NCBI RefSeq assembly: GCF_010104355.1
Contig: NZ_CP044972.1
Coordinates: 310,001-374,000, forward strand
Length of the DNA stretch: 64,000 nucleotides
Reading direction: 5' to 3'
Source: Hydrogenophaga sp. PBL-H3
GTDB taxonomy: Bacteria; Pseudomonadota; Gammaproteobacteria; Burkholderiales; Burkholderiaceae_C
The notes under the pieces were generated by a model. That model had not been told where the DNA came from. It was given only the letters and a program-made list of their open reading frames with translations, and ran no database searches. Position 1 is the stretch's first letter. Each line of letters begins with the position of its first letter. Made by a program: the position numbers and the translations under genes. This document shows positions 1 to 64,000 of this stretch, in pieces.

Positions 1-509
1 AAATTCCGCTCATCGCCGCCGGCGGCGTCAGTTGCCGCGACGACATCCTGCGCCTGCAGGCCCTGGGTGCCAGCGCGGTGCAGCTCGGCACGGCCTTCGC
101 CGTCACGCGCGAATGCGACGCCGACCCGGCCTTCAAGCGCGTGCTGGCCGAGGCCCGACCTGAGGACCTGGTGGAGTTCGTCAGCGTGGCCGGCCTGCCC
201 GCGCGCGCCGTGCGCACTCCCTGGCTGGACAAATACCTGCGCCTGGAGCCGCGACTGAAGGCGGTTGCGCATGTGAAGAAAAAGTGCAACATGGCGTTCG
301 ACTGCCTGGCCCATTGCGGCCTGCGCGAAGGCAAGGGCGAGATGGGGCAGTTCTGCATCGACCAGCAGCTCGGTCACGCGCTCGACGGCGACGCGCAGAA
401 GGGCCTGTTTTTCCGGGGTGCGGGTGTGCTGCCGTTTGGCCAGCAGATCCGCCCGGTGCAGGACCTCATGCGCTGGCTGCTGGGCGGTGTCCATCCTGCG
501 TCGGCTTAA
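1..509 (+). CDS. Nitronate monooxygenase (NMO / 2-nitropropane dioxygenase family), 3' part
   Basis: The window begins inside this gene: the frame enters at base 3 and stops with TAA at 507-509, so only the last 168 residues are visible. They hold the glycine-rich flavin-phosphate region (IPLIAAGGV, then ALGASAVQLGTAF) and the family's C-terminal signature FFRGAGVLPFGQQIR. Members are FMN enzymes of TIM-barrel fold that oxidise alkyl nitronates, such as propionate 3-nitronate, to a carbonyl compound and nitrite. The gene ends 17 bases before the chosen start of the class II ribonucleotide reductase, and its stop overlaps an alternative reductase start by one base, so the two are probably co-transcribed. 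The substrate cannot be told from this fragment. Confidence 0.85.
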   Translation, partial: IPLIAAGGVSCRDDILRLQALGASAVQLGTAFAVTRECDADPAFKRVLAEARPEDLVEFVSVAGLPARAVRTPWLDKYLRLEPRLKAVAHVKKKCNMAFDCLAHCGLREGKGEMGQFCIDQQLGHALDGDAQKGLFFRGAGVLPFGQQIRPVQDLMRWLLGGVHPASA

Positions 510-526
510 TGAAAGAACATCCGACC

Positions 527-3500
527 ATGAAACGCGACGCATTGAAATCCGCCAGCACCATCGGCCAGCAACCCATCACCCTGGACGTGCTGAAGGAGAA
601 ATACCTCAAGGACGGTGAGACCAGCGAGCAGGACATCTACCGCCGCGTGGCGCGCGCCCTGGCCTCGGTGGAAGCCGAGGCCGACCGCGCGCTGTGGGAA
701 CAGCGCTTCTTCGACAACCTGCAGGCCGGCGCCATCGGGGCCGGTCGCATCATGAGCGCGGCCGGCACCACCATCCAGGCCACGCTGATCAACTGCTTCG
801 TGCAGCCCGTGGGCGACTGCATCCAGGGCGTGGACGACGGCGGTTACCCCGGCATCTACGAAGCCCTGCGCGAGGCGGCTGAGACCATGCGGCGCGGCGG
901 CGGTGTGGGCTACGACTTCTCGCGCATCCGCCCGCGCGGCGCCGAGGTCAAGGCCACCGCCTCGCTGGCCTCGGGTCCGTGCAGCTACATCAATGTGTTC
1001 GACCAGTCGTGCGCCACGGTGGAGAGCGCGGGCGCGCGGCGCGGTGCGCAGATGGGCGTGCTGCGCATCGACCACCCCGACGTGCTCGAGTTCATCACCG
1101 CCAAGCGAACGCCGGGGCGCTGGAACAACTTCAACGTGTCGGTGGGCGTGAGCGACGCCTTCATGCGCGCCCTGGCCGACGGCCAGCCCTGGGAACTGGT
1201 GCACCGCGCCCGCCCCGGCGCGGCCCTGATGGCCCAGGGCGCCCACCAGCGCGCCGACGGTCTGTGGGTCTACCGCAGCCAGCCCGCGCGCGAACTGTGG
1301 GACACGGTGATGCGCTCCACCTACGACTTCGCCGAACCCGGCATCCTGTTCCTCGACCACATCCAGCAGGACAACAACCTGCGCTACTGCGAGTCGATCG
1401 AGGCGACCAACCCCTGTGTGACGGCCGACACCCGGCTGGCGACACAACACGGGCTGGTGCGGATCGGTGACCTCTACAACAGCGGACTGCTCCTGGAGAC
1501 CACGGTGGACCGCCGGGCTCTGGGCGGCGAGGGGCGTGGTGTCGACATCCGTTCCGCCAAGCCCGCGTTCATGACCGCCCGCCTGACCGATGTGTTCCAG
1601 GTCACCACCGAAGACGGCCATGAGATCAAGGCCACGGCCTGGCACGAGTTCTACACGTCGCGCGGCAAGATCAGGCTGTCGGACTTGAAGGTAGGCGACG
1701 AGTTGTGGGTGCAGTCCGGCAAGGGCCAGTTTGGTCAACAAGGCAGCGAGGAGCTGGGCATGCTGCTCGGCCTGATCACGGGCGATGGCCATTTCACCCA
1801 CCGAGGGAAAGGGCGGGAGGTGGTGTGCATCAACCTCTGGAACCAGGAGCGTGAACTCGCGGAGCGGGTGACCACCACGGTCAACGCCATGATCGCCGGC
1901 CTGTCGCGAACACAGCGGACCTATTGCGTCGCGCCGGTGGCGGTGGTCGAGCGCAACCACGTCTTCATTCGCTCCGTGCTGCTGGCGCGTGCCCTGGAAG
2001 CGCTTGGTTTCACGCGCGACACCAAACTCCGGGTGCCCGAGGTGGTGTGGCAAGGCAGTGAGGCGTGCGTCAAGGCCTATCTGCGCGCACTGTTTCAAAC
2101 CGATGGCACGGTCAACGTCTCCAGCGCCAGCGAGAGTTGTTCCATCCGTTTGAGCTCCAGCTACCCACAGCTGCTGAAAGATGTGCAGGTGCTGCTGGCC
2201 AACTTCGGTGTGTTCAGCCGTGTGCGACTGCGCCGGGAGGCGACCGTGAAGGCCATGCCCGATGGAAAGGGGGGGCAGGCCGACTACGCCTGCAAGTCTC
2301 AATACGAAATCATCATTGATGGTGAGTCCCGCGAGCAGTTCATGAGCGAGGTCGGTTTCCTGCTCGACTACAAAACAGCCCGCTACCGCGCGTGGGTGGC
2401 CGACAAGGTCTTGCGCAAAACCCAGCGCTTCGCCAGCCGGATTGCAGCCATCGTGCCCGCCGGTCAGGAAGCGGTGTTCGACACCACCCAGGCCGATCAC
2501 AACACCGTGATCTTCAATGGCCTGGTGACAGGGCAATGCGGCGAGCAGCCCTTGCCACCCTACGGCTGCTGCGACCTCGGGCCGGTGATCCTGCCGCGCT
2601 TCGTGCGCCACCCCTTCGGCTTCGGCGGCCTGCCCACCTTCGACTTCGAGGCCTTCGAGCGGGTCGTGGCCCTGCAGGTGCGAGCACTGGACAACGTGCT
2701 CGATGTCACCTTCTGGCCGCTGCCGCAGCAGCGCGAGGAGTCCGCGGCCAAGCGGCGCATCGGCGTGGGTTTCACCGGCATGGGCAATGCGCTTGCCATG
2801 CTGTGCGTGCGCTACGACCGCGCCGAGGGGCGCGCCCTGGCCGCGCAAATCGCCGAGCGCATGCGCGACGCGGCCTACACGGCCTCGGTGGCGCTGGCGA
2901 AAGAGAAGGGCGCGTTCCCCAAGTTCGACGCCGACGGGTACCTGGCCGAGGGCACCTTCGCCAGCCGCCTGCCCGAGGCGCTGCGCGCGGCGATCCGCAC
3001 GCACGGCATCCGCAACAGCCACCTGCTGTCCATCGCACCCACCGGCACGGTGAGCCTGGCCTTTGCCGACAACGCGTCCAACGGCATCGAGCCGCCGTTT
3101 TCCTGGATGTACCGGCGCAAGAAACGCGAGGCCGACGGCAGCACCACCGACTACGCGGTGGAAGACCACGCCTGGCGGCTCTACCGCGAACTCGGTGGCG
3201 ACACGGCGCAGCTGCCCGAGTACTTTGTGAACGCGCTGGCGATGCCGGCGACCGACCACCTGGCCATGATGGAGGCGGTGCAACCCTTCGTGGACACCGC
3301 CATTTCCAAGACGGTGAACGTGCCGGCCGATTACCCGTACGACGACTTCAAGGGCCTGTACCAGCAGGCCTGGCGCGCCCAGCTCAAGGGCCTGGCGACC
3401 TACCGGCCCAACGCCATCCTGGGCTCGGTGCTCGACACCGGACCCACGCCGGAGACCACGGCCAGCGTGGCCACGGTGGACCCCATGCGCACGGTGATCG

Positions 3501-4060
3501 AGAGCCGGCCACCGGGCGCGCTCTCGGCCGTGGCCGACAAGATCGAGTACTGGACGCAGGAGGGCCACCAGACCCTGTATCTGCTGGTGTCGTTCCTGCC
3601 CGTGCCCACGGCCGACGGCTCGGGCACGGTCGAGCGCGCGATCGAGTTCTTCATGCCGGTGGGGCAGAGCGGTGAGTCGCAGCAGTGGGTGTCGTCCAGC
3701 ATGCGGCTGCTCTCGCTGGCCGCGCGCGGGGGTTTCCTGGAGCGCGCCTTGCGCGACATGCGCAAGGTGGTCTGGGACCGTGGCCCGGTGCGCATGGGCA
3801 CGCACCAGAAGGCCGACGGCACCCATGTGCCGATGTGGCACGACTCGGTGGTGGCGGCCATTGCGTACGCGGTGCAGACGCTGATCGCGCAGCGCGCCGG
3901 GGTCACGCCCGCGGGCTTGCCGCCAGCGCCGGTGGTGGTGGCCGCCACGCCGGGCCTCATGCCGGGCAAGAAGTGCGGCGAATGCGGCGCGCACGCGGTG
4001 ATCCGCAAGGACGGCTGTGACTACTGCACGCAGTGCGGTCACCTCGGAGCGTGTGGATGA
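527..4060 (+). CDS. nrdJ: Adenosylcobalamin-dependent (class II) ribonucleotide reductase, intein-containing
   Basis: Makes deoxyribonucleotides without oxygen, using coenzyme B12 for radical generation. The 1177-residue precursor has an N-extein of about 296 residues (MRRGGGVGYDFSRIRP), a 374-residue intein (297-670) and a C-extein carrying CGEQPLPPYGCC, a GVGFTGMGNAL segment, a TSCPD-type region and a Cys-rich tail (KKCGECG...CDYCTQCG) that probably re-reduces the active site. After splicing about 803 residues remain. In this enzyme class the NPCGE motif carries the thiyl-radical Cys and the catalytic Glu; the intein lies between NP and CGE, so unspliced protein should be inactive. Start 527 has GAAAG upstream; ATG 509 overlaps the previous stop (TAATG) and is a real alternative. 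The nnrS start overlaps this stop. Confidence 0.95.
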   Translation: MKRDALKSASTIGQQPITLDVLKEKYLKDGETSEQDIYRRVARALASVEAEADRALWEQRFFDNLQAGAIGAGRIMSAAGTTIQATLINCFVQPVGDCIQGVDDGGYPGIYEALREAAETMRRGGGVGYDFSRIRPRGAEVKATASLASGPCSYINVFDQSCATVESAGARRGAQMGVLRIDHPDVLEFITAKRTPGRWNNFNVSVGVSDAFMRALADGQPWELVHRARPGAALMAQGAHQRADGLWVYRSQPARELWDTVMRSTYDFAEPGILFLDHIQQDNNLRYCESIEATNPCVTADTRLATQHGLVRIGDLYNSGLLLETTVDRRALGGEGRGVDIRSAKPAFMTARLTDVFQVTTEDGHEIKATAWHEFYTSRGKIRLSDLKVGDELWVQSGKGQFGQQGSEELGMLLGLITGDGHFTHRGKGREVVCINLWNQERELAERVTTTVNAMIAGLSRTQRTYCVAPVAVVERNHVFIRSVLLARALEALGFTRDTKLRVPEVVWQGSEACVKAYLRALFQTDGTVNVSSASESCSIRLSSSYPQLLKDVQVLLANFGVFSRVRLRREATVKAMPDGKGGQADYACKSQYEIIIDGESREQFMSEVGFLLDYKTARYRAWVADKVLRKTQRFASRIAAIVPAGQEAVFDTTQADHNTVIFNGLVTGQCGEQPLPPYGCCDLGPVILPRFVRHPFGFGGLPTFDFEAFERVVALQVRALDNVLDVTFWPLPQQREESAAKRRIGVGFTGMGNALAMLCVRYDRAEGRALAAQIAERMRDAAYTASVALAKEKGAFPKFDADGYLAEGTFASRLPEALRAAIRTHGIRNSHLLSIAPTGTVSLAFADNASNGIEPPFSWMYRRKKREADGSTTDYAVEDHAWRLYRELGGDTAQLPEYFVNALAMPATDHLAMMEAVQPFVDTAISKTVNVPADYPYDDFKGLYQQAWRAQLKGLATYRPNAILGSVLDTGPTPETTASVATVDPMRTVIESRPPGALSAVADKIEYWTQEGHQTLYLLVSFLPVPTADGSGTVERAIEFFMPVGQSGESQQWVSSSMRLLSLAARGGFLERALRDMRKVVWDRGPVRMGTHQKADGTHVPMWHDSVVAAIAYAVQTLIAQRAGVTPAGLPPAPVVVAATPGLMPGKKCGECGAHAVIRKDGCDYCTQCGHLGACG
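1415..2536 (+). mobile_element. Intein with LAGLIDADG homing endonuclease, inserted in nrdJ
   Basis: An in-frame 374-residue insert. It starts with Cys1 (CVTADTRLATQHG, splicing block A), has a block B-like TAWHEF motif with the conserved Thr and His, two LAGLIDADG-type motifs (LGMLLGLITGDG near precursor residues 410-421 and YLRALFQTDG near 519-528), then block F (VFDTTQADHNTVIF) and block G (NGLVTGQ) followed by Cys+1 of the host. Removing it restores the contiguous family motif NPCGEQPLPPYGCC. The last residue is Gln rather than the usual Asn and the penultimate residue is Gly rather than His. Both endonuclease motifs keep an acidic residue, so it may still be an active homing element. Boundaries are inferred from the host motif. 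Confidence 0.92.
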
Positions 4061-5355
4061 GCACTGTGGCGCGCACGCAGGGCTTGTCGCCGCGCGGGGG
4101 CGAACCGCCCGCTCGGCGCCCCTGGCGCGTGCGCCACCTGCTGCTCGCGCCGCACCGCCTGGGCTTTGCGCTGGCCATGCTGCTGTTGCTGGCCTCGGGC
4201 CTGTGGTGGGCGCTGGTGCAGGTGGACCGCGCCAGCGGCCTGATCGGCCTGCGCTACGCGTTCTCGCCCACGCTGGGCCACGCTGCGGTCATGACCTTCG
4301 GCTTCATTCCGCTGTTCTTCTCGGGCTTCCTGTTCACCGCCGGGCCCAAGTGGCTGGGCGTGGCCCCGCCGGTCGCGCGCGCGCTGCTGGCGCCGCTGCT
4401 GCTGCAGGCGCTGGGCTGGCTGCTCTGGCTCACCGGCGTGCACACGCACGTATCGCTGGCGCTGGCCGGCGCGGGTGCGGCCTGCCTCGGCCTGGGCGCA
4501 GTGGTGCTGCGGTTCTGGTCGCTGGTGCGGCGCAGCACCGAGCCCGACCGCGTGCACGCCCGCACCGTGGGCGTGGCCGGTCTGGTCGGCGTGGCCAGCC
4601 TGGCGCTGATGACCGTGGCGCTGGCGGCCGGCGAGATCGACTTGGCCGGCGCGGCGGTGCGCACCGCGCTCTGGGGCTTCGTGGTGGTGACCTACGTGGC
4701 GGTGGCGCACCGCATGATTCCATTCTTCACCTCCAGCGCCGTGCCCATGGTGGGCGCGTGGCGGCCGTTCTGGGGGCTGTGGGCGCTGCTGCTGGCGGTG
4801 GCCGTGGAGGTGCTGGCGGTGTGGCTGCCCGGGCTGCTGTCCGGGCCGCTCGCGCGCGCCTGGATGCTGGCGCGCGGCCTGCTGGAGCTGGGCGCCGGCG
4901 GCGTCATCCTGTGGCTGGCGGTGGTGTGGGGCCTGGTGCAGAGCCTGAAGATCCGCCTGCTGGCCATGTTGCACCTGGGCTTCCTGTGGCTGGGCCTGTC
5001 CTTCGTGCTGGCGGGCGTGTCGCAGCTGGCTGGCTGGGGCCTGGGCACGCCGGTGCTCGGTCTGGCGCCCCTGCATGCGCTCAGCATGGGTTGCCTGGGC
5101 TCGCTCATGCTGGCCATGGTCACGCGCGTGTCGTGCGGCCACAGCGGTCGCGCGCTGGTGGCCGACACACTCGTGTGGACGCTGTTCTGGCTGCTGCAGC
5201 TGGCTGTGCTGCTGCGCATCGCCGCCGCGCTGTGGCCCTCCCCGGTCTGGCTGCTCGTGCTGGCCGCCCTGTTGTGGGCCGGCGTCATGGGCGTGTGGGC
5301 CCTTCGCCTCTCGGGCTGGTACGGCCGCGTGCGCGCCGACGGCCGGCCGGGCTGA
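4057..5355 (+). CDS. nnrS: NnrS family membrane protein (nitric oxide response)
   Basis: A 432-residue integral membrane protein with about a dozen hydrophobic segments, the first near residues 38-55. It matches NnrS proteins, haem- and copper-containing membrane proteins that protect cells from nitric oxide stress and are often found beside denitrification genes. Histidines occur in family-typical places: LGHAAVMTFGF near residue 73 and HRMIPFF near 219. The ATG overlaps the nrdJ stop (ATGA) with GGAG at 4046-4049, so translation is coupled to the reductase. The context with nitronate monooxygenase, a nitroreductase and hemerythrin supports a nitrogen-oxide role. Direct function of NnrS is only partly understood. 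Confidence 0.88.
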   Translation: MSTVARTQGLSPRGGEPPARRPWRVRHLLLAPHRLGFALAMLLLLASGLWWALVQVDRASGLIGLRYAFSPTLGHAAVMTFGFIPLFFSGFLFTAGPKWLGVAPPVARALLAPLLLQALGWLLWLTGVHTHVSLALAGAGAACLGLGAVVLRFWSLVRRSTEPDRVHARTVGVAGLVGVASLALMTVALAAGEIDLAGAAVRTALWGFVVVTYVAVAHRMIPFFTSSAVPMVGAWRPFWGLWALLLAVAVEVLAVWLPGLLSGPLARAWMLARGLLELGAGGVILWLAVVWGLVQSLKIRLLAMLHLGFLWLGLSFVLAGVSQLAGWGLGTPVLGLAPLHALSMGCLGSLMLAMVTRVSCGHSGRALVADTLVWTLFWLLQLAVLLRIAAALWPSPVWLLVLAALLWAGVMGVWALRLSGWYGRVRADGRPG

Positions 5356-5370
5356 CCTGGAGATCAACAC

Positions 5371-6033
5371 ATGCTGAACCTGGACACCCCGTTTTCACGC
5401 ACCGAGGCCACCGAGGCCACCGAGGCCGCCGGGCCCGAATGGGCGCAGGTGGCGGCCGACCTGATCCACGCGCGCCAGACCGTGCTGCCCAAGCGCCTGC
5501 TGGCACCCGGCCCGGATGCGGACCAGCTGCAGACCTTGCTGGGTGCGGCCGCCGCCGCGCCCGACCACGGGCAGTTGCTGCCCTGGCGCTTCGTGATCGT
5601 GCCCCGCACCGAACGCGGCTCGCTGGCCGAGGTGTTTGCCCAGGCCCTGCGCGAGCGCGACGCCACTGCCACGCCCGAGCAACTGGACCAGGCGCGCGAG
5701 AAGGCGCACCGTGCGCCCTTGCTGCTGCTGGTGGTGGTCGACGGGCAGTGCGGCGACCCGTCGGTGGACCTGGCCGAGCGCATCCTGTCGGCCGGCTGCG
5801 CTGTGCAGAACATGCTGCTCATGGCCACCGCCATGGGGTTCGGGTCGGCGCTCACCAGCGGCAAGGCGCTCGGCTCCACCGCCTTGCGCCAGCGCTTTGG
5901 CCTGCACGCGGGTGAACACGCCCTGTGCTTCCTGAGCGTGGGCACGGTGGCGGCGCGCCGGCCCGCGCGCGTGCGCCCCACCGTGGCCGACTATTGCAGC
6001 ACGCTCGGCCCTGCGCCAGCGAAGACCGCTTGA
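5371..6033 (+). CDS. Nitroreductase family flavoprotein
   Basis: 220 residues with the nitroreductase fold: AAAAPDHGQLLPWRF near residue 50 (FMN and substrate edge) and AVQNMLLMATAMGFGSALTSG near 143-163. Family members are FMN-dependent NAD(P)H oxidoreductases; this one resembles the YdjA-like branch more than the classical NfsB group. The substrate is unknown. It follows nnrS by 15 bases with a weak GGAG-like site (CTGGAGATC), so it belongs to the same transcription unit. A short repeated Thr-Glu-Ala stretch near the N-terminus (TEATEATEA) comes from a GAGGCCACC triplication and is probably unstructured. Confidence 0.85.
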   Translation: MLNLDTPFSRTEATEATEAAGPEWAQVAADLIHARQTVLPKRLLAPGPDADQLQTLLGAAAAAPDHGQLLPWRFVIVPRTERGSLAEVFAQALRERDATATPEQLDQAREKAHRAPLLLLVVVDGQCGDPSVDLAERILSAGCAVQNMLLMATAMGFGSALTSGKALGSTALRQRFGLHAGEHALCFLSVGTVAARRPARVRPTVADYCSTLGPAPAKTA

Positions 6034-6046
6034 TATTGGAGAACCC

Positions 6047-6451
6047 ATGAACATTCAGACCTTTGACGATCTGCTGAGCGCCGCGCGCAGCCAGCCCCTG
6101 CCGCAGCGCCTGCTGTTCGTGTTTGCCGGCATCGAGTTGCCCGACGATGCCACGCCCGCCCAGCGGCTCGAATTCGAGCGCGGCGAGGGGGGCGCGCTGG
6201 TGCCGCAGATGTGTGTGGACAAGGGGCTGGACGAACTGGAATCGTTCGACCAGCTGGTGCGCGAGGCCGAGGCCTTTGGCCAGCCCTGGGGCATGGTGTT
6301 TGCCGCCGCACTGGCGGGCACACCGGGCCGCCAGCCCGACAGCGCCGAGGCCGAGCAGCCGCTGCAGGACATGGTGGAGGCGATCCGCCAGGGCCAGTTG
6401 CAGGCCTTCATACCGTTCAACCTGCAAGGGCAGGCCGTGGCCCTGGGCTGA
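6047..6451 (+). CDS. Small conserved protein of unknown function, in nrdJ-nnrS operon
   Basis: 134 residues, soluble, no signal peptide or membrane segment. Recognisable features are RLLFVFAGIELPDDATP near residues 23-39, LVPQMCVDKGLDEL with a single Cys, and WGMVFAAALAG near 85. Similar proteins next to class II reductases in related bacteria are sometimes labelled as a reductase alpha subunit, but the sequence is far too short and has none of the reductase motifs, so that label is not supported. It lies 13 bases after the nitroreductase and 1 base before the hemerythrin gene. Its place suggests an accessory role in the same stress or anaerobic programme; this is inference from context only. 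Confidence 0.7.
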   Translation: MNIQTFDDLLSAARSQPLPQRLLFVFAGIELPDDATPAQRLEFERGEGGALVPQMCVDKGLDELESFDQLVREAEAFGQPWGMVFAAALAGTPGRQPDSAEAEQPLQDMVEAIRQGQLQAFIPFNLQGQAVALG

Positions 6452-6452
6452 A

Positions 6453-7028
6453 ATGGTCACTGCGATCCCGCTCACATCCATCACGCTGCCCGGGCACCGC
6501 GCGCCCGCCGCGGGTTTCGAGGCGCCGTTCGAGATGCTGGGCGCCTGCCACGAGCGCGTGGAGCGCATGCTGGGTTTGCTGGTCAAGCTGCAGCAGCATG
6601 TTCTGGTGCGCGGCTGGGACGACAGCGTGGCCAGCGCCGCGCGCGACGTGATGCGCTATTTCGATCTGGCCGCGCCGCTGCACCACGAAGACGAGGAACG
6701 CCATGTGTTCCCGCCGCTGCTGGCCAGCGACGACGCGGCGCTGCGCCAGGTGGTGCTGGGTCTGCAGCAAGACCACCGCGACATGGCCACCGCGTGGGCG
6801 GCGGCGCGCGGTGTGCTGGCATTGGTGGTGCAGGCGCCGCCCGCGGGCTGGGCCCACTTCAGCCCGCAGGAGACGGCCACGCTCACCGCCTTTGCCCGTC
6901 TGTATGACCGCCACCTGCGCGAGGAAGATGGCCTTGTCTATCCGGCCGCGCAGGCCAGCCTGTCGCCCCAGGCCCTGCAGGCCATGAGCGCCGACATGAT
7001 GCGCCGGCGCGGGCTGGAGCCTGGCTGA
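6453..7028 (+). CDS. Hemerythrin HHE-domain protein
   Basis: 191 residues with a four-helix hemerythrin-like pattern of metal ligands: CHERVERM (near 32), HHEDEERHVFPPL (near 79), QDHRDM (near 108) and DRHLREEDGLVYP (near 155). Such proteins bind a di-iron centre and sense or scavenge oxygen or nitric oxide, or help iron-sulfur repair. ATG 6453 is chosen because it follows the previous stop (TGA 6449-6451) by a single base; longer in-frame starts would overlap the upstream gene heavily. It is the last gene of the plus-strand run and faces the fumarylpyruvate hydrolase gene, convergent across about 13 bases. Confidence 0.85.
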   Translation: MVTAIPLTSITLPGHRAPAAGFEAPFEMLGACHERVERMLGLLVKLQQHVLVRGWDDSVASAARDVMRYFDLAAPLHHEDEERHVFPPLLASDDAALRQVVLGLQQDHRDMATAWAAARGVLALVVQAPPAGWAHFSPQETATLTAFARLYDRHLREEDGLVYPAAQASLSPQALQAMSADMMRRRGLEPG

Positions 7029-7041
7029 AACGCCGGTGTCT

Positions 7042-7743
7042 TCAGGCCTTGGGGCCCACCGTCAGCGCAACCTCGCCCACGCCTTCCACCGAGCCGGTGA
7101 TGCGGTCACCCGGCAGCACCGCGCCCACGCCCTCGGGCGTGCCGGTGTAGATCAGATCGCCAGGTTGCAGGTGGTAGAAGAGCGAGAGGTCGGCAATGAT
7201 TTCGCGGATGTTCCAGATCAGCTTGTCCACGTCTGACTTCTGCTTCACCGCGCCGTTGACCGACAGCTCGATCGCGCCGCGCTCGATCACCACGCCCGGC
7301 ATGGGCACGATCTCGCTGCACACCGACGAATGCTCCACGTCCTTGCCCAGGTCCCAGGGGCGGCCTTTGTCGCGCGCCACCAGCTGCAGATCGCGCCGCG
7401 TCATGTCCAGGCCTGCCGCGTAGCCGTAAATGATCTCGTGCGCGTCGTCTGCCTTCACGCGAAAGCCGGGCTTGCCGATGGCCAGCACGAGTTCCATCTC
7501 GAAGTGGTAGTTGGCCGTCTCGCTCGGGTAGGGCGTGGTGGCGCCCGAGAGCGCCAGCGTCTGCGGCGCCTTGGTGAAGTAGAACGGCCGCTCGACCGAC
7601 TTGTCCACCGGCTTGCCCATTTCCACCGCGTGCGCGTGGTAGTTGCGGCCGACGAAGAATAGGCGGTTGACGGGGAAGTGCTCGGTCTTGCCGCGCACGG
7701 GCACGGACGCGACGGGGGGCGGAGGGAAGAGGTAGGTGGTCAT
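7042..7743 (-). CDS. Fumarylacetoacetate hydrolase family protein, probable fumarylpyruvate hydrolase
   Basis: 233 residues, the usual size of the short bacterial FAH-fold hydrolases. Divalent-metal ligands of the family are visible in FEMELVLAIGKPG (near 86) and GLDMTRRDLQ; GTPEGVGAVLPGD lies near 200. As third gene of a 3-hydroxybenzoate hydroxylase / gentisate dioxygenase operon it most likely cleaves fumarylpyruvate to fumarate and pyruvate, the last step of the gentisate pathway. It starts at ATG 7743, 14 bases after the dioxygenase stop. The specific substrate rests on context; other FAH-fold hydrolases look alike. Confidence 0.85.
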   Translation of the reverse strand: MTTYLFPPPPVASVPVRGKTEHFPVNRLFFVGRNYHAHAVEMGKPVDKSVERPFYFTKAPQTLALSGATTPYPSETANYHFEMELVLAIGKPGFRVKADDAHEIIYGYAAGLDMTRRDLQLVARDKGRPWDLGKDVEHSSVCSEIVPMPGVVIERGAIELSVNGAVKQKSDVDKLIWNIREIIADLSLFYHLQPGDLIYTGTPEGVGAVLPGDRITGSVEGVGEVALTVGPKA

Positions 7744-7757
7744 GGTGTGGAGCCGGT

Positions 7758-8816
7758 TCAGGGCATGGACGGTTGGTTGTCGGGGCGCACTTCGTACACG
7801 CCGAGCTTGCGGTGCAGCGGCGATTCGTCGGCGATGAAGAGGAAGGCCGGCGCGCTGGCCGAGGCGTTGGTGAGGGTGGTGGCGGTGTAGCCGGGGATGC
7901 AGCAGGTGTCGGCAGCGACCAGGTCGAAACCCTGGGCTTCGGTGGCCACACGCGCCGCGCCTTCGATCACGTGGTAGACCACGGCCGGCGAGCGCGCGGG
8001 CAGGCTCAGCGTCTGCCCCGGGCGCAGCATCAGTGCGTGGAAGCCGAGGATGTTCTCCACGTCTTCGCCGGTCTCGGGGTTCACGTAGGTCACCTGCACC
8101 GCGTCCACGTCGGGCCGGTCGGCCGCGAGCGACTCCAGCGCGGCTTTTGCATCGGCCCAGGGGTAGCGCAGCATGGGGTAGCGCTTGCCGCTGCGGCCGA
8201 ACACGGGGGTGGGCACCACGCCGGCACGCGCGTAGGCTCGGTCGCCCTGGCCCGGTTTCGTTTCCTGGCGCGTGCCGTTGAGGTGGTAGCTCACCTCCAG
8301 GTAGTAGGCCAGCGGCAGGTCCAGCACGTCGAGCCAGATCACCGGCTCGTCTCCGTCGTGGCCGTGTTCGTGCCACAGGCCGGTGGGCGTGAGGATCAGG
8401 TCGCCGCGCGACATGGGGCACTTCTCGCCGTCCACCGTGGTCCAGGCACCTTCGCCTTCGACCACCATGCGCACCGCGTTGGGCGTGTGGCGGTGGCTGG
8501 GCGCCCACTCGCCGGGCATCAGCAGTTGCATGCCGAGGTACATGGCGGCGCTGGCCTGCATCTTCTCCAGTGTGTGGCCCGGGTTGGCCAGCACCAGCAC
8601 GCGGCGCTCGGCCTTCTCGATCGGGGTGAGCTCGCCGGCTTTGAGCAGCAGCGGCTTGATGGTCTTGTAGGGCCAGTGCGTGGCCTGGGTCTGGCGCGTG
8701 GGAATGGTGGGCGGCAGCACGCCGCGCAGGCTGGGCCACAGCGGCACCAGGTTGAGCGCGCGCAGCTCGGCCACGTAGTCGGCGGGCAGGTCTTCGAGTC
8801 GTCCGAGGTCGTTCAT
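7758..8816 (-). CDS. gtdA: Gentisate 1,2-dioxygenase
   Basis: 352 residues, a bicupin. The N-terminal cupin has the iron-binding pattern APSHRHTPNAVRMVVEG (near 105) and GLWHEHGHDG (near 147); the C-terminal cupin (about 240-335) has the shape without the full ligand set, as usual in the family. It opens the ring of gentisate (2,5-dihydroxybenzoate) between C1 and C2 with O2 and Fe(II), giving maleylpyruvate. It sits between a 3-hydroxybenzoate 6-hydroxylase gene, which makes gentisate, and an FAH hydrolase. Spacing to both neighbours is 14-15 bases, consistent with one operon. Confidence 0.93.
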   Translation of the reverse strand: MNDLGRLEDLPADYVAELRALNLVPLWPSLRGVLPPTIPTRQTQATHWPYKTIKPLLLKAGELTPIEKAERRVLVLANPGHTLEKMQASAAMYLGMQLLMPGEWAPSHRHTPNAVRMVVEGEGAWTTVDGEKCPMSRGDLILTPTGLWHEHGHDGDEPVIWLDVLDLPLAYYLEVSYHLNGTRQETKPGQGDRAYARAGVVPTPVFGRSGKRYPMLRYPWADAKAALESLAADRPDVDAVQVTYVNPETGEDVENILGFHALMLRPGQTLSLPARSPAVVYHVIEGAARVATEAQGFDLVAADTCCIPGYTATTLTNASASAPAFLFIADESPLHRKLGVYEVRPDNQPSMP

Positions 8817-8831
8817 GGTGTCTCCGTGTGT

Positions 8832-10034
8832 TCAGTGGGCGGCCAGGCAGTTCTCGACGTTCCAGCCGTACAGCCATTCCATCGCATCGTAGAAGCGTTC
8901 GGGTGTGCGGCCTTTCCACAGGTCGTTGCGCACCAGGCGTTCAACACCCTTGGCGTGGTAGATGCGGCCCATCTCGCGCGAGCTCAGCACGATGCGCGCG
9001 GTGCGTGCCACGCGCGAGCGCTGGTAGAGGTCAAAGGCCTTCTCGATGTCGTTGCCGTGCACGCGCAGCGTCTCGCCCAGCGTCACCGCGTCTTCAATCG
9101 CCATGCACGCGCCTTGGGCCATGTACTGCGTGGTGGGGTGGGCCGCGTCGCCCAGCAGCGTGACGCGGCCAAAGCTCCATTGGCCGATCGGCTCGCGGTC
9201 GGCCGTGGCCCAGCGTTTCCAGCTCTTGGGCAGGTCGATCAGCTGCCGCGCCTTGGGGCACAGCCCTTGAAAGTAACTCTGCACCTCCGCCTGGCTGCCT
9301 TCGGTCACGCCCCACTCTTCCTGTTCACGGCTGTGGAAGGTCACGACCACGTTGTATTGCTCGCCGCCACGCAGCGGGTAGTGCACCAGGTGGCAGTTCG
9401 GGCCCACCCAGATGCTGGCCGCGTTCCAGCGCAGGTCTTCGGGGAAGTCGGCCTTGTCCACCACGGCGCGGTAGACCACGTGGCCGGTCACACGCGCCTC
9501 GTCGCCCACGAACTGCTGGCGCACCACCGACTTCACGCCGTCGGCCCCGATCAGCGCCAGGCCCCGGTGGGTGTTGCCATGCTGGTCGTGCACGGTGACG
9601 CCGTTCGCATCTTGCTCGATGCGCACCACGCGGGCGGAGGTGACGAACTCGATCTGCCCGCTGGCCTGCACGCCTTCCAGCAGGGATGTGTGCGCGTCCG
9701 CCCGGTGAATCACCGCGTAGGGGTTGCCGAAGCGTTGGCGAAAGGCCTCGCCGGTGGGGATCTTGCCGACCTGGACTTCGTCGATCGCGTCGTGCATGAC
9801 CATGAAGTCGGTGTAGACCGCGCGCTTGCGTGCCTGCTCGCCCACGCCCAGCGCGTCGAAGGCGTGGAACGCATTGGGCCCGAGCTGCATGCCGGCGCCG
9901 ATCTCGCCCAGCTCGGCCGCCTGCTCCAGCACCTTGACGCGAAAGCCCTGGCGCACCAGGGCCAGGGCTGCGGCCAGGCCGCCGATGCCGCCGCCGGCCA
10001 CGATAACCGGCAGGTCTGAAGGGCTTGTGTTCAT
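8832..10034 (-). CDS. FAD-dependent monooxygenase, probable 3-hydroxybenzoate 6-hydroxylase
   Basis: 400 residues of the single-component class A flavin monooxygenases. Seen: Rossmann GGGIGGLAAAL near residue 14, the DG motif GADGVKSVVR near 158, and the GD motif LLGDAAHPTTQYMAQGA near 286-302. The family inserts one oxygen atom into an aromatic acid using NAD(P)H. Adjacency to gentisate 1,2-dioxygenase favours 3-hydroxybenzoate (to gentisate); salicylate 5-hydroxylation is normally done by multicomponent enzymes, and salicylate 1-hydroxylase relatives would yield catechol. It is the first gene of the operon, transcribed away from the MarR regulator across an 89-base spacer. Confidence 0.87.
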   Translation of the reverse strand: MNTSPSDLPVIVAGGGIGGLAAALALVRQGFRVKVLEQAAELGEIGAGMQLGPNAFHAFDALGVGEQARKRAVYTDFMVMHDAIDEVQVGKIPTGEAFRQRFGNPYAVIHRADAHTSLLEGVQASGQIEFVTSARVVRIEQDANGVTVHDQHGNTHRGLALIGADGVKSVVRQQFVGDEARVTGHVVYRAVVDKADFPEDLRWNAASIWVGPNCHLVHYPLRGGEQYNVVVTFHSREQEEWGVTEGSQAEVQSYFQGLCPKARQLIDLPKSWKRWATADREPIGQWSFGRVTLLGDAAHPTTQYMAQGACMAIEDAVTLGETLRVHGNDIEKAFDLYQRSRVARTARIVLSSREMGRIYHAKGVERLVRNDLWKGRTPERFYDAMEWLYGWNVENCLAAH

Positions 10035-10068
10035 GGTTGTCTCCTGAGATTGCGCTGCATGCTGATGA

Positions 10069-10080
10069 TAAGTGTACTTA
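10069..10080. promoter_or_regulatory. Candidate MarR operator between gentisate operon and marR
   Basis: TAAGTGTACTTA is an interrupted palindrome (TAAGT - GT - ACTTA) midway between the divergent hydroxylase and MarR genes. It is followed by a second AGTGTA at 10080-10085, so AGTGTA occurs twice in direct orientation 9 bases apart. MarR proteins usually bind such short palindromes over their own promoter and that of the divergent operon. Assignment rests on symmetry and position only. Confidence 0.45.
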
Positions 10081-10123
10081 GTGTAAGGTCGGTGCTAGGA
10101 TTCCTGCAACACCATCCATCGCC

Positions 10124-10597
10124 ATGAAACGCAGCCCTCCCACCGTCGACATCGACCACCAGCCCGGTCACTACATCCGCCGGCTGCACCAGATTTCGGT
10201 GGGCATCTTCCTGCAGGAGCTCGGCGAGATCGGTATCACCCCGGTGCAATACGCCGCCTTGCAGACCGTGGCCAACCACCCGGGCATCGACCAGCGCACG
10301 CTGGCGCGCACCATCGCGCTGGACGCTTCCACCACCGGCGGCGTGGTCGACCGGCTGGAAGCCCGTGGCTGGCTGGAGCGCAAGACCGCCCCCGAGGACC
10401 GACGCGCCCGCCAGCTTGCGCTCACCGACGCCGGTGTGCAACTGCTGAGCGAGGCGGTGCCGGCCATGCTGGGTGCGCAAGACCTGATCCTGGGGCCGCT
10501 GACCGAGCGCCAGCGCGAACAGTTCATGAAGCTGCTGCGCCTGCTGGTGGACACCAACAACGCCCACAGCCGCGCGCCCAGCGAAGCCCTGAAGTAA
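10124..10597 (+). CDS. MarR family transcriptional regulator
   Basis: 157 residues with the MarR winged helix: a dimerising N-terminal helix (YIRRLHQISVGIFLQEL), helix-turn-helix region (DQRTLARTIALDASTTGGVVDRLEARGWLERK is split over residues about 66-97) and the wing with APEDRRARQLALT near 100. It is divergent from the gentisate operon, so it probably represses that operon and is released by 3-hydroxybenzoate, gentisate or a CoA thioester. The ligand is not visible in sequence. ATG 10124 gives the standard MarR length. Confidence 0.88.
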   Translation: MKRSPPTVDIDHQPGHYIRRLHQISVGIFLQELGEIGITPVQYAALQTVANHPGIDQRTLARTIALDASTTGGVVDRLEARGWLERKTAPEDRRARQLALTDAGVQLLSEAVPAMLGAQDLILGPLTERQREQFMKLLRLLVDTNNAHSRAPSEALK

Positions 10598-10632
10598 CGG
10601 CATCCCTCTTGGCCGCGTGCGGGGCCGTGGCT

Positions 10633-11163
10633 ATGATCCAGAGCGATCCGAGCCCGCCCTCCATGCCCACCGCCCCCGCGCCAACCCTGTTGTCTGCCGA
10701 CCACCTGGCCATGATGGACGGCGGGGTGTCCGTGATCGTCAGCAGCTGCGGCACCGACCTCGCGCCCAGCGTGATGCGCGCGGTGGGCAGCCACATCGGC
10801 GATGGCGGACGTCGCATCACCGTCTTCGTCTGCCGCAGCCAGTCGACACAGCTGCTGCGCGACGTGGCCCGCAGCGCGCGGCTCGCCGCCGTGTTCAGCC
10901 AGCCCAGCACACACCGCACGGTGCAGCTCAAGACCCGCGCGGCCCGCCTGCGCGAAGCCACCGACGCCGACGTGCCCGCGCTGCAGCGCTACCTGCGCGG
11001 CATGGAGATTGAACTCACGCGCATCGGTTTTGGCGCGGTCTATGCGCGCGCGATGCTGGCGCACCGACTCGACGACGTGGTGGCGATCGAGTTCGAGCCC
11101 GAACTGGCGTTTGACCAGACCCCCGGCCCCAAGGCGGGCCAACCCATCGTGGGCATGCCATGA
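10633..11163 (+). CDS. Putative flavin/pyridoxamine-oxidase-fold protein
   Basis: About 176 residues from ATG 10633. The pattern (HLAMMDGGVSVIVSSCGTD..., then VFVCRSQSTQLLRDVARSARLAAVFSQP) fits the split-barrel fold of pyridoxamine-5'-phosphate-oxidase-like proteins, in which a strand-rich barrel binds FMN, F420 or haem. No closer family is recognised. Its stop overlaps the next start (ATGA at 11160), and the next protein also begins with such a barrel, so the two may act as partners. An alternative ATG lies near 10663. Function is not assigned. Confidence 0.6.
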   Translation: MIQSDPSPPSMPTAPAPTLLSADHLAMMDGGVSVIVSSCGTDLAPSVMRAVGSHIGDGGRRITVFVCRSQSTQLLRDVARSARLAAVFSQPSTHRTVQLKTRAARLREATDADVPALQRYLRGMEIELTRIGFGAVYARAMLAHRLDDVVAIEFEPELAFDQTPGPKAGQPIVGMP

Positions 11164-12530
11164 CGGCCGCGCTGCCGCTGCCTGCGGTGGACCTGGGCGA
11201 GGTGCGCCCCTGCCTGGAGGGCGCCATTCCCGCCATCATGGCCACCTGCGGGGCCGACGGCACGCCCAACGTGGCCTACATCTCGCAGGTCTACTACGTG
11301 GACGAGGGCCACGTGTCGCTGTCGTTCCAGTTTTTCAACAAGACGCGCCAGAACCTGCTGGCCAACCCGCGCTCCACGCTGCTGGTGCTCAACCCGCTCA
11401 ACGCGGTGTTCTACCGGCTGCACCTGCGCTACCTGCGCACCGAGTCCTCGGGGCCAGTCTTCGAGAGCATGAAAGCCCAGCTCGCCGGCATTGCCTCGCA
11501 CACCGGCATGGCCGATGTGTTCCGCCTGCTCGGATCGGACATCCACGAGGTGATCGAGGTCGAGCGCCTGCCGCAGGAGCCCCTGCCCGAGGCCCTGCCA
11601 CAGCCGCCAGCCAGGCCCAACCACCTGTCCGTGTTGCGCCGCGGCAGTGCGCGCCTGTCGGCCGCGCGCAGCCTGGGCGCGGCGCTTGATGTCACGCTGG
11701 ACACCCTGGCGCAAGACCTCGCGGTGCGCCATGCGATGGTGCTGATCCTGGACACCACCACGCAGCGGCTCTACACCGTGGCCAGCCGCGGCTACGAGAC
11801 CTCGGGCGTGGGCTCCGAGATCGCTCTGGGCGATGGCGTGATCGGTGTGGCCGCGCGCGAATGCACGCCGGTGCGCATCATGCACATGACCAGCGCCTAC
11901 CTGTACAGCCGCGCCATGCGCAACAGCCTGGGCGACGCACAGCCGCAGAACACCGACATTCCCTACCCCGGCCTGCCGGAGCCGCACAGCCAGATGGCGG
12001 TGCCGCTGCAGTCGGCCGGGCGCGTGGTGGGGGTGCTTTTTGTCGAGAGTCCGCTGGACATGCAGTTCAGCTTCGAGGACGAAGATCTGCTGGTCGCGCT
12101 CGGTGGCCAGCTGGGCGCGGCGATCGACCTGATGCACGAGGCCGAGGCCCCTTGCACCGAGGACGAGCCAGAGGCCGCCGCGGCGGTGGTGCCAGCGCCG
12201 GCGGGACCGGCGCTGCACGTGCGCCACTACCGCAGCAACGACAGCGTGTTCATCAACAACGCCTACCTGATCAAGGGCGTGGCCGGCGCCATTCTGTGGA
12301 AGCTGCTGCGAGATGGCCAGCAGGGCCGCTGCGAGTTCACCAACCGCGAGCTGCGGCTGGACAGCTCGCTGCGCCTGCCCGACGTGGCCGACAACCTCGA
12401 AGCCCGGCTCCTGTTGCTGCACCGCCGGCTGGCCGAACAGTGCCCGCAGCTGCGCATCCAGAAGACCGGGCGCGGCTGCTTCCGCTTCGAGGCGAATGGC
12501 CCGGTCGAGCTGGAAGACGTGGCGGCTTGA
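11160..12530 (+). CDS. Split-barrel flavin domain + GAF + probable winged-helix fusion protein
   Basis: 456 residues with three parts. Residues about 1-145 look like a pyridoxamine-phosphate-oxidase-type split barrel (AIMATCGADGTPNVAYISQ, FFNKTRQNLLANPRSTLLV). Residues about 165-335 form a GAF domain (LDVTLDTLAQDLAVRHAMV, ALGDGVIGVAARECTPVRI, MAVPLQSAGRVVGVLFVES). Residues about 360-450 carry a compact helical and wing-like region (AYLIKGVAGAILWKLLRDG, then LQIRKTGRG-like turn) resembling output domains of regulators. This reads as a one-component sensor in which a flavin or small-molecule barrel and GAF control the C-terminal module. Translation is coupled to the preceding gene. The last domain's DNA binding is inference. 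Confidence 0.7.
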   Translation: MTAALPLPAVDLGEVRPCLEGAIPAIMATCGADGTPNVAYISQVYYVDEGHVSLSFQFFNKTRQNLLANPRSTLLVLNPLNAVFYRLHLRYLRTESSGPVFESMKAQLAGIASHTGMADVFRLLGSDIHEVIEVERLPQEPLPEALPQPPARPNHLSVLRRGSARLSAARSLGAALDVTLDTLAQDLAVRHAMVLILDTTTQRLYTVASRGYETSGVGSEIALGDGVIGVAARECTPVRIMHMTSAYLYSRAMRNSLGDAQPQNTDIPYPGLPEPHSQMAVPLQSAGRVVGVLFVESPLDMQFSFEDEDLLVALGGQLGAAIDLMHEAEAPCTEDEPEAAAAVVPAPAGPALHVRHYRSNDSVFINNAYLIKGVAGAILWKLLRDGQQGRCEFTNRELRLDSSLRLPDVADNLEARLLLLHRRLAEQCPQLRIQKTGRGCFRFEANGPVELEDVAA

Positions 12531-12539
12531 TCCGCGAAC

Positions 12540-13283
12540 TCAGACCGTCACCAGGCCGGGCACCGGTGGCAGGCCCAGGCCGCGGGCGAGCTTGGCCCAA
12601 TCGCGCGGGATGAGCAACCCCTGGATGGTTGTCAGCATGCCCTCGAACACGGGCGCGGGCGCCCCGGCGCGCATGCCCTGCATCACACCCAGGCGCTCGG
12701 GGGCGCTCAGCTGCGGCAGCATCCAGCGCATCACCAGCATCATCTCGACTGGCGCAATGGTGGCCAGCAGGGCGTCGTGGATGCCGATCAGCTCGGCATC
12801 GCTGTAGGCGGCCCAGAGCGCGGCGTTGTGCACCGTTTCCTCGGCGTGCATGTGCTGGTGGTTGTCGGCCACGAAGAGGGCCAGCGCCAGGTAGAGGGCC
12901 TGCAGCGCGGCCTCGCGCTCGCCAGCCTCCAGCTTCACCAGGGAGAGGGCGGCATCGCGCAGGTGGGCAATAACGTGCAGGTGGCCTTCGTGGTCTTGTG
13001 CCACAGGCCCGCAGACGCCGGGGCAACGCGCTTCAAGTGCCGGGTGCACAAAATTGTTCTCGTGGGCGACGTGGCTGGCGCACAGGTCCATGAGCTCGCC
13101 CACGCGGGCCGCCGCATGGTTGACATCGGCAGCGTCCGACGGGTCGGCGCGGCCGACGGTGAGCAGGGTGTCGGCCATGAAGGCGCGCAGCGCCTTGTGG
13201 ATGCCGGCATACATGTTGAAACGGCCCAGACCGGTGCGGGCGGTGGCGGCGACGTGGGCCATTTCGATGGCGTGGGATTGCAT
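12540..13283 (-). CDS. Hemerythrin-like metal-binding protein
   Basis: 247 residues from ATG 13283, chosen for the AAAGGA site 6-11 bases upstream. Histidines and acids fall in a hemerythrin-like pattern: AGIHKALRAFM (near 26), HVAHENNFVHPAL (near 73), QDHEGHLHVI (near 98), DNHQHMHAEETVHNAAL (near 138). The C-terminal 80 residues (about 170-247) are helical without obvious ligands. Probably a di-iron protein sensing or buffering O2 or NO; this is inferred from the pattern. It converges on the flavin-GAF fusion gene with only 9 bases between stops, and its upstream spacer of 166 bases to arfB should hold its own promoter. Confidence 0.72.
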   Translation of the reverse strand: MQSHAIEMAHVAATARTGLGRFNMYAGIHKALRAFMADTLLTVGRADPSDAADVNHAAARVGELMDLCASHVAHENNFVHPALEARCPGVCGPVAQDHEGHLHVIAHLRDAALSLVKLEAGEREAALQALYLALALFVADNHQHMHAEETVHNAALWAAYSDAELIGIHDALLATIAPVEMMLVMRWMLPQLSAPERLGVMQGMRAGAPAPVFEGMLTTIQGLLIPRDWAKLARGLGLPPVPGLVTV

Positions 13284-13449
13284 GGTGGTTCCTTTGACGG
13301 GCTGAGCCCGGTGTGTCCCTGGATGACCGCTGCACCCCATGTGCCGCGATTCATGGAGGACAAGTCTAGGAATCCACTGCGGTGCGCGCTGCTAAATAGC
13401 GCTTAAAGGAATCGTAAAAAAACCTTAAGCGAACCAAGCAGCGGCTGTT

Positions 13450-13854
13450 TCAGTCGAGTCCGCGCACGCGACCGCGCAACTGCTTGACGGTCGAGCGCGT
13501 GGCCTTGCCTTCGAGCCGGCGCTGTTTCGAGCCGAAGGTGGGTTGGGTGGCCTTGCGCGCCTTGGGCAGCGTGGCCACGCTGTCCACCAGCGCCTGCAGG
13601 CGCTCCAGCGCTTCTGCCTTGTTCTGTTCCAGGCTGCGGCTGGTCTGCGCCTTGATTACGACCACACCCTCGGTGGTGATGCGCTGGTCGCTGAGCGCGA
13701 GCAGGCGTTCCTTCACGGCCTCGGGCAACGACGAGGCGTGGATGGCAAAACGCAGGTGCACCGCGTTGGACACCTTGTTCACGTTCTGCCCGCCCGCGCC
13801 CTGGGCGCGAATGGCGGTGAACTCCACCTCGTTGGGCTGCACGCTCGGGGACAT
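13450..13854 (-). CDS. arfB: Alternative ribosome-rescue factor / peptidyl-tRNA hydrolase ArfB
   Basis: 134 residues. The GGQ motif of class I release factors is present (RAQGAGGQNVNKVSN, near 17-31), while the codon-recognition domains of full release factors are absent. A basic C-terminal tail (KQRRLEGKATRSTVKQLRGR) is the part that enters the empty mRNA channel of stalled ribosomes. ArfB hydrolyses peptidyl-tRNA on ribosomes stalled without a stop codon. The gene stands alone, with a 30-base gap to the cytochrome gene upstream. Confidence 0.93.
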   Translation of the reverse strand: MSPSVQPNEVEFTAIRAQGAGGQNVNKVSNAVHLRFAIHASSLPEAVKERLLALSDQRITTEGVVVIKAQTSRSLEQNKAEALERLQALVDSVATLPKARKATQPTFGSKQRRLEGKATRSTVKQLRGRVRGLD

Positions 13855-13884
13855 GGAACGAGTGTGCCACGCAGCCCAGAGGCG

Positions 13885-14412
13885 TCAGTAGCGCTCCTTC
13901 ACGCCGGTCACCATGGCCTTGACCAGACGCGTGCGCTCGATGCGGCCCATGACGATGGCGGCCGCGGCGTGCAGGCCGACCATGGGCATCAACCACTCGC
14001 CCAGGCCTTCGTGCAGGTCCTGCAGCCATTCCTCACCCCAGAACGCGTCCAGTCCCTGCATCCACCCGGTCAGGCCGAGCGCGAGCACCATGGACAGGAG
14101 GCCCAGCACCATCAGCGCGCCCAGGGGGTTGTGGCCCCAGTGGTGTTCTGGCTCCTCGCGCAGCAGGGCGCGAACATGGTTGGCCACGCGGCGTGGTGTC
14201 GGGAAAAAATCGGCAAAGCGCGCGTGGCGCGGGCCGATGAAGCCCCACACCACGCGCACGCCCACCAGTGCGGCGGCTGCGTAGCCCAGCCACTGGTGCA
14301 GGGCTTCACCGTCGTCCACCACAAAGAGGTTGAGCAGCACGCAGGCCACCAGCGACCAGTGGAAGACGCGCACCAGCGGGTCCCAGACCCGCTTCGATGC
14401 GACGGTGGTCAC
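13885..14412 (-). CDS. Cytochrome b561-type membrane protein
   Basis: 175 residues with four hydrophobic helices and haem-ligand-type histidines: VWDPLVRVFHWSLV (near 9-22), ALHQWLGYAA (near 37), and LHEGLGEWLMPMVGLHAAAA (near 132-151). This is the di-haem b-type cytochrome found with small PepSY or c-type proteins and with hydrogenases, which passes electrons between periplasmic donors and the quinone pool. Its ATG overlaps the stop of the PepSY gene (ATGA), so the two form a two-gene operon. The physiological partner is not visible. Confidence 0.85.
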   Translation of the reverse strand: MTTVASKRVWDPLVRVFHWSLVACVLLNLFVVDDGEALHQWLGYAAAALVGVRVVWGFIGPRHARFADFFPTPRRVANHVRALLREEPEHHWGHNPLGALMVLGLLSMVLALGLTGWMQGLDAFWGEEWLQDLHEGLGEWLMPMVGLHAAAAIVMGRIERTRLVKAMVTGVKERY

Positions 14413-14666
14413 TTCTGCTCGACGGGCTTGCCGCTCACCGGGTCGAAGTAGATCTCGACCTTCTTGCCGGCCTTGTCGGTGCCGTAGATCTCATAGCAGT
14501 GGCCTTTGCTCACCTTGAAGGTTTTGATCTGGTAGCCCTGGGCTTCCACATCCTTCTTGAAGGCGGCCTCGGGCATCCATTTTTCCTTCGGAGCGTTGCA
14601 CGAAGGACCGGCAACGGCGGCCCCAGCCACGGCGAGAAGAAGAGCGGAGAGAACAACAGATTTCAT
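14409..14666 (-). CDS. Exported PepSY-domain protein
   Basis: 85 residues. Residues 1-19 are a clear Sec signal peptide (MKSVVLSALLLAVAGAAVA, cut before GPSC). The rest matches a single PepSY unit (AAFKKDVEAQGYQIKTFKV, EIYFDPVSGKPVE), with two Cys in the mature protein, one in GPSCNAP and one in GHCYEIYG. The start at ATG 14666 follows an AAGGAAA site; a longer in-frame reading exists but would place the signal peptide internally. It is coupled to the b-type cytochrome and may serve as its periplasmic partner or as an inhibitor-like module. Confidence 0.82.
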   Translation of the reverse strand: MKSVVLSALLLAVAGAAVAGPSCNAPKEKWMPEAAFKKDVEAQGYQIKTFKVSKGHCYEIYGTDKAGKKVEIYFDPVSGKPVEQK

Positions 14667-14783
14667 GACTCGTTTCCTTGTGATTCGATGCCAGCGGTTG
14701 CTGGTGAAGGCATTGAAACGGGCGAACTTGAAGTGAGCCTTAAGCCGCTGTGTGACGGATGTCAGCAACGGTAACGCGGCAGG

Positions 14784-15650
14784 TCAGTGGCCTGGCGCGT
14801 GTTCGGGTGACTTGCGCCACAAGAGCATCAGCGCGAGCAGGGCCGAGGCGATCATGAGGAACAGGCTGATCGCGTTGAGCACCGGTGTGGCGCCTTCGCG
14901 CATGCGGCTGTACATGAGCACGGTGAGTGGCGAGTCCGAGCCCACGAGCATGAGCGTGGTGTTGAAATTCTCGAACGACATGAGGAAAGCCATGGCGGCG
15001 GCGCCGATCATGCTGGACCGCAGGTAGGGCAGCGTGATGGTCCGCAGCACCGCAGCGCGGCTGGCGCCGAGGTTGTAGGCGGCCTCTTCGAGCGTGCGGT
15101 CGAAGCGGCGCAGGCTGGCCGAGATGGTGAGCGTGGCGATGGTGACGATGTAGCAGAACTGCCCCAGGATCACCAGCGGCAGGCCCGGGCGCAAGAAGTC
15201 CAGTTCCAGGCCCCAGGCCTCGTCGGCGAAGTTGGCGATGCGGCTGGCGAACGCGAGGATGGAGATGCCCAGGATCACGCCCGGGATCACCAGCGGCAGC
15301 ATGCTCAGCAAGGCGATGGCGTTCTTGCCGGGAAAGTCGAAGCGTTCCAGCAAGAAGGCGTTGCAGGTGCCCACGCCGACCGACAGCACCGTGACCCAGG
15401 AGGCGACCCACGCGCTGGTGCCCAGGCTCTGAATCAATTCGGCGTCGAACAGCACCCCGGTGCGGCTGTCGCTGTTCGCCACGAACCAGTCCAGCGTGAG
15501 GCCCATCCAGGGCGGTGTGGGATAGGGCGCGTTGTTGAACGCGAAGACCGCCACCACCGCCAGCGGCACGAACAGGAACACGAAGAACACGAACACGAAG
15601 GCGTTGAGGCCGAAGCGCTGTGCGAAGGAGCGGGGCAGGCTGGGGATCAT
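14784..15650 (-). CDS. potC: Polyamine-type ABC transporter permease (PotC-like)
   Basis: 288 residues, six hydrophobic segments, and the permease EAA loop near residues 190-205 (LEEAAYNLGASRAAVLRTI). It belongs to the PotC side of the spermidine/putrescine permease pair. It is last in the operon potD-potA-potB-potC on the minus strand; 76 bases separate it from the upstream permease. The substrate may be a polyamine or another small organic ion, since this family also includes importers for other compounds. Confidence 0.85.
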   Translation of the reverse strand: MIPSLPRSFAQRFGLNAFVFVFFVFLFVPLAVVAVFAFNNAPYPTPPWMGLTLDWFVANSDSRTGVLFDAELIQSLGTSAWVASWVTVLSVGVGTCNAFLLERFDFPGKNAIALLSMLPLVIPGVILGISILAFASRIANFADEAWGLELDFLRPGLPLVILGQFCYIVTIATLTISASLRRFDRTLEEAAYNLGASRAAVLRTITLPYLRSSMIGAAAMAFLMSFENFNTTLMLVGSDSPLTVLMYSRMREGATPVLNAISLFLMIASALLALMLLWRKSPEHAPGH

Positions 15651-15726
15651 GTCAGTGGCCGAACGGCCGCCCGAAGGACACTGAGCGCCCCCTCGGGGGG
15701 CAGAGAACGAAGTGAACGTGGGGGCT

Positions 15727-16593
15727 TCATGTCTTCATCACCGCACCGAAGCGCTGACCTGTGAGTCGCAAGCCAACCCAGACCAGGAGCGTGGACAAGC
15801 CCAGCAGCAGGAAACCGAAGGCCGCGCCCTGGTTCCAGTTGAAGCGGGTGATGAACTGGGTGTAGATCTGCTCGGTGAACCAGAGCGAGTTCTTGCCGCC
15901 CAGCAGCGTGGGCGTGAGGTAGTTGCCCAGGCACAGCATGAAGACCACGATGCAGCCGGCCGCGATGCCGGGCGCCGCGTGGGGAATGACGATGCGGCGC
16001 ACGATGTTGGCGGTGCTGCCGCCGAGGTCGTAGGCGGCCTCGATCAGGCTGTCGTCCAGGCTCTCCAGGCTGTTGACGAGCGGGATCACCATGAACAGCA
16101 GCGAGGCATAGACCAGGCCGACGAGGATGGTGGCATCGCGGTAGAGCAGCTCCACTGGCGCGCTGGCCAGGCCCAGACTCTGCAGCAGGCTGGAGACCAC
16201 GCCGGTCTCGCGCAGCAGGATCAGCCAGCCCAGGGTGCGAACCATCTCGCTGACCCAGAACGGCAGCAGGCACAGCACCAGCAGCACGGTTTTGGCGCGC
16301 CCGCGCGCCACCTTGGCGATGTACCAGGCGGCCGGGAAGGCCAGCAACAAGGTGAACACCGTGGCCAGCACCGACAGCGTGGCCGTGCGCACGAAGGTGT
16401 TCCAGTACAGCGGCTCGTCCACGAAGGTGCGGTACTGGTCCAGGCTGAGCGCGTATTCGCCCGGGCCGGTGCGTGCCTGCAGCGACAGCACCAGCAACTC
16501 CACGTGCGGCAGCACCACCAGGCCCAGCAGCCACAGCAGCATCGGGGCGAGCAGCACCCCGAGAAAGAAGCGGCGGTGGGCGGTCTGGCTCAT
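15727..16593 (-). CDS. potB: Polyamine-type ABC transporter permease (PotB-like)
   Basis: 288 residues from ATG 16593 (MSQTAHRRFFLG). A first transmembrane helix near 12-35 is followed by a large periplasmic loop typical of PotB, then five more helices, and the EAA loop IEAAYDLGGSTANIVRRIV near 195-213. It pairs with the PotC-like protein to form the membrane channel. It starts 8 bases after the stop of the ATPase gene. A longer in-frame reading to 16656 has no family support. Confidence 0.85.
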   Translation of the reverse strand: MSQTAHRRFFLGVLLAPMLLWLLGLVVLPHVELLVLSLQARTGPGEYALSLDQYRTFVDEPLYWNTFVRTATLSVLATVFTLLLAFPAAWYIAKVARGRAKTVLLVLCLLPFWVSEMVRTLGWLILLRETGVVSSLLQSLGLASAPVELLYRDATILVGLVYASLLFMVIPLVNSLESLDDSLIEAAYDLGGSTANIVRRIVIPHAAPGIAAGCIVVFMLCLGNYLTPTLLGGKNSLWFTEQIYTQFITRFNWNQGAAFGFLLLGLSTLLVWVGLRLTGQRFGAVMKT

Positions 16594-16600
16594 CGCGTCG

Positions 16601-17716
16601 TCAGGCCGCGAAACACCAGGCCTGCGCGCTCTGGTAGGCGAAGTGCACCGTCTCACCCGGCTTCAGGTCGGCCAGCCGCCCGGTGAGGGGCAGGGCGATG
16701 TGCAGGGGTGTGTTGCTGCGCGCCTCGCGCACCTGCACGGTGGAGTTGCCGCCGTCGAACAACACGCTGTCGACCACCGCGCTCCAGGCCGGATCGCCAG
16801 CGGGCAACTCGCGTGGGCTGCGCCCGATCTCGATAGCCTCGGGCCGCACGAAGACCACGGCGGCCTGGCCCGCCGAGATGGTGCCCACGGCCTGCGCCCA
16901 CAGCGCCATGCCGCTGCCGGTGCGCAGCTGCACCTGGGCACCGTTGAGCTGCTCCACGTGGCCCTCGAAGCGGTTGTTGTTGCCCACGAAGCCGGCCACG
17001 AACGATGTGGTCGGCTGGTAGTAGAGCTGCTGCGGGCTGCCGACCTGTTCAAACCGGCCCTGGTTCATCACTGCGACCTGGTCCGACATCACCAGCGCTT
17101 CCGACTGGTCGTGCGTGATGTAGACGAAGGTGGTGCCGATCTCGGCCTGCAGTTGCTTGAGCTCGACCTTCATGTGTTCGCGCAGTTTCAGGTCGAGTGC
17201 GCCCAGCGGTTCGTCCAGCAGCAGCAGGGTGGGCTCCAGCACCAGCGATCGCGCGATGGCCACGCGCTGCTTCTGCCCGCCCGAGAGCTGGTCGATGCGT
17301 TTGTGTGCGCTGCCGGGCAGGCCCACGCGCTGCAGCATGTCGGTGACCCGGGCTTGGATGGCCGGGCCCTTGAGTCCACGGCGCTGCAGCCCGTAGGCGA
17401 TGTTCTCGCCCACGCTCATCATGGGAAACAGCGCCAGGTGCTGGAACACCATGTTCACCGGCCGCCGGTTGGGTGGCACGCCCAGCATGGACGCACCCTT
17501 GATGCGCAGGTCGCCGCTGTCGGGCGCGATGAAGCCCGCGATCATGCGCAGCAGCGTGGTCTTGCCACAGCCCGAGGGGCCGAGGATGGAGAAGAACGAA
17601 CCGCGACGGACGTTGAAACTCAAGGCCCGCACCGCCACAAACGCACCAAAGCGTCTGTCGACGGACAGGACCTCAAGATCGTTGTCGCCGGGTGATGCGG
17701 CGCCGGGTGTGGGCAC
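16601..17716 (-). CDS. potA: Polyamine-type ABC transporter ATP-binding protein (PotA-like)
   Basis: 371 residues. Walker A GPSGCGKTTLLRM near 42-54, signature LSGGQKQRVAIARSL near 143-157, Walker B LLLLDEPLGALD near 163-174, switch His in ITHDQSEALVM, and a C-terminal TOBE region (about 285-365). Drives the two permeases by ATP hydrolysis. Its start lies 3 bases from the stop of the binding protein gene. Length and layout match PotA. Confidence 0.92.
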   Translation of the reverse strand: MPTPGAASPGDNDLEVLSVDRRFGAFVAVRALSFNVRRGSFFSILGPSGCGKTTLLRMIAGFIAPDSGDLRIKGASMLGVPPNRRPVNMVFQHLALFPMMSVGENIAYGLQRRGLKGPAIQARVTDMLQRVGLPGSAHKRIDQLSGGQKQRVAIARSLVLEPTLLLLDEPLGALDLKLREHMKVELKQLQAEIGTTFVYITHDQSEALVMSDQVAVMNQGRFEQVGSPQQLYYQPTTSFVAGFVGNNNRFEGHVEQLNGAQVQLRTGSGMALWAQAVGTISAGQAAVVFVRPEAIEIGRSPRELPAGDPAWSAVVDSVLFDGGNSTVQVREARSNTPLHIALPLTGRLADLKPGETVHFAYQSAQAWCFAA

Positions 17717-17719
17717 CGC

Positions 17720-18787
17720 TCAGTTGGCGGCTTTGACGCGGTCGAGCACGCGGCCTTCGATCTCTTCGATGCCGGCGGGCACCGGTGGGTACCACTTGAT
17801 GTTCTTCAGCGCGGCGTCGGGGAAGCTCTCGGCGAACTGCTTCTTGAGCGTGGCGTCGGCCAGTTGGTCGGCGCCTTTGCTGGCGGTGAAGTTGCCGGCG
17901 GCACTGGCGACCTTGGCGGCCACTTCAGGACGCATGTTGAAGTTGATCCAGGCGTAGGCGGCCTCGTCGTTCTTGCCCTTGGCGGGCAGGGCGAAGGTGT
18001 CTACCCAGCCCAGAGCGCCCGACTTCGGCGCGACGAACTTGATGTCCGGGTTGGCCTTGTTGAGCTCCCAGCCGCCGGTGTCCCACATCATGGCGGTGGT
18101 CAGTTCACCCGAGCGGATGCCGGCGAGCAGCTGGTCCTTGCCGTCCCAGTAGAACTTCACGTTCTTCTTGCACTCGGCGAGCTTCTTGCCCATGTCGTCC
18201 ATGAGGGCGGTGTAGGCCTTGGGGTTGTTGTAGAGCTTGAACGGGTCCTTGCCCGATGCAAACGACATGGCGATCAGCGTGGGGCGCTTCAGGCGCATGC
18301 TGACCTTGCCGGCGTTCTCGGCCGTGCACAGGTCGGCGTAATCGGTGGCCTTGGAGGTCTTGGTGTTGACCACCAGGCCGTCGGTGCCCCAGATGTGCGG
18401 CAAGCCATACACCTTGCCAGCCACCGTGGTGTTCTTCTTGGTGGCTTCCAGCATGGACGGGATGAACAGCTCGGACTTGATCTTCTTCAGGTCCATCGCC
18501 TTGTAAATCTTGAACTCGGTCTGTGGGCCGGCAATCCGGTCCTGGCTGGGCTGCACCAGGTCGAAGCCAGCGCCGGCCGTGGCACGCAGCTTGGAGATCA
18601 TCTCTTCGTTGTTCGACAGCGTGACCTCGACCTTGATGCCGGTCTCCTGGGTGAATTGCTCGACCACTTCCTTCGGGGCATAGCCGCCCCAGGTGAGCAG
18701 GCGCAGGGTCTTGTCTTGAGCGCTGGCCCCGGTGGCGGTAGAAACCAGCAAGGTGGCCAGAGCCATGCGATGGAGGGTACGGTTCAT
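17720..18787 (-). CDS. potD: Polyamine-type periplasmic substrate-binding protein (PotD-like)
   Basis: 355 residues. Signal peptide at residues 1-23 (LATLLVSTATGASA, cut before QDKT). The mature part begins TLRLLTWGGYAPKEVVEQF, typical of PotD/PotF-like receptors, and includes LPHIWGTDGLVVNT and AMMWDTGGWELN. It delivers the substrate to the PotABC-like importer encoded downstream. ATG 18787 is chosen because it begins the signal peptide. A promoter with a perfect TTGACA box lies about 90-118 bases upstream. Confidence 0.88.
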   Translation of the reverse strand: MNRTLHRMALATLLVSTATGASAQDKTLRLLTWGGYAPKEVVEQFTQETGIKVEVTLSNNEEMISKLRATAGAGFDLVQPSQDRIAGPQTEFKIYKAMDLKKIKSELFIPSMLEATKKNTTVAGKVYGLPHIWGTDGLVVNTKTSKATDYADLCTAENAGKVSMRLKRPTLIAMSFASGKDPFKLYNNPKAYTALMDDMGKKLAECKKNVKFYWDGKDQLLAGIRSGELTTAMMWDTGGWELNKANPDIKFVAPKSGALGWVDTFALPAKGKNDEAAYAWINFNMRPEVAAKVASAAGNFTASKGADQLADATLKKQFAESFPDAALKNIKWYPPVPAGIEEIEGRVLDRVKAAN

Positions 18788-18877
18788 GTGGAGACTCACT
18801 TTCAAAGGTGACAGATCGGTGAAAAGGAGGTGACGACACGGCGATGGCCGGATGACAAACCGGCCGAGGCAGGCGCC

Positions 18878-18905
18878 ACTATGGTCCAACCGCAAGCCTT
18901 GTCAA
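18878..18905 (-). promoter_or_regulatory. Putative sigma-70 promoter of the potDABC operon
   Basis: On the minus strand TTGACA (18905-18900) is followed after 16 bases by CATAGT (18883-18878), a perfect -35 and a 4/6 -10 box. It would start transcription near 18871, about 84 bases before the potD ATG. It points away from mnmA. Confidence 0.45.
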
Positions 18906-19000
18906 GCCGCGACGGTCCCGATTCGGGCAGCGCGACGGTACGACCGTGGCGTGACGTTTCGGTGACAGCCCTGGAGAAGGCGGGGCATGGACACGGCTGG

Positions 19001-19006
19001 GATAAT
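19001..19006 (+). promoter_or_regulatory. Putative -10 box giving a (nearly) leaderless mnmA transcript
   Basis: GATAAT ends 6 bases before the mnmA ATG at 19013, so transcription would start at or within a base or two of the start codon. No Shine-Dalgarno sequence is placed in front of that ATG and the -35 region is poor. Confidence 0.35.
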
Positions 19007-19012
19007 CCTGGC

Positions 19013-20128
19013 ATGGCAAGCAAACAGCGTGTGGTGGTGGGATTGAGCGGGGGCGTGGACTCCGCGGTGAGCGCGTACCTGCTCAAGCAGCAGGGGTATG
19101 AGGTCATCGGCATCTTCATGAAGAACTGGGAAGACGACGACGACGGCGAATACTGCTCGACGCGGCAGGACTTCCTGGACGCCGCCAGCGTGGCCGACGT
19201 GCTGGGCATCGACATCGAGCACGTGAACTTTGCCGCCGAGTACAAGGACCGCGTGTTTGCCGAATTCCTGCGCGAGTACCAGGCCGGGCGCACGCCCAAC
19301 CCCGACATCCTGTGCAACGCCGAGATCAAGTTCAAGGCCTTTCTCGACCACGCCATGCGCCTGGGCGCCGAGAAGATCGCCACCGGCCACTACGCCCGGG
19401 TGCGTGAGCGCAACGGGTCGTTCGAGCTGCTCAAGGGCCGCGATCCGCTGAAAGACCAGAGTTACTTCTTGCACCGCCTGAACCAGGCGCAACTGAGCAA
19501 GACGCTGTTCCCGGTGGGTGAACTGCCCAAGACCGAGGTGCGCCGCATCGCTGCCGAGATCGCCTTGCCCAATGCGAAGAAGAAGGACAGCACCGGCATC
19601 TGCTTCATTGGCGAGCGCCCGTTTCGCGATTTCCTTAACCGCTACATCGCCAAGGAGCCTGGCCCGATCAAGGACGAAAAAGGCCGGGTGCTGGGCCAGC
19701 ACGTGGGCCTGAGCTTCTACACGCTCGGACAACGCCAGGGCCTGGGGATCGGGGGCGTCAAGGCCAAGGGCGCTCAGAAGGGCGGCAACGATCACGCACC
19801 CTGGTTCGTGGCCCGCAAGGACATGGCGAGCAACACGCTGTGGGTAGTGCAGGGGCACGACCACCCCTGGTTGCTCACGCCACGGCTGAGCGCGCAGGAC
19901 GTGAGCTGGGTGGCGGGCCATGCGCCGGCGGCAGGGGACGTGGGCGCCAAGACGCGTTACCGCCAGGCCGACGCGCCCTGCGTGCTGCAGCCGCAGGGCG
20001 ACAGCCATTTCGATCTCCAGTTCAGGGAGGCACAGTGGGCTGTGACACCGGGCCAGAGCGCGGTGATCTACAAGGGGGAGATCTGCCTGGGCGGTGGCGT
20101 GATCACCACCGACGCGGCCAGCGCCTGA
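19013..20128 (+). CDS. mnmA: tRNA-specific 2-thiouridylase MnmA
   Basis: 371 residues. PP-loop ATP site [15 protein letters not shown] near 9-23; the two catalytic cysteines of the family are in [12 protein letters not shown] (near 98) and [13 protein letters not shown] (near 200). Transfers sulfur to U34 of tRNA-Lys, -Glu and -Gln. ATG 19013 gives the family N-terminus; upstream in-frame sequence is not conserved-looking. The gene runs into DUF3422, convergent, with only 6 bases between stops. Confidence 0.96.
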
Positions 20129-20134
20129 AGGCTT

Positions 20135-21502
20135 TCAGGGCGCCTTGGGCGGGGCGTTCAGGCGCTCGTGGATGCGCCGCGTGGTGCGCCACACCACCCA
20201 CAGCACCAGCGGCACCAAGGCGCCGGCAGCCATTTCCGGCTGGATCGGCAGGCCAGCGGCCTTGGCGCCCTTGGCGATGTAGAGCAACAGGCTGATCACG
20301 TAGTAGGAGATGGCGGCGATCGACAGGCCTTCCACCGTGGTCTGCAGTTGCAGCTGCAGTTCCTGGCCTCGGGTGAGCTTGGCGAGAAGCTGCTGGTTTT
20401 GTGCCTCGGTGACAATGTCGACTCGCGTGCGCAGCAGCGCGCTGGTGCGGGAGACGCGTTCTGACAGCGAGGCCAGGCGTTGCGCGCTGGCCGCCACCGT
20501 GGCCATGGCTGGTGAAAGCCGGCGCTGCATGAACTCGCCGATGGTCTGCGTGCCCGGGATCGGCTTCTCGCGCAACTCCGCGATGCGCTGCGTGACCACC
20601 GCGTCGTAGGCGCGCGTGGCTGCGAAGCGGTAGGTGTTCTCTGCCGTGGCGCGCTCCACGCGCGCTGCCAGAGAAATCAGCTGGTCCAGCAGTTCCTGCT
20701 CCGAGGTGGACTTGTTCTCCAGCTGCGCCGTGATGGTGGCCAGCTGCGCTTCGGCCTGCGTCAGCATGGGCGCCAGCGCCTTGACCGCGGGCAGGCCGCG
20801 CAGCGCCATGAGGCGGTAGGTTTCGATTTCGAACAGGCGTTGGGAAATGCGGCCGGCCCGCGTTTCGCTCGTGTCTGGCGGTGTGATGACCAGCATGCGC
20901 TCGAAGCCTGAGGGGCGCAGATGGAAGTCGGTCAGGGCCCACGAATGACCGCCACCCAGCTGCGAGGCAACCACGGTGCGCCCCCCAAACCAGCGTTGCG
21001 CCGGGCCCATCAGAGCGGCCTGAGCAGCAGGATTCTGATCGGGTAAATCGGCCTGCAACATCACCATCTTGATCGCGGCCACGGTGCGCCCGGGGATCTC
21101 GCGCAGCCAGCCCGGCGGTGTGACCAGCGCGTCCAGCAGCTCTGGCTCGCTGGTGCCCAGGCCGGTGGCCTCGGGCAGGGGCTGCACGATGGAGTAGCGG
21201 GTGAACTCGGTGTGGCGCTCCCACTTGAGCGTGTAGCCCTCGAAGCGCAGGCGCAGGAAGTTGCCGCGCATCTGCTCGGGTGTGAGGGCATCCTGCCCGG
21301 GCAGCCGGCGCAGGTGCTCACACTCCTGCTCGCGGCTCACGCCTTCATTGAGCACGGCCACAAAAACGATCAGCACTGGCAGGCGGATGCGCGCGGCCGG
21401 TCGCGCATGCACTTCGTTGTGCAACTCTTCGCGCAGCGCGTCGTCGGGCGGCAGGGCACTGGGCGGGGTAGGGCTTGCGGCAGCGGGAGTGGACGAATTC
21501 AT
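20135..21502 (-). CDS. DUF3422 family membrane-anchored protein
   Basis: 455 residues, matching DUF3422: N-terminal LREELHNEVHARPAARIRLP near 24-43, a long mixed domain, a helical, probably coiled-coil region about 255-385, and two C-terminal transmembrane segments (about 392-440: GLSIAAISYYVISLLLYIA and GALVPLVLWVVWR). The function of the family is unknown; the shape suggests a cytoplasmic body tethered to the inner membrane. The first 20 residues are rich in Ser, Pro and Ala. Confidence 0.85.
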   Translation of the reverse strand: MNSSTPAAASPTPPSALPPDDALREELHNEVHARPAARIRLPVLIVFVAVLNEGVSREQECEHLRRLPGQDALTPEQMRGNFLRLRFEGYTLKWERHTEFTRYSIVQPLPEATGLGTSEPELLDALVTPPGWLREIPGRTVAAIKMVMLQADLPDQNPAAQAALMGPAQRWFGGRTVVASQLGGGHSWALTDFHLRPSGFERMLVITPPDTSETRAGRISQRLFEIETYRLMALRGLPAVKALAPMLTQAEAQLATITAQLENKSTSEQELLDQLISLAARVERATAENTYRFAATRAYDAVVTQRIAELREKPIPGTQTIGEFMQRRLSPAMATVAASAQRLASLSERVSRTSALLRTRVDIVTEAQNQQLLAKLTRGQELQLQLQTTVEGLSIAAISYYVISLLLYIAKGAKAAGLPIQPEMAAGALVPLVLWVVWRTTRRIHERLNAPPKAP

Positions 21503-21576
21503 CGGCGCATGGACTCTGGGAGTTGGGCTGCCGCCAACTGTATGCCAAGGTGGGTGCTGCGCCCCACCGCATCCGA

Positions 21577-22611
21577 TCAGGATGTGCCGAACGGGCGCCT
21601 GAGCCAGGCAACGCCGGAGACTGGCGCGCTGCCTGTCGTTGCGCGCTTCTCCATCTGCCAGTGGGGCGAGGCCGCCAGTGGAGCCACCTCGGTCGACGCC
21701 CAGCCAGAAGGGTCCTCGCTGGCGTATTCGAGTGCCGGGCGGCGCGATATCTCAGCCGCGTGCCGTGCGATGCGGGTCGGCTGTGCCATGAGGTCCCGGT
21801 GCTTTTTCAGTGCCGCCTGGATCATGCGGCTCACAAAGCCCGGGCCTGCGGGTTTGGCAATGAAGCGGAAGATCTGTCCTTCGTTGATCAGCCGGCTGAT
21901 GGTGCTGCTGTCGCGCTCAGCGGTGTAGATCATGGCCACGATGTTCGGGCTGCTCCGTTTCACCGCCCTGATGAGTTCCACGGTGGAACCATTGCCAGAG
22001 TCGGTGTCGGCCACGATCACGGCCACCTTGTGGCGATGCAGCAGGCTGACCGCTTCGCTGGGATTGCGGGCCCACAACAGCAGCATCGTGTCATCCAGAA
22101 GGGTGCGCAGCTGGTGCTCGATGGTGGGGTCTTCGTCCATGAGGAGGAAGGCCTCGGTGCGGCTGTCGCGCAGGCTGTCCAGCGCCATGTCCATGATCGT
22201 CGCCGGTTCTGCGTCACGCTGCAAGGGCACCTCGCGTGCCACGGTGGCCGCGTAGGAGACCGTGTCGATCAGGTGCTGGTTGTCCCAGGGTTTGCGGATG
22301 AAGCGAAACACCTCGCTGTCGTTGACCGAGCGAAGCACGTCGGTGTATTCCGAATAACCGGTGAGCAGCAGCCGCATGGTGTTGGGCGATGTTTCCTTGA
22401 CCCGTTCGAGGAATTCGGTGCCGGTCATGCTGGGCATGCGCTGATCGCTGATCACTACGTCGAATTCGCTGTTGCGAATGAGCTCAAGACCTTCGCTGGC
22501 ATCGGTTGCGGACGACACGTCAAAGCGGCCTCGCAGCAGCCAGTTGAGCGAGCGCAGCACGCTGGGTTCATCGTCCACACACAGGACACGGGGTTTGTGA
22601 GTTTCTTTCAT
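21577..22611 (-). CDS. Response regulator with two receiver domains
   Basis: 344 residues. First receiver about 8-125: RVLCVDDEP acidic pocket, phospho-Asp in VVISDQRMPSMTG, Thr/Lys positions in LLLTGYSE and IRKPWD; this matches the RpfG-type receiver group. A second, more divergent receiver follows at about 150-270 (DTMLLLWARN, VIVADTDSGNGSTVE, MIYTAERDSS, IAKPAGPG). No recognised output domain follows in the last 60 residues. Its ATG overlaps the stop of the truncated kinase gene (ATGA), so that kinase was once its cognate partner. Confidence 0.8.
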   Translation of the reverse strand: MKETHKPRVLCVDDEPSVLRSLNWLLRGRFDVSSATDASEGLELIRNSEFDVVISDQRMPSMTGTEFLERVKETSPNTMRLLLTGYSEYTDVLRSVNDSEVFRFIRKPWDNQHLIDTVSYAATVAREVPLQRDAEPATIMDMALDSLRDSRTEAFLLMDEDPTIEHQLRTLLDDTMLLLWARNPSEAVSLLHRHKVAVIVADTDSGNGSTVELIRAVKRSSPNIVAMIYTAERDSSTISRLINEGQIFRFIAKPAGPGFVSRMIQAALKKHRDLMAQPTRIARHAAEISRRPALEYASEDPSGWASTEVAPLAASPHWQMEKRATTGSAPVSGVAWLRRPFGTS

Positions 22612-23078
22612 GTGGGTTGACCTGCTGGAATGGGAAGTTCGATCTGGAAGGTGGTACCGATGTCCACCTGGGTTTTCACGGTCAGGGTGCCGCCGTGCTC
22701 GGTCACGATGTCCCTGGCAATCGACAGACCCAGCCCGGTGCCTGTGGCTGCCGGCTTGGTGGTGAAGTAGGGGTCGAAGATGCGCGGCAGGACGTCATCG
22801 GGAATGCCCTTGCCGGAGTCCTCGACCGTGATGCGGATGTGCCGACCGGCCATGGCGGTGGACACCGTGATCACGCCTGCGCCGTCGATGGCCTGGGCCG
22901 CGTTCATGATCAGGTTCAGAAACACCTGGTTGAGCTGGGACACATGGCACTCCAGCCTGGGGAGCTTCGAGCATTTCTGGACCACTCTGATCTTGGTCGA
23001 GATCACGGCCTTGGCGATGTAGATCACGCTGGCCAGGGTGGCGTTGAGGTCGACCTCTGCTGTGCGTGAGTGATCCAC
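22608..23078 (-). CDS. Truncated sensor histidine kinase (catalytic domain only), 5' end lost
   Basis: 156 residues from GTG 23078. It has the ATPase half of a kinase: N box NQVFLNLIMNAAQAID, G1 VEDSGKGIPDD, F box IFDPYFTTK, G2 GTGLGLSIARDIV. The dimerisation helix is cut: recognisable homology continues upstream only to about 23108 (LAANLRNFTRVDHS), and the helix carrying the phospho-acceptor His is missing. No ATG exists upstream in frame before a stop near 23190. It is coupled to the response regulator. Likely a decayed gene; it could still be translated from the GTG. Confidence 0.75.
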   Translation of the reverse strand: MDHSRTAEVDLNATLASVIYIAKAVISTKIRVVQKCSKLPRLECHVSQLNQVFLNLIMNAAQAIDGAGVITVSTAMAGRHIRITVEDSGKGIPDDVLPRIFDPYFTTKPAATGTGLGLSIARDIVTEHGGTLTVKTQVDIGTTFQIELPIPAGQPT

Positions 23079-23095
23079 CCGGGTGAAGTTGCGCA

Positions 23096-23116
23096 GGTTG
23101 GCTGCCAGCGAACACC
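23096..23116. other. Junction between two 5'-truncated, divergently oriented kinase genes
   Basis: Within these bases kinase homology on the minus strand (ending upstream at LAANLRNF) meets kinase homology on the plus strand (beginning LPANTLLAYPVMVG). Nothing like a promoter or a normal N-terminus fits between. A single deletion between two formerly divergent genes, or an assembly collapse, would produce this. Confidence 0.7.
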
Positions 23117-24001
23117 TTGCTGGCTTACCCGGTGATGGTGGGTTCGGCGGTTGAAATGCTGTTGTTGTCCTTTGCCTTGGCCGATCGCATCAAGGCCGAT
23201 CGTGAAGCGAAGGAGCTGGCGCTGTCCATGGGCTTGCGCGCGCAGGTGAAGAATCAGGAGGCCGAGCGGCAGTCGATTGAAAAATCGCGCTTCCTCGCGG
23301 CGGTGAGCCACGACCTGCGCCAGCCGCTGTTTGCCATGGGCTTGGCCACGGAGAGCCTGCGCGCACGGGAGCCCGCGCACGACCCTGTGGTTCTGCAAAT
23401 GAAATCTGCGCTTGGGTCGGCCAATGGCTTGCTGGACTCGATCATGACGACGGCACGCCTGGAAACCGGCTCATTGAGAGCGAACAGGTCCAACTTCTCC
23501 ATTCAACCGCTGCTGGATCGGGTGGACCTGACTTTTGAGCTCCAGGCCAGGGCCAAGGGGTTGCGCTGGGTGGTCACGCCCAGCATCGCGTGCGTGCACA
23601 GCGATGCCTTGCTGCTGGAGCGCATGGTCAGCAATCTGGTGTCCAACGCGGTGCGCTTCATCCAGTCCGGGGGCGTGGTTGTCTCGTGCCGCCCCAGCGG
23701 GTCGTGTTTGTTGCTGCAGGTTTGGGACACGGGTTCCGGCATCGATTCGGCTCACCACGAAGCGATCTTCACCGAATACTTTCGGGGGGAGCCCGAGACC
23801 GGAGGCGACAACGGCGTGGGGCTGGGCCTCTTCATCGTTAAGAACTGCGCTGCGATATTGGAGATTGCCCTGTCGTTGCGATCGGTGCCCGGCCGCGGTT
23901 CTTGCTTTTCGCTGCGCATTCCGCTGGACCGATCCGACGCCCAGGGCCAGGCTGTGTTGGCGGATCTTCAGCAAAGCCCCCCGACCGACGGGTCGGTTTG
24001 A
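23117..24001 (+). CDS. Truncated 7TMR-DISM-type sensor histidine kinase, N-terminus lost
   Basis: 294 residues from a TTG at 23117. It opens with PVMVGSAVEMLLLSFALADRI, which resembles the last membrane helix of 7TMR-DISM receptors, then a short coiled coil (about 27-55), the phospho-acceptor helix AAVSHDLRQPLFAMGL (His near 66), and an ATPase domain with N box MVSNLVSNAVRF, G1 VWDTGSGID and G2 GVGLGLFIVKN. The extracellular sensor and six of seven helices are absent, and an in-frame stop lies at 23084. No Shine-Dalgarno site precedes the TTG. Probably a pseudogene remnant. Its 3' end overlaps the convergent Nudix gene by 34 bases. Confidence 0.7.
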   Translation: MLAYPVMVGSAVEMLLLSFALADRIKADREAKELALSMGLRAQVKNQEAERQSIEKSRFLAAVSHDLRQPLFAMGLATESLRAREPAHDPVVLQMKSALGSANGLLDSIMTTARLETGSLRANRSNFSIQPLLDRVDLTFELQARAKGLRWVVTPSIACVHSDALLLERMVSNLVSNAVRFIQSGGVVVSCRPSGSCLLLQVWDTGSGIDSAHHEAIFTEYFRGEPETGGDNGVGLGLFIVKNCAAILEIALSLRSVPGRGSCFSLRIPLDRSDAQGQAVLADLQQSPPTDGSV

Positions 24002-24462
24002 ACCAGGGCGAGGGGATAGCGCAGACCCGCAAGGTGGTCTTCCATGCACCGCAGCACCAGTGAGCTGCGGTGACGCGCAGCGCTGAGTCGGACCTCGTCA
24101 GGTGTGAGCCACAGCGTCCTGACGATGCCGGTGTCCAGGCTGAGTCCCGGCACCACATCCCCCAGCTCGCCGCAAAAAGCAAACCGCAGGTAGGTGATGT
24201 CCTCGTCTTCGGCAGGGGTCTGGCCCGCCCGTTGAAACCGCGAGAGGTACACGCCCACCAGCGCCGTGGGGGTGAATCGGTGGGTGGTCTCCTCCAGCGT
24301 TTCGCGCACCACACCTTCGGCCGGGCTTTCGCCGGGGTCCAGGTGGCCGGCCGGGTTGTTCAGGCGCAAGCCCTCCGGCGTGTACTCTTCGATCAACAGG
24401 TATTTGCCGTCGCGTTCGATGACGGCGGCCACGGTGACACTGGGTTTCCAACGGATGGGCAT
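23968..24462 (-). CDS. Nudix hydrolase (NudJ-like)
   Basis: 164 residues. The Nudix box is complete: GHLDPGESPAEGVVRETLEE (near 39-58), the Mg2+-binding helix that cleaves nucleoside diphosphate derivatives. Length and the N-terminus KPSVTVAAVIERDGKYLLIEE resemble the NudJ group of nucleotide phosphatases. In betaproteobacteria such genes often lie next to mnmA, which is 4 kb away here, perhaps separated by insertion of the kinase genes. The 113-base gap upstream is shared with the divergent transhydrogenase operon. Confidence 0.85.
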   Translation of the reverse strand: MPIRWKPSVTVAAVIERDGKYLLIEEYTPEGLRLNNPAGHLDPGESPAEGVVRETLEETTHRFTPTALVGVYLSRFQRAGQTPAEDEDITYLRFAFCGELGDVVPGLSLDTGIVRTLWLTPDEVRLSAARHRSSLVLRCMEDHLAGLRYPLALVQTDPSVGGLC

Positions 24463-24575
24463 GAGCGATTATCTTGCCATGGGGGCTGTGGTGCTGTCCT
24501 CTAACAGCATGGTCGAGCAGCCGTTTCAGTTAAGCTCGGCTGTTGTTTTTCCAACCCGCGAGCGAGGAGACGTTC

Positions 24576-25709
24576 ATGATGATTGGCGTACCCACTGAGA
24601 CCACAGTGGGCGAAACCCGAGTGGCCGTCACGCCCGAGACGGCCAAAAAATACGTGGCCCAGGGCCACACCGTGCGCATTCAGTCCGGGGCCGGACTGGC
24701 CGCCAGCGTGACCGACGCGGCGTATACCGCCGTGGGGGCCGAGGTCACCGACGCAGCGGGTGCTCTGGGGGCCGACCTCGTGCTCAAAGTGCGAACGCCT
24801 TTCGACAACGAGCTGGTCCAGATGAAGCCGGGCGCCACCGTGGTCGGCATGCTCAACCCCTTCGACGCTGACGGCCTGCAGCGCATGGCACGTGCCGGTC
24901 TCACCGCGTTTGCCCTGGAAGCGGCTCCCCGCACCACCCGCGCGCAAAGCATGGACGTGTTGTCTTCCCAGGCCAACATTGCCGGCTACAAGGCCGTGAT
25001 GCTGGCGGTGCACCACTACCAGCGCTTTTTCCCCATGCTCATGACTGCGGCGGGCACCGTCAAGGCTGCGCGCGTCGTGATCCTGGGTGTGGGTGTGGCA
25101 GGCCTGCAGGCCATCGCCACGGCCAAGCGTCTGGGCGCGGTGATCGAGGCCTCCGACGTGCGCCCCAGCGTGAAGGAACAGGTGGAGTCGCTGGGTGGCA
25201 AGTTCATCGACGTGCCTTATGAGACCGCCGAAGAGAAAGAGGCGGCTGAAGGCGTGGGCGGTTACGCCCGGCCCATGCCGCCGAGCTGGCTGGAGCGCCA
25301 GAAGCTCGAAGTGGCCAAGCGCGTGGCGCTGGCCGACGTGGTGATCTCCACCGCGCTCATTCCCGGGCGCGCCGCGCCGGTGCTCATCACCGAAGACATG
25401 GTCAAGTCCATGAAGCCGGGCAGCGTGATCGTGGACATCGCCGCCGGCAAGGGCGCGGGCGGTGTCGGGGGCAACTGCCCGATCACCGAGACGGACCGCA
25501 CGGTGGTCAAGCACGGCGTGACCATCGTCGGCGAGACCAACCTGGCCGCCATGGTGGGGGCCGACGCCTCGGCGCTGTATGCGCGCAACGTGCTCGATTT
25601 CCTCAAGCTCATCGTCAACAAGGACGGCGCGCTGCACGTGGACATGGAAGACGACATCGTCGCGGCCTGCCTGATGGCGCAGGGCGGTGAAGTGAAACGC
25701 AAGAGCTGA
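24576..25709 (+). CDS. pntAA: Proton-translocating NAD(P)+ transhydrogenase, alpha subunit part 1
   Basis: 377 residues, the NAD(H)-binding domain I as a separate polypeptide: GVPTETTVGETRVAVTPE at the N-terminus, RAQSMDVLSSQANIAGYKA near 125, and Rossmann LGVGVAGLQAIATAKRLGA near 170. With PntAB and PntB it couples hydride transfer between NADH and NADP+ to proton movement across the inner membrane. GAGGAGA lies 5 bases before ATG 24576 (8 before a second ATG at 24579). First gene of a three-gene operon. Confidence 0.95.
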   Translation: MMIGVPTETTVGETRVAVTPETAKKYVAQGHTVRIQSGAGLAASVTDAAYTAVGAEVTDAAGALGADLVLKVRTPFDNELVQMKPGATVVGMLNPFDADGLQRMARAGLTAFALEAAPRTTRAQSMDVLSSQANIAGYKAVMLAVHHYQRFFPMLMTAAGTVKAARVVILGVGVAGLQAIATAKRLGAVIEASDVRPSVKEQVESLGGKFIDVPYETAEEKEAAEGVGGYARPMPPSWLERQKLEVAKRVALADVVISTALIPGRAAPVLITEDMVKSMKPGSVIVDIAAGKGAGGVGGNCPITETDRTVVKHGVTIVGETNLAAMVGADASALYARNVLDFLKLIVNKDGALHVDMEDDIVAACLMAQGGEVKRKS

Positions 25710-25731
25710 ACGAGACACCAAGGACAAGACC

Positions 25732-26058
25732 ATGGAAGCCGTATCCCCCACCGTTCTCAACCTCATCATCTTCGTGCTGGCCATCTACGTGGGCTACCAC
25801 GTGGTGTGGAACGTCACGCCCGCGCTGCACACGCCGTTGATGGCCGTGACCAACGCCATTTCGGCCATCGTGATCGTGGGCGCCATGCTGGCCGCAGCAC
25901 TCACCGAAACCAACCTGGGCAAGACCATGGGCGTGCTGGCCGTGGCGCTAGCCGCGGTCAACGTGTTTGGTGGTTTCCTGGTCACGCGGCGCATGCTGGA
26001 GATGTTCAAGAAGAAAGAACGCAAGGCGCCCGTGGCTGCCGAGGGAGCCTCCAAATGA
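25732..26058 (+). CDS. pntAB: Transhydrogenase alpha subunit part 2 (membrane segment)
   Basis: 108 residues with three membrane helices (about 10-28, 37-58, 62-83) and a charged Lys/Arg tail. It is the membrane part of the alpha chain, separate here as in many alpha- and betaproteobacteria, whereas it is fused to domain I in E. coli. Its stop overlaps the pntB start (ATGA at 26055). Confidence 0.94.
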   Translation: MEAVSPTVLNLIIFVLAIYVGYHVVWNVTPALHTPLMAVTNAISAIVIVGAMLAAALTETNLGKTMGVLAVALAAVNVFGGFLVTRRMLEMFKKKERKAPVAAEGASK

Positions 26059-27494
26059 GCATGAATCTGGTGACGCTGCTGTACCTGATTGCCAGCATCT
26101 GTTTCATCCAGGCCCTGAAGGGTCTGTCACACCCCACCACGTCCATTCGCGGCAACCTGTTCGGCATGACCGGCATGGCGATTGCCGTGCTGACCACCGC
26201 CGCGCTCATCGTCGAGCTCTCCGGCGGCAAGGCCGAAGGCATGGTCTGGGTGCTCGTAGGCCTGGTGGTGGGCGGTGGCGCTGGCGCCATCATGGCCAAC
26301 CGGGTCGAGATGACCAAGATGCCCGAGCTGGTGGCCTTCATGCACAGCATGATCGGTCTGGCGGCGGTCTGCATCGCCGTGGCCGTGGTGGCCGAGCCCT
26401 ACGCCTTCAACATCGTGCAGCGCGCGGCTGACGGCACAGTGCCGCCCATTCCGTTTGGCAACAAGATCGAGCTGTTCCTGGGCGCGGCCATCGGCGCCAT
26501 CACCTTCTCGGGCTCGGTCATCGCCTTCGGCAAGCTCTCGGGCAAGTACAAGTTCCGGCTGTTCCAGGGCGCACCGGTCAGCTTTGCCGGCCAGCACATG
26601 ATCAACCTGGTGCTTGGCCTGACCACAGTGGCCCTGGGCCTGGTGTTTGCCGTCACCGGCAACTGGACCGCCTTCGTGGCCATGATCGCGCTCTCGTTCG
26701 TGCTCGGCGTGCTGATCATCATTCCCATCGGCGGTGCCGACATGCCGGTGGTGGTGTCCATGCTCAACAGCTACTCCGGCTGGGCGGCCGCCGGCATCGG
26801 CTTCAGCCTGAACAACTCCATGCTGATCATTGCCGGCTCGTTGGTGGGCTCGTCGGGTGCGATCCTGAGCTACATCATGTGCAAGGCCATGAACCGCTCG
26901 TTCTTCAACGTGATCCTGGGCGGCTTCGGCGGCGAGGCGGCTACCGCTGCGGCGGGCAGCGCGGTGCAGCGCAACGTGAAGAGCGGCAGCGCCGATGACG
27001 CGGCCTTCGTGCTGGGCAATGCCGAGACCGTGGTGATCGTGCCCGGCTACGGCCTGGCCGTGGCGCGCGCGCAGCACGCCGTGAAGGAGCTGGCCCACAA
27101 ACTCACCGAGAAGGGCATCACCGTCAAGTACGCCATCCACCCGGTGGCCGGACGCATGCCGGGCCACATGAACGTGTTGCTGGCCGAGGCCGAGGTGCCG
27201 TACGACCAGGTGTTCGAGATGGAAGACATCAACGGTGAGTTTGGCCAGGCCGACGTGGCCATCATCCTGGGCGCCAACGACGTGGTGAACCCGGCCGCCC
27301 TGCAAAAAGGCAGCACGATCTACGGCATGCCGATCCTGGAGGCCTACAAGGCCAAGACGGTGATCGTGAACAAGCGCTCCATGGCCGCGGGCTATGCCGG
27401 CCTGGACAACGAACTCTTCTACATGGACAAGACCATGATGGTCTTTGGCGATGCGAAGAAGGTTGTGGAAGACATGACCAAGGCGATCGAATAA
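26055..27494 (+). CDS. pntB: Proton-translocating NAD(P)+ transhydrogenase beta subunit
   Basis: 479 residues: a membrane domain of eight or nine helices (about 1-260) and a C-terminal NADP(H)-binding domain with VVIVPGYGLAVARAQHAV near 318, HPVAGRMPGHMNVLLAEA near 350 and GANDVVNPAA near 396. The start at 26055 is set by the overlap with pntAB and GAGGGAG just upstream. A perfect hairpin terminator follows 28 bases after the stop. Confidence 0.96.
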   Translation: MSMNLVTLLYLIASICFIQALKGLSHPTTSIRGNLFGMTGMAIAVLTTAALIVELSGGKAEGMVWVLVGLVVGGGAGAIMANRVEMTKMPELVAFMHSMIGLAAVCIAVAVVAEPYAFNIVQRAADGTVPPIPFGNKIELFLGAAIGAITFSGSVIAFGKLSGKYKFRLFQGAPVSFAGQHMINLVLGLTTVALGLVFAVTGNWTAFVAMIALSFVLGVLIIIPIGGADMPVVVSMLNSYSGWAAAGIGFSLNNSMLIIAGSLVGSSGAILSYIMCKAMNRSFFNVILGGFGGEAATAAAGSAVQRNVKSGSADDAAFVLGNAETVVIVPGYGLAVARAQHAVKELAHKLTEKGITVKYAIHPVAGRMPGHMNVLLAEAEVPYDQVFEMEDINGEFGQADVAIILGANDVVNPAALQKGSTIYGMPILEAYKAKTVIVNKRSMAAGYAGLDNELFYMDKTMMVFGDAKKVVEDMTKAIE

Positions 27495-27522
27495 CGAATT
27501 CGCTGTCGGCGTGGGCGAATTT

Positions 27523-27560
27523 CAAGGGGGCGGGTGGCAACACCCGCCCCCTTGGTTTTT
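27523..27560 (+). terminator. Rho-independent terminator of pntAA-pntAB-pntB
   Basis: A perfect 14-bp GC-rich stem (27523-27536 with 27541-27554), loop GCAA, then GTTTTT. It begins 28 bases after the pntB stop and isolates the operon from fadD. The tetraloop is of the stable GNRA type. Confidence 0.93.
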
Positions 27561-27696
27561 GTAGCAAGCATCCTTCATTTGGTGTGCCTCGGCGCCGAGT
27601 CGTCAGAATGTCGTAAGGGAAAAACACGAGACGTGAACACCCCTTGCAGGCCGACAATGACAGGCTGCTTTCAATACCAAGTTCTGGAGATCACGC

Positions 27697-29385
27697 ATGA
27701 CCGCATCAACGGCCGAACGTCCCTGGTTGGGCTCGTATTCACCGGGTGTGCCCGCCGACATCGACGTGGCGCAATACAGCTCGCTGGTGCATCTCATGGA
27801 AGAGAGCTTCGGCAAGTTCGCCAGCCGGCCGGCCTACAGTTTCATGGGCAAGCAGATTTCGTTTGCGCAGACCGACAGCCTGTCTCTGGCCTTTGCGGCC
27901 TATCTGCAAGGTCTGGGATTGGTCAAGGGCGATCGTGTGGCCATCATGATGCCCAACGTGCCGCAGTACCCGGTGGCGGTGGCCGGCATCCTGCGCGCGG
28001 GTCTGGTGGTGGTCAACGTCAATCCGCTGTACACGCCGCGCGAGCTGGAGCACCAGCTCAAGGACTCGGGCGCCAAGGCCATCGTCATCATCGAGAACTT
28101 CGCCAGCACCTTGCAGCAATGCATCGCCAACACGCCGGTCAAGCACGTGGTGCTCACCGCCATGGGCGACCAGCTCGGCCTGCTCAAGGGCGCGCTGGTG
28201 AACTACGTGGTGCGCAACGTCAAGAAAATGGTGCCTGCTTTCAGCCTGCCGCAGGCCGTGCGCTTCAACGAGGCCATTGCCAAGGGCACGCGCGGCACGC
28301 TCAAGCGCCCCGACATCAAGCCCGACGATATGGCGGTGCTGCAATACACCGGCGGCACCACCGGCGTGAGCAAGGGCGCGGTGCTGCTGCACCGCAACGT
28401 GATCGCCAATCTGCTGCAGTCCGATGCCTGGAACGAACCGGTGATGAAGCGTGTGCCCGAGGGCGAGCAACCCACCAGCGTGTGCGCCCTGCCGCTGTAT
28501 CACATCTTTGCGTTCACGGTGAACATGATGCTGGGCATGCGCACCGGCGCCTTGAACATCCTGATCCCCAATCCGCGCGACCTGCCGGCGGTGATGAAAG
28601 AGCTGAGCAAGCACACCTTCCACAGCTTTCCCGCCGTCAACACGTTGTTCAACGGCGTGGCCAACCACCCCGATTTCAACACCGTGAACTGGAGCAACCT
28701 CAAGGTCTCGGTGGGCGGTGGCATGGCGGTGCAAGGCGCCGTGGCCAAGCTCTGGCTGGAGAAGACCGGCTGCCCCATCTGCGAAGGTTATGGCCTGTCC
28801 GAGACCAGCCCCTCGGCCACGTGCAATCCAACCACAAGCACGGCATACAGCGGCACCATCGGCCTGCCGCTGCCCAACACCCACATGAAGTGCCTGGACG
28901 ATGACGGGCGCGAGGTGCCGATGGGCCAGCCCGGCGAGATCGCCATCAAGGGGCCGCAGGTGATGGCCGGCTACTGGCAGCGGCCCGACGAGACCGCCAA
29001 GGTCATGACGCCAGACGGTTACTTCAAGACCGGCGACGTGGGCGTGATGGACGAGCGCGGCTACTTCAAGATCGTGGATCGCAAGAAAGACATGGTGCTG
29101 GTCAGCGGCTTCAACGTGTACCCGAACGAAGTGGAAGACGTGGTGGCGCAGTTGTCCGGTGTGATGGAGTGCGCGGTGGTCGGAGTGCCCGATGACAAGT
29201 CGGGCGAAGCGGTCAAGCTCGTCATCGTGAAGAAGGACGCGGCCTTGACCGAAGCCCAGGTGCGCGACTACTGCAAGGCCAACCTCACGGGCTACAAGCA
29301 GCCCAAGGTGGTGGAGTTCCGCGCCGAACTGCCCAAGACCCCGGTGGGCAAGATCCTGCGGCGCGAATTGCGCGACAAGAAATAG
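27697..29385 (+). CDS. fadD: Long-chain fatty acid-CoA ligase
   Basis: 562 residues of the adenylate-forming family. ATP/AMP motif YTGGTTGVSKGAVL near 211-224, GYGLSETSPS near 364-373, the hinge region KDMVLVSGFNVYPNEVED near 465, and the C-terminal catalytic Lys in KTPVGKILRREL near 546. Activates fatty acids with ATP and CoA for beta-oxidation. RBS TGGAGA precedes ATG 27697. The 202-base upstream spacer holds the pnt terminator and a 12-bp palindrome CTCGGCGCCGAG at 27588-27599. The last base of the stop is shared with the next GTG start. Confidence 0.93.
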   Translation: MTASTAERPWLGSYSPGVPADIDVAQYSSLVHLMEESFGKFASRPAYSFMGKQISFAQTDSLSLAFAAYLQGLGLVKGDRVAIMMPNVPQYPVAVAGILRAGLVVVNVNPLYTPRELEHQLKDSGAKAIVIIENFASTLQQCIANTPVKHVVLTAMGDQLGLLKGALVNYVVRNVKKMVPAFSLPQAVRFNEAIAKGTRGTLKRPDIKPDDMAVLQYTGGTTGVSKGAVLLHRNVIANLLQSDAWNEPVMKRVPEGEQPTSVCALPLYHIFAFTVNMMLGMRTGALNILIPNPRDLPAVMKELSKHTFHSFPAVNTLFNGVANHPDFNTVNWSNLKVSVGGGMAVQGAVAKLWLEKTGCPICEGYGLSETSPSATCNPTTSTAYSGTIGLPLPNTHMKCLDDDGREVPMGQPGEIAIKGPQVMAGYWQRPDETAKVMTPDGYFKTGDVGVMDERGYFKIVDRKKDMVLVSGFNVYPNEVEDVVAQLSGVMECAVVGVPDDKSGEAVKLVIVKKDAALTEAQVRDYCKANLTGYKQPKVVEFRAELPKTPVGKILRRELRDKK

Positions 29386-30140
29386 TGGCAGGCCCCACCG
29401 CCCTCGTCAGCGCCCTGCACGAAGAGCTGGCAGCCGTGCTGGCGCTTATGCCCGATGAGCAGCAGCAGATCGTGGGCGGACGCACCTTCTGGCGTGGTCA
29501 CCTGCACGGGCATGACGTGGTGGCCGTGCTGTCGGGCATTGGCAAGGTGGCCGCTGCCACCACGGCCACCGCCCTGATCGAGCGCTTCGGCGTGCAGCGC
29601 ATCGTGTTCACGGGCGTGGCCGGTGGCCTGGGGGATGGCGTCAACGTGGGCGACGTGGTGGTGGCGCAGCGCTTCCTGCAGCACGACATGGACGCCTCGC
29701 CGATCTTTCCGCGCTTTGAAGCGCCCGGTTACGGCCGCTCCACGTTTGAGGCCGACGCCTTGCTGACCGCGCAACTGGCGCAAGCGAGTGAGCAGGTGTT
29801 GCACACGCTGCCATCGCAACTCGGTGTGGACGTGTTGAATGCCTTCGGCCTGCGCACGCCACGGTGCCACCAGGGCCTGCTGATCAGCGGCGATCGTTTC
29901 GTCTCGACCAACGCCGAAAGTCAGGCCCTGCGCGATGTATTGCCCGGCGCGCTCGCGGTGGAAATGGAGGGTGCAGCGTTTGCCCAGGTGTGCCACGACT
30001 ACGGCGTGCCGCTGGCGGTGGTGCGCACCATCTCCGACCGCGCCGACGATGCGGCGCATGTGGATTTCCCGCGCTTCCTGCGCGAGGTCGCCAGCCGCTA
30101 CAGCGGCGCCATCATCGATGCGCTGCTGACGCAGCCCTGA
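29385..30140 (+). CDS. mtnN: 5'-methylthioadenosine/S-adenosylhomocysteine nucleosidase
   Basis: 251 residues from GTG 29385, which overlaps the fadD stop by one base. Catalytic residues of the family are visible: EMEGAAFAQVC (Glu near 188) and RTISDRADD (Asp near 213); FTGVAGGLGDGVNVGDVVVAQ lies near 71. It cleaves the glycosidic bond of methylthioadenosine and S-adenosylhomocysteine, recycling methionine and relieving methylation inhibition. Translational coupling with a fatty-acid activation gene is metabolically unexpected but common in this bacterial group as far as can be judged. Confidence 0.92.
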   Translation: MAGPTALVSALHEELAAVLALMPDEQQQIVGGRTFWRGHLHGHDVVAVLSGIGKVAAATTATALIERFGVQRIVFTGVAGGLGDGVNVGDVVVAQRFLQHDMDASPIFPRFEAPGYGRSTFEADALLTAQLAQASEQVLHTLPSQLGVDVLNAFGLRTPRCHQGLLISGDRFVSTNAESQALRDVLPGALAVEMEGAAFAQVCHDYGVPLAVVRTISDRADDAAHVDFPRFLREVASRYSGAIIDALLTQP

Positions 30141-30146
30141 GGCGGC

Positions 30147-31133
30147 CTACCGCAACCAGCCGCGCTTGCGGAAATACAGCATCGGCACCACGGCCGAGAG
30201 CACCATCAGCGCCAGCGCCACCGGGTAGCCGTATTGCCATTGCAGCTCGGGCATGAATGCGAAGTTCATGCCATAGCTGCTGGCCACCAGCGTGGGCGGC
30301 AGCAGCGAAACACTGGCCACCGAGAAGATCTTGATGATCTTGTTCTGGTTGATGTTGATGAAACCCACCGTGGCGTCCATCAAGAAGTTGATCTTGTCGA
30401 ACAGGAAGGCCGTGTGGCTGTCCAGCGAATCGAGGTCGCGCAGGATCTGGCGCGCGTCTTCAAACTGCTCGGCACTCAGCAGGCGGCTGCGCATCATGAA
30501 GCTGACCGCGCGACGCGTGTCCATCACGTTGCGGCGGATGCGGCCCGACATGTCCTCGTGGCGCGCGATGGCTGAGAGCGCCTCGCTCAGCAGGTTGTCC
30601 GAGGCGTTGCTGTTGAGCACCTTCTTGCTCACGGTTTCGATCTCGTCGTAGATGTCTTCCAGCGTGTCGGCGCAGTACTCGGCGTCGGCGTCGAACAGCA
30701 TCAGGAGCACGTCCTTGGCGTTCTCGATCAGGCCCGGCATGCGGCGCGCGCGCATGCGCAGCAGGCGGAACACCGGCACGTCCTCGTCGTGGATGGAGAA
30801 CAGCACACCCTGGCTCTTGAGGGTGTCGTTGTGCTCGTTCAAGATGAAGGCCACCCGCACCGCGCGCGGGTCCTCTTCGTCGTCGATCAAAAAGTCGGAG
30901 CGCACATGCAGTTCGCCGTTGTCTTCCTCGAAGAAGCGGGCCGACTCCTCAATGTCCTCGTCCATCGCGTCTTCGGGGATCGACAGGCCAAAGTGTTGCT
31001 TGACCCAGCGGCGCTCTTCGGGGGTGGGGTCTTCCAGGTCGACCCAGATTGGCTTGAATTGAGCGAGCTCTTCGAGCGACTCGATCTCTTCCTGGAAGAG
31101 GCGGCCATTGGCCAGGGTGAATACGTTGAGCAT
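30147..31133 (-). CDS. corA: Magnesium/cobalt transport protein CorA
   Basis: 328 residues. A large acidic cytoplasmic domain (about 1-260), the long stalk helix, then two C-terminal membrane helices with the selectivity motif SYGMNFAFMPE near 285 and a basic tail (YFRKRGWLR). Forms a pentameric Mg2+ channel. It converges on mtnN with only 6 bases between stops. The 207-base leader upstream holds a short reading frame and strong alternative RNA helices, described separately, which suggests control by magnesium or translation. GGGAG lies 7-11 bases before the ATG. Confidence 0.95.
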   Translation of the reverse strand: MLNVFTLANGRLFQEEIESLEELAQFKPIWVDLEDPTPEERRWVKQHFGLSIPEDAMDEDIEESARFFEEDNGELHVRSDFLIDDEEDPRAVRVAFILNEHNDTLKSQGVLFSIHDEDVPVFRLLRMRARRMPGLIENAKDVLLMLFDADAEYCADTLEDIYDEIETVSKKVLNSNASDNLLSEALSAIARHEDMSGRIRRNVMDTRRAVSFMMRSRLLSAEQFEDARQILRDLDSLDSHTAFLFDKINFLMDATVGFININQNKIIKIFSVASVSLLPPTLVASSYGMNFAFMPELQWQYGYPVALALMVLSAVVPMLYFRKRGWLR

Positions 31134-31153
31134 GGAGCGCTCCCGGCGAAGTC

Positions 31154-31308
31154 TGCTGTCTGAAAGGGCGGGCCGCGTGGGCGGGCCCGAGGGCGGTAAA
31201 GGTGCTTTCAGCCAGCAAGCCGCCCGATGCAGGTCGCCGCGCGGGCGGCGGCGATCAGACGGTGACGGGGGTGGCTGAAAGCACGCAACTGGGGGGCGTG
31301 CTGTCCAT
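31154..31308 (-). promoter_or_regulatory. corA mRNA leader with two mutually exclusive helices
   Basis: On the minus strand (mRNA sense) segment A GTGCTTTCAGCCA (31284-31272) is perfectly complementary over 13 bases to segment B TGGCTGAAAGCAC (31214-31202). Segment B, extended to TGCTGGCTGAAAG (31217-31205), is also complementary over 12 of 13 positions to segment C CTTTCAGACAGCA (31166-31154), which lies 21-33 bases before the corA ATG. A and C therefore compete for B. Segment A is inside a 17-codon reading frame (codons 9-13), so ribosome position can decide which helix forms. This is the layout of translation-dependent attenuation; the signal is unknown, magnesium being the obvious candidate. 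No match to a known riboswitch is recognised. Confidence 0.65.
31255..31308 (-). CDS. Putative corA leader peptide (17 codons)
   Basis: ATG 31308 with GGAGAG centred about 7 bases upstream opens a 17-residue frame, MDSTPPSCVLSATPVTV, ending in TGA 121 bases before corA. It contains a Pro-Pro pair at codons 5-6, a possible slow site, and its codons 9-13 form one arm of the 13-bp inverted repeat of the leader. Leader peptides of this size control Mg2+ transporters in enterobacteria (mgtL before mgtA), though no sequence similarity is claimed. Confidence 0.5.
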   Translation of the reverse strand: MDSTPPSCVLSATPVTV

Positions 31309-31339
31309 GAGGCTCTCCGTGGGTAAATTCGACCGGCGA

Positions 31340-31348
31340 ATTATGGCA
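31340..31348 (-). promoter_or_regulatory. Putative extended -10 promoter of corA leader
   Basis: Minus strand TGCCATAAT matches an extended -10 (TGnTATAAT) at 8 of the 9 positions including n. It overlaps the patatin stop codon and would start transcription near 31333, about 25 bases before the leader-peptide ATG. Confidence 0.35.
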
Positions 31349-32588
31349 CCGCTGCCGTTTCCGAAGGTGGCGCATGAGGTGCCATGAAGTGCATCAGTTC
31401 GTCCTTTCGACGCCAGGCATCGTGTTCGCCGAGTTCGATGAGGGCATGCACGAAACCGGGCTCGAACAGCAGGTAACTGGCCAGCGACGCGGCGCTGCCG
31501 GCCGCGCCCCGCGCGGTGTCCAGCGCGCCCAGTCCGACCAGGGTGTTGCGGGTGGGCGCAGGCAATTCGCCAATGTGCTTGCGCGCCAGCTCGTCGAGCG
31601 AAAAGCTGGGCTGAATGGCCAACACGTCGACCGGGCGGTAAGGCAGGGCCGCGGCCAGGGCCGGCGGCAGGCGCGACAAGGTCTGGCTCACGCGCTGGGC
31701 CTGCTCCACGTCGGCTTGCAAGGTGTCGTGAAACACGCTGGCCATGGCATGGCCTGCGATGGTGCCGGCCGTGGGATCGCCCGCCGTGCGCGCCACCATG
31801 CCCGAGCGCTGCGGCTGCCCCACGCCGATCACCAGCACGCGGCGCGCGCCGAAGTGGATGGCCGGCGACAGCGGCGAGAGCTGGCGCATCGAGCCGTCGC
31901 CAAAATGTTCCTTGCGGCCTTCGACCCACAGCGGCACCGATGGAAAGAGGAACGGGATGGCGCTGGACGCCATCAGGTGTTCGATCGTGATGGGCTGGAA
32001 AGTGGCCCGGCGTCCCGGGCGGTGCCACGGCTGCACCGTGTGGCCGGAGTGGGTCTGGCAGAAAGTCCAGTGTTCACCGGTCGTGTAGCTGGATGCGGTC
32101 ACGCCCAGCGCTTGAATGGCGCCTTGCTCCAGCGCGAACTCCAGGCCCGGCAGGTCGATTGCCCTGTGCAATGTGTTCACCAGCGGCAGCGTGTCCAGCA
32201 AAGCGCGGTGGCGCCGCACCTGGCGCGCCAGCGTCCAGCCCGCCACCACCCGGTTGGCGCGCACCCAGCCCGGCGCTTCCAGTCGGTAGACCTGCTCGGA
32301 ACGCAGTCCCATCCAGAACGTGGCGAGCCGCGGCAGCGCAGACAAGCCTTGCAAGGCGATGCTGCCCAAGTAGACCGCATTGAGTGCGCCGGCCGAGGTG
32401 CCGAACAACCATTGAAAGGGAAACACCTGGCTCCCGGCAGGCTGCATGGCGGCCAGCGCCTTGAGCACACCGGCCTGGTACGCGGTGCGCGCGCCGCCAC
32501 CCATCAACACCAACGCGCAGGCGTCGGGCCTCACGTCGTGTGAGGAGGGGGTCAGCATGTTGTGCGTGATGATGGTGTCGAGGGACAT
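31341..32588 (-). CDS. Patatin-like phospholipase family protein
   Basis: 415 residues. Oxyanion loop LVLMGGGARTAYQAGVLKA near 27-45, nucleophile elbow LFGTSAGALNAVYLG near 62-76, and the dyad Asp in FGDGSMRQLSPL near 215 (DGS in place of the usual DGG/DGA). Ser-Asp dyad lipases of this family hydrolyse phospholipids or neutral lipids. No signal peptide, so probably cytoplasmic or membrane-associated. It follows the hybrid kinase gene by 26 bases on the same strand. Confidence 0.88.
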   Translation of the reverse strand: MSLDTIITHNMLTPSSHDVRPDACALVLMGGGARTAYQAGVLKALAAMQPAGSQVFPFQWLFGTSAGALNAVYLGSIALQGLSALPRLATFWMGLRSEQVYRLEAPGWVRANRVVAGWTLARQVRRHRALLDTLPLVNTLHRAIDLPGLEFALEQGAIQALGVTASSYTTGEHWTFCQTHSGHTVQPWHRPGRRATFQPITIEHLMASSAIPFLFPSVPLWVEGRKEHFGDGSMRQLSPLSPAIHFGARRVLVIGVGQPQRSGMVARTAGDPTAGTIAGHAMASVFHDTLQADVEQAQRVSQTLSRLPPALAAALPYRPVDVLAIQPSFSLDELARKHIGELPAPTRNTLVGLGALDTARGAAGSAASLASYLLFEPGFVHALIELGEHDAWRRKDELMHFMAPHAPPSETAAVP

Positions 32589-32614
32589 GGGCGTCGGTGT
32601 CGAATGCAGAAGGC

Positions 32615-34387
32615 TCAGCGCGCGCGCGCAATGAACTGCTGCAGCTCAGCAGGATCCACCGGTTTGTGCATCACGGTCAGTCCGGCAGCCCGCACGGCGT
32701 TCATCACCTCGGTGCTGGTGTCGCCGGTGACGATGGCCACCGCCAGGTCGGGCCTGGCGTGCTGCCGCAAGAGGTGCGCAACGGCAAGCCCGTCGCAGTC
32801 CCGCGTCAGGTGGTAGTCGACCAGCGCGGCGTTCAGCTCGCCCCGGCTGAATGCTGCGATGCGGGTGGCCTCCTCGGCGTTCGAGGCTTGCAGGGGGCTG
32901 TGCCCCCAGCTTCGCAGCAGAAAAGACATGGCCGCCAGGATGTCCTGGTTCTCCTCGACGACCAGCACGCGGCGTCCACCGGCGTGTTTCGACGCAGGGG
33001 CTTCAATGGATGACAGCCCGACGGGCTGGTGGCTGCCCTTCGCACGGGGCACCCGGATGGAGAACATCGAGCCCTTGCCCAGCGCCGAGCGCCAGCCCAG
33101 GCGCACACCGATCAACTGGGCCGAGCGGTGCACGATCGCCATGCCCAGCCCGAACCCCCGTGTCTGGCTGCTGTCCACATGCGCGTTGCTGCCTTGGTAA
33201 AACTCCTCGGTGATGCGCGACAGCTCGTGCGGCGAGATGCCAATACCGGTGTCCCAGACCTGGATGTCGACACTGCTGCCTCGCGAACGTGCCGCCACCA
33301 GCACTCCGCCGCGGTCGGTGTAGCGCACGGCGTTGCTGACCAGGTTGCTCAACATCGTGTGCAGCACCGACGGATCGCTGTGCACCCAAAGCCCGCCATC
33401 GTGCATGCGCAGCCGCAGCCCCTTGGCTTCAGCCTGCGCCGCCACTTCGTCCACCACCGCGCACAGCAGGGGCTCCAGGGGAAAGTCTTCGGTGACCACC
33501 CGCACTGCATCGGCATCCAGCCGGGAGACGTCGAGCAAGCGGCTGAGCAGCTGGCCCATGGTGCCCAGTGCCGACTGCATGCGGTCGGCCATGTCGCCCA
33601 GCGCTGGCGCAGACAGCCGACCCTCTTGCGCCATGCGTTTGAGCGCCGGAACGAACATGCTCATGGTATGGATCGGCTGACGCAGGTCGTGGCTGGCGGT
33701 GGCCAGAAACCGCGTCTTGGCCTTGCTGGCAGCTTCCGCCGCGTCTCTGGCAAGTGAAAGTTCAGCCACCAACGCTTCGTTCTCGAAACGCAGGCGAAGG
33801 GCTTCCTCGATGGCCGACGCAATGCGCCGTGCAAACAGCTCGGCCATCAACAGGAACACCAGGGCGAGCACGCCCAGTGTCATCGCACGGGCATCGCCGC
33901 TGAGCATGCTGCGCATTGCAAACGGCACCAGGGCAGGCACGCCAAAGGCCAGATGCGCCGGGAAATAAGGCCCCAGCGACTGGGTCGCGCTGGCCACGAT
34001 GGCCGCCAGGATCATGACCACCACCGCCTGCGTGTGCGGATCGTCGGGGCTGAAGAACAAGGCCGTCAGCGAACCCCACAGCAAGCCGGCGACAAACGAC
34101 GCCAGGATGAACCAGCAGGCCCAGCGGGGTGCCTGCGCCTGGTCTGGCTGTGTTTGCTGGTAGTGCCGGGCTCCCCACCACCGCACGGCGCACAGCGCCA
34201 CCATGGCCCCCAGCCAGTACACAACCCATCGGGAAGGCTGGCCGTTCATCAGGCGCAGCGCGGCGGTGCCGATGGCCAGCATCAACGTACCCACGACCAT
34301 GGCGGGGACATTTCGCTCGAGCAGCCGCATCTGCTCGTGCAGCAGCCGGTCTTGCGAGGTTGAGACGCTGAGCATGCGCACGAGCAT
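32615..34387 (-). CDS. Hybrid sensor histidine kinase with C-terminal receiver
   Basis: 590 residues from ATG 34387 (34375 is an in-frame alternative). About six membrane helices (30-215) with no large periplasmic domain, a coiled coil, the phospho-acceptor helix ATASHDLRQPIHTM near 240, ATPase motifs HTMLSNLVSNAVRYT, VWDTGIGIS and GFGLGMAIV, then a receiver (about 465-585) with VLVVEENQD, phospho-Asp in ALVDYHLTRD and Lys in MHKPVD. The SHDLRQP motif is shared with the truncated plus-strand kinase at 23.3 kb. No response regulator lies adjacent, so phosphate is presumably relayed to the receiver and then elsewhere. Confidence 0.86.
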   Translation of the reverse strand: MLVRMLSVSTSQDRLLHEQMRLLERNVPAMVVGTLMLAIGTAALRLMNGQPSRWVVYWLGAMVALCAVRWWGARHYQQTQPDQAQAPRWACWFILASFVAGLLWGSLTALFFSPDDPHTQAVVVMILAAIVASATQSLGPYFPAHLAFGVPALVPFAMRSMLSGDARAMTLGVLALVFLLMAELFARRIASAIEEALRLRFENEALVAELSLARDAAEAASKAKTRFLATASHDLRQPIHTMSMFVPALKRMAQEGRLSAPALGDMADRMQSALGTMGQLLSRLLDVSRLDADAVRVVTEDFPLEPLLCAVVDEVAAQAEAKGLRLRMHDGGLWVHSDPSVLHTMLSNLVSNAVRYTDRGGVLVAARSRGSSVDIQVWDTGIGISPHELSRITEEFYQGSNAHVDSSQTRGFGLGMAIVHRSAQLIGVRLGWRSALGKGSMFSIRVPRAKGSHQPVGLSSIEAPASKHAGGRRVLVVEENQDILAAMSFLLRSWGHSPLQASNAEEATRIAAFSRGELNAALVDYHLTRDCDGLAVAHLLRQHARPDLAVAIVTGDTSTEVMNAVRAAGLTVMHKPVDPAELQQFIARAR

Positions 34388-34591
34388 AGGACAAGCGCGG
34401 CCACATGAGCGTGGAAGTCGCCTGCTTGAATGACAACGGTCACATTCGGAGGTCTTCGCACGCTTTGTTGCCCTTGCCGGCTTGCGCCACAGAGGTTTCG
34501 TGTGCATAGTGGACTCAAGACATCCCCGTGGCCGTCGGGAGGTCTTGCCCCAGGCGGCTTGTCTCAACCCGGAGCATATGGAGGCTCTTTT

Positions 34592-34921
34592 ATGAACCTG
34601 ACGATCAGTGGTCACCACCTTGAGGTCACACCCGCCCTGCGCGGTTACGTCACCAGCAAGCTCGAACGCATCTCCCGACACTTCGACCAGGTGGTCGACA
34701 TGAAGGTGCTGTTGACGGTGGACAACCTCAAGGAAAAGGACCTGAGGCAGCGAGCGGAATGCAACATCCACGTCAAGGGCCGCGACCTGTTCGCCGAGAG
34801 CGCCCATGCCGATCTCTACGCTGCCGTCGATGAACTGGCCGACAAGCTGGATCGGCAAGTTCTTCGTTACAAAGACAAGGCGCAAGACCACCACCACGAC
34901 ACGGTCAAGCGCTTGATGTGA
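34592..34921 (+). CDS. hpf: Ribosome hibernation-promoting factor, short form
   Basis: 109 residues: [30 protein letters not shown] at the N-terminus is spread over residues 3-32, with the basic C-terminus [17 protein letters not shown]. This is the short HPF form, which lacks the C-terminal dimerisation domain of long HPF. It binds the decoding site of resting ribosomes. GGAG at 34580-34583 places the start at ATG 34592. A terminator lies between it and ptsN. The usual upstream gene rpoN is not here; a kinase gene is divergent instead. Confidence 0.93.
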
Positions 34922-34928
34922 TGAATGT

Positions 34929-34946
34929 CACGGGCAATTGCCCGTG
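34929..34946. repeat. 18-bp perfect palindrome after hpf
   Basis: CACGGGCAATTGCCCGTG reads identically on both strands, 7 bases after the hpf stop and 30 bases before the terminator. It could be a protein site or an mRNA end-protecting hairpin; no T tract follows. Confidence 0.5.
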
Positions 34947-34975
34947 AGGGAAAACCCGATGCTGCGCTGCAGCAG

Positions 34976-35003
34976 GCCGCTTGGAAAGTCAAGCGGCTTT
35001 TTT
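34976..35003 (+). terminator. Rho-independent terminator between hpf and ptsN
   Basis: GCCGCTTG (34976-34983), loop GAAAGT, CAAGCGGC (34990-34997), then six T. Perfect 8-bp stem. It separates hpf from ptsN although these are often co-transcribed in other proteobacteria. Confidence 0.9.
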
Positions 35004-35064
35004 GTGCCCTCAGTCTAGCCAACACCGCTCAACTGGTCATAATTTGCGCTCCAAGAGGGCCTAC

Positions 35065-35535
35065 ATGAACCGACTATCTGCCATATTGCCTGCCGCGCAG
35101 GTGCTCGTCAGCGTGGATGCAACCAGCAAGAAGCGCGCATTCGAAGAAGCAGGCCTGCTTTTCGAGACCCTTCACGGACTCAACCGCGCGCTCATCACTG
35201 ACAGCCTGTTCGCCCGCGAGCGCCTGGGCTCCACCGGCCTGGGTCACGGCGTGGCAATCCCTCACGGACGCATCAAAGGTTTGAAGCAGCCCTTGGCCGC
35301 GGTGTTTCAGCTGGCCAGCCCGATCGGCTTCGATGCCCCCGACGAATTGCCGGTGCAGCTGATGATCTTTTTGCTGGTGCCCGAGGCCGCCACGCAGAAG
35401 CATCTGGAGATCCTCTCCGAGATTGCCGAGTTGTTGAGCGACAGCGGTCTGCGTGAACAGATGAAGACCTCCGCAGACGCCATCGCACTGCACAAACAGA
35501 TCACGTCCTGGCAGTCTGCGCATGCGCCGGCCTAA
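35065..35535 (+). CDS. ptsN: PTS nitrogen-regulatory enzyme IIA (IIA-Ntr)
   Basis: 156 residues of the mannitol/fructose EIIA fold, with the phosphorylated His in LGHGVAIPHGRIKG near residue 66. In the nitrogen PTS it takes phosphate from NPr/HPr and regulates potassium transport and stress responses rather than sugar import. ATG 35065 follows AGAGGG; a CATAAT -10-like box at 35038-35043 lies between the hpf terminator and this start, so ptsN may have its own promoter. hprK follows after 6 bases. Confidence 0.94.
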   Translation: MNRLSAILPAAQVLVSVDATSKKRAFEEAGLLFETLHGLNRALITDSLFARERLGSTGLGHGVAIPHGRIKGLKQPLAAVFQLASPIGFDAPDELPVQLMIFLLVPEAATQKHLEILSEIAELLSDSGLREQMKTSADAIALHKQITSWQSAHAPA

Positions 35536-35541
35536 GCCACT

Positions 35542-36492
35542 TTGAAACCCACCGTCGTCAGCGCCGATGTCCTGTTCGAGGACCATCGAGACGCCCTGAA
35601 GTGGCAATGGATCGCAGGGCTTGGCGCTTCCGAGCGCCGGTTTGACGAAGTCGCCATCCGCGCGGCGCGTTCGGGTGCCGATCTGGTCGGTTACCTCAAC
35701 TACATCCATCCCTACCGCGTGCAGGTGTTCGGCGAGCGTGAAGTCGCGTACCTCACCAGCCCGAGCGACGACGACAACAAGCGCCGCGTGGCGCGCATCG
35801 TCACGCTGGAGCCACCGGTGCTGGTGGTGGCCGATGGCCAGACCGCACCCGATGCGCTCACCGCCATGTGCGAGCGCGCGCAGATACCGATGTTCGCCAC
35901 GCACGAGTCGGCGGCGTTCGTCATCGACGTGCTGCGGGCTTATCTCTCGCGCCACTTCGCCGACCGCGCCTCCATGCATGGCGTGTTCATGGACATCTTG
36001 GGCATGGGCGTCATGATCACGGGCGAGTCGGGCCTGGGCAAGAGCGAGCTCGGGCTGGAACTCATCTCGCGTGGCCATGGCCTTGTGGCCGACGATGCGG
36101 TGGACCTCTACCGCATCAACCAGACCAGCATTGAAGGCCGCTGCCCCGAGCTGCTGCAGAACCTGCTGGAAGTGCGCGGCATCGGCCTGCTCGACATCAA
36201 GGCGATCTTTGGCGAGACAGCGGTGCGGCGCAAGATGCGCCTCTCGCTCATCGTGCACCTGGTGCGCCGCGAAACCATGGAGCGCGACTATGAACGCATG
36301 CCCCACGAGCCGCTGTACCAGGACGTGCTCGGCGTGCCGGTGCGCAAGGCGGTGATCCAGGTGGTGGCCGGCCGCAACATCGCTGTGCTGGTGGAAGCGG
36401 CCGTGCGCAACACCATCCTTCAGTTGCGCGGTATCGACACGTACCAGGAATTTGTCTCGCGCCACCGCGCGGCCATGTCGCGCGGCGAGTGA
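35542..36492 (+). CDS. hprK: HPr kinase/phosphorylase
   Basis: 316 residues from TTG 35542, giving the expected N-terminus (M)[14 protein letters not shown]. Walker [15 protein letters not shown] near 156-169 and the HPrK signature [18 protein letters not shown] near 208-225. Phosphorylates and dephosphorylates Ser46 of HPr, linking carbon status with the PTS; in betaproteobacteria it accompanies ptsN even when sugar PTS genes are few. Start by TTG with no ATG nearby may keep its level low. Confidence 0.93.
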
Positions 36493-36499
36493 CGGGGGC

Positions 36500-36949
36500 T
36501 TAAGTCGCGCGGTGCGTGTGGCCCTGGCCCTTGTGCGGGCAGTCGGTCTTGGTGCAATTGGCATACAGCGACAGGGCGTGCTCCTGCAGCACGAAACCTC
36601 GCGTCTTGGCCACTAACTGCTGGCGCTTCTCGATCTCGGCGTCAAAAAATTCTTCCACGCGGCCGCAGTCCAGGCACACCAGGTGATCGTGGTGCTGACC
36701 TTCGTTGAGTTCGTACACCGCCTTGCCCGACTCGAAGTTGCTGCGCGTGAGCAGTCCCGCTTGCTCGAATTGCATGAGTACGCGGTAAACCGTGGCCAGG
36801 CCGATATCGGAGCGTTCTTCGAGCAGCACGCGAAACACGTCTTCGGCCGTCATGTGGCGCTGCTTGGCGTTCTGGAACACCTCCAGGATCTTCAGCCTGG
36901 GCAGCGTGGCTTTCAGGCCCGTGCTCTTGAGTTCTTCGATGTTGGTCAT
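36500..36949 (-). CDS. fur: Ferric uptake regulator Fur
   Basis: 149 residues. N-terminal winged helix ([39 protein letters not shown]), then the metal-binding motif [20 protein letters not shown] near 88 and C-terminal [13 protein letters not shown]. Both CXXC-type pairs for structural zinc are present in part (CLDC; CTKTDC). Represses iron-uptake genes when Fe2+ is bound. It converges on hprK by 7 bases and is divergent from bamE. Confidence 0.96.
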
Positions 36950-36991
36950 GGCGGTGAGCGCGCTGGGCGTTGATCGGGCGGGCGGGTGTGC

Positions 36992-37022
36992 TTGCAGTGC
37001 CTTCAGGCCCCAAGACTACAAT
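36992..37022 (+). promoter_or_regulatory. Putative promoter of bamE
   Basis: TTGCAG (36992-36997) and TACAAT (37017-37022) are separated by 19 bases, slightly long for sigma-70. Transcription would start about 80 bases before the bamE ATG. The divergent fur promoter must lie in the same 160-base spacer. Confidence 0.3.
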
Positions 37023-37109
37023 GAAAGGATCATATCGTCAGCGTCTGGCGAACGCTGCTTACCTGCTCCGGCACTGCCTGCGCGCACGCCCTTTCCACGG
37101 TCAGACCCC

Positions 37110-37709
37110 ATGCTTCACCACACACCCGATCGCGCTCATCTGTCCACCCCTGGCCAGCGACCGAACCGCCCGTTGCGGTGGGTCTGCGTGCTCGCCGCGC
37201 TGGCAGCCCTGTCGGCCTGCTCCAGCGTCACCAGCCGCATGCCCGGCATCACCAGCCTGGTCAGCCCGTACAAGATCGACATCCTGCAAGGCAACGTGGT
37301 CACGCGCGAGCAGGCCGCGGCCCTGCAAACGGGCATGACCCGCGATCAGGTGCGCGACATCCTGGGCTCGCCGCTCCTGGCCAGCGTGTTCCACGCCGAT
37401 CGTTGGGACTATGTGTTCACCTTCCGTCGCCAAGGTCAGACGCCGCAACAGCGCCGCCTGACGGCGTTCTTCAAGGCCGATGTGCTTGAAAAATTCGAGG
37501 CCGACGAATTGCCCACCGAAGCGGAGTTCGTGGCGTCGCTCGACGCGGGCCGCAAGTTCGGCAAGGTGCCGCCCCTGCAGGCCACCGAGGCCCAGCTCAA
37601 GACCTTCGACGAACGCAACAAGACCACCGCGCCCACCGCGCCTTCCGCCCCTGCGGCGACGCCTGCCGCGAGCTACCCACCCCTGGAGACCCCGGGAGCC
37701 GCTCGATGA
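37110..37709 (+). CDS. bamE: Outer membrane protein assembly factor BamE
   Basis: 199 residues. Lipoprotein signal [10 protein letters not shown] with the lipid-bearing Cys near 37, then the BamE/SmpA domain ([45 protein letters not shown]). The 45-residue tail is Pro/Ala/Thr-rich and longer than in E. coli BamE. It is a small subunit of the BAM complex that inserts beta-barrel proteins into the outer membrane. Its stop overlaps dapB (ATGA). Confidence 0.92.
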
Positions 37710-38524
37710 GCGGCGCGGCGAGTCTGCACCGCGTCTGCGTGGCCGGTGCCAGCGGCCGCATGGGCCAAATGCTGGTGGAAGCTGTGCGCAGCAGCGGCGA
37801 CTGCCAGCTCACTGGCGCACTCGACATCGCCGCCAGCCCGATGCTGGGCCAGGATGCCGCCGGCTTTGCGGGTCAGGCCAGTGGCGTGCTCATCGCCGCC
37901 GATCTCGCCCAGGGCCTGCGCGGCAGCGAGGCGCTGATCGACTTCACCCGCCCCGAGGGCACGCTGGCGCACCTGCGCGAGTGTGCGAAGCACGGGGTCA
38001 ATGCGGTCATTGGAACCACCGGTTTCAGCGAAGAGCAAAAGGCCGAGATCGCAGAGGCGGCCAAGTCGATCGCCATCGTGATGGCGCCCAACATGAGCGT
38101 GGGCGTGAACGTCACGCTCAAGCTGCTGGAGATGGCGGCCAAGGCGCTGGCCACCGGCTACGACATCGAGATCATCGAGGCACACCACCGCCACAAGGTG
38201 GACGCACCCAGCGGCACCGCGCTCAAGATGGGCGAGGTGATCGCCGACGCGCTGGGCCGCGACCTCAAGGACTGCGCGGTCTACGCGCGCGAAGGTGTGA
38301 CGGGCGAGCGCGATCCCTCCAGCATCGGCTTCGCCACCATTCGCGGAGGCGACATCGTGGGCGATCACACAGTGCTCTTCGCCGGCACCGGCGAACGCAT
38401 CGAGATCACGCACAAGTCCAGCAGCCGCGCGACTTACGCGCAGGGCAGCCTGCGCGCGGTGCGCTTCCTCTCGGGCAAGACCCACGGTCTGTTCGACATG
38501 TTCGACGTGCTCGGCCTGCGCTGA
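37706..38524 (+). CDS. dapB: 4-hydroxy-tetrahydrodipicolinate reductase
   Basis: 272 residues. Rossmann motif [13 protein letters not shown] near 9-21, the signature with catalytic His/Lys [15 protein letters not shown] near 157-171, and a C-terminal tetramerisation part. NAD(P)H-dependent step of the diaminopimelate/lysine pathway, needed for peptidoglycan. Overlaps bamE by 4 bases. Confidence 0.96.
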
Positions 38525-38535
38525 GCCCCCTCACC

Positions 38536-39204
38536 ATGGACGCAAGCGGGTCCCTGGGCCTCGTTCAGACCCTCGCGCAGGCCGATGCGCTGGGCCGCGC
38601 AGTGGCACTCTTGCTGCTGGCCATGTCGGTGGCGAGCTGGGTGGTGATTCTGTGGAAGGGCTGGCTGTTGCGCCGCGCCGCACGCGACCTGCAACTGAGC
38701 ACAGCCGCCTTCTGGCAGGCCTCCGATCTGGACGATGCGCAGCGCCGGCTGGCCACCTTTGATCTTCAACTGCTGGTGCTGCCGCTGCTTCAGGCAGCGC
38801 AAGGTTTGAACACCGCTCCAGCCTACACGCTGGCTGCTGCTGGCGACCGCTCGCAGCAGCTCACCCGCGTGCTGCGCGATGCGCTGCACCGTGTGTTGCA
38901 CCGCCTGCAATTCGGCCAGGTGCTGCTGGCCACTGTGGGATCCACCGCGCCGTTCGTGGGCCTGCTCGGCACGGTCTGGGGCATCTACAACGCACTCACC
39001 GGCATCGGGCTCGATGGCGGTTTCCGCATCGAGCAGGTTTCGGGTCCGGTGGGTGAGTCGCTGGTGATGACGGCCGCCGGCCTGGTGGTGGCGATCCCCG
39101 CCGTGCTCGCCTACAACGTGCTGGGCCGCCAGATTGCGCGCATCGAGGCCGACCTGGAAGGCTTTGCGCGCGACCTGCGCGAACTTCTGGTCCACACCCC
39201 ATGA
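38536..39204 (+). CDS. exbB: MotA/TolQ/ExbB family proton channel protein
   Basis: 222 residues with three membrane helices (about 19-40, 133-155, 170-192) and the family's proton-channel helix in TVGSTAPFVGLLGTVWGIYNAL near 136. It forms a motor with the ExbD/TolR protein encoded next, coupled by ATGA overlap at 39201. No tonB, tolA or pal is adjacent, so whether it energises TonB receptors or the Tol system cannot be decided; ExbB is favoured by size. Confidence 0.87.
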   Translation: MDASGSLGLVQTLAQADALGRAVALLLLAMSVASWVVILWKGWLLRRAARDLQLSTAAFWQASDLDDAQRRLATFDLQLLVLPLLQAAQGLNTAPAYTLAAAGDRSQQLTRVLRDALHRVLHRLQFGQVLLATVGSTAPFVGLLGTVWGIYNALTGIGLDGGFRIEQVSGPVGESLVMTAAGLVVAIPAVLAYNVLGRQIARIEADLEGFARDLRELLVHTP

Positions 39205-39632
39205 GCTTCGGCAGACTTGAAAAGCCGACCAGCCACAAGCCCATGAGCGAGATCAACGTGACGCCGCTGGTGGACGTGATGCTCGTGCTGCTGGTGATCT
39301 TCATCATCGCGGCCCCTTTCATGGCCGACCGACTGGCCCTGCAACTGCCCAAGGCCGAGCTACCCAAGGCCGCCACGCCCGTGCAGCCGGGCCCCTTCGT
39401 GTCGCTGGCCATCGACGGGCAAGGCCAGATGCAATGGAACGGACAGGCCGTGGACGAGGTGGCGCTGCGCCAGCGCCTGCTGGAGGCCGCGCAGCGCGAC
39501 CCGGCCACCGAGGTGCAGCTGCGTGCCGACGCCAGCGTGCCCTATGGCCGCGTGGTTTCGCTGATCGGCATGGCGCAATCGGCCGGGCTCTCGCGCATCG
39601 GCTTCGTGGCCGAGTCGGCAGCCCCGCGCTGA
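39201..39632 (+). CDS. exbD: ExbD/TolR family biopolymer transport protein
   Basis: 143 residues: a single membrane helix (about 22-42, [21 protein letters not shown]) with the conserved Asp of the proton path ([10 protein letters not shown]), and a periplasmic domain with [11 protein letters not shown] and [17 protein letters not shown]. Works with the preceding ExbB-like subunit. Confidence 0.9.
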
Positions 39633-39744
39633 ATGGCCAGGCCTGCGGGCGGCACACGGCCCAAGGCCTAAAATCCGGCATCTCCCCGCGCCATTGCGCG
39701 CAGCTTCTCCCTTCACCGTCGCCGGCTGGTCCGGACCCTGTTTC

Positions 39745-42426
39745 ATGCAACAAACATACGCCCACCGGCAAGTCGAGCGCGCCGCGCACGCCCACTGGAA
39801 CGCCACCGACGCCTACCGCGTGACGGAAGACGCGAGCAGGAAAAAGTTCTACGCCTGCTCCATGCTGCCCTACCCCAGCGGCAAGTTGCACATGGGCCAT
39901 GTGCGCAACTACACCATCAACGACATGCTCGCGCGCCACCTGCGCATGAAGGGTTTCAACGTCCTCATGCCCATGGGCTGGGACGCGTTCGGCCTGCCGG
40001 CGGAAAACGCGGCACTGAAAAACGGTGTGCCACCCGCGAAGTGGACGTACGAGAACATTGCGTACATGAAGCAGCAGATGCAGGCCATGGGTCTGGCCAT
40101 CGACTGGTCGCGCGAAGTGGCCACCTGCGACCCGAGCTACTACCGATGGAACCAGTGGCTGTTCCTGAAGATGCTGGAGAAGGGCATCGCCTACCGCAAG
40201 ACCCAGGTCGTCAACTGGGACCCGGTGGACATGACCGTGCTGGCCAACGAACAGGTGATCGACGGCAAGGGCTGGCGCACTGGCGCGGTGGTCGAGAAGC
40301 GCGAGATCCCGGGCTACTACCTCAACATCACCTCGTACGCCAACGAACTGCTGGACCACGTGCAGATCGGCAACCCCAAGGCCACCCTCAATGGCTGGCC
40401 CGACAAGGTGAGGCTGATGCAGGAAAACTGGATCGGCAAGAGCGAAGGTGTGCGCTTTGCATTCGCGCACGACATCAAGGACGCCGGTGGCGCGCTGATC
40501 GGCGACGGCAAGATGTACGTGTTCACCACGCGTGCCGACACCATCATGGGCGTGACCTTCTGCGCCGTGGCACCCGAGCACCCGCTGGCCACGCAGGCCG
40601 CATCCAACAACCCTGCGCTCGCCGCCTTCATCGAAGAGTGCAAGACCGGTGGCACCACCGAAGCCGAACTCGCCACGCAGGAAAAGAAGGGCATGGCCAC
40701 GGGCCTGACCGTGACGCACCCGCTGACCGGCGAGGCGGTGGCCGTGTGGGTGGGCAACTACGTGCTCATGAGCTACGGCGACGGCGCTGTGATGGGCGTG
40801 CCCGCGCACGACGAGCGCGACTTCGCGTTCGCGAAAAAATACGACCTCAAGATTCAACAAGTGGTGGCTGTGGAAGGCGAGGCCTTCAGCCTGGACGCCT
40901 GGGCCGACTGGTACGGCGACAAGCAGCGCGCTACTTGCGTCAACTCCGGCGCCTTCGACGGCCTGCCGTACAAGGCGGCGGTGGACGCCGTGGCGGCCCA
41001 GCTTGCTGCCAAGGGCCTGGGCGAGAAGAAAACCACCTTCCGCCTGCGTGACTGGGGCGTGAGCCGACAGCGCTACTGGGGCACCCCCATTCCCATCATC
41101 CATTGCGCCGAACACGGCGCAGTGCCTGTGCCCGAGAAAGACCTGCCGGTGGTGCTGCCGCAGGACTGCATTCCCGACGGCTCGGGCAACCCGCTGCACA
41201 AGCACGAAGGCTTCCACGCCGGCGTGGTCTGCCCGGTGTGCGGAAAGCCCGCGCGCCGCGAGACCGACACCATGGACACCTTCGTGGACTCGTCGTGGTA
41301 CTTCATGCGCTATTGCGACCCCAAGAACAGCGAAAAGATGGTCGCCGAGGGCGCGGACTACTGGATGCCGATGGACCAGTACATCGGTGGCATCGAACAC
41401 GCCATCCTGCACCTGCTCTATGCGCGTTTCTGGACCAAGGTGATGCGCGACCTCGGCCTGGTGAAAGTGGATGAACCCTTCACCCACCTGCTCACGCAAG
41501 GCATGGTGCTCAACCACCTCTACAGCCGGCGCACCGAGAAGGGCGGCAAGGATTACTTCTGGCCGCACGACGTGGAGAACGTGCTTGACGAAGGTGGCAA
41601 GGTCGTGGGCGCCAAGCTCAAGAACCCGGCCACCAGCGGCGACGGTTTGTTGCCGGTGGGCACGCCCATCGACTACGAGGGCGTGGGCACCATGTCCAAG
41701 TCCAAGAACAACGGCGTGGACCCGCAGGACCTGATCGAGAAGTACGGCGCCGACACCGCGCGCCTGTACACCATGTTCACCGCACCGCCCGAGGCCACGC
41801 TGGAGTGGAACGACGCGGCGGTGGAGGGCAGCTACCGTTTCCTGCGCCGCGTGTGGGCCTTTGGCCTCAAGCTCTCGTCCACAAATCGCCTGGGGGCGCT
41901 CGCGGCCGGTGTGTCCGGCCAGGCGCTGTCCAAAGGTGCCAAGGCGCTGCGGCTGGAGATGCACACCGTGCTCAAGCAGGTGGACTACGACTACCAGCGC
42001 ATGCAATACAACACCGTGGTCTCGGGCGCCATGAAGATGCTCAACGCTCTTGAAGACTTCAAGCCCGACGGCTCCACCGGTGACAACGCCGCGCTGGCCG
42101 AAGGCCTGAGCATGCTGCTGCGCTGCATCTACCCGGCCACGCCGCACATCGCGCACACGCTGTGGTCCGAGCTGGGTTACCCCGGCGAGCTGCTCGACGC
42201 CGCCTGGCCTCAGCCCGACGAGGCTGCCTTGCAGCGCGACGAGATCGAACTCGTGCTGCAGATCAACGGCAAGCTGCGCGGCAACGTGCTGGTGCCTGCC
42301 AACGCCGACAAGGCCGCCATCGAAGCGGCCGCGCTGGCCAGCGAGGCCTTCGTCAAACAGGCTGCCGGCGCACTGCCGAAAAAAGTGGTGGTCGTGCCCG
42401 GTCGCCTGGTCAACGTGGTGATCTGA
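39745..42426 (+). CDS. leuS: Leucyl-tRNA synthetase
   Basis: 893 residues. HIGH-type motif [14 protein letters not shown] near 47-60, editing domain about 235-430, and KMSKS-type motif [13 protein letters not shown] near 645-657. Length is normal to slightly long. Attaches leucine to its tRNA. A TAAAAT box at 39669-39674 is a possible -10 element in the 112-base upstream spacer. Start ATG 39745 gives the family N-terminus ([11 protein letters not shown]). Confidence 0.97.
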
Positions 42427-42436
42427 AAGCCCCTGC

Positions 42437-42979
42437 ATGACGAACCAACGCACTTTGAGCCCACACCGCCGCGCCTGGCTGCAACTGGCCCTGGGCGCGG
42501 CCGCGCTCGGCCTCTCGGGCTGCGGCTTCGCGCTGCGCAAGGCGCCTACCTTTGCGTTCGACACGTTGCGCCTGCAAGGCATGGAAGGCACGCAGGTGAG
42601 CCGCGAGCTGCGCGAAGCGCTGCAGGCCAACGGCGTGCGCGTGCTCACCTCCACCACACCCGCCACCGGCCCCGGTGCCCAGACGGCGCAGGCCATCCTC
42701 ACCGTTCTCACCGACCAGCGCGAACGCGTGGTGGTGGGCCAGACCGCCGCGGGCCAGGTGCGCGAACTGCAGCTGCGCACCCGCTTCGTGTTTCGCCTGC
42801 GCACGCCCGCCGACAAGATCCTGATCGACGACGTCGAATTGCTGCTGGAGCGCGACATCAGCTTCAACGAAACCCAGGTGCTGGCCAAGGACGCTGAAGA
42901 ACAACTGCAGTACCGCGACATGCGCAGCGACATCGTGCAGCAGGTGGTGCGGCGTCTGGCGGCGGTGAAGTCGCTCTGA
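42437..42979 (+). CDS. lptE: LPS-assembly lipoprotein LptE
   Basis: 180 residues. Lipoprotein signal with lipobox LGLSGC (Cys near 31) followed by GFALRKAP, then a periplasmic domain with TLRLQGMEGTQVSRELREAL. It plugs the LptD barrel that exports lipopolysaccharide to the outer leaflet. It lies 10 bases after leuS and 7 before holA, the usual order in proteobacteria. Confidence 0.92.
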   Translation: MTNQRTLSPHRRAWLQLALGAAALGLSGCGFALRKAPTFAFDTLRLQGMEGTQVSRELREALQANGVRVLTSTTPATGPGAQTAQAILTVLTDQRERVVVGQTAAGQVRELQLRTRFVFRLRTPADKILIDDVELLLERDISFNETQVLAKDAEEQLQYRDMRSDIVQQVVRRLAAVKSL

Positions 42980-42986
42980 TCGCTCC

Positions 42987-44039
42987 ATGCAGGTCGCAGC
43001 CAACCAACTCGCCGCCCAACTGCAGCGCGGCCTGAAAAGCCTCTACACGCTGCACGGCGACGAACCGCTGCTGATCCAGGAGGCGGCGGACGCGATCCGC
43101 GCGCAGGCGCGTGCGCAGGGCTGCAGCGAGCGCACGGTGCACACCGTGGCCGGCGCGCACTTTGACTGGGGCGAGGTGCTGGCCAGCGGCGGCTCGATGA
43201 GCCTGTTTTCCGACAAGCAGCTGATCGAGATCCGCATCCCCTCGGGCAAGCCTGGCAAGGACGGGTCGCAGGTGCTGCAGCAGATCGCCCAGCAGGCCGA
43301 GAACAACGACAGCACGGTCACGGTGGTGATCTTGCCCCGGCTGGACATGGCCACGCAGAAGGGCGCGTGGTTTGCCGCCCTCGACAGCTTTGGCGTGTCA
43401 GTGCGCGTGGAGCCCGTGGACCGCAAGGCCTTGCCGCAGTGGATTGCGCAGCGCCTGCAACTGCAGGGCCAACGGGTCTTGGCGGGGGAGGAGGGCCAGC
43501 GCACGCTGCAGTTTTTTGCCGACCGCGTGGAGGGCAACCTGCTGGCCGCGCACCAGGAGATCCAGAAGCTCGCGTTGCTGCACCCGGCGGGCGAGCTGTC
43601 GCTGGAGCAAGTGGAGTCGGCCGTGCTCAACGTGGCGCGATACGACGCTTTCAAACTCGCCGAGGCGGTGCTGGGCGGGCAGAGCGTGCGCGTGCAGCGC
43701 ATGCTCGACGGCCTGCAGGCCGAGGGCGAAGCGCCGGTGCTGGTGCACTGGGCGCTGGCCGAAGACATTCGCACACTGCACCGCGTGCGCACCGCACTCG
43801 ATGCCGGCCGCCCGCTGCCCATGGCACTTCGCGAGAACCGCGTGTGGGGCGTGAAAGAGAAGCTCATGGAGCGCGCGCTCCCCTTGCTGAACATGGCCAC
43901 GCTCACGAAATGGCTGGACGACGCGCACACGGTGGACGGCATCGTCAAAGGCCTCAAGTCACCGGGCTGGCCGGCCGATCCCTGGCAGGCCTTGCAGCAG
44001 ATGGCGATGAAAGTGACGCTGGGCTGCAGCTTGAGGTGA
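42987..44039 (+). CDS. holA: DNA polymerase III subunit delta
   Basis: 350 residues. N-terminal LYTLHGDEPLLIQEAADAIRAQA near 19-41, mid region DRVEGNLLAAHQEIQKLALL near 175 and a C-terminal helical collar (LDDAHTVDGIVKGL). Opens the beta clamp within the clamp loader. Last gene of the conserved leuS-lptE-holA block; the next gene is convergent. Confidence 0.95.
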   Translation: MQVAANQLAAQLQRGLKSLYTLHGDEPLLIQEAADAIRAQARAQGCSERTVHTVAGAHFDWGEVLASGGSMSLFSDKQLIEIRIPSGKPGKDGSQVLQQIAQQAENNDSTVTVVILPRLDMATQKGAWFAALDSFGVSVRVEPVDRKALPQWIAQRLQLQGQRVLAGEEGQRTLQFFADRVEGNLLAAHQEIQKLALLHPAGELSLEQVESAVLNVARYDAFKLAEAVLGGQSVRVQRMLDGLQAEGEAPVLVHWALAEDIRTLHRVRTALDAGRPLPMALRENRVWGVKEKLMERALPLLNMATLTKWLDDAHTVDGIVKGLKSPGWPADPWQALQQMAMKVTLGCSLR

Positions 44040-44043
44040 TGGC

Positions 44044-45003
44044 TCAGGCCCGTTGCTGGGCCGCCTCACGGAAATCACTCGGAGAAACCCCCGTGTGTTC
44101 CCGAAACACGCGGCTGAAATGTGCCGTGTTGTTGAAGCCCCAGGAGAACGCGATGTCGGTGATGGTGCGTTGCGTACCGCCGCTCTGGCGCAGCTCGCGC
44201 ATGCAGGCCTGGATGCGCTGGCGCTGGATGTAATGCGCTGGCGTGTCCTCTTCCGCGCTGAACGCGTTGTGCAGGTGGCGCTTGCTGCAGTTCAGCGCCT
44301 GCGCAATGTGGTCCAGCGTGAGTGACGGGTCGCGCAGGTGCTGCCCGATGTGCTCGCGGATGCGGTCTCTGAAGGCTTCGAGCTGCGTCACGCTGTTCTC
44401 GCGGCCCGCGAGTTCCTGCAAGGACAAGCGCACCAGCTCCACGATGAGCTCACCCGCGCCGCGCGCCGCTGTCTCGCTCATTTGCGGCAGCTCCTGGTAG
44501 GTGCTGCGCATGGTCTCCAGCGCCACGCGTGCGATGCCGCTCACACCGCCCACGTGCCGCGCCATCAGCGGCTCCAGCTTGATGCCGCGCTCGGTCAACT
44601 GTTCCTTGGGCAGCATCACGATCAGGTGTTCCACCCGCTCGGGGTTGGCAATTTCGTAGCTGCCCGTGGTGTCGTAAATCGCCCAGCCGCCGGGCCGCAC
44701 CCAGGCCTCGCGCCCTTGCTGTTGCACCGTCGCGCTGCCCTGCCAGGGCGCCACGATCTTGAGGAAGGCGCGGTCGTTGGCGCGCGCCAGTTGTGGGCTC
44801 TTCAGCACGCGGTGGCGGTTGGCTTCGAGCTTGGTGAGCACCACATCACCCGCGGTCGATGCGCTCATGTGGCCGTCAAAGCCGGTGTCGCCGTAGAGGT
44901 CGGACTCCAGCCCGCCGAAGTGTGTCCAGACCCAGTCGCGCCAGATGGCGGCGCGCTCGATCGGCGCAACGCTGTCGGTGCTCATCACGGAGGCAACGGC
45001 CAT
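44044..45003 (-). CDS. AraC family transcriptional regulator
   Basis: 319 residues from ATG 45003 (GGAGA 6 bases upstream). The N-terminal sensor (about 1-200) is of the FeaR/AraC-binding-like type (FLKIVAPWQGSATVQQQGREA); the C-terminal AraC domain has two helix-turn-helix units, LTLDHIAQALNCSKRHLHNAF near 235 and TITDIAFSWGFNNTAHFSRVF near 285. It is divergent from the liv-type operon across 195 bases and probably controls it. The inducer is unknown. Confidence 0.88.
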   Translation of the reverse strand: MAVASVMSTDSVAPIERAAIWRDWVWTHFGGLESDLYGDTGFDGHMSASTAGDVVLTKLEANRHRVLKSPQLARANDRAFLKIVAPWQGSATVQQQGREAWVRPGGWAIYDTTGSYEIANPERVEHLIVMLPKEQLTERGIKLEPLMARHVGGVSGIARVALETMRSTYQELPQMSETAARGAGELIVELVRLSLQELAGRENSVTQLEAFRDRIREHIGQHLRDPSLTLDHIAQALNCSKRHLHNAFSAEEDTPAHYIQRQRIQACMRELRQSGGTQRTITDIAFSWGFNNTAHFSRVFREHTGVSPSDFREAAQQRA

Positions 45004-45034
45004 GGGGGTCTCCGGGGGGTGGTCAGAAGCACAA

Positions 45035-45040
45035 ATTATC
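45035..45040 (-). promoter_or_regulatory. Putative -10 box of the araC-type gene
   Basis: Minus strand GATAAT, 32 bases before the ATG at 45003. No clear -35 box is seen. Confidence 0.3.
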
Positions 45041-45069
45041 GGCCGCGCCCACCGTCCCCGCGGACCGTG

Positions 45070-45113
45070 TGCTTGAGGGTTTACCCGAGGCGCCATGCAC
45101 GTTCCGTCAAGCA
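45070..45113. promoter_or_regulatory. Candidate AraC-family operator
   Basis: TGCTTGA (45070-45076) and TCAAGCA (45107-45113) form a 7-bp inverted repeat 37 bases apart (start to start) in the spacer shared by the regulator and the transporter operon. Purely symmetry-based. Confidence 0.3.
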
Positions 45114-45198
45114 GGTAGTGCACCCACAGCACAGCGCGCCACCGCGCCCGTGCCTACCATGCGGTTCTCAGCCAATCCACACCCGCAGGAGACACAAC

Positions 45199-46398
45199 AT
45201 GGTTCAAGCCAATCGCCGTCTGGTCATCAAGGGCGCCGCCGCCGCGGTCGGCGCCATGTCGTTCGCTCCCGGGCTCATGGCGCAGTCCGCGCCGGTGCGC
45301 ATCGGCTATTCGATGTCGCGCACCGGCCCGTGGACGGGCGGCGCGCAGGTGAGCCAGGAGCCCAACTATTTGCTCTGGGCCGAGCAGCAGAACGCTGCGG
45401 GCGGCCTCGATGTGAAAGGCGTCAAGCGCCAGATCGAGCTCATCAGCAGCGACGACCGCAGCGACACCGAGACCGTGGTGCGCACCTACGAAAAACTCAT
45501 GGGCAGCGACAAGGTCGACCTGGTGCTGCCGCCCTGGGGCTCCAACGCCAACTTCGCCGTGGCCCCGCTGGCCAACCGCTTCCAGTACCCGTTTCTTGCG
45601 CCCACCGCGCTCTCGCGCCGCCTGGTCGAGATGAAGCTGCCGTATTTCTTCCTCATGCTGCAGCAGCCCGCGCCCATGACCAACGCGCTGGTGGACATGC
45701 TCAAGGCCAACGGCGTGAAAACCGTGGCGCTGATCTACGTGGACGACCTGTTTGGTCTGGAGAACTACGCCGCATTCAAGGTGGCGCTGCAGGGTAGCGG
45801 CATCACCATGGTGGAAGACAAGAGCTACCCCGGTGGCGTGAAAGATCTCTCGCCCGTGCTGCGCTCCATGAAGGACAAGAACCCCGACGCCTTCGTGGGC
45901 TTCACCTACCCGCCCGACACCATCCTGGCCAGCCGCCAGGCCAAGGAAGTGGGCTTCAACCCGAAGTTCTTCTACGCCTCGGTGGGCACCGCCTTCCAGC
46001 TCTACCGCAACGTGATGACCCCCGCCGGTGCCGAAGGCGTGCTGGGCATGGGCTCGTGGAACGGCAAGACCAGCCCGGGTGCCAAGGCCTACTTCGACGC
46101 GCACACCAAGAAGTTCGCCGGCAAGGAACCCGACCGCTGGGCCAGCGGCGCTTGCTGGGCCAGCCTGGAGATCCTCACCAAGGCGGTGAAGGCGCAGGGC
46201 CTGGACCGCAAGGCCATCCGCGACTTTGTGGCCGGCAACACGCACAAGACCATCCTGGGCGACATCAAGTTCAACGGCAGTGAAAACGTGGGCACGCCGG
46301 GCACGGTGGGGCAGTGGCAGAACGGAGAGTTCGAGGTGGTGTGGCCGAAGACGGTTGCCACGGCTGCTTTGAACCCCAGCAAGCCTGTGTGGAAATAA
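45199..46398 (+). CDS. Branched-chain-amino-acid-type ABC transporter substrate-binding protein
   Basis: 399 residues. The signal peptide has a twin-arginine-like start (NRRLVIKGAAAA), ending AQS near 30, so Tat export is possible. Mature part is a type I periplasmic binding fold (RIGYSMSRTGPWTGGAQVSQ, DDRSDTETVVRTYEKLM). This LivK-like group also binds aromatic acids and other organic acids. AGGAGA precedes ATG 45199. It is followed by livH, livM, livG and livF, with REP-like hairpins in some of the spacers. Confidence 0.88.
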   Translation: MVQANRRLVIKGAAAAVGAMSFAPGLMAQSAPVRIGYSMSRTGPWTGGAQVSQEPNYLLWAEQQNAAGGLDVKGVKRQIELISSDDRSDTETVVRTYEKLMGSDKVDLVLPPWGSNANFAVAPLANRFQYPFLAPTALSRRLVEMKLPYFFLMLQQPAPMTNALVDMLKANGVKTVALIYVDDLFGLENYAAFKVALQGSGITMVEDKSYPGGVKDLSPVLRSMKDKNPDAFVGFTYPPDTILASRQAKEVGFNPKFFYASVGTAFQLYRNVMTPAGAEGVLGMGSWNGKTSPGAKAYFDAHTKKFAGKEPDRWASGACWASLEILTKAVKAQGLDRKAIRDFVAGNTHKTILGDIKFNGSENVGTPGTVGQWQNGEFEVVWPKTVATAALNPSKPVWK

Positions 46399-46441
46399 GC
46401 GCCTTCGTTTACCCGCACATCCGTTCGGACGGAGCCCAATT

Positions 46442-46517
46442 CCGTTCGGGCTGAGCCTGTCGAAGCCCATCCACATCCCGTTCGTGTGAGCCCTTCGACA
46501 GGCTCAGGGCGAACGGG
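46442..46517. repeat. REP-like inverted pair between the binding protein gene and livH
   Basis: Unit CGTTCGGGCTGAGCCTGTCGA (given here to the 21st base less one; unit spans 46442-46468) and its inverted partner at 46489-46517, with core CCTGTCGAAG / CTTCGACAGG. The two can fold into a long hairpin. The same family recurs at 48484-48560 and 50206-50330 and nowhere else in the window. Confidence 0.85.
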
Positions 46518-46543
46518 GTTGTGTTTCCGGTCCCCCAAATCAC

Positions 46544-47446
46544 ATGTCCTTTTCCGCCTGGCTCGAACTCCTCGCCTCCGGTCTCATCACCGGGGGCATC
46601 TACGCGCTCGTCGCGCTCGGGCTGAACCTGCAGTACGGGCTGATGCGCATCCTCAACATCGCGCACGGCGAGTTCTTGATGGTGGGGGCCTACCTCACCT
46701 GGATGGCGCAGACTTCGCTCGGCCTGAACCCGCTCTTCATGGTGCCGGTGTCGTTTGCCATGCTGTTCGTGCTGGGCTGGGTGATCCACCGCTTGTGTTT
46801 CCGCCGCCTGACCGCCACTTCGCCCAACCTCGACATCTTTGAAGCGCGCGGCCTCATGGTGGCCTTCGGTCTCATGTTTCTGGTGCAGAACTTCGCGTCG
46901 TGGATGTGGGGCGGCGATTTGCGCGGCTACGACTTCCTGACCGAACCGGTGCAGATTCCGCTGCCCGACGGCACCGCCCAGTTCGCCGGCAACAAGCTGC
47001 TGGTGTTCGCGCTGGCCCTGCTGTTCTCGGGCGCGCTCATCGTGCTGATGCGCACCACGCTGCTGGGCAAGGGCGTGCGCGCGCTCATGCAGTCGCCCAC
47101 CGGCGCGCAGCTCATGGGCATCAACACCCAGCGCCTGCACCCGCTCATGTTCGGCATCGGCCTGGGCCTCTCGGGCGTGGCCGGCGCACTCCTGTCCATG
47201 TCGTACACCATCAGCCCGTCCATGGGCGAGCCCTACACCGTCACCGCGCTCATCGTCATCACGCTGGGCGGCTTCGGCAGCATGGGCGGCGCGCTGGCCG
47301 GTGGTCTGTTGCTGGGCGTCATTGAAGCCCTGGGCATGCATTTCACCAACCCCTCGCTCAAGGCCTTGTTGAGCTACGTGGTCTTCATCAGTGTGCTGTT
47401 GCTGCGGCCTGAAGGACTCTTCACCCGGAAAAGCCGCAAGTCATGA
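46544..47446 (+). CDS. livH: Branched-chain amino acid ABC transporter permease LivH
   Basis: 300 residues, about eight membrane helices, with family signatures LVALGLNLQYGLMRILNIAHGEF near 23-45 and a cytoplasmic loop GVRALMQSPTGAQLMGIN near 176. One of two permeases of the LIV importer. Its stop overlaps livM (ATGA at 47443). A REP-like hairpin separates it from the binding protein gene. Confidence 0.93.
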   Translation: MSFSAWLELLASGLITGGIYALVALGLNLQYGLMRILNIAHGEFLMVGAYLTWMAQTSLGLNPLFMVPVSFAMLFVLGWVIHRLCFRRLTATSPNLDIFEARGLMVAFGLMFLVQNFASWMWGGDLRGYDFLTEPVQIPLPDGTAQFAGNKLLVFALALLFSGALIVLMRTTLLGKGVRALMQSPTGAQLMGINTQRLHPLMFGIGLGLSGVAGALLSMSYTISPSMGEPYTVTALIVITLGGFGSMGGALAGGLLLGVIEALGMHFTNPSLKALLSYVVFISVLLLRPEGLFTRKSRKS

Positions 47447-48471
47447 ACTCAAGACAATTCCTCATCCGCGACCTGCTGGTCCTCTTCGGCCTCACCGGCT
47501 GGGCCATCGCGCTGCCGGGTTTCGCCAGCGAGTTCGCCGTGTCCATGGCGCTCACCTGCCTGATGTACATCGCGCTCTCGTCGAGCTGGGCGCTGTTCTG
47601 CGGCACCACGCGCTACCTGTCGCTCGCCACCTCGGCCTTCTTCGGCATCGGCGCCTACACCAGCGCCATCTTGCTGGAGCAGGTGTCGTGGGCACAGGCC
47701 ATCGGCCTGGGTGCGCTGATTGCCGCCGGCGTGGCGGTGGTCATGGGCGCGGCCGTGCTGCACCTGCGCGGCACCTACTTCGCGGTGCTCACCTTCGGCA
47801 TGACCGAGCTCATCCGCCACGCCATCAGCTACTTCGAGAAAAGCGTCACCGGCACCGTGGGCCGCGTGCTCATGGTGGTGCCCGATCGCGACACCATCTA
47901 CCTCACCGTGCTCGCGCTCGCCGTGATCACGGTGGCGCTGTCCATCACCATCCGGCGCACGCGCTTTGGTCTCGCCATGCTGGGTATTGGCGCCGACGAG
48001 CAGCGCGCCCAGACGCTTGGCGTGAACACGCGCTGGGTCAAGGTGGCGGGCTTCGCGCTCACCGCCGCGGTGGCTGGCGCGGTGGGCGCGGCCATGTCGG
48101 TGCGCTGGACCTACATCGACCCGCACACCGTGTTCAACCCCTTCATCGGTTTCCAGACCGTGCTGATCGCGCTCATCGGCGGTGCGGCCACGCTGTGGGG
48201 CCCGCTGATCGCGGCAATAGTCTTCAGCGTGCTGGCCGAAACGCTGCGCCTGCAGGTGCCGCAGATCTACATGATGTCGCTGGGCCTGTTGCTCATTCTC
48301 TCGGTGCTGTATCTGCCGGGTGGCCTCGCTTCGCTGCGCACCGAGACCTTCCGCGGCTGGCGCGATGGCGCCAAGGCCTGGTGGATCGAGACGCGCGACG
48401 ACCTGAGTGGCGAGACGAAACGCCGCAAGCTCCGCGACAAACAATTGAGGGAGCGCCGCGATGTGTTTTGA
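47443..48471 (+). CDS. livM: Branched-chain amino acid ABC transporter permease LivM
   Basis: 342 residues with about nine membrane helices; the LivM loop RFGLAMLGIGADEQRAQTLG lies near 173-192. The C-terminal 45 residues are strongly charged (KAWWIETRDDLSGETKRRKLRDKQ) and cytoplasmic, longer than in E. coli LivM. Pairs with LivH. A REP-like hairpin lies directly downstream. Confidence 0.93.
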   Translation: MNSRQFLIRDLLVLFGLTGWAIALPGFASEFAVSMALTCLMYIALSSSWALFCGTTRYLSLATSAFFGIGAYTSAILLEQVSWAQAIGLGALIAAGVAVVMGAAVLHLRGTYFAVLTFGMTELIRHAISYFEKSVTGTVGRVLMVVPDRDTIYLTVLALAVITVALSITIRRTRFGLAMLGIGADEQRAQTLGVNTRWVKVAGFALTAAVAGAVGAAMSVRWTYIDPHTVFNPFIGFQTVLIALIGGAATLWGPLIAAIVFSVLAETLRLQVPQIYMMSLGLLLILSVLYLPGGLASLRTETFRGWRDGAKAWWIETRDDLSGETKRRKLRDKQLRERRDVF

Positions 48472-48483
48472 AGTGAAGCAAGC

Positions 48484-48560
48484 TCCGTTCGGGCTGAGCC
48501 TGTCGAAGCCCCTCCACGCCCTCGTTGCAAGAGCCCTTCGACAGGCTCAGGGCGAACGGG
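48484..48560. repeat. REP-like inverted pair between livM and livG
   Basis: Units at 48484-48511 and 48531-48560 are near-identical to the pair at 46442-46517, in the same order and orientation. It starts 13 bases after the livM stop and ends 35 before livG. Confidence 0.85.
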
Positions 48561-48594
48561 GGGTTGTGGCTCATGGCGCAACAAGAGGCCGGAC

Positions 48595-49377
48595 ATGACC
48601 CCACAACCCCTGCTCGACGCCCGCGACATCACCGTGCGCTTCGGCGGCCTCACCGCGGTGGATGCTGTGAGCGCGCGTTTCATGCCGGGCGAACTCGTCG
48701 GCATCATCGGCCCCAACGGTGCGGGCAAAACGACCTTCTTCAACGCCATCTCGGGCGTGACCAAGCCCACCAGCGGCGCACTCACGGTGCAGGGGCGCGA
48801 ACTCAGCGGCCAGGGCCCGCACCGCTTTGCGGCCAGTGGTCTCGCCCGCACCTTCCAGACCCCGCGCACCTTCGCCGACATGCTCGTGCGCGACAACATC
48901 GCCTTCGGTCTGAAGTTCGCAGGGCGGCGCCCGCGCAAGTACCTCTGGTGGGGCGAAGAGACCACGGTGCCGTGGGTGCTGCGCACGCCCGAGAGCATCC
49001 TCGGCCTCATTGGCCTGGGTGCCCAGGCCGATCTGCCGGCCGCGGCCATCACGCCGTCGCAGCAGCGCCTGCTGGAGATCGGCATGGCGCTGGCCACGCG
49101 CCCGCGCATGCTGCTGCTCGACGAAGTGGCCGCCGGCCTGACTGAGAACGAAGTGGAGGAGATGGCGCGCCTGATTCGCCGCTTGCGCGACGAGCTCGAC
49201 CTCACCGTGGTCTGGATCGAACACGCCGTGACCACGCTGCTGCGCCATGTGGAGCGGGTGATCGTGCTGCACCAGGGCAAGAAGATTGCCGACGGCACAC
49301 CGGCCGAGGTGGTGCGCAACGCCGAGGTGATCGAGGCCTACCTGGGCGACGAGATGAACGAGGAGACCACCGCATGA
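48595..49377 (+). CDS. livG: Branched-chain amino acid ABC transporter ATP-binding protein LivG
   Basis: 260 residues. Walker A GPNGAGKTTFFNAIS near 39-53, a divergent signature TPSQQRLLEIGMALATRP (family norm is LSYGQQR), Walker B MLLLDEVAAGLT near 171, and switch His in WIEHAVTTLL. The ABC signature here reads ITPSQQRL, lacking the usual LSxGQ; this is seen directly and may mean an altered ATPase. Overlaps livF by 4 bases. Confidence 0.92.
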   Translation: MTPQPLLDARDITVRFGGLTAVDAVSARFMPGELVGIIGPNGAGKTTFFNAISGVTKPTSGALTVQGRELSGQGPHRFAASGLARTFQTPRTFADMLVRDNIAFGLKFAGRRPRKYLWWGEETTVPWVLRTPESILGLIGLGAQADLPAAAITPSQQRLLEIGMALATRPRMLLLDEVAAGLTENEVEEMARLIRRLRDELDLTVVWIEHAVTTLLRHVERVIVLHQGKKIADGTPAEVVRNAEVIEAYLGDEMNEETTA

Positions 49378-50192
49378 TGTGGTACCGCCCCACCCCCTTC
49401 GAACTCGGCGGCGGTGCGCGCGCACGCCTCAAGGTGAACGGCCTCTCGGCCGGCTACGGCGCCTTCCTGGTGCTGCGCGATCTGAAGCTCGACATCCAGC
49501 CCGGCCTCACCGTGGTGCTCGGCCCCAACGGCGCGGGCAAGACCACGCTGCTCAAGGCGCTCAACGGCCTGATTCCGCGCGGTGGCTCGGTGCTGCTCGA
49601 CGGCGCCGAGATGCCCGAGAAGACGCATGAAATCGTGCAGGCCGGTGTGGCCCTGGTGCCCGAAGGCCGCCAGTTGTTTCCCCAACTCACCGTGACCGAG
49701 AACCTCGAACTCGGCGGCTGGCTGGTGCCCAAGGCGCAACGCGCCGAGCGCCTGGCCCGGGCCTTCGTGGACTTTCCCAAACTCAAGGAGCGCGCCACGC
49801 AACTGGCCGGCACCATGAGCGGCGGCGAGCAGCAGATGGTGGCTGTCGCGCGCGCCATGATGTGCGCGCCGCGCCTGCTCATGCTCGACGAACCCTCGCT
49901 GGGTCTCGCGCCCAAGATGGTGGATGAACTGCTCACCATCGTGCGCCGCATTGCCGATGCCGGCACCACGGTGTTGATGGTGGAGCAGAACGTGAAGAAG
50001 GCGCTCGCGGTGGCCGACCGGGGCTACGTGATGGAGCGTGGCATGCTGGTGGCCAGCGGCCCGGCCAAGCTGCTCGCGCGCTCCACCGTGATCCGCGAGG
50101 CCTACCTCGGCGCCGACAAAGACCCCGCCACCGGCACCACCAGTGCGGCCAATGCCGTGCAGCGAAAGAAGGCTGTGGCTGCGACAACCTGA
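49374..50192 (+). CDS. livF: Branched-chain amino acid ABC transporter ATP-binding protein LivF
   Basis: 272 residues. Walker A GPNGAGKTTLLKALN near 55-69, signature MSGGEQQMVAVARAMM near 149-164, Walker B LLMLDEPSLGLAP near 169. Compared with typical LivF (about 235 residues) it has some 20 extra residues at each end. Second ATPase of the importer. Confidence 0.93.
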   Translation: MMWYRPTPFELGGGARARLKVNGLSAGYGAFLVLRDLKLDIQPGLTVVLGPNGAGKTTLLKALNGLIPRGGSVLLDGAEMPEKTHEIVQAGVALVPEGRQLFPQLTVTENLELGGWLVPKAQRAERLARAFVDFPKLKERATQLAGTMSGGEQQMVAVARAMMCAPRLLMLDEPSLGLAPKMVDELLTIVRRIADAGTTVLMVEQNVKKALAVADRGYVMERGMLVASGPAKLLARSTVIREAYLGADKDPATGTTSAANAVQRKKAVAATT

Positions 50193-50205
50193 ACCCAATC
50201 ACCTC

Positions 50206-50330
50206 TGTTCGCCCTGAGCCTGTCGAAGGGCTCACCCACCCAATGGCGTGAAGGCTTCGACAGGCTCAGCCCGAACCGTGTTGTTCCGATCATCCTGAGC
50301 TTGTCGAAGGGCAGGCTCAGCCCGAACGGG
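50206..50330. repeat. REP-like repeat cluster (three units) between livF and the aldehyde dehydrogenase gene
   Basis: Units at 50206-50238, 50250-50280 (inverted) and a compound unit at 50292-50330 whose halves read CCTGAGCTTGTCGAAGGG and CAGGCTCAGCCCGAACGG. The core is the same as in the two other spacers. Longest and most rearranged of the three clusters. Confidence 0.85.
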
Positions 50331-50379
50331 ATCTTGCCCAGTCCAAACGGTTTCATTTCTGATTTCAAAGGAGAACCCC

Positions 50380-51834
50380 ATGTCCGACATGTCCATGCTC
50401 ATCAACGGCCTCAAAGTCACGGCCGAAAAAGGCGCCACCTTCGAGCGCCGCAACCCGCTCGACGGCAGCGTGGCCACGCGCGCGCCCGCCGCCTCACCGG
50501 CCGACGCCGTGATGGCGGTGGAAGCCGCCGCCGAGGCCTTCAAGACCTGGAGCGAAACCGGCCCGAGCGCGCGCCGCGCTCTGCTGCTCAAGGCGGCCGA
50601 CGCGCTGGAAGCCAAGACGCCGGCCTTCATCGAGGCCGTGTCGGCCGAGACCGGTGCCACCGGCATGTGGGGCGGCTTCAACGTGATGCTGGCCGCCGGC
50701 ATGATCCGCGAGGCCGCCGCGCTCACCACCCAGGTGGCGGGGGAGGTGATCCCGTCGGATGTGCCCGGATCGCTGGCCATGGGTGTGCGCCAGCCCGCCG
50801 GTGTGGTGCTGGGCATCGCGCCGTGGAATGCGCCTGTCATCCTGGCCGTGCGTGCCATCTGCGTGCCACTGGCGTGTGGCAACACGGTGGTCTTGAAAGG
50901 CAGCGAGAACTGCCCGCGCACCCACCAGCTGATCATCGAGGCGTTTCAGGACGCGGGCTTCCCGCCCGGCGTGGTGAACTACATCACCAACGCGCCAGCC
51001 GATGCGGGCGCCGTGGTCGAGGCCATGGTCGCCCACCCGGCGGTGCGCCGCGTGAACTTCACCGGCTCCACCAAGGTCGGCAAGATCATTGCGATGACCT
51101 GCGCGAAGTACCTGAAGCCCGTGGTGCTGGAGCTCGGTGGCAAGGCGCCGCTGGTGATCCTGGACGACGCCAACCTGGACGATGCGGTCAATGGTGCGGC
51201 CTTCGGCAGCTTTGCCAACAGCGGCCAGATCTGCATGAGCACCGAACGCATCATCGTGGACAGCAAGATTGCAGACGCCTTCGTGAAGAAGTTCAGCGAC
51301 AAGGCCAAGGCCCTGCCCCTGGGCGACCCGCGCAAGCCCGAGCCGGTGGTGCTGGGCTCGGTGATCGGCATGAGCACGGTGCACCACTGCAACGAACTGA
51401 TCGACGACGCGCTGGCCAAGGGCGCCAAGCTCGCGTGTGGCGGCAAGGCCGACACCACGCTCATGCCCGCCACCGTGCTCGACTTTGTCACCCCTGCCAT
51501 GCGCATCTACCACGAAGAAACCTTCGGCCCGGTGAAATGCGTGGTGCGCGTGAACGGCGTAGAAGAGGCGATTGCCTGTGCCAACGACAACGAATACGGC
51601 CTCTCGGCCGCCGTGTTCGGTGGCGACATCGCGCGCGCCTTCAACGTGGCACGAAAGATCGACAGCGGCATCTGCCACGTGAACGGCCCGACCGTGCACG
51701 ACGAAGCGCAGATGCCGTTTGGCGGCGTGAAGGGCTCGGGCATCGGGCGCTTCGGCGGCAAGGCCGGCATCGCCGAGTTCACCGAGCTGCGGTGGATCAC
51801 GGTGCAGACCACCCCGCGGCACTACCCGTTCTGA
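50380..51834 (+). CDS. NAD(P)+-dependent aldehyde dehydrogenase
   Basis: 484 residues. Catalytic Glu in VVLELGGKAPLVILDDANL near 249, catalytic Cys in NSGQICMSTER near 286, cofactor region FTGSTKVGKIIA near 227. It resembles aldehyde dehydrogenases acting on aromatic aldehydes (vanillin or salicylaldehyde type), but the substrate is not settled by sequence. Strong AAGGAG before ATG 50380. It follows the LIV-type transporter and converges with the molybdenum hydroxylase operon, pointing to one catabolic programme. Confidence 0.88.
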   Translation: MSDMSMLINGLKVTAEKGATFERRNPLDGSVATRAPAASPADAVMAVEAAAEAFKTWSETGPSARRALLLKAADALEAKTPAFIEAVSAETGATGMWGGFNVMLAAGMIREAAALTTQVAGEVIPSDVPGSLAMGVRQPAGVVLGIAPWNAPVILAVRAICVPLACGNTVVLKGSENCPRTHQLIIEAFQDAGFPPGVVNYITNAPADAGAVVEAMVAHPAVRRVNFTGSTKVGKIIAMTCAKYLKPVVLELGGKAPLVILDDANLDDAVNGAAFGSFANSGQICMSTERIIVDSKIADAFVKKFSDKAKALPLGDPRKPEPVVLGSVIGMSTVHHCNELIDDALAKGAKLACGGKADTTLMPATVLDFVTPAMRIYHEETFGPVKCVVRVNGVEEAIACANDNEYGLSAAVFGGDIARAFNVARKIDSGICHVNGPTVHDEAQMPFGGVKGSGIGRFGGKAGIAEFTELRWITVQTTPRHYPF

Positions 51835-51858
51835 ACCCGGGCAGGGCGCGCTGGATCG

Positions 51859-54276
51859 TCAGCGCACCTTGCCCAGTGCGCGCAGCACCTTTTGCGGCGT
51901 GATGGGTTGCGAGAACACATGCGCATCGAACGGCGCGATCGCGTCGTTGATGGCGTTCATCACCGCCGCGGGAGCGCCCGCCGTGCCGGCCTCGCCCGCA
52001 CCCTTGGCGCCCAACTTCGATGTGGCGGTGGGCGTCTGGATGTGTGCCACTTCGATGTCGGGCATCTCGGCCGACATGGGCACGAGGTAGTCGGCCATGC
52101 TGGCGTTGATCATCAGACCGCTGTCATCAAAGAGGCACTCTTCCAGCAGCGCGCCGCCGATGCCCTGCACGATGGCGCCGCGCATCTGCTCATCCACCAG
52201 CATGGGGTTGAGCACGCGGCCGCAGTCTTCCACCGCCCAGTGCTTGAGCAGCTTCACGAAACCGGTGTCGGGATCCACCTCCACGTAAGACGCCTGCACG
52301 CCGTTGGTGAAGATGAACGGGAAGTCGCGCTGCGCGTAGTGCCGCGTGACCATTAGCTCGGGTGTGAACTCGGCGGGGAGCGTGTCGGAGCGGAAATAGG
52401 CGATGCGCCCCAGCTCGGCCAACGGCAACAGCTCTTCGCCGGTGATGGTGTCCACGATGCGGTCGCGGCGCACCGCCAGCGTGGCGCCGTCGTGCTTGAG
52501 GATGATGGCCGCCACCTTCACGATGTTCTCGCGCAGCGCCTGGCCGGCGAGCAACACAGCTTCACCGCCAATGCCCGCGCCGCGCGAGGCCCAGGTGCCA
52601 CCGCCATACGGCGTGGCGTCGGTGTCGCCGGTGACCACGCGCACCTTGCTGATGTCCACGCCCACCGCGTCGGCCGCGATCTGCTGGTAGATGCCTTCGG
52701 TGCCCTGGCCCTGCTCGCCCACACCGATGAGCACGGTGATGTGGCCTTCGGGGTCCAGCCGCACGGTGGCGCCGTCCTGCGAGGCGATGCGCGCACCGCC
52801 CACGCCGTAGAACGCGGCACTCGGGTTGGTGAGCTCGATCACGGTGGCAAAGCCGATGCCGCGATGGATGCCCTGCTTTCTCAGTGCGGCCTGCTCGGCG
52901 CGCAGCGCGTCGTAGTCCATCAGCTCGCGCAGCTTTTTCAGGCTCGCCTCGTGCGAGAGGATTTCCAGCTTGATGCCCGAGATGCCGGCCGTGGGGTAGG
53001 CGTCGTCAGGGATCACGTTGAGTTCGCGGATGCGCAGCGGGTCCATGCCGATCTTCTGCGCGGCCAGGTCCACCAGCGCTTCGGTCACGGCGCAGGCAAT
53101 CGGGTGGCCCACGCCGCGGTACTGGCAGGTGGGCGTCTTGTTCTGGAACACCACGTTGAGCTTGGCGCGGTAGTGCTTGTGTTTGTAGGGCCCCCCCACG
53201 AGGTTGACCACCTGGTTGCCTTCGATGGCGCTGGTGCGCGGGAACATGGAGTACGGGCCAATGCCGGTGAGGTCATCCATGTCGAAGCCGAGGATCTCGC
53301 CGTCGCGGTTGACCGCGATGCGCGCCTTGATGGCGTGGTGCCGCGCGTGGATGTCGCTGGTGAAGCTCTCCAGCCGGTCGGCCACGAACTTCACCGGGCG
53401 GCCCAGCAGGATGGACAGCGCCACGGTGGCGAAGTCGTCGGGGTACGCGTGCACCTTGATGCCGAAGGAGCCGCCCACGTCTTTGCAGACCACGCGGATG
53501 GCGCTAGCTGGCAGATCGAACTGGCGACCATAGAGGTCCTGCATCATGTGCGGCGCCTGGCACGAGTGGTAGACCGTGAGGCGTCGGTCGGCCGGGCTCC
53601 AGTGCGCGATCTGCGCGCGCGGCTCCAGCGTCACGCCGGTGTGGCGACCAAACTCGAACTCGATGTCGGCCACCACGTCGGCGTTGGCAAAGGTCTCGTC
53701 GACCTGACCCACATCCAGCGTGCGGGTGAAGCACAGGTTGTCGCCCAGCTCGGGGTGGATCAGCGGCGTGGCTGGGTCCAGCGCGGTGAGCATGTCGGTG
53801 GCGGCGGGCAGTTCTTCCCACTCCACCTCGATGTAGGCCAGCGCGTCTTCGGCCTGGGCGCGGCTCTCGGCCACCACGGCCACCACCGGCTCACCTTGCC
53901 AGCAGGCACGGTCCAGCGCCAGCGCGTACTGCGGTGCTGATTTCATGCCCGCCAGGTGGCCCAGCGTGGCCACCCAGGGTTTGCAGACCTTGGCGAGGTC
54001 CTGCCCGTCGGCCACCAGCAGCACGCCGGGCATGGCGCGGGCAAATTCGGCGTTCACGGACTTGATGCGCATGTGCGCCACCGGGCTGCGCCAGTACACC
54101 ACGTGGGCCATGCGCGGCAGCTCGATGTCGTCCACGTACTGACCCAGCCCTTGGGTGAGCCGCTCGATGCCGCCGCGCGGCACCGACGCGCCGATGTAGC
54201 GCTGGTCGTCGTTGACCGGGGTCAGCGGGCGGCTGTGGTCGACGCCGGGCTCCAGGTTGACGGTGTCGCGTCTCAT
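51859..54276 (-). CDS. Xanthine dehydrogenase/CODH family molybdenum hydroxylase, large subunit
   Basis: 805 residues from ATG 54276. Molybdopterin-binding subunit: RYIGASVPRGGIERLTQGLGQYVDDIELP at the N-terminus is spread over residues 21-49; Moco contacts GGSFGIKVHAYP, the substrate loop CQYRGVGHPIA, and the catalytic Glu in KGAGEAGTAGAP near 760. The loop lacks the Cys of true aerobic CO dehydrogenase (AYxCSFR), so CO is not the expected substrate; a hydroxylase of an aromatic or N-heterocyclic acid is likelier. Starts within the stop of the iron-sulfur subunit gene (ATGA). Confidence 0.88.
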   Translation of the reverse strand: MRRDTVNLEPGVDHSRPLTPVNDDQRYIGASVPRGGIERLTQGLGQYVDDIELPRMAHVVYWRSPVAHMRIKSVNAEFARAMPGVLLVADGQDLAKVCKPWVATLGHLAGMKSAPQYALALDRACWQGEPVVAVVAESRAQAEDALAYIEVEWEELPAATDMLTALDPATPLIHPELGDNLCFTRTLDVGQVDETFANADVVADIEFEFGRHTGVTLEPRAQIAHWSPADRRLTVYHSCQAPHMMQDLYGRQFDLPASAIRVVCKDVGGSFGIKVHAYPDDFATVALSILLGRPVKFVADRLESFTSDIHARHHAIKARIAVNRDGEILGFDMDDLTGIGPYSMFPRTSAIEGNQVVNLVGGPYKHKHYRAKLNVVFQNKTPTCQYRGVGHPIACAVTEALVDLAAQKIGMDPLRIRELNVIPDDAYPTAGISGIKLEILSHEASLKKLRELMDYDALRAEQAALRKQGIHRGIGFATVIELTNPSAAFYGVGGARIASQDGATVRLDPEGHITVLIGVGEQGQGTEGIYQQIAADAVGVDISKVRVVTGDTDATPYGGGTWASRGAGIGGEAVLLAGQALRENIVKVAAIILKHDGATLAVRRDRIVDTITGEELLPLAELGRIAYFRSDTLPAEFTPELMVTRHYAQRDFPFIFTNGVQASYVEVDPDTGFVKLLKHWAVEDCGRVLNPMLVDEQMRGAIVQGIGGALLEECLFDDSGLMINASMADYLVPMSAEMPDIEVAHIQTPTATSKLGAKGAGEAGTAGAPAAVMNAINDAIAPFDAHVFSQPITPQKVLRALGKVR

Positions 54277-54758
54277 GCGGTGGCCTCCTTGCGTTGTTGC
54301 AGCACGTCGCAGATCGCGTCGACGATGGCGTGGTAGCCGGTGCAGCGGCAGTAGTTGCCCGAGATCCACTCGCGCACCTCGGCGCGGTTGGCGTGGGGCA
54401 TCTGCTCCACCAGCTCCTTGGCCGCCATCAACATGCCCGAGGTGCAGAAGCCGCACTGCAGCGCGTTGCGTCGCACAAAGGCCTCTTGCAGATCTCGGAT
54501 CACGCCGGACTCACTCACGCCTTCGATGGTCTGCACTGTGCCGCCGTTGGCCTGCACGGCCAGGGTGAGGCAGCCGCGCACGATCTGGCCGTTGAGCTCC
54601 ACCGTACAGGCGCCGCACACGCCGTGCTCACAGCCGAGGTGGCTGCCCTTGAGGCCGAGGTCTTCGCGCAAGAAGTCCACCAGGTGGGTGCGCGGTTGCA
54701 CGCTGCACTGGTGCGGCTTGCCGTTGACGGTGACTTTGATCGGGTACAGGTCTGCCAT
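54273..54758 (-). CDS. Molybdenum hydroxylase [2Fe-2S] subunit
   Basis: 161 residues. Plant-type cluster ligands CEHGVCGACTV near 43-53 with a further Cys in VRGCLTL, then the helical domain's second cluster CGFCTSGM near 102 and YCRCTGY near 137. Passes electrons from the Mo centre to the FAD subunit. Overlaps the large-subunit gene by 4 bases. Confidence 0.94.
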   Translation of the reverse strand: MADLYPIKVTVNGKPHQCSVQPRTHLVDFLREDLGLKGSHLGCEHGVCGACTVELNGQIVRGCLTLAVQANGGTVQTIEGVSESGVIRDLQEAFVRRNALQCGFCTSGMLMAAKELVEQMPHANRAEVREWISGNYCRCTGYHAIVDAICDVLQQRKEATA

Positions 54759-54775
54759 GGGGGTTCCTTGGGGGC

Positions 54776-55639
54776 TCAGGCGCTGGAAGTGGCCGGGGAG
54801 GGCAGCATGCGTTGCAGCAGCACGCCGGCGAGATGCCGTTTGGTGTCGGGGGTGTTGGTCAGGTCGGGCAGCGGGTCGATTTCGCTGCGCAGACTGGCCA
54901 CGGCCTGGTCCACAGTGGCCGCGTCGACGGCGCGGCCTTCCAGCAGCGCTTCGGTCTTCCGGGCACGCACCGGCGTGGCGTCTGCACCCAGCAGCACGAT
55001 GCGCAGGTCGTGCAATGCCGAGCCTTCGCGCCGTGCGGTGGCGGCCAGGCCCACGATGGCGTAGTCACCGTGACGGCGTGCCAGTTCGCTGAAGCCGAAC
55101 CAGTGCTCGGCGCCAGCCAGTGGAATCTCGCAGGCGACCAGCAGTTCGTCGGGCTGCAGCGCGGTGCTGTAGAGGCCCGTGAAGAAGTCGTCGGCAGCGA
55201 TGCGGCGTTCGCCTTTCGGTCCGCGCGCCACCACAGTGCCACCCAGCGCCAGCAGGCAGGTAGGCCACTCGGCGGCGGGGTCGGCGTAGGCGATGGAGCC
55301 GCCAAAGGTGCCGCTGTTGCGGATGGCGCGGTGCGCGATGTGGGGCGCGGCCGCCTTGAGCAGCGGTGCGTGGCGCGCCACCAGCGGACTGAGCTCGATG
55401 TCGGTGTGGGTGACCAGCGCGCCGATGCGCAGCACCTTGCCCTGCACGCTGATGCCGCGCAGTGATTCGATGCCAGTGATGTCGATCACCAGTTGCGGCT
55501 CGGACAGGCGCATGTTCAGGGTGGCCATGAGGGTCTGGCCACCGGCCAGCAGGCGGGCGTCGTCGCCGTGCTCCTGCAGCAGCGCGATCACCTGGTCGAT
55601 GGAAGCGGGTTTGACGTAGTCGAAGGCAGCGGCTTTCAT
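54776..55639 (-). CDS. Molybdenum hydroxylase FAD-binding subunit
   Basis: 287 residues. FAD motifs LLAGGQTLMATLNMRL near 33-48 and the second FAD-binding stretch IRNSGTFGGSIAYADPAAEWP near 106-126, then a CO-dehydrogenase-flavoprotein-type C-terminal domain. Delivers electrons to the acceptor (quinone or NAD). 17 bases upstream of the iron-sulfur subunit gene. Confidence 0.93.
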   Translation of the reverse strand: MKAAAFDYVKPASIDQVIALLQEHGDDARLLAGGQTLMATLNMRLSEPQLVIDITGIESLRGISVQGKVLRIGALVTHTDIELSPLVARHAPLLKAAAPHIAHRAIRNSGTFGGSIAYADPAAEWPTCLLALGGTVVARGPKGERRIAADDFFTGLYSTALQPDELLVACEIPLAGAEHWFGFSELARRHGDYAIVGLAATARREGSALHDLRIVLLGADATPVRARKTEALLEGRAVDAATVDQAVASLRSEIDPLPDLTNTPDTKRHLAGVLLQRMLPSPATSSA

Positions 55640-55649
55640 GGAGCGGTCC

Positions 55650-56291
55650 TCAAGAAGTCAACAGGGAGGCGATCCACACGCCGAAGCCGGTGGAGAGGGA
55701 GCCGAGCACGAACCACAACACGCGAACCCCTTCGCCGCTGACGACGGGCTGGGGCGCATGAACGGTGCGCGGCACGAAGGGGGAGGGCGCTGCGGCGGTG
55801 GCAGCGGGTGCGGTCTCTGCAGGCGTTGTTTCAACGGCCTCCACCACCGGCACACCCACCATCTGTTCATTGAACGCGGTGAAGAACTGGTCGGCCATCT
55901 GCTTGGAGGCGGCGTCGATCATGCGGCCGCCCACCTGGCCGAGCTTGCCGCCGATGGCGGCTTGTGCGGTGTAGCGCAAACGCGTGCCACCGGCCTCGTC
56001 GGTGAGTTCCACATTCGATTGGCCCTTGGCCATGCCGGCCGCGCCGCCCGAGCCCTGAAAGCGCAGCACGCAGCCCTCGTTGTGGCGGATGTCTTCCATG
56101 CGCACATGGCCCACGAAGCGGGCACGCACCGGGCCGATCTTCACGGCCACGCGGGCGGTGCGTTCGGTCGGGCTGGTGGCTTCCATGGCTTCGCAGCCGG
56201 GGATGCAGCGCGTCAGGATCTCGGGATCGTTGAGCCCGGCCCAGACCTTCTCGCGCGGTGCGCCGATCAGGATGTCTCCAGTCAATTCCAT
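55650..56291 (-). CDS. CoxG-type SRPBCC protein (CO dehydrogenase subunit G family)
   Basis: 213 residues. Residues 1-145 are the CoxG/SRPBCC domain (GAPREKVWAGLNDPEILTRCIPGCE near 9-33, split here by function: lipid- or ligand-pocket). A Pro/Ala-rich linker follows, then one C-terminal membrane helix (VLWFVLGSLSTGFGVWIASLL, last 23 residues). CoxG anchors the dehydrogenase to the inner membrane so it can feed the respiratory chain. First gene of the operon CoxG - FAD - FeS - Mo; divergent from the TetR gene. Confidence 0.88.
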   Translation of the reverse strand: MELTGDILIGAPREKVWAGLNDPEILTRCIPGCEAMEATSPTERTARVAVKIGPVRARFVGHVRMEDIRHNEGCVLRFQGSGGAAGMAKGQSNVELTDEAGGTRLRYTAQAAIGGKLGQVGGRMIDAASKQMADQFFTAFNEQMVGVPVVEAVETTPAETAPAATAAAPSPFVPRTVHAPQPVVSGEGVRVLWFVLGSLSTGFGVWIASLLTS

Positions 56292-56328
56292 GCCTTGAAT
56301 CCTCGGGTTTTCACGGGTGTTTTTGTTT

Positions 56329-56369
56329 ACCAGTCGGTTAACAATGGTACGAATCATTGACCGATCGGT
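56329..56369. promoter_or_regulatory. Double TetR-type operator between coxG-like gene and tetR
   Basis: ACCAGTCGGT (56329-56338) and the perfect palindrome ACCGATCGGT (56360-56369) have centres 31 bases apart, three helical turns. Flanks extend the symmetry: TTTACC...GGTTAA and TTGACC...GGTAAA. Site 2 lies after the first possible ATG of the TetR gene, which suggests a later start. Two dimers on the same face is the usual mode of TetR proteins at divergent promoters. Confidence 0.6.
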
Positions 56370-57105
56370 AAATAGCGTGCGCATCCAGACAAACCCTGAC
56401 AAGGCCCAGGAGGCCAGAAAACAGGCCGCCGAAGTCCCGGCACGTCGGCGCATGGGTGTGGCCGAGCGAGAGCGCCAGATCCTGGACGGCGCGATCCAGT
56501 TCTTCTCGGTGCATGGCTTCAATGGCCAGCTGCGCGACCTGGCCAAGAGCATCGGCGTGACACACGCCCTGCTCTATCACTACTTCCCCACCAAGCAGGC
56601 GTTGGTGGACCGCGTTTACCTTGAGGTGTTTGAAGGTCGCTGGCGCGCCGAGTGGGATGCGTTGCTCGACAACCCCGACACGCCGGTGGAAGACAAGCTC
56701 ACCGCTTTCTATTGGGAATACGTGACGATCACGCTTTCGCAGGAGTTCGTGCGCATCCTGGTGTTTTCTGGCCTGACCGACCACACCATCACCGACCGCT
56801 TCTTTGCCATGCTGCGCGCGCGCCTGTTTCCGCGCCTGATCCGCGAGACGCGCCGCTTCCGCGGCGTGGTCAGCCGTGCCAAGCCCAGCGAGCGAGAGAT
56901 GGAACTGCTCATGGGCCTGCACGGCGGCTTCTTCTACATCACCATGCGCCGCTGGATTTACGCGCAAGACGTGTACAGCGAAAGCGCCCACGAGGGCTAC
57001 GACGAAGAGCTGGTGCGCGACCGCGTGCGCGCCTACCTGAACGCCAGCCGCGACCTGTTTGCCGACCACGCCAGGAGCACACGCAAGCAGCCAGTCCAAC
57101 GCTGA
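56344..57105 (+). CDS. TetR family transcriptional regulator
   Basis: 253 residues from ATG 56344. Helix-turn-helix in ILDGAIQFFSVHGFNGQLRD / IGVTHALLYHYFPTKQALVD near residues 47-87, then a helical ligand domain. The residues before the domain (1-40) are polar and not family-like, and operator-like DNA lies under them, so GTG 56377 is a credible true start. It is divergent from the molybdenum hydroxylase operon and upstream of the TRAP transporter genes, and probably controls both. Ligand unknown. Confidence 0.83.
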   Translation: MVRIIDRSVNSVRIQTNPDKAQEARKQAAEVPARRRMGVAERERQILDGAIQFFSVHGFNGQLRDLAKSIGVTHALLYHYFPTKQALVDRVYLEVFEGRWRAEWDALLDNPDTPVEDKLTAFYWEYVTITLSQEFVRILVFSGLTDHTITDRFFAMLRARLFPRLIRETRRFRGVVSRAKPSEREMELLMGLHGGFFYITMRRWIYAQDVYSESAHEGYDEELVRDRVRAYLNASRDLFADHARSTRKQPVQR

Positions 57106-57194
57106 CCCACCCCTTTGATGAAGCCGGTGCGGGGGCGCCGGCATCCCGCCAACCCGGCTGAACCCTCAGCCATGACACCCACCGAGGAGACAAC

Positions 57195-58265
57195 ATGAAG
57201 CTCAAGAAAATCGCCATCGCGACCCTGGTCGCCATGGGCGCCACGCTGGCTGCCGGTTCCGCCATGGCGCAGCAACGCGTCACGGTCAACATCGGCTCCA
57301 GCCACCCCACCACCAATATCTGGGCCTTCGCGATGAAGGAAGTGTTCCAGCCCGAGGTGGATCGCATCCTGAAGGAAGGCGGCGCGAAATACGAGGTGCG
57401 CTGGCGCGAGAACTACGGCGGCACGCTCTACAAGTTCACCGACACCCGCGCCGCCGTGCGCGACGGCATCGTGGACGTGGGCATGGTCGGCACGGTGTGG
57501 GAAAACTCCGCCATGCCGCTGCAGAACGTGACCTACTTCACCCCGTTCGCCACCACCAACCACGAACAGCTGATCGAGATATTCGACAAGCTCAACGCCA
57601 CCGTGCCTGCCCTGCGCGACAGCTGGGCCGCACAGAACATGGTGCCGCTGTCGTCGCTGATCACCGACAGCTACGACATCTACGCCACCTTCCCGGTGAA
57701 GGACATGAGCAGCCTGAAGAACAAGCGCATCAACGCCCCCGGCACCTCGGCCAACTGGCTGCGCGAGACCGGCGCCACCCCGGTGGACGGCGCGCTGACC
57801 ACCTACTACACCAACATCCAGACCGGCGTGACCGATGGCGCTCTCTCGTTTGCCAGCGGCATCGGCCCAGCCCGCGTGTACGAGGTGGCCAAGAACCTCA
57901 CCCGCATCGACATCGGTGCCATGTACTTCGGCAGCGTGGCGGTGAACAAGAAGGTGTTCGACGGCATGCCCAAGGAAGTGCAGGACGCGATGCTCAAGGC
58001 CGGCAAGGCCACGTCGATCGCCCATGGCAAGCACGTCACCAAGACCGCCAACGCTGCGCTGGACACCATGAAGGCCGCCGGCCTGCAGATCACCGATTTG
58101 CCGCAAGCCGAGAAGACCAAGTGGGTCAATGGCCTGCCCAACATCGTGGCCCCCTGGCTGCAAGGCACGGGTGATGCAGGCAAGCAGGTGCTCAAGGCTT
58201 ACTTCGACGAACTGCGCGCCCGTGGCGTGAAGCCCCTGCGCGACTGGGACCTCCAGAACCGTTGA
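57195..58265 (+). CDS. TRAP transporter solute-binding protein (DctP family)
   Basis: 356 residues. Signal peptide 1-26 (ATLVAMGATLAAGSAMA, cut before QQRV). Mature DctP fold with DVGMVGTVWENSAMPLQN near 96 and the carboxylate-binding Arg region KNKRINAPGTSANWLRETG near 175-193. Binds an organic acid in the periplasm for import driven by a Na+ gradient. GAGGAGA precedes the ATG. First gene of a TRAP trio. Confidence 0.92.
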   Translation: MKLKKIAIATLVAMGATLAAGSAMAQQRVTVNIGSSHPTTNIWAFAMKEVFQPEVDRILKEGGAKYEVRWRENYGGTLYKFTDTRAAVRDGIVDVGMVGTVWENSAMPLQNVTYFTPFATTNHEQLIEIFDKLNATVPALRDSWAAQNMVPLSSLITDSYDIYATFPVKDMSSLKNKRINAPGTSANWLRETGATPVDGALTTYYTNIQTGVTDGALSFASGIGPARVYEVAKNLTRIDIGAMYFGSVAVNKKVFDGMPKEVQDAMLKAGKATSIAHGKHVTKTANAALDTMKAAGLQITDLPQAEKTKWVNGLPNIVAPWLQGTGDAGKQVLKAYFDELRARGVKPLRDWDLQNR

Positions 58266-58345
58266 TCGGCCCCGGGCCATCTCGTGCACCCGGCCGCGCC
58301 CAGCGTGGTCGGGGTGTTCTTTCCCTCCGCTTTCACAGGTGACCT

Positions 58346-58903
58346 GTGCACAACGAACCCGACTTCGCCAGCGAGACCCCCGCGGTCGCCGGCCTCACCA
58401 ACCCCCTGCAGGGCGTGGCCAACGTGCTGGCCGCCGTGGGCACGGTGTGGATCTTCCTCATGATGCTGCTGATCGTGGCCGACGTGCTGGGACGCAACTT
58501 CTTCGATGCACCCATCACCGGCGTGGCCGAGTTCGCCGCGCGCTCGGTGGCCTCCATCGTCTTCCTGCAGTTGGCCGCCGCCGTTTGCTCCGGCCGCATG
58601 ACGCGCAGCGACTTCCTGCTGCAGATCATCGGCAGGCGTTCACCGGGCACGGTGAAAGCGCTGGAGGTGATCAACGTCGTCGTGGGCGCGCTGCTCTTCT
58701 TTGCGCTGGCCGCCATCTCCTGGCCCGAGCTCACCGAGGCCATGAAGATTCACGAGTATTTCGGCGTGCAGGGCGTCTTCACCGTTGTCACCTGGCCGTT
58801 TCGCGCGCTCATCGTGCTGGGCTCTGTGGCCGCCGCCCTGTCTTACCTCGCGTGCATCCCCTCGCTGCTGCGCCAGCCACCGTCCACCGGAGCACACGCA
58901 TGA
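58346..58903 (+). CDS. TRAP transporter small permease (DctQ family)
   Basis: 185 residues from GTG 58346, with four membrane helices (about 25-47, 62-82, 103-123, 142-165) and the family motif DVLGRNFFDAPITGVAEF near 45-62. Couples the large permease to the binding protein. AGGTGACCTG upstream supports the GTG. Overlaps the next gene by 4 bases. Confidence 0.9.
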   Translation: MHNEPDFASETPAVAGLTNPLQGVANVLAAVGTVWIFLMMLLIVADVLGRNFFDAPITGVAEFAARSVASIVFLQLAAAVCSGRMTRSDFLLQIIGRRSPGTVKALEVINVVVGALLFFALAAISWPELTEAMKIHEYFGVQGVFTVVTWPFRALIVLGSVAAALSYLACIPSLLRQPPSTGAHA

Positions 58904-60228
58904 GCGAACTCGCTCTGGGCGGGCTCCTGATCGGAGCCCTGGTCTTTCTCGTGCTGATCGGCCTGCACATCGCCGTGGCCCTCACCGCCGTCGGTTTTGC
59001 CGGCATCTGGCTCATCCGTGAAGACGTGGACATGGCCATGCGGCTGATGTACCTCTCGGCCTACAACGGTGTGGCCGACTACATCTTTGCCACCATCCCG
59101 CTCTTTGTGTTGATGGGCTTGCTGGTCTCGATATCGAACGTGGGCAAGGACACCTTCGACGTGGCCGAAACCCTGTTGCGGCGCCTGCGCGGCGGACTGG
59201 GCGTGGCCACCGTGGCGGCCAACACCGTGTTTGCCGCCGTCACCGGCGTGTCCATCGCCTCGGCGGCGGTGTTCACCCGTGTGGCCGTGCCCGAAATGGT
59301 TCACCACGGCTACCGCACCAGCTTCGCCGCCGGCACCGTGGCTGGCAGTTCGGTTCTGGGGATGATGATCCCGCCCAGCCTGCTGCTCATCATCTACGGC
59401 GTGCTGGCCGAGCAGTCCATCGGCACCCTGTTCATCGCCGGCATCATCCCCGGCTTCGTGATGGCGGCAGCCTTCGCCATCATGATCATTCTCATGGCCA
59501 AGTTCACGCCCGGCCTGGTGTTCGATCTCAAGCGCCAGGCCGAAATGGCCGCCGAGCGCAGCACCGCGCGCCTGCTCACCACCTCCGAGATGCTGGGCAA
59601 GCTGCTCCCCATCGCTGCGCTGGTGGCGCTGGTGCTGGGCGGGCTGTACTCCGGTTTCTTCACGCCCACCGAAGCTGGCGGCGTGGGTGCCTTCGGTGCC
59701 TTCGTCATCGCCATCCTGCGGCGCAAGCTGGGCGGCGGCAACCTGTGGCGCGTGCTCACCGAAACCGGGGCGGTGTCGGTCGGCATCCTGATCCTGCTGG
59801 TGGCCGCGGGCTTCTACAGCCGCATGTTGTCGGTGGCTGGCGTGCCCGTGGCGATCAGCGACGTGGTGCAGGCCGCAGGGCTGGGTCCTTATGGCTTTCT
59901 GGCGCTGTACGTGCTGATCCTGCTGCTGCTGGGCATGATCCTGGACTCCAGTTCCATCTTGCTGATCATGACGCCGGTGGCCGTGCCGATCGCGGCCGGG
60001 CTGGACTTCAACCTGATCCACTTCGGCATCATCACCGTCATCGCGGTGGAGATCGGCCTGCTCACCCCGCCGTTCGGCATCTCCGTGTTCACGGTCAAGT
60101 CCACCCTGAACGACCCCAAGGTGTCGGTGGAAAGCATCTTTGCAGGCTCGCTCCCCTATGTGGGTGTGATGCTGGTCGTCCTGCTGCTGATTGCCATCTT
60201 CCCGGTCATGGCGCTGGCCCTGACCTGA
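58900..60228 (+). CDS. TRAP transporter large permease (DctM family)
   Basis: 442 residues with about 12 membrane helices and the signatures IPLFVLMGLLVSIS near 66, AGTVAGSSVLGMMIPPSLLLIIYG near 145 (two stretches) and the C-terminal ITVIAVEIGLLTPPFGIS near 379. The Na+/substrate-carrying subunit. Start by ATGA overlap with the small permease. The convergent HxlR gene begins 24 bases downstream of the stop. Confidence 0.93.
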   Translation: MSELALGGLLIGALVFLVLIGLHIAVALTAVGFAGIWLIREDVDMAMRLMYLSAYNGVADYIFATIPLFVLMGLLVSISNVGKDTFDVAETLLRRLRGGLGVATVAANTVFAAVTGVSIASAAVFTRVAVPEMVHHGYRTSFAAGTVAGSSVLGMMIPPSLLLIIYGVLAEQSIGTLFIAGIIPGFVMAAAFAIMIILMAKFTPGLVFDLKRQAEMAAERSTARLLTTSEMLGKLLPIAALVALVLGGLYSGFFTPTEAGGVGAFGAFVIAILRRKLGGGNLWRVLTETGAVSVGILILLVAAGFYSRMLSVAGVPVAISDVVQAAGLGPYGFLALYVLILLLLGMILDSSSILLIMTPVAVPIAAGLDFNLIHFGIITVIAVEIGLLTPPFGISVFTVKSTLNDPKVSVESIFAGSLPYVGVMLVVLLLIAIFPVMALALT

Positions 60229-60252
60229 GGCGACCACGCGCGTGGCGCAGGC

Positions 60253-60936
60253 TCAGCGCTGCGCCATGCGCGTGGGCGCAAACACGCTGCGCCCCAGCCA
60301 GCGCCAGAGCCGCTGGCCATTGCGCCCCGCGCCCTGCACCGTCAGGTCGCCCGACTGAATTTCCCGCTCCGGGGCGCTGTCGCCGGTCCAGATTTCGGTG
60401 AGCGCGCGCACCGTCGAGTCGACCTGCACGCTGACGTCGTGGCCCGGATCGTCGCGGCACAGGTCGGCCACGTGGTCTTCCACCACCAGCCACCATTGCC
60501 GCTCGGTCGCCGGGCCATCGCTGAACCGGAAATGGACCACCGTGCGTTCGGCGTCGGGGAACTCCTCCATGCGCGCGAAGCGGCGGATGTCCCACATCAG
60601 GAAACCGGCGTCGAGCTGCTCGGGCCGCAGCCGGCTGCCGATCCAGCGTGCCCCCCAGTGGCCCAGGCCCACCACGATCGGCCGCAGCTCCTCGCCCGCA
60701 GGCGTGAGGTGGTATTCCCAGTTCTTCTCGACGCGGCGCCGCTCGACGACACCGATCTCTTCGAGCTTGCGCAGGCGCTGCGTGAGCAGCGTGGCCGACA
60801 TGCGCGGCACGCCACGGTGGATGTCGTTGAAGCGGTGGCTGCCGCACAGCAGCTCGCGCACCACCAGCGGCGTCCACAGTTCGCCCAGCACCTCGGCGCC
60901 CCGGGCCACGGTACAGAACTGCATGTAGTCGATCAT
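60253..60936 (-). CDS. HxlR family transcriptional regulator
   Basis: 227 residues. The HxlR winged helix occupies residues about 5-100 (CTVARGAEVLGELWTPLVVRELL, RFNDIHRGVPRMSATLLTQRL, GVVERRRVEKNWEYHLT), with a single Cys near 8. The extra 125-residue C-terminal part (VVHFRFSDGPATERQWWLVVE) resembles an SCP2-like small-molecule domain found in long HxlR proteins. Possibly regulates the divergent methyltransferase gene. The ligand is unknown. Confidence 0.85.
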   Translation of the reverse strand: MIDYMQFCTVARGAEVLGELWTPLVVRELLCGSHRFNDIHRGVPRMSATLLTQRLRKLEEIGVVERRRVEKNWEYHLTPAGEELRPIVVGLGHWGARWIGSRLRPEQLDAGFLMWDIRRFARMEEFPDAERTVVHFRFSDGPATERQWWLVVEDHVADLCRDDPGHDVSVQVDSTVRALTEIWTGDSAPEREIQSGDLTVQGAGRNGQRLWRWLGRSVFAPTRMAQR

Positions 60937-61065
60937 GCGGACCAGTCTAGTCGTGTGCTGTCAGAACGCCTACTCCAGATTCTGGACTTGAGCGCGCCCG
61001 GCACCCGGCATACCTTGGAGCCCGACCGTGCATGTCGCACCGGTCGATCCCCAAGGAGCACTGCC

Positions 61066-61956
61066 ATGACCGAAGCCCTCGTTTCCGCCCCCGCTGCCCC
61101 GGCCGTCTTCGACGCCGAGAAGTTTCGCCAGACCACGCGCGCGCAGTGGGAGAACACCGCCGAAGCCTGGAACCGATGGGGCCCCTTGCTGGCGCGATGG
61201 CTCGGCCCGGCCACCGAGGCCATGCTCGACATGGCGGCGGTCGGCCTTGGTGCGCGTGTGCTCGACGTGGCGGCCGGCGCGGGTGAACAAACCCTGGTCG
61301 CCGCGCGCCGCGTGGGCGCTGGCGGCCATGTCCTGGCCACCGACATCTCGCCTGCCATCCTGCGCCATGCGCGCGCGGCGGCCGAGCAGGCCGGGCTGGC
61401 GAACGTGGACACGATGGAACTCGATGGCGAGCGCCACGACCTGGTGCCCGGCGCGTCTTTTGATGCCGCGGTGTCGCGCGTCGGCCTGATCTATTTTCCC
61501 GACCAGCAGCGCGCTCTCGCCGGCATCCGCCATGCCCTGAAGCCGGGAGGGCGCTTCGCCGCGGTGGTGTACTCCACGGCCGAGCGCAACCCCTTCTTCG
61601 CGCTGCCGGTCGGCATCATCCGGCGCCGCGCGCAGCTGCCGCCCCCCTTGCCCGGGCAGCCTGGGCCGTTCTCCCTGGGCGGCGAGGGCGTGCTGGCGAA
61701 GACGCTGGAGCAAGCGGGCTTTCGGAACGTGGAGGTGCGCAAGGTCGATTCCCCGGTCCGCCTGCCGAGTGCCGCCGAGTGCGTGCGCTTCGAGCGCGAG
61801 TCCTTCGGTGCCCTGCACCAGATGATGGCCGGCCTGAGCGAAGACGAACGCGCCGACACCTGGCGAGAAATCGAGGAAGCCTTGCTCCGCTTTGAAACCC
61901 CGACAGAGGGTTTCGTGGGGCCGTGCGAGATGCTGGTGGGGGCGGGCACGCGCTGA
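61066..61956 (+). CDS. SAM-dependent methyltransferase, class I
   Basis: 296 residues. SAM-binding motif I RVLDVAAGAGEQTLVAAR near 64-81, motif II acidic turn VLATDISPAIL near 90, motif III ALKPGGRFAAVVYS near 158. Resembles UbiE/Coq5-like and arsenite-type small-molecule methyltransferases without the specific signatures of either. AAGGAG 6 bases before ATG 61066. Divergent from the HxlR gene across 129 bases, so probably controlled by it. Confidence 0.85.
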   Translation: MTEALVSAPAAPAVFDAEKFRQTTRAQWENTAEAWNRWGPLLARWLGPATEAMLDMAAVGLGARVLDVAAGAGEQTLVAARRVGAGGHVLATDISPAILRHARAAAEQAGLANVDTMELDGERHDLVPGASFDAAVSRVGLIYFPDQQRALAGIRHALKPGGRFAAVVYSTAERNPFFALPVGIIRRRAQLPPPLPGQPGPFSLGGEGVLAKTLEQAGFRNVEVRKVDSPVRLPSAAECVRFERESFGALHQMMAGLSEDERADTWREIEEALLRFETPTEGFVGPCEMLVGAGTR

Positions 61957-62022
61957 GCGGGCCGTGATGTCGTCGGACGGCTTCAGGGCGAGGCCAGCCG
62001 GGGTGTGGCGACGGACAGAACC

Positions 62023-62355
62023 TCAGGCCCGCGTGTCCAGCAAGGTGCCGAGCATGCGGTCTTCCGTCTGCACCGTGCGCAGGTTGGCGGCGAAGCTGTA
62101 GAGGCTGATGCGCTGCCCCACCAGATCGTCGGCCAGCCGGTCAAAAGGCTTCGACACCTCGGCCTCACGGCCGACCTGCGCGTCCACGCCGCCCGCGTCG
62201 GGCCGGGCGGTCTGGGCCGTCAGCTGGCGCCGGAACTCAGGCGTCTGCACGTTGGCCAGGTTGTGCGCGTGTGAGTCCAGCTTGAGTTGCGCGGCGCGCA
62301 TGCCGCTCAGACCAATGGCGGAGGCCGAGCTGCCTGAGAGGGTGGAGATGGACAT
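62023..62355 (-). CDS. Flagellar basal-body rod-like protein, orphan
   Basis: 110 residues from ATG 62355. The N-terminus (IGLSGMRAAQLKLDSHAHNLANVQTP, residues about 14-39) resembles the conserved N-terminal helix of rod/hook proteins FlgB, FlgC and FlgE, and the C-terminus (LYSFAANLRTVQTEDRMLGTLL) resembles their C-terminal helix. Between them is only a short linker, less than in FlgC. No other flagellar gene is nearby. Divergent from proA. Confidence 0.7.
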   Translation of the reverse strand: MSISTLSGSSASAIGLSGMRAAQLKLDSHAHNLANVQTPEFRRQLTAQTARPDAGGVDAQVGREAEVSKPFDRLADDLVGQRISLYSFAANLRTVQTEDRMLGTLLDTRA

Positions 62356-62473
62356 GGTGGACGGGGTGAAGGAGGGCGGATGGACGGCTATCTCCTCCGG
62401 TCTATCGGCTGGCGCGGCGGCAACTTGAGCCCATGGCCGACACAAGCGCCTCCCCTCTGCGAAAATCTCGCGC

Positions 62474-63754
62474 ATGAACGCGACCAACACCACCGAACTC
62501 ATGCACACCCTGGGCCAGCAGGCCAAGGCGGCCTCGGCGCTCATGGCCAAGGCCAGCGCGGCCACCAAACAGCGCGCCTTGCTCGGCCTGGCCGCCTTGC
62601 TGCGCGCCAATGTGCAGGCGCTGCAGCTCGACAACGCCAAGGACCTGGAGCGCGCCCGCGCCGCCGGTCTGGCCGAACCCCTGGTGGACCGCCTCAAGCT
62701 CACGCCCCGGGTCATCGAGACCTGCGCCCAGGGCTGCGAGCAGCTCGCCGCCATGCCCGAGATCATTGGCGACATCACCGGTCTGAAGCAGATGCCCAGC
62801 GGCATTCGCGTGGGGCAGATGCGCGTGCCCATCGGCGTCTTCGGCATGATCTACGAGAGCCGGCCCAACGTGACCATCGAAGCCGCGTCGCTGTCCATCA
62901 AGAGCGGCAACGCGGCCATCCTGCGCGGCGGCTCTGAGGCCATCGAGTCTAACCGCGCGTTGGCCGCGCTGGTGCAGCGCGCCATGGTGGACGCTGGCCT
63001 GCCGGCCGACGCGGTGCAGCTCGTGCCCACCACCGACCGCGCCGCCGTGGGCCAGCTCATCACCATGCCGCAGTACGTGGACGTGATCATTCCGCGCGGT
63101 GGCAAGGGCCTGATCGAGCGCATCAGCGCCGAAGCCAAGGTGCCCGTCATCAAGCACCTGGACGGCAACTGCCACACCTACGTGGACGACCCCTGCGACA
63201 TCGCCATGGCCGTGACCGTGGCCGACAACGCCAAGACCCAGAAGTACAGCCCCTGCAATGCCACCGAGAGCTTGCTGGTGGCGCGCGCCGTGGCGGCCGA
63301 TTTCCTGCCGAAAATCGGCGCCATCTACGCGGCCAAGGGCGTGGAGATGCGCTGCTGCCCGGAATCGAAGGCGATCCTGGCCACGGTGCCGGGCGCCCAC
63401 CTGAAAGACGCGACCGAGGCCGACTGGTCCGAGGAATACCTCGCGCCGGTGATCAGCATCAAGCTGGTGGACGGCGTGGACGAGGCGATTGCCCACATCA
63501 ACCACTACAGCAGCCACCACACCGACGCCATCCTCACCACCGACCACAGGCACGCCCAGCGTTTCCTGCGTGAGGTGGATTCGGCCAGCGTGATGGTGAA
63601 TGCGAGCACCCGCTTCGCCGACGGTTTCGAGTTCGGCCTGGGCGCAGAAATCGGCATCTCCACCGACAAGTTCCACGCCCGCGGGCCGGTGGGTGTGGAG
63701 GGCTTGACCTCGCTGAAATACGTGGTGCTGGGCGAGGGCGAAGTGCGGGGCTGA
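62474..63754 (+). CDS. proA: Glutamate-5-semialdehyde dehydrogenase (gamma-glutamyl phosphate reductase)
   Basis: 426 residues. ALDH fold with [20 protein letters not shown] near 117-136 (split over the cofactor region), the catalytic Cys in [11 protein letters not shown] near 233, and C-terminal [21 protein letters not shown] near 390-410. Second step of proline synthesis. In Burkholderiales proA usually follows holA closely; here some 18 kb of other genes lie between. Confidence 0.96.
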
Positions 63755-63782
63755 CCGACCGTCCATCAGCAGGAGGGTGGCC

Positions 63783-64000
63783 ATGTGCCGCAACATCAAG
63801 ACCCTGTTCAACTTCGAGCCGCCCGCGACCGAGCTGGAGATCCGGGACGCCGCGTTGCAGTTCGTGCGCAAGCTCAGCGGTTTCAACGTGCCCTCCCAAG
63901 CCAACGAAGCCGCGTTTGACCGCGCGGTGGAGCAGGTGGCGGGCTCCGCGCGCGAGCTGATCCAGTCGCTGCGCACGAGCGCTGAACCGCGTGATCGCGC
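63783..64000 (+). CDS. DUF2277 family protein, 5' part
   Basis: Starts at ATG 63783 with AGGAGGG about 10 bases upstream and runs off the window end after 72 codons. MCRNIKTLFNFEPPATELEI is the characteristic start of DUF2277, a family of about 85-residue proteins of unknown function, so only some 10-15 residues are missing. It follows proA by 28 bases and is probably co-transcribed. Confidence 0.85.
   Translation, partial: MCRNIKTLFNFEPPATELEIRDAALQFVRKLSGFNVPSQANEAAFDRAVEQVAGSARELIQSLRTSAEPRDR

Follow-up and report, generated by a model that had tools for sequence, protein, structure and literature searches.

What does the short stretch of DNA upstream of corA, the gene for a magnesium/cobalt transporter, do in Hydrogenophaga? 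In the window analysed here, a stretch of 64,000 nucleotides, an original prediction made from the letters alone had pointed at this place to a 17-codon reading frame and two mutually exclusive RNA helices; that observation was right and understated the case. Taken together, the window and its relatives suggest, with a probability of roughly 60%, that the leader is a cis-acting attenuator of corA controlled by an upstream open reading frame (uORF), of the same kind as corL and mgtQ and with an architecture of its own. The attenuator is probably responsive to Mg2+, a judgement based on the identity of the gene and on precedent. A search of an open-access library, in which subscription papers are mostly missing, turned up no account of any corA leader from Burkholderiales.

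The corA leader in the window

The 13/13 inverted repeat with which the original prediction began is correct by direct pairing of the two minus-strand arms, which are separated by 57 nt, and one of them, A1, does lie inside a frame with its own Shine-Dalgarno (SD) site (Table 1). Among 1500 dinucleotide shuffles of the 207 nt between the two genes, one contained a perfect inverted repeat of at least 13; a 12/13 partner downstream of the middle arm appeared in 5 of 5000. The overall folding of the leader is mildly unusual (z -2.08, with 2 of 200 shuffles equal or better).

Table 1. Features of the corA leader and its surroundings in the Hydrogenophaga window
Feature	Coordinates	Strand	Basis or remark
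corA, magnesium/cobalt transporter	30147..31133	-	TIGR00383, 243.5 bits (cut-off 200.75)
corA Shine-Dalgarno site GGGAG	31140..31144	-	sequence
Segment 4 = A3 CTTTCAGACAGCA	31154..31166	-	12/13 pairing with 31205-31217; nearest relatives only
B2 TCAGAC, B1 complement within A3	31158..31163	-	mixed support
Segment 3 = A2 TGGCTGAAAGCAC, partner of A1 in helix P2	31202..31214	-	13/13 pairing with 31272-31284
uORF MDSTPPSCVLSATPVTV, 17 codons, corL-like	31255..31308	-	ATG 31308 to TGA 31255
B1 GTCTGA, possible B2 partner	31255..31260	-	at uORF stop codon
Segment 2 = A1 GTGCTTTCAGCCA	31272..31284	-	uORF codons 9-13
P1 3' strand CGTGCT, overlapping A1	31280..31285	-	
Segment 1 = P1 5' strand AGCACG, within uORF	31297..31302	-	
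uORF Shine-Dalgarno site GGAG	31315..31318	-	sequence
Extended -10-like box TGCCATAAT	31340..31348	-	sequence; overlaps stop codon of upstream gene (31343-31341)

Of 156 non-redundant leaders, 134 carry a TGN[C/G/T]ATAAT box within the 70 nt that precede the uORF start, 115 of these at 35-40 nt before it; a generic -35/-10 promoter scan gave no match at the -10-like box of the window leader. Judged by that box, the window transcript would begin close to 31333. There is no terminator-like site between 31100 and 31500 of the window, and an attenuator of the trp type, ending in an intrinsic terminator, was rejected for this reason. The identity of the leader with a known Rfam family or riboswitch was likewise rejected for want of an Rfam match: the 64-kb window yields none at the gathering score, the window leader has just two matches (E 1.4 and 6.4), both on the other strand, and the corA loci of six relatives give none at E up to 1.

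Two further features of the locus may be recorded here. The frame upstream of corA, which ends at 31341, looks patatin-like by its motifs, its family matches being weak; the protein encoded there (31344-32588, minus strand) matches anti-phage phospholipase models weakly, at E 2.7e-4 and 9e-4, far under the cut-offs of the models. At the start of corA itself (31142-31128 in the window), GAGC before the start codon and GCTC at it might pair into a small hairpin enclosing the ATG; as raw counts, GAGC..GCTC occurs at the corA start in 110 of 156 leaders and TGAGC..GCTCA in 52 of 156.

Samples and scope

Of 60 relatives, 53 gave a CorA-type match, as did 144 of 150 genomes spread over the family f1, with some distant paralogues among the matches. 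The named records among the nearest matches are Hydrogenophaga (Comamonadaceae), and "family" stands here for f1, which is possibly wider than the Comamonadaceae of NCBI. The upstream regions number 218 (30 + 28 + 80 + 80 named), with some genomes entering twice, and 203 of them are unique over the last 150 nt; in the f1 sample the upstream DNA is that of 110 of the 144 matching genomes, from the top of the list down with G149, G173 and G176 skipped. From 187 frame picks, five were dropped by eye (L109, L125, L137, L179 and L208, of which L125 has a second plausible frame) and four more for a stem score below 17 (L122, L126, L132 and L216), leaving 178, and removal of duplicates and near-duplicates brought the set to 156 leaders. 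By construction this regex-selected set requires a GAN codon 2, and the unbiased count for that codon is the one from the stem-anchored set described below. Type II leaders were assigned by a peptide rule, which places L039, L090 and L189 among them with peptides or stems nearer to type I. The covariation alignment comprises 73 of 104 type I leaders, those with short loops only, while the nested folding and SD accessibility of type I include L054 with a wrong corA distance (1 of ~104 leaders).

The Hydrogenophaga version of the leader, searched as a pattern with three mismatches allowed, turned up in just two of 200 family genomes, each a Hydrogenophaga, so that the comparison is carried by diverged forms. 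A covariance model of frame and helix matches 73 of 150 family genomes at E up to 0.01. Its 67 matches below 1e-6 come one per genome, each immediately upstream of corA, and the matches in the window (6.5e-5) and in G083 (3.7e-4) have that position too. Apart from six weak matches elsewhere (E 8e-4 to 8e-3), what remains is these stems matched on the opposite strand. Many of the genomes matched were also the source of the training leaders, and the count thus locates strong copies and says little on the finding of new ones. The model seems to miss type II leaders.

Outside the family, at the level of order and class, no frame of the form M[D/E]x(0-4)P with 4-40 codons was found in 28 corA upstream regions from 26 genomes, a thin sample, beside which E. 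coli is the only enterobacterium covered by name, and a count that leaves aside L234-L242 (where the match begins inside a longer frame) and includes L252, L258 and L260, whose anchors lie about 20-60 nt within the gene.

A conserved leader frame

Anchoring on the stem alone, with the peptide unconstrained, recovers the stem in 149 of the 203 unique corA upstream regions. In 147 of these 149 an ATG, GTG or TTG stands 23 (109), 26 (37) or 29 (1) nt before A1, and none has a start codon at offsets of 22, 24 or 25; one of the two exceptions, L077, carries CTG at the start position. Codon 2, which was left free along with every other peptide codon, is acidic in 144 of the 147 frames (117 Glu, 27 Asp). 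The spacing classes between start and A1 core, as seen in L061 (23 nt), L001 (26 nt) and L104 (29 nt), differ by whole codons.

The regular expression for the uORF matches 177 of the 218 regions; over 20 rounds of dinucleotide shuffling it matches 1.8 on average and never more than 5. In the 156 leaders that it selects, all 138 GCTTYC cores found share a single reading frame with respect to the start. The start codons are ATG (72), TTG (60) and GTG (24), the peptides run from 7 to 20 residues, with 7 residues in 86 leaders, and a uORF Shine-Dalgarno site is present with a strict core in 118 and in looser form in 12, the other 26 having none. The codon before Arg (or Trp, Cys, Gln) in the 73 type I leaders is AGT in 61, TCT in 7 and CCT in 5, and the two-base exchange between AGT and TCT keeps the Ser residue of P-S-R. 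The start codon, the acidic second codon, the offsets of 23, 26 and 29 nt, the interchange of ATG, GTG and TTG and the AGT/TCT exchange, considered together, argue that the leader frame is under selection and that this selection acts on its translation.

The peptides take several forms. The Hydrogenophaga frame starts as M[D/E]S[T/M]PPS[C/R] in 29 of 30 loci, L024 being without a frame; the type I form of many other genera reads METYPSR* or METYPSW*, stopping at the helix, and the peptides grouped as type II are MDSDHPR*, MDVPPSR* and similar. Named records with the frame belong to Hydrogenophaga, Variovorax, Comamonas, Acidovorax, Polaromonas, Rhodoferax and Limnohabitans. What follows P-S-R varies freely: many genera stop at once, and Hydrogenophaga, Variovorax and some others read on into A1. 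The conserved peptide core is M-[D/E]-x-x-(x)-P-S-[R/C/W], whose P-S-R codons adjoin A1. The Pro-Pro pair, which the original prediction had named as a possible place of Mg2+-dependent slowing, is not the conserved part: most other genera have a single Pro (METYPSR*, MESSPSR), and the features held in common are the acidic second codon and P-S-[R/C/W] beside A1.

In family f1 the frame is missing upstream of corA in L024, L034/L151, L036-L038, L040 and L059. Several of these have a -10-like box near corA, and they are possible cases of natural leader loss.

Helices of the leader

The helix formed by A1 and A2, P2, has 94.6% of its cells paired in the 73 type I leaders, with 42 double-change cells against a shuffle mean of 12.0 and 3-22 in slid-partner controls. 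On the corA tree (43 taxa) it shows 14 double changes that keep the pairing, against 2.2 for random columns. In Hydrogenophaga the A1:A2 helix is 93.4% paired and nearly invariant, with 1 double change on the tree against 1.0, and the genus hence holds little information on this point. The covariation from outside Hydrogenophaga argues that A1:A2 is conserved and under selection.

A third helix within the uORF, P1, was missing from the original prediction, as were the -10-like box and the conservation of the frame and of A1:A2 across the family. Over 34 Hydrogenophaga leaders 99.0% of the cells of P1 are paired. Its variable pair, with both sites at third codon positions, is A-U in 17, G-C in 14 and G-U in 2, and is open in one leader; the genus provides 14 double-change cells and, on the tree, 3 double changes against 0.2. 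Because P1 and A1:A2 share bases, they compete.

The original prediction had set mutually exclusive helices and a translated-looking frame before corA, and had proposed looking in relatives for covariation and for conservation of the frame; both were found, the covariation in the double-change counts and on the corA tree. A transcribed relic, or a chance repeat with no regulatory role, might be read from the relatives that have no leader (L024 within the genus, L034/L151, others), an explanation that a conserved frame and stems with compensatory change render extremely unlikely.

In genera other than Hydrogenophaga, a second helix emerges between the 3' half of A1 and the corA SD region. In the type I alignment these are 72.6% paired, with 67 double-change cells against 35.4, and slid controls reach 9-42. 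The three pairs shared with neither P2 nor the SD core reach 51.4% pairing and have 50 double-change cells against 27.4 in shuffles, with 2-27 in slid controls of the same type. Partner-swap tests, in which relatedness is still present, give z 10.3 for 103 type I leaders and p 0.0096 for the 18 leaders grouped as type II; in Hydrogenophaga the swap test gives no signal for this pairing (z -0.1). The helix is looser than P2: its double changes on the corA tree number 10, against 4.1 (P 0.02), and its breaking changes 82, against 90.2. In type I, 31% of the leaders have an uninterrupted A1:SD helix of at least 7 pairs; with SD regions swapped the figure is 17%. The signal for pairing between loop and downstream region comes from the position-specific swap tests only, and a free search for any such pairing gave none (fraction of leaders with shuffle p<=0.05: 0.03, 0.06 and 0.06). 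We take A1:SD to be a second helix in these genera, one that excludes the upper half of A1:A2, with modest support from the tree.

Conserved, competing helices with covariation are also what would be expected of a metal-binding RNA that senses Mg2+ or Co2+ itself and overlaps a short frame by chance, and a riboswitch candidate before corA has been published (PMC6429828). Such a riboswitch is nonetheless improbable, given the evidence of selection on translation in the start codon, the acidic codon 2, the whole-codon offsets, the start interchange and the AGT/TCT exchange; the best-conserved stretch outside the stem falls in the P-S-R codons, where conservation is inseparable from coding constraint.

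Pairing of B1 with B2 was also followed. Within the genus the first pair is paired in 75.0% of cells and five pairs in 83.7%, with weak covariation; support in Hydrogenophaga is mixed, at z 4.45 and z 1.3 in two swap tests and 1 double change on the tree against 0.6. Type I gives z 4.6, with B1:B2 aligned with the A1:SD helix as one longer hairpin, and type II gives no support (z 0.1). A pseudoknot of A1:A2 with B1:B2, once our main alternative, is possible.

The third arm, A3, is the part of the original prediction that stands for the window and fails for the genus. Its 12/13 pairing with the middle arm is present, and among 34 non-redundant Hydrogenophaga leaders it stands at 12/13 in L001 and L002 and at 11/13 in L004, the other 31 having 7-9/13. 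With at least 11/13 in just 3 of 34, A3 is a local variant, and as a conserved partner it was rejected. In the window, A1:A2 and P1 + A2:A3 fold within 1.1-3.2 kcal/mol of each other, and which of them is the lower depends on the chosen ends, two of four going each way. The competitors P1 (segments 1:2) and A2:A3 (3:4) against A1:A2 (2:3) have the layout of mgtQ, and A2:A3 ends 9 nt before the corA SD site. Nested folding of the window leader with codons 6-12 occupied pairs A2 with the A3 side at 0.76-0.86. The near-equal folds and this last value favour the exact version first proposed, in which the middle arm picks A1 or A3 and a pause at Pro-Pro decides; it is very unlikely nevertheless, in view of the rarity of A3 in the genus and the absence of Pro-Pro from most leaders of other genera.

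A proposed model for the control of corA

The attenuator that we favour would work as follows. A ribosome that is held up or aborts within the opening codons, where an acidic codon 2 is combined with Pro as in the destabilisation of ribosomes at low Mg2+, would let A1:A2 form and would leave the start site of corA free (ON). A ribosome that reaches the P-S-R codons would melt A1:A2, permit the SD-proximal helix and turn corA OFF. Lost translation of corA might then lead to Rho termination in the C-rich spacer as a possible addition.

Ribosome positions were mimicked by masked bases in nested folding. In 103 type I leaders the mean pairing of A1:A2 is 0.52-0.54 with the P-site at codons 1-3, compared with 0.32 without a ribosome; at codons 5-6 A1:A2 is at most 0.05 and A1:SD peaks at 0.49-0.52, and at codon 8 both are close to zero. 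In Hydrogenophaga, as the ribosome moves from codon 5 to codon 8, A1:A2 goes from 0.82 to 0.00, and pairing with the stretch between -40 and -4 before corA, expressed as a scaled index, from 0.18 to 0.59. From this shift of folding with ribosome position we infer that an early ribosome would mean ON and one at P-S-R OFF, a direction that the published results on corL and mgtQ fit. The assignment is not forced. The predicted SD accessibility in Hydrogenophaga is nearly unchanged at any ribosome position, and in type I the SD region is predicted to be freed, not hidden, once the ribosome stands at codon 8 or further on; a clean two-state SD accessibility was not obtained in Hydrogenophaga by nested folding.

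The main rival to masking of the SD region is Rho-dependent termination in its place, with translation of the uORF exposing a C-rich rut site between A2 and corA. The spacer from A2 to the SD site has raw C and G fractions of 0.49 and 0.16 in 102 type I leaders, 0.50 and 0.23 in 34 Hydrogenophaga leaders, 0.46 and 0.25 in 18 of type II and 0.48 and 0.24 in the window, and Rho control has been reported for corA of E. coli (PMC11552253). Termination by Rho leaves the covariation between A1 and the flank of the corA SD site unexplained, and we consider it unlikely as the full account; it may act jointly with SD masking.

If attenuation through the uORF is indeed at work here, uORF control of the main Mg2+ transporter would be common in a large environmental family and would reach beyond the enterobacteria. 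The more than 150 natural variants, with matched changes in peptide and RNA, would allow a direct test of what ribosomes read at low Mg2+, and could tell the share of the peptide from that of the RNA.

Relation to known systems

The corL/corA leader of E. coli and Salmonella was reportedly the subject of work by Kriner and Groisman in 2015 and 2017. The E. coli corA uORF is annotated as ysgD (YsgD), has a TTG start and reads MDTPSRYWL..., which fits M[D/E]x(1-4)P[S/T]R, a match at the level of pattern only. Its position and start codon make it all but certain that the ysgD frame is the published corL. In E. coli, too, there is no Rfam match. The uORF of the E. coli corA leader (L245, 1719-1930) ends in CAACTCC, the common 3' half of A1 in type I, and the corA SD site there, GGGAGT, is also as in type I; this likeness is possibly due to chance.

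In E. coli and Salmonella the uORF upstream of corA is named corL and, in E. coli, starts with UUG; its translation is inversely related to corA, and the leader is controlled by Rho through stems A-E and rut sites (PMC11552253). Both leaders have corA downstream, a short uORF and two exclusive folds, and the UUG start of E. coli has its counterpart in the TTG of 60 of the 156 leaders here; at pattern level, the N-terminus M-D-T-P-S-R of E. coli resembles M-[D/E]-x-x-P-S-R. They differ in that the frame here has 7 codons in 86 of 156 leaders, in the stem A1:A2, the enterobacterial stems being taken by their description, and in the competitor helix, which outside Hydrogenophaga extends to the corA Shine-Dalgarno site.

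It is tempting to ask whether a nascent peptide that reads Mg2+, M-[D/E]-(x)-P-S-R, stands before corA in both Comamonadaceae and enterobacteria, with sampled intermediates that do not have it, and is coupled to different RNA switches, SD masking in one and Rho in the other, the RNA half having been rewired and the peptide half kept. We hold this tentatively, as a reading with the odds somewhat against it. Were it true, the RNA half would be freely rewired even within the family, with A1:SD in other genera and P1 + A2:A3 in Hydrogenophaga.

The original prediction had cited mgtA as its precedent. Besides mgtA, and nearer than it, stand corL of corA (PMC11552253) and mgtQ of mgtB (PMC8092293). 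According to PMC8092293, mgtQ is an 8 aa uORF upstream of Salmonella mgtB, lying between mgtC and mgtB; its acidic codons abort translation and expose the mgtB ribosome-binding site (RBS), which pairing 3:4 hides, so that control is at translation, and they have a role in transporter production at low Mg2+. Compared by described layout, the leader studied here shares with mgtQ a short frame with an acidic codon 2 and the opposition of segments 1:2 and 3:4 to 2:3. It differs from mgtQ in preceding corA, where mgtQ serves mgtB from an intergenic position between mgtC and mgtB, and in its 3:4 helix: A2:A3 in the window ends before the SD site and occurs in the nearest relatives only, whereas 3:4 of mgtQ hides the RBS.

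Two further systems are related by the descriptions given of them. The mgtL leader of mgtA has a PhoP-controlled promoter and, according to PMC11552253, more proline and acidic residues than corL; acidic and proline codons, alternative folds and a Mg2+ transporter downstream, as PMC11552253 describes them for mgtL, are common to mgtL and to the leader described here. The corA motif of Stav et al. 2019, a riboswitch candidate with 325 representatives from gammaproteobacterial genomes and metagenomes (PMC6429828), resembles the leader described here in being a structured RNA directly upstream of corA.
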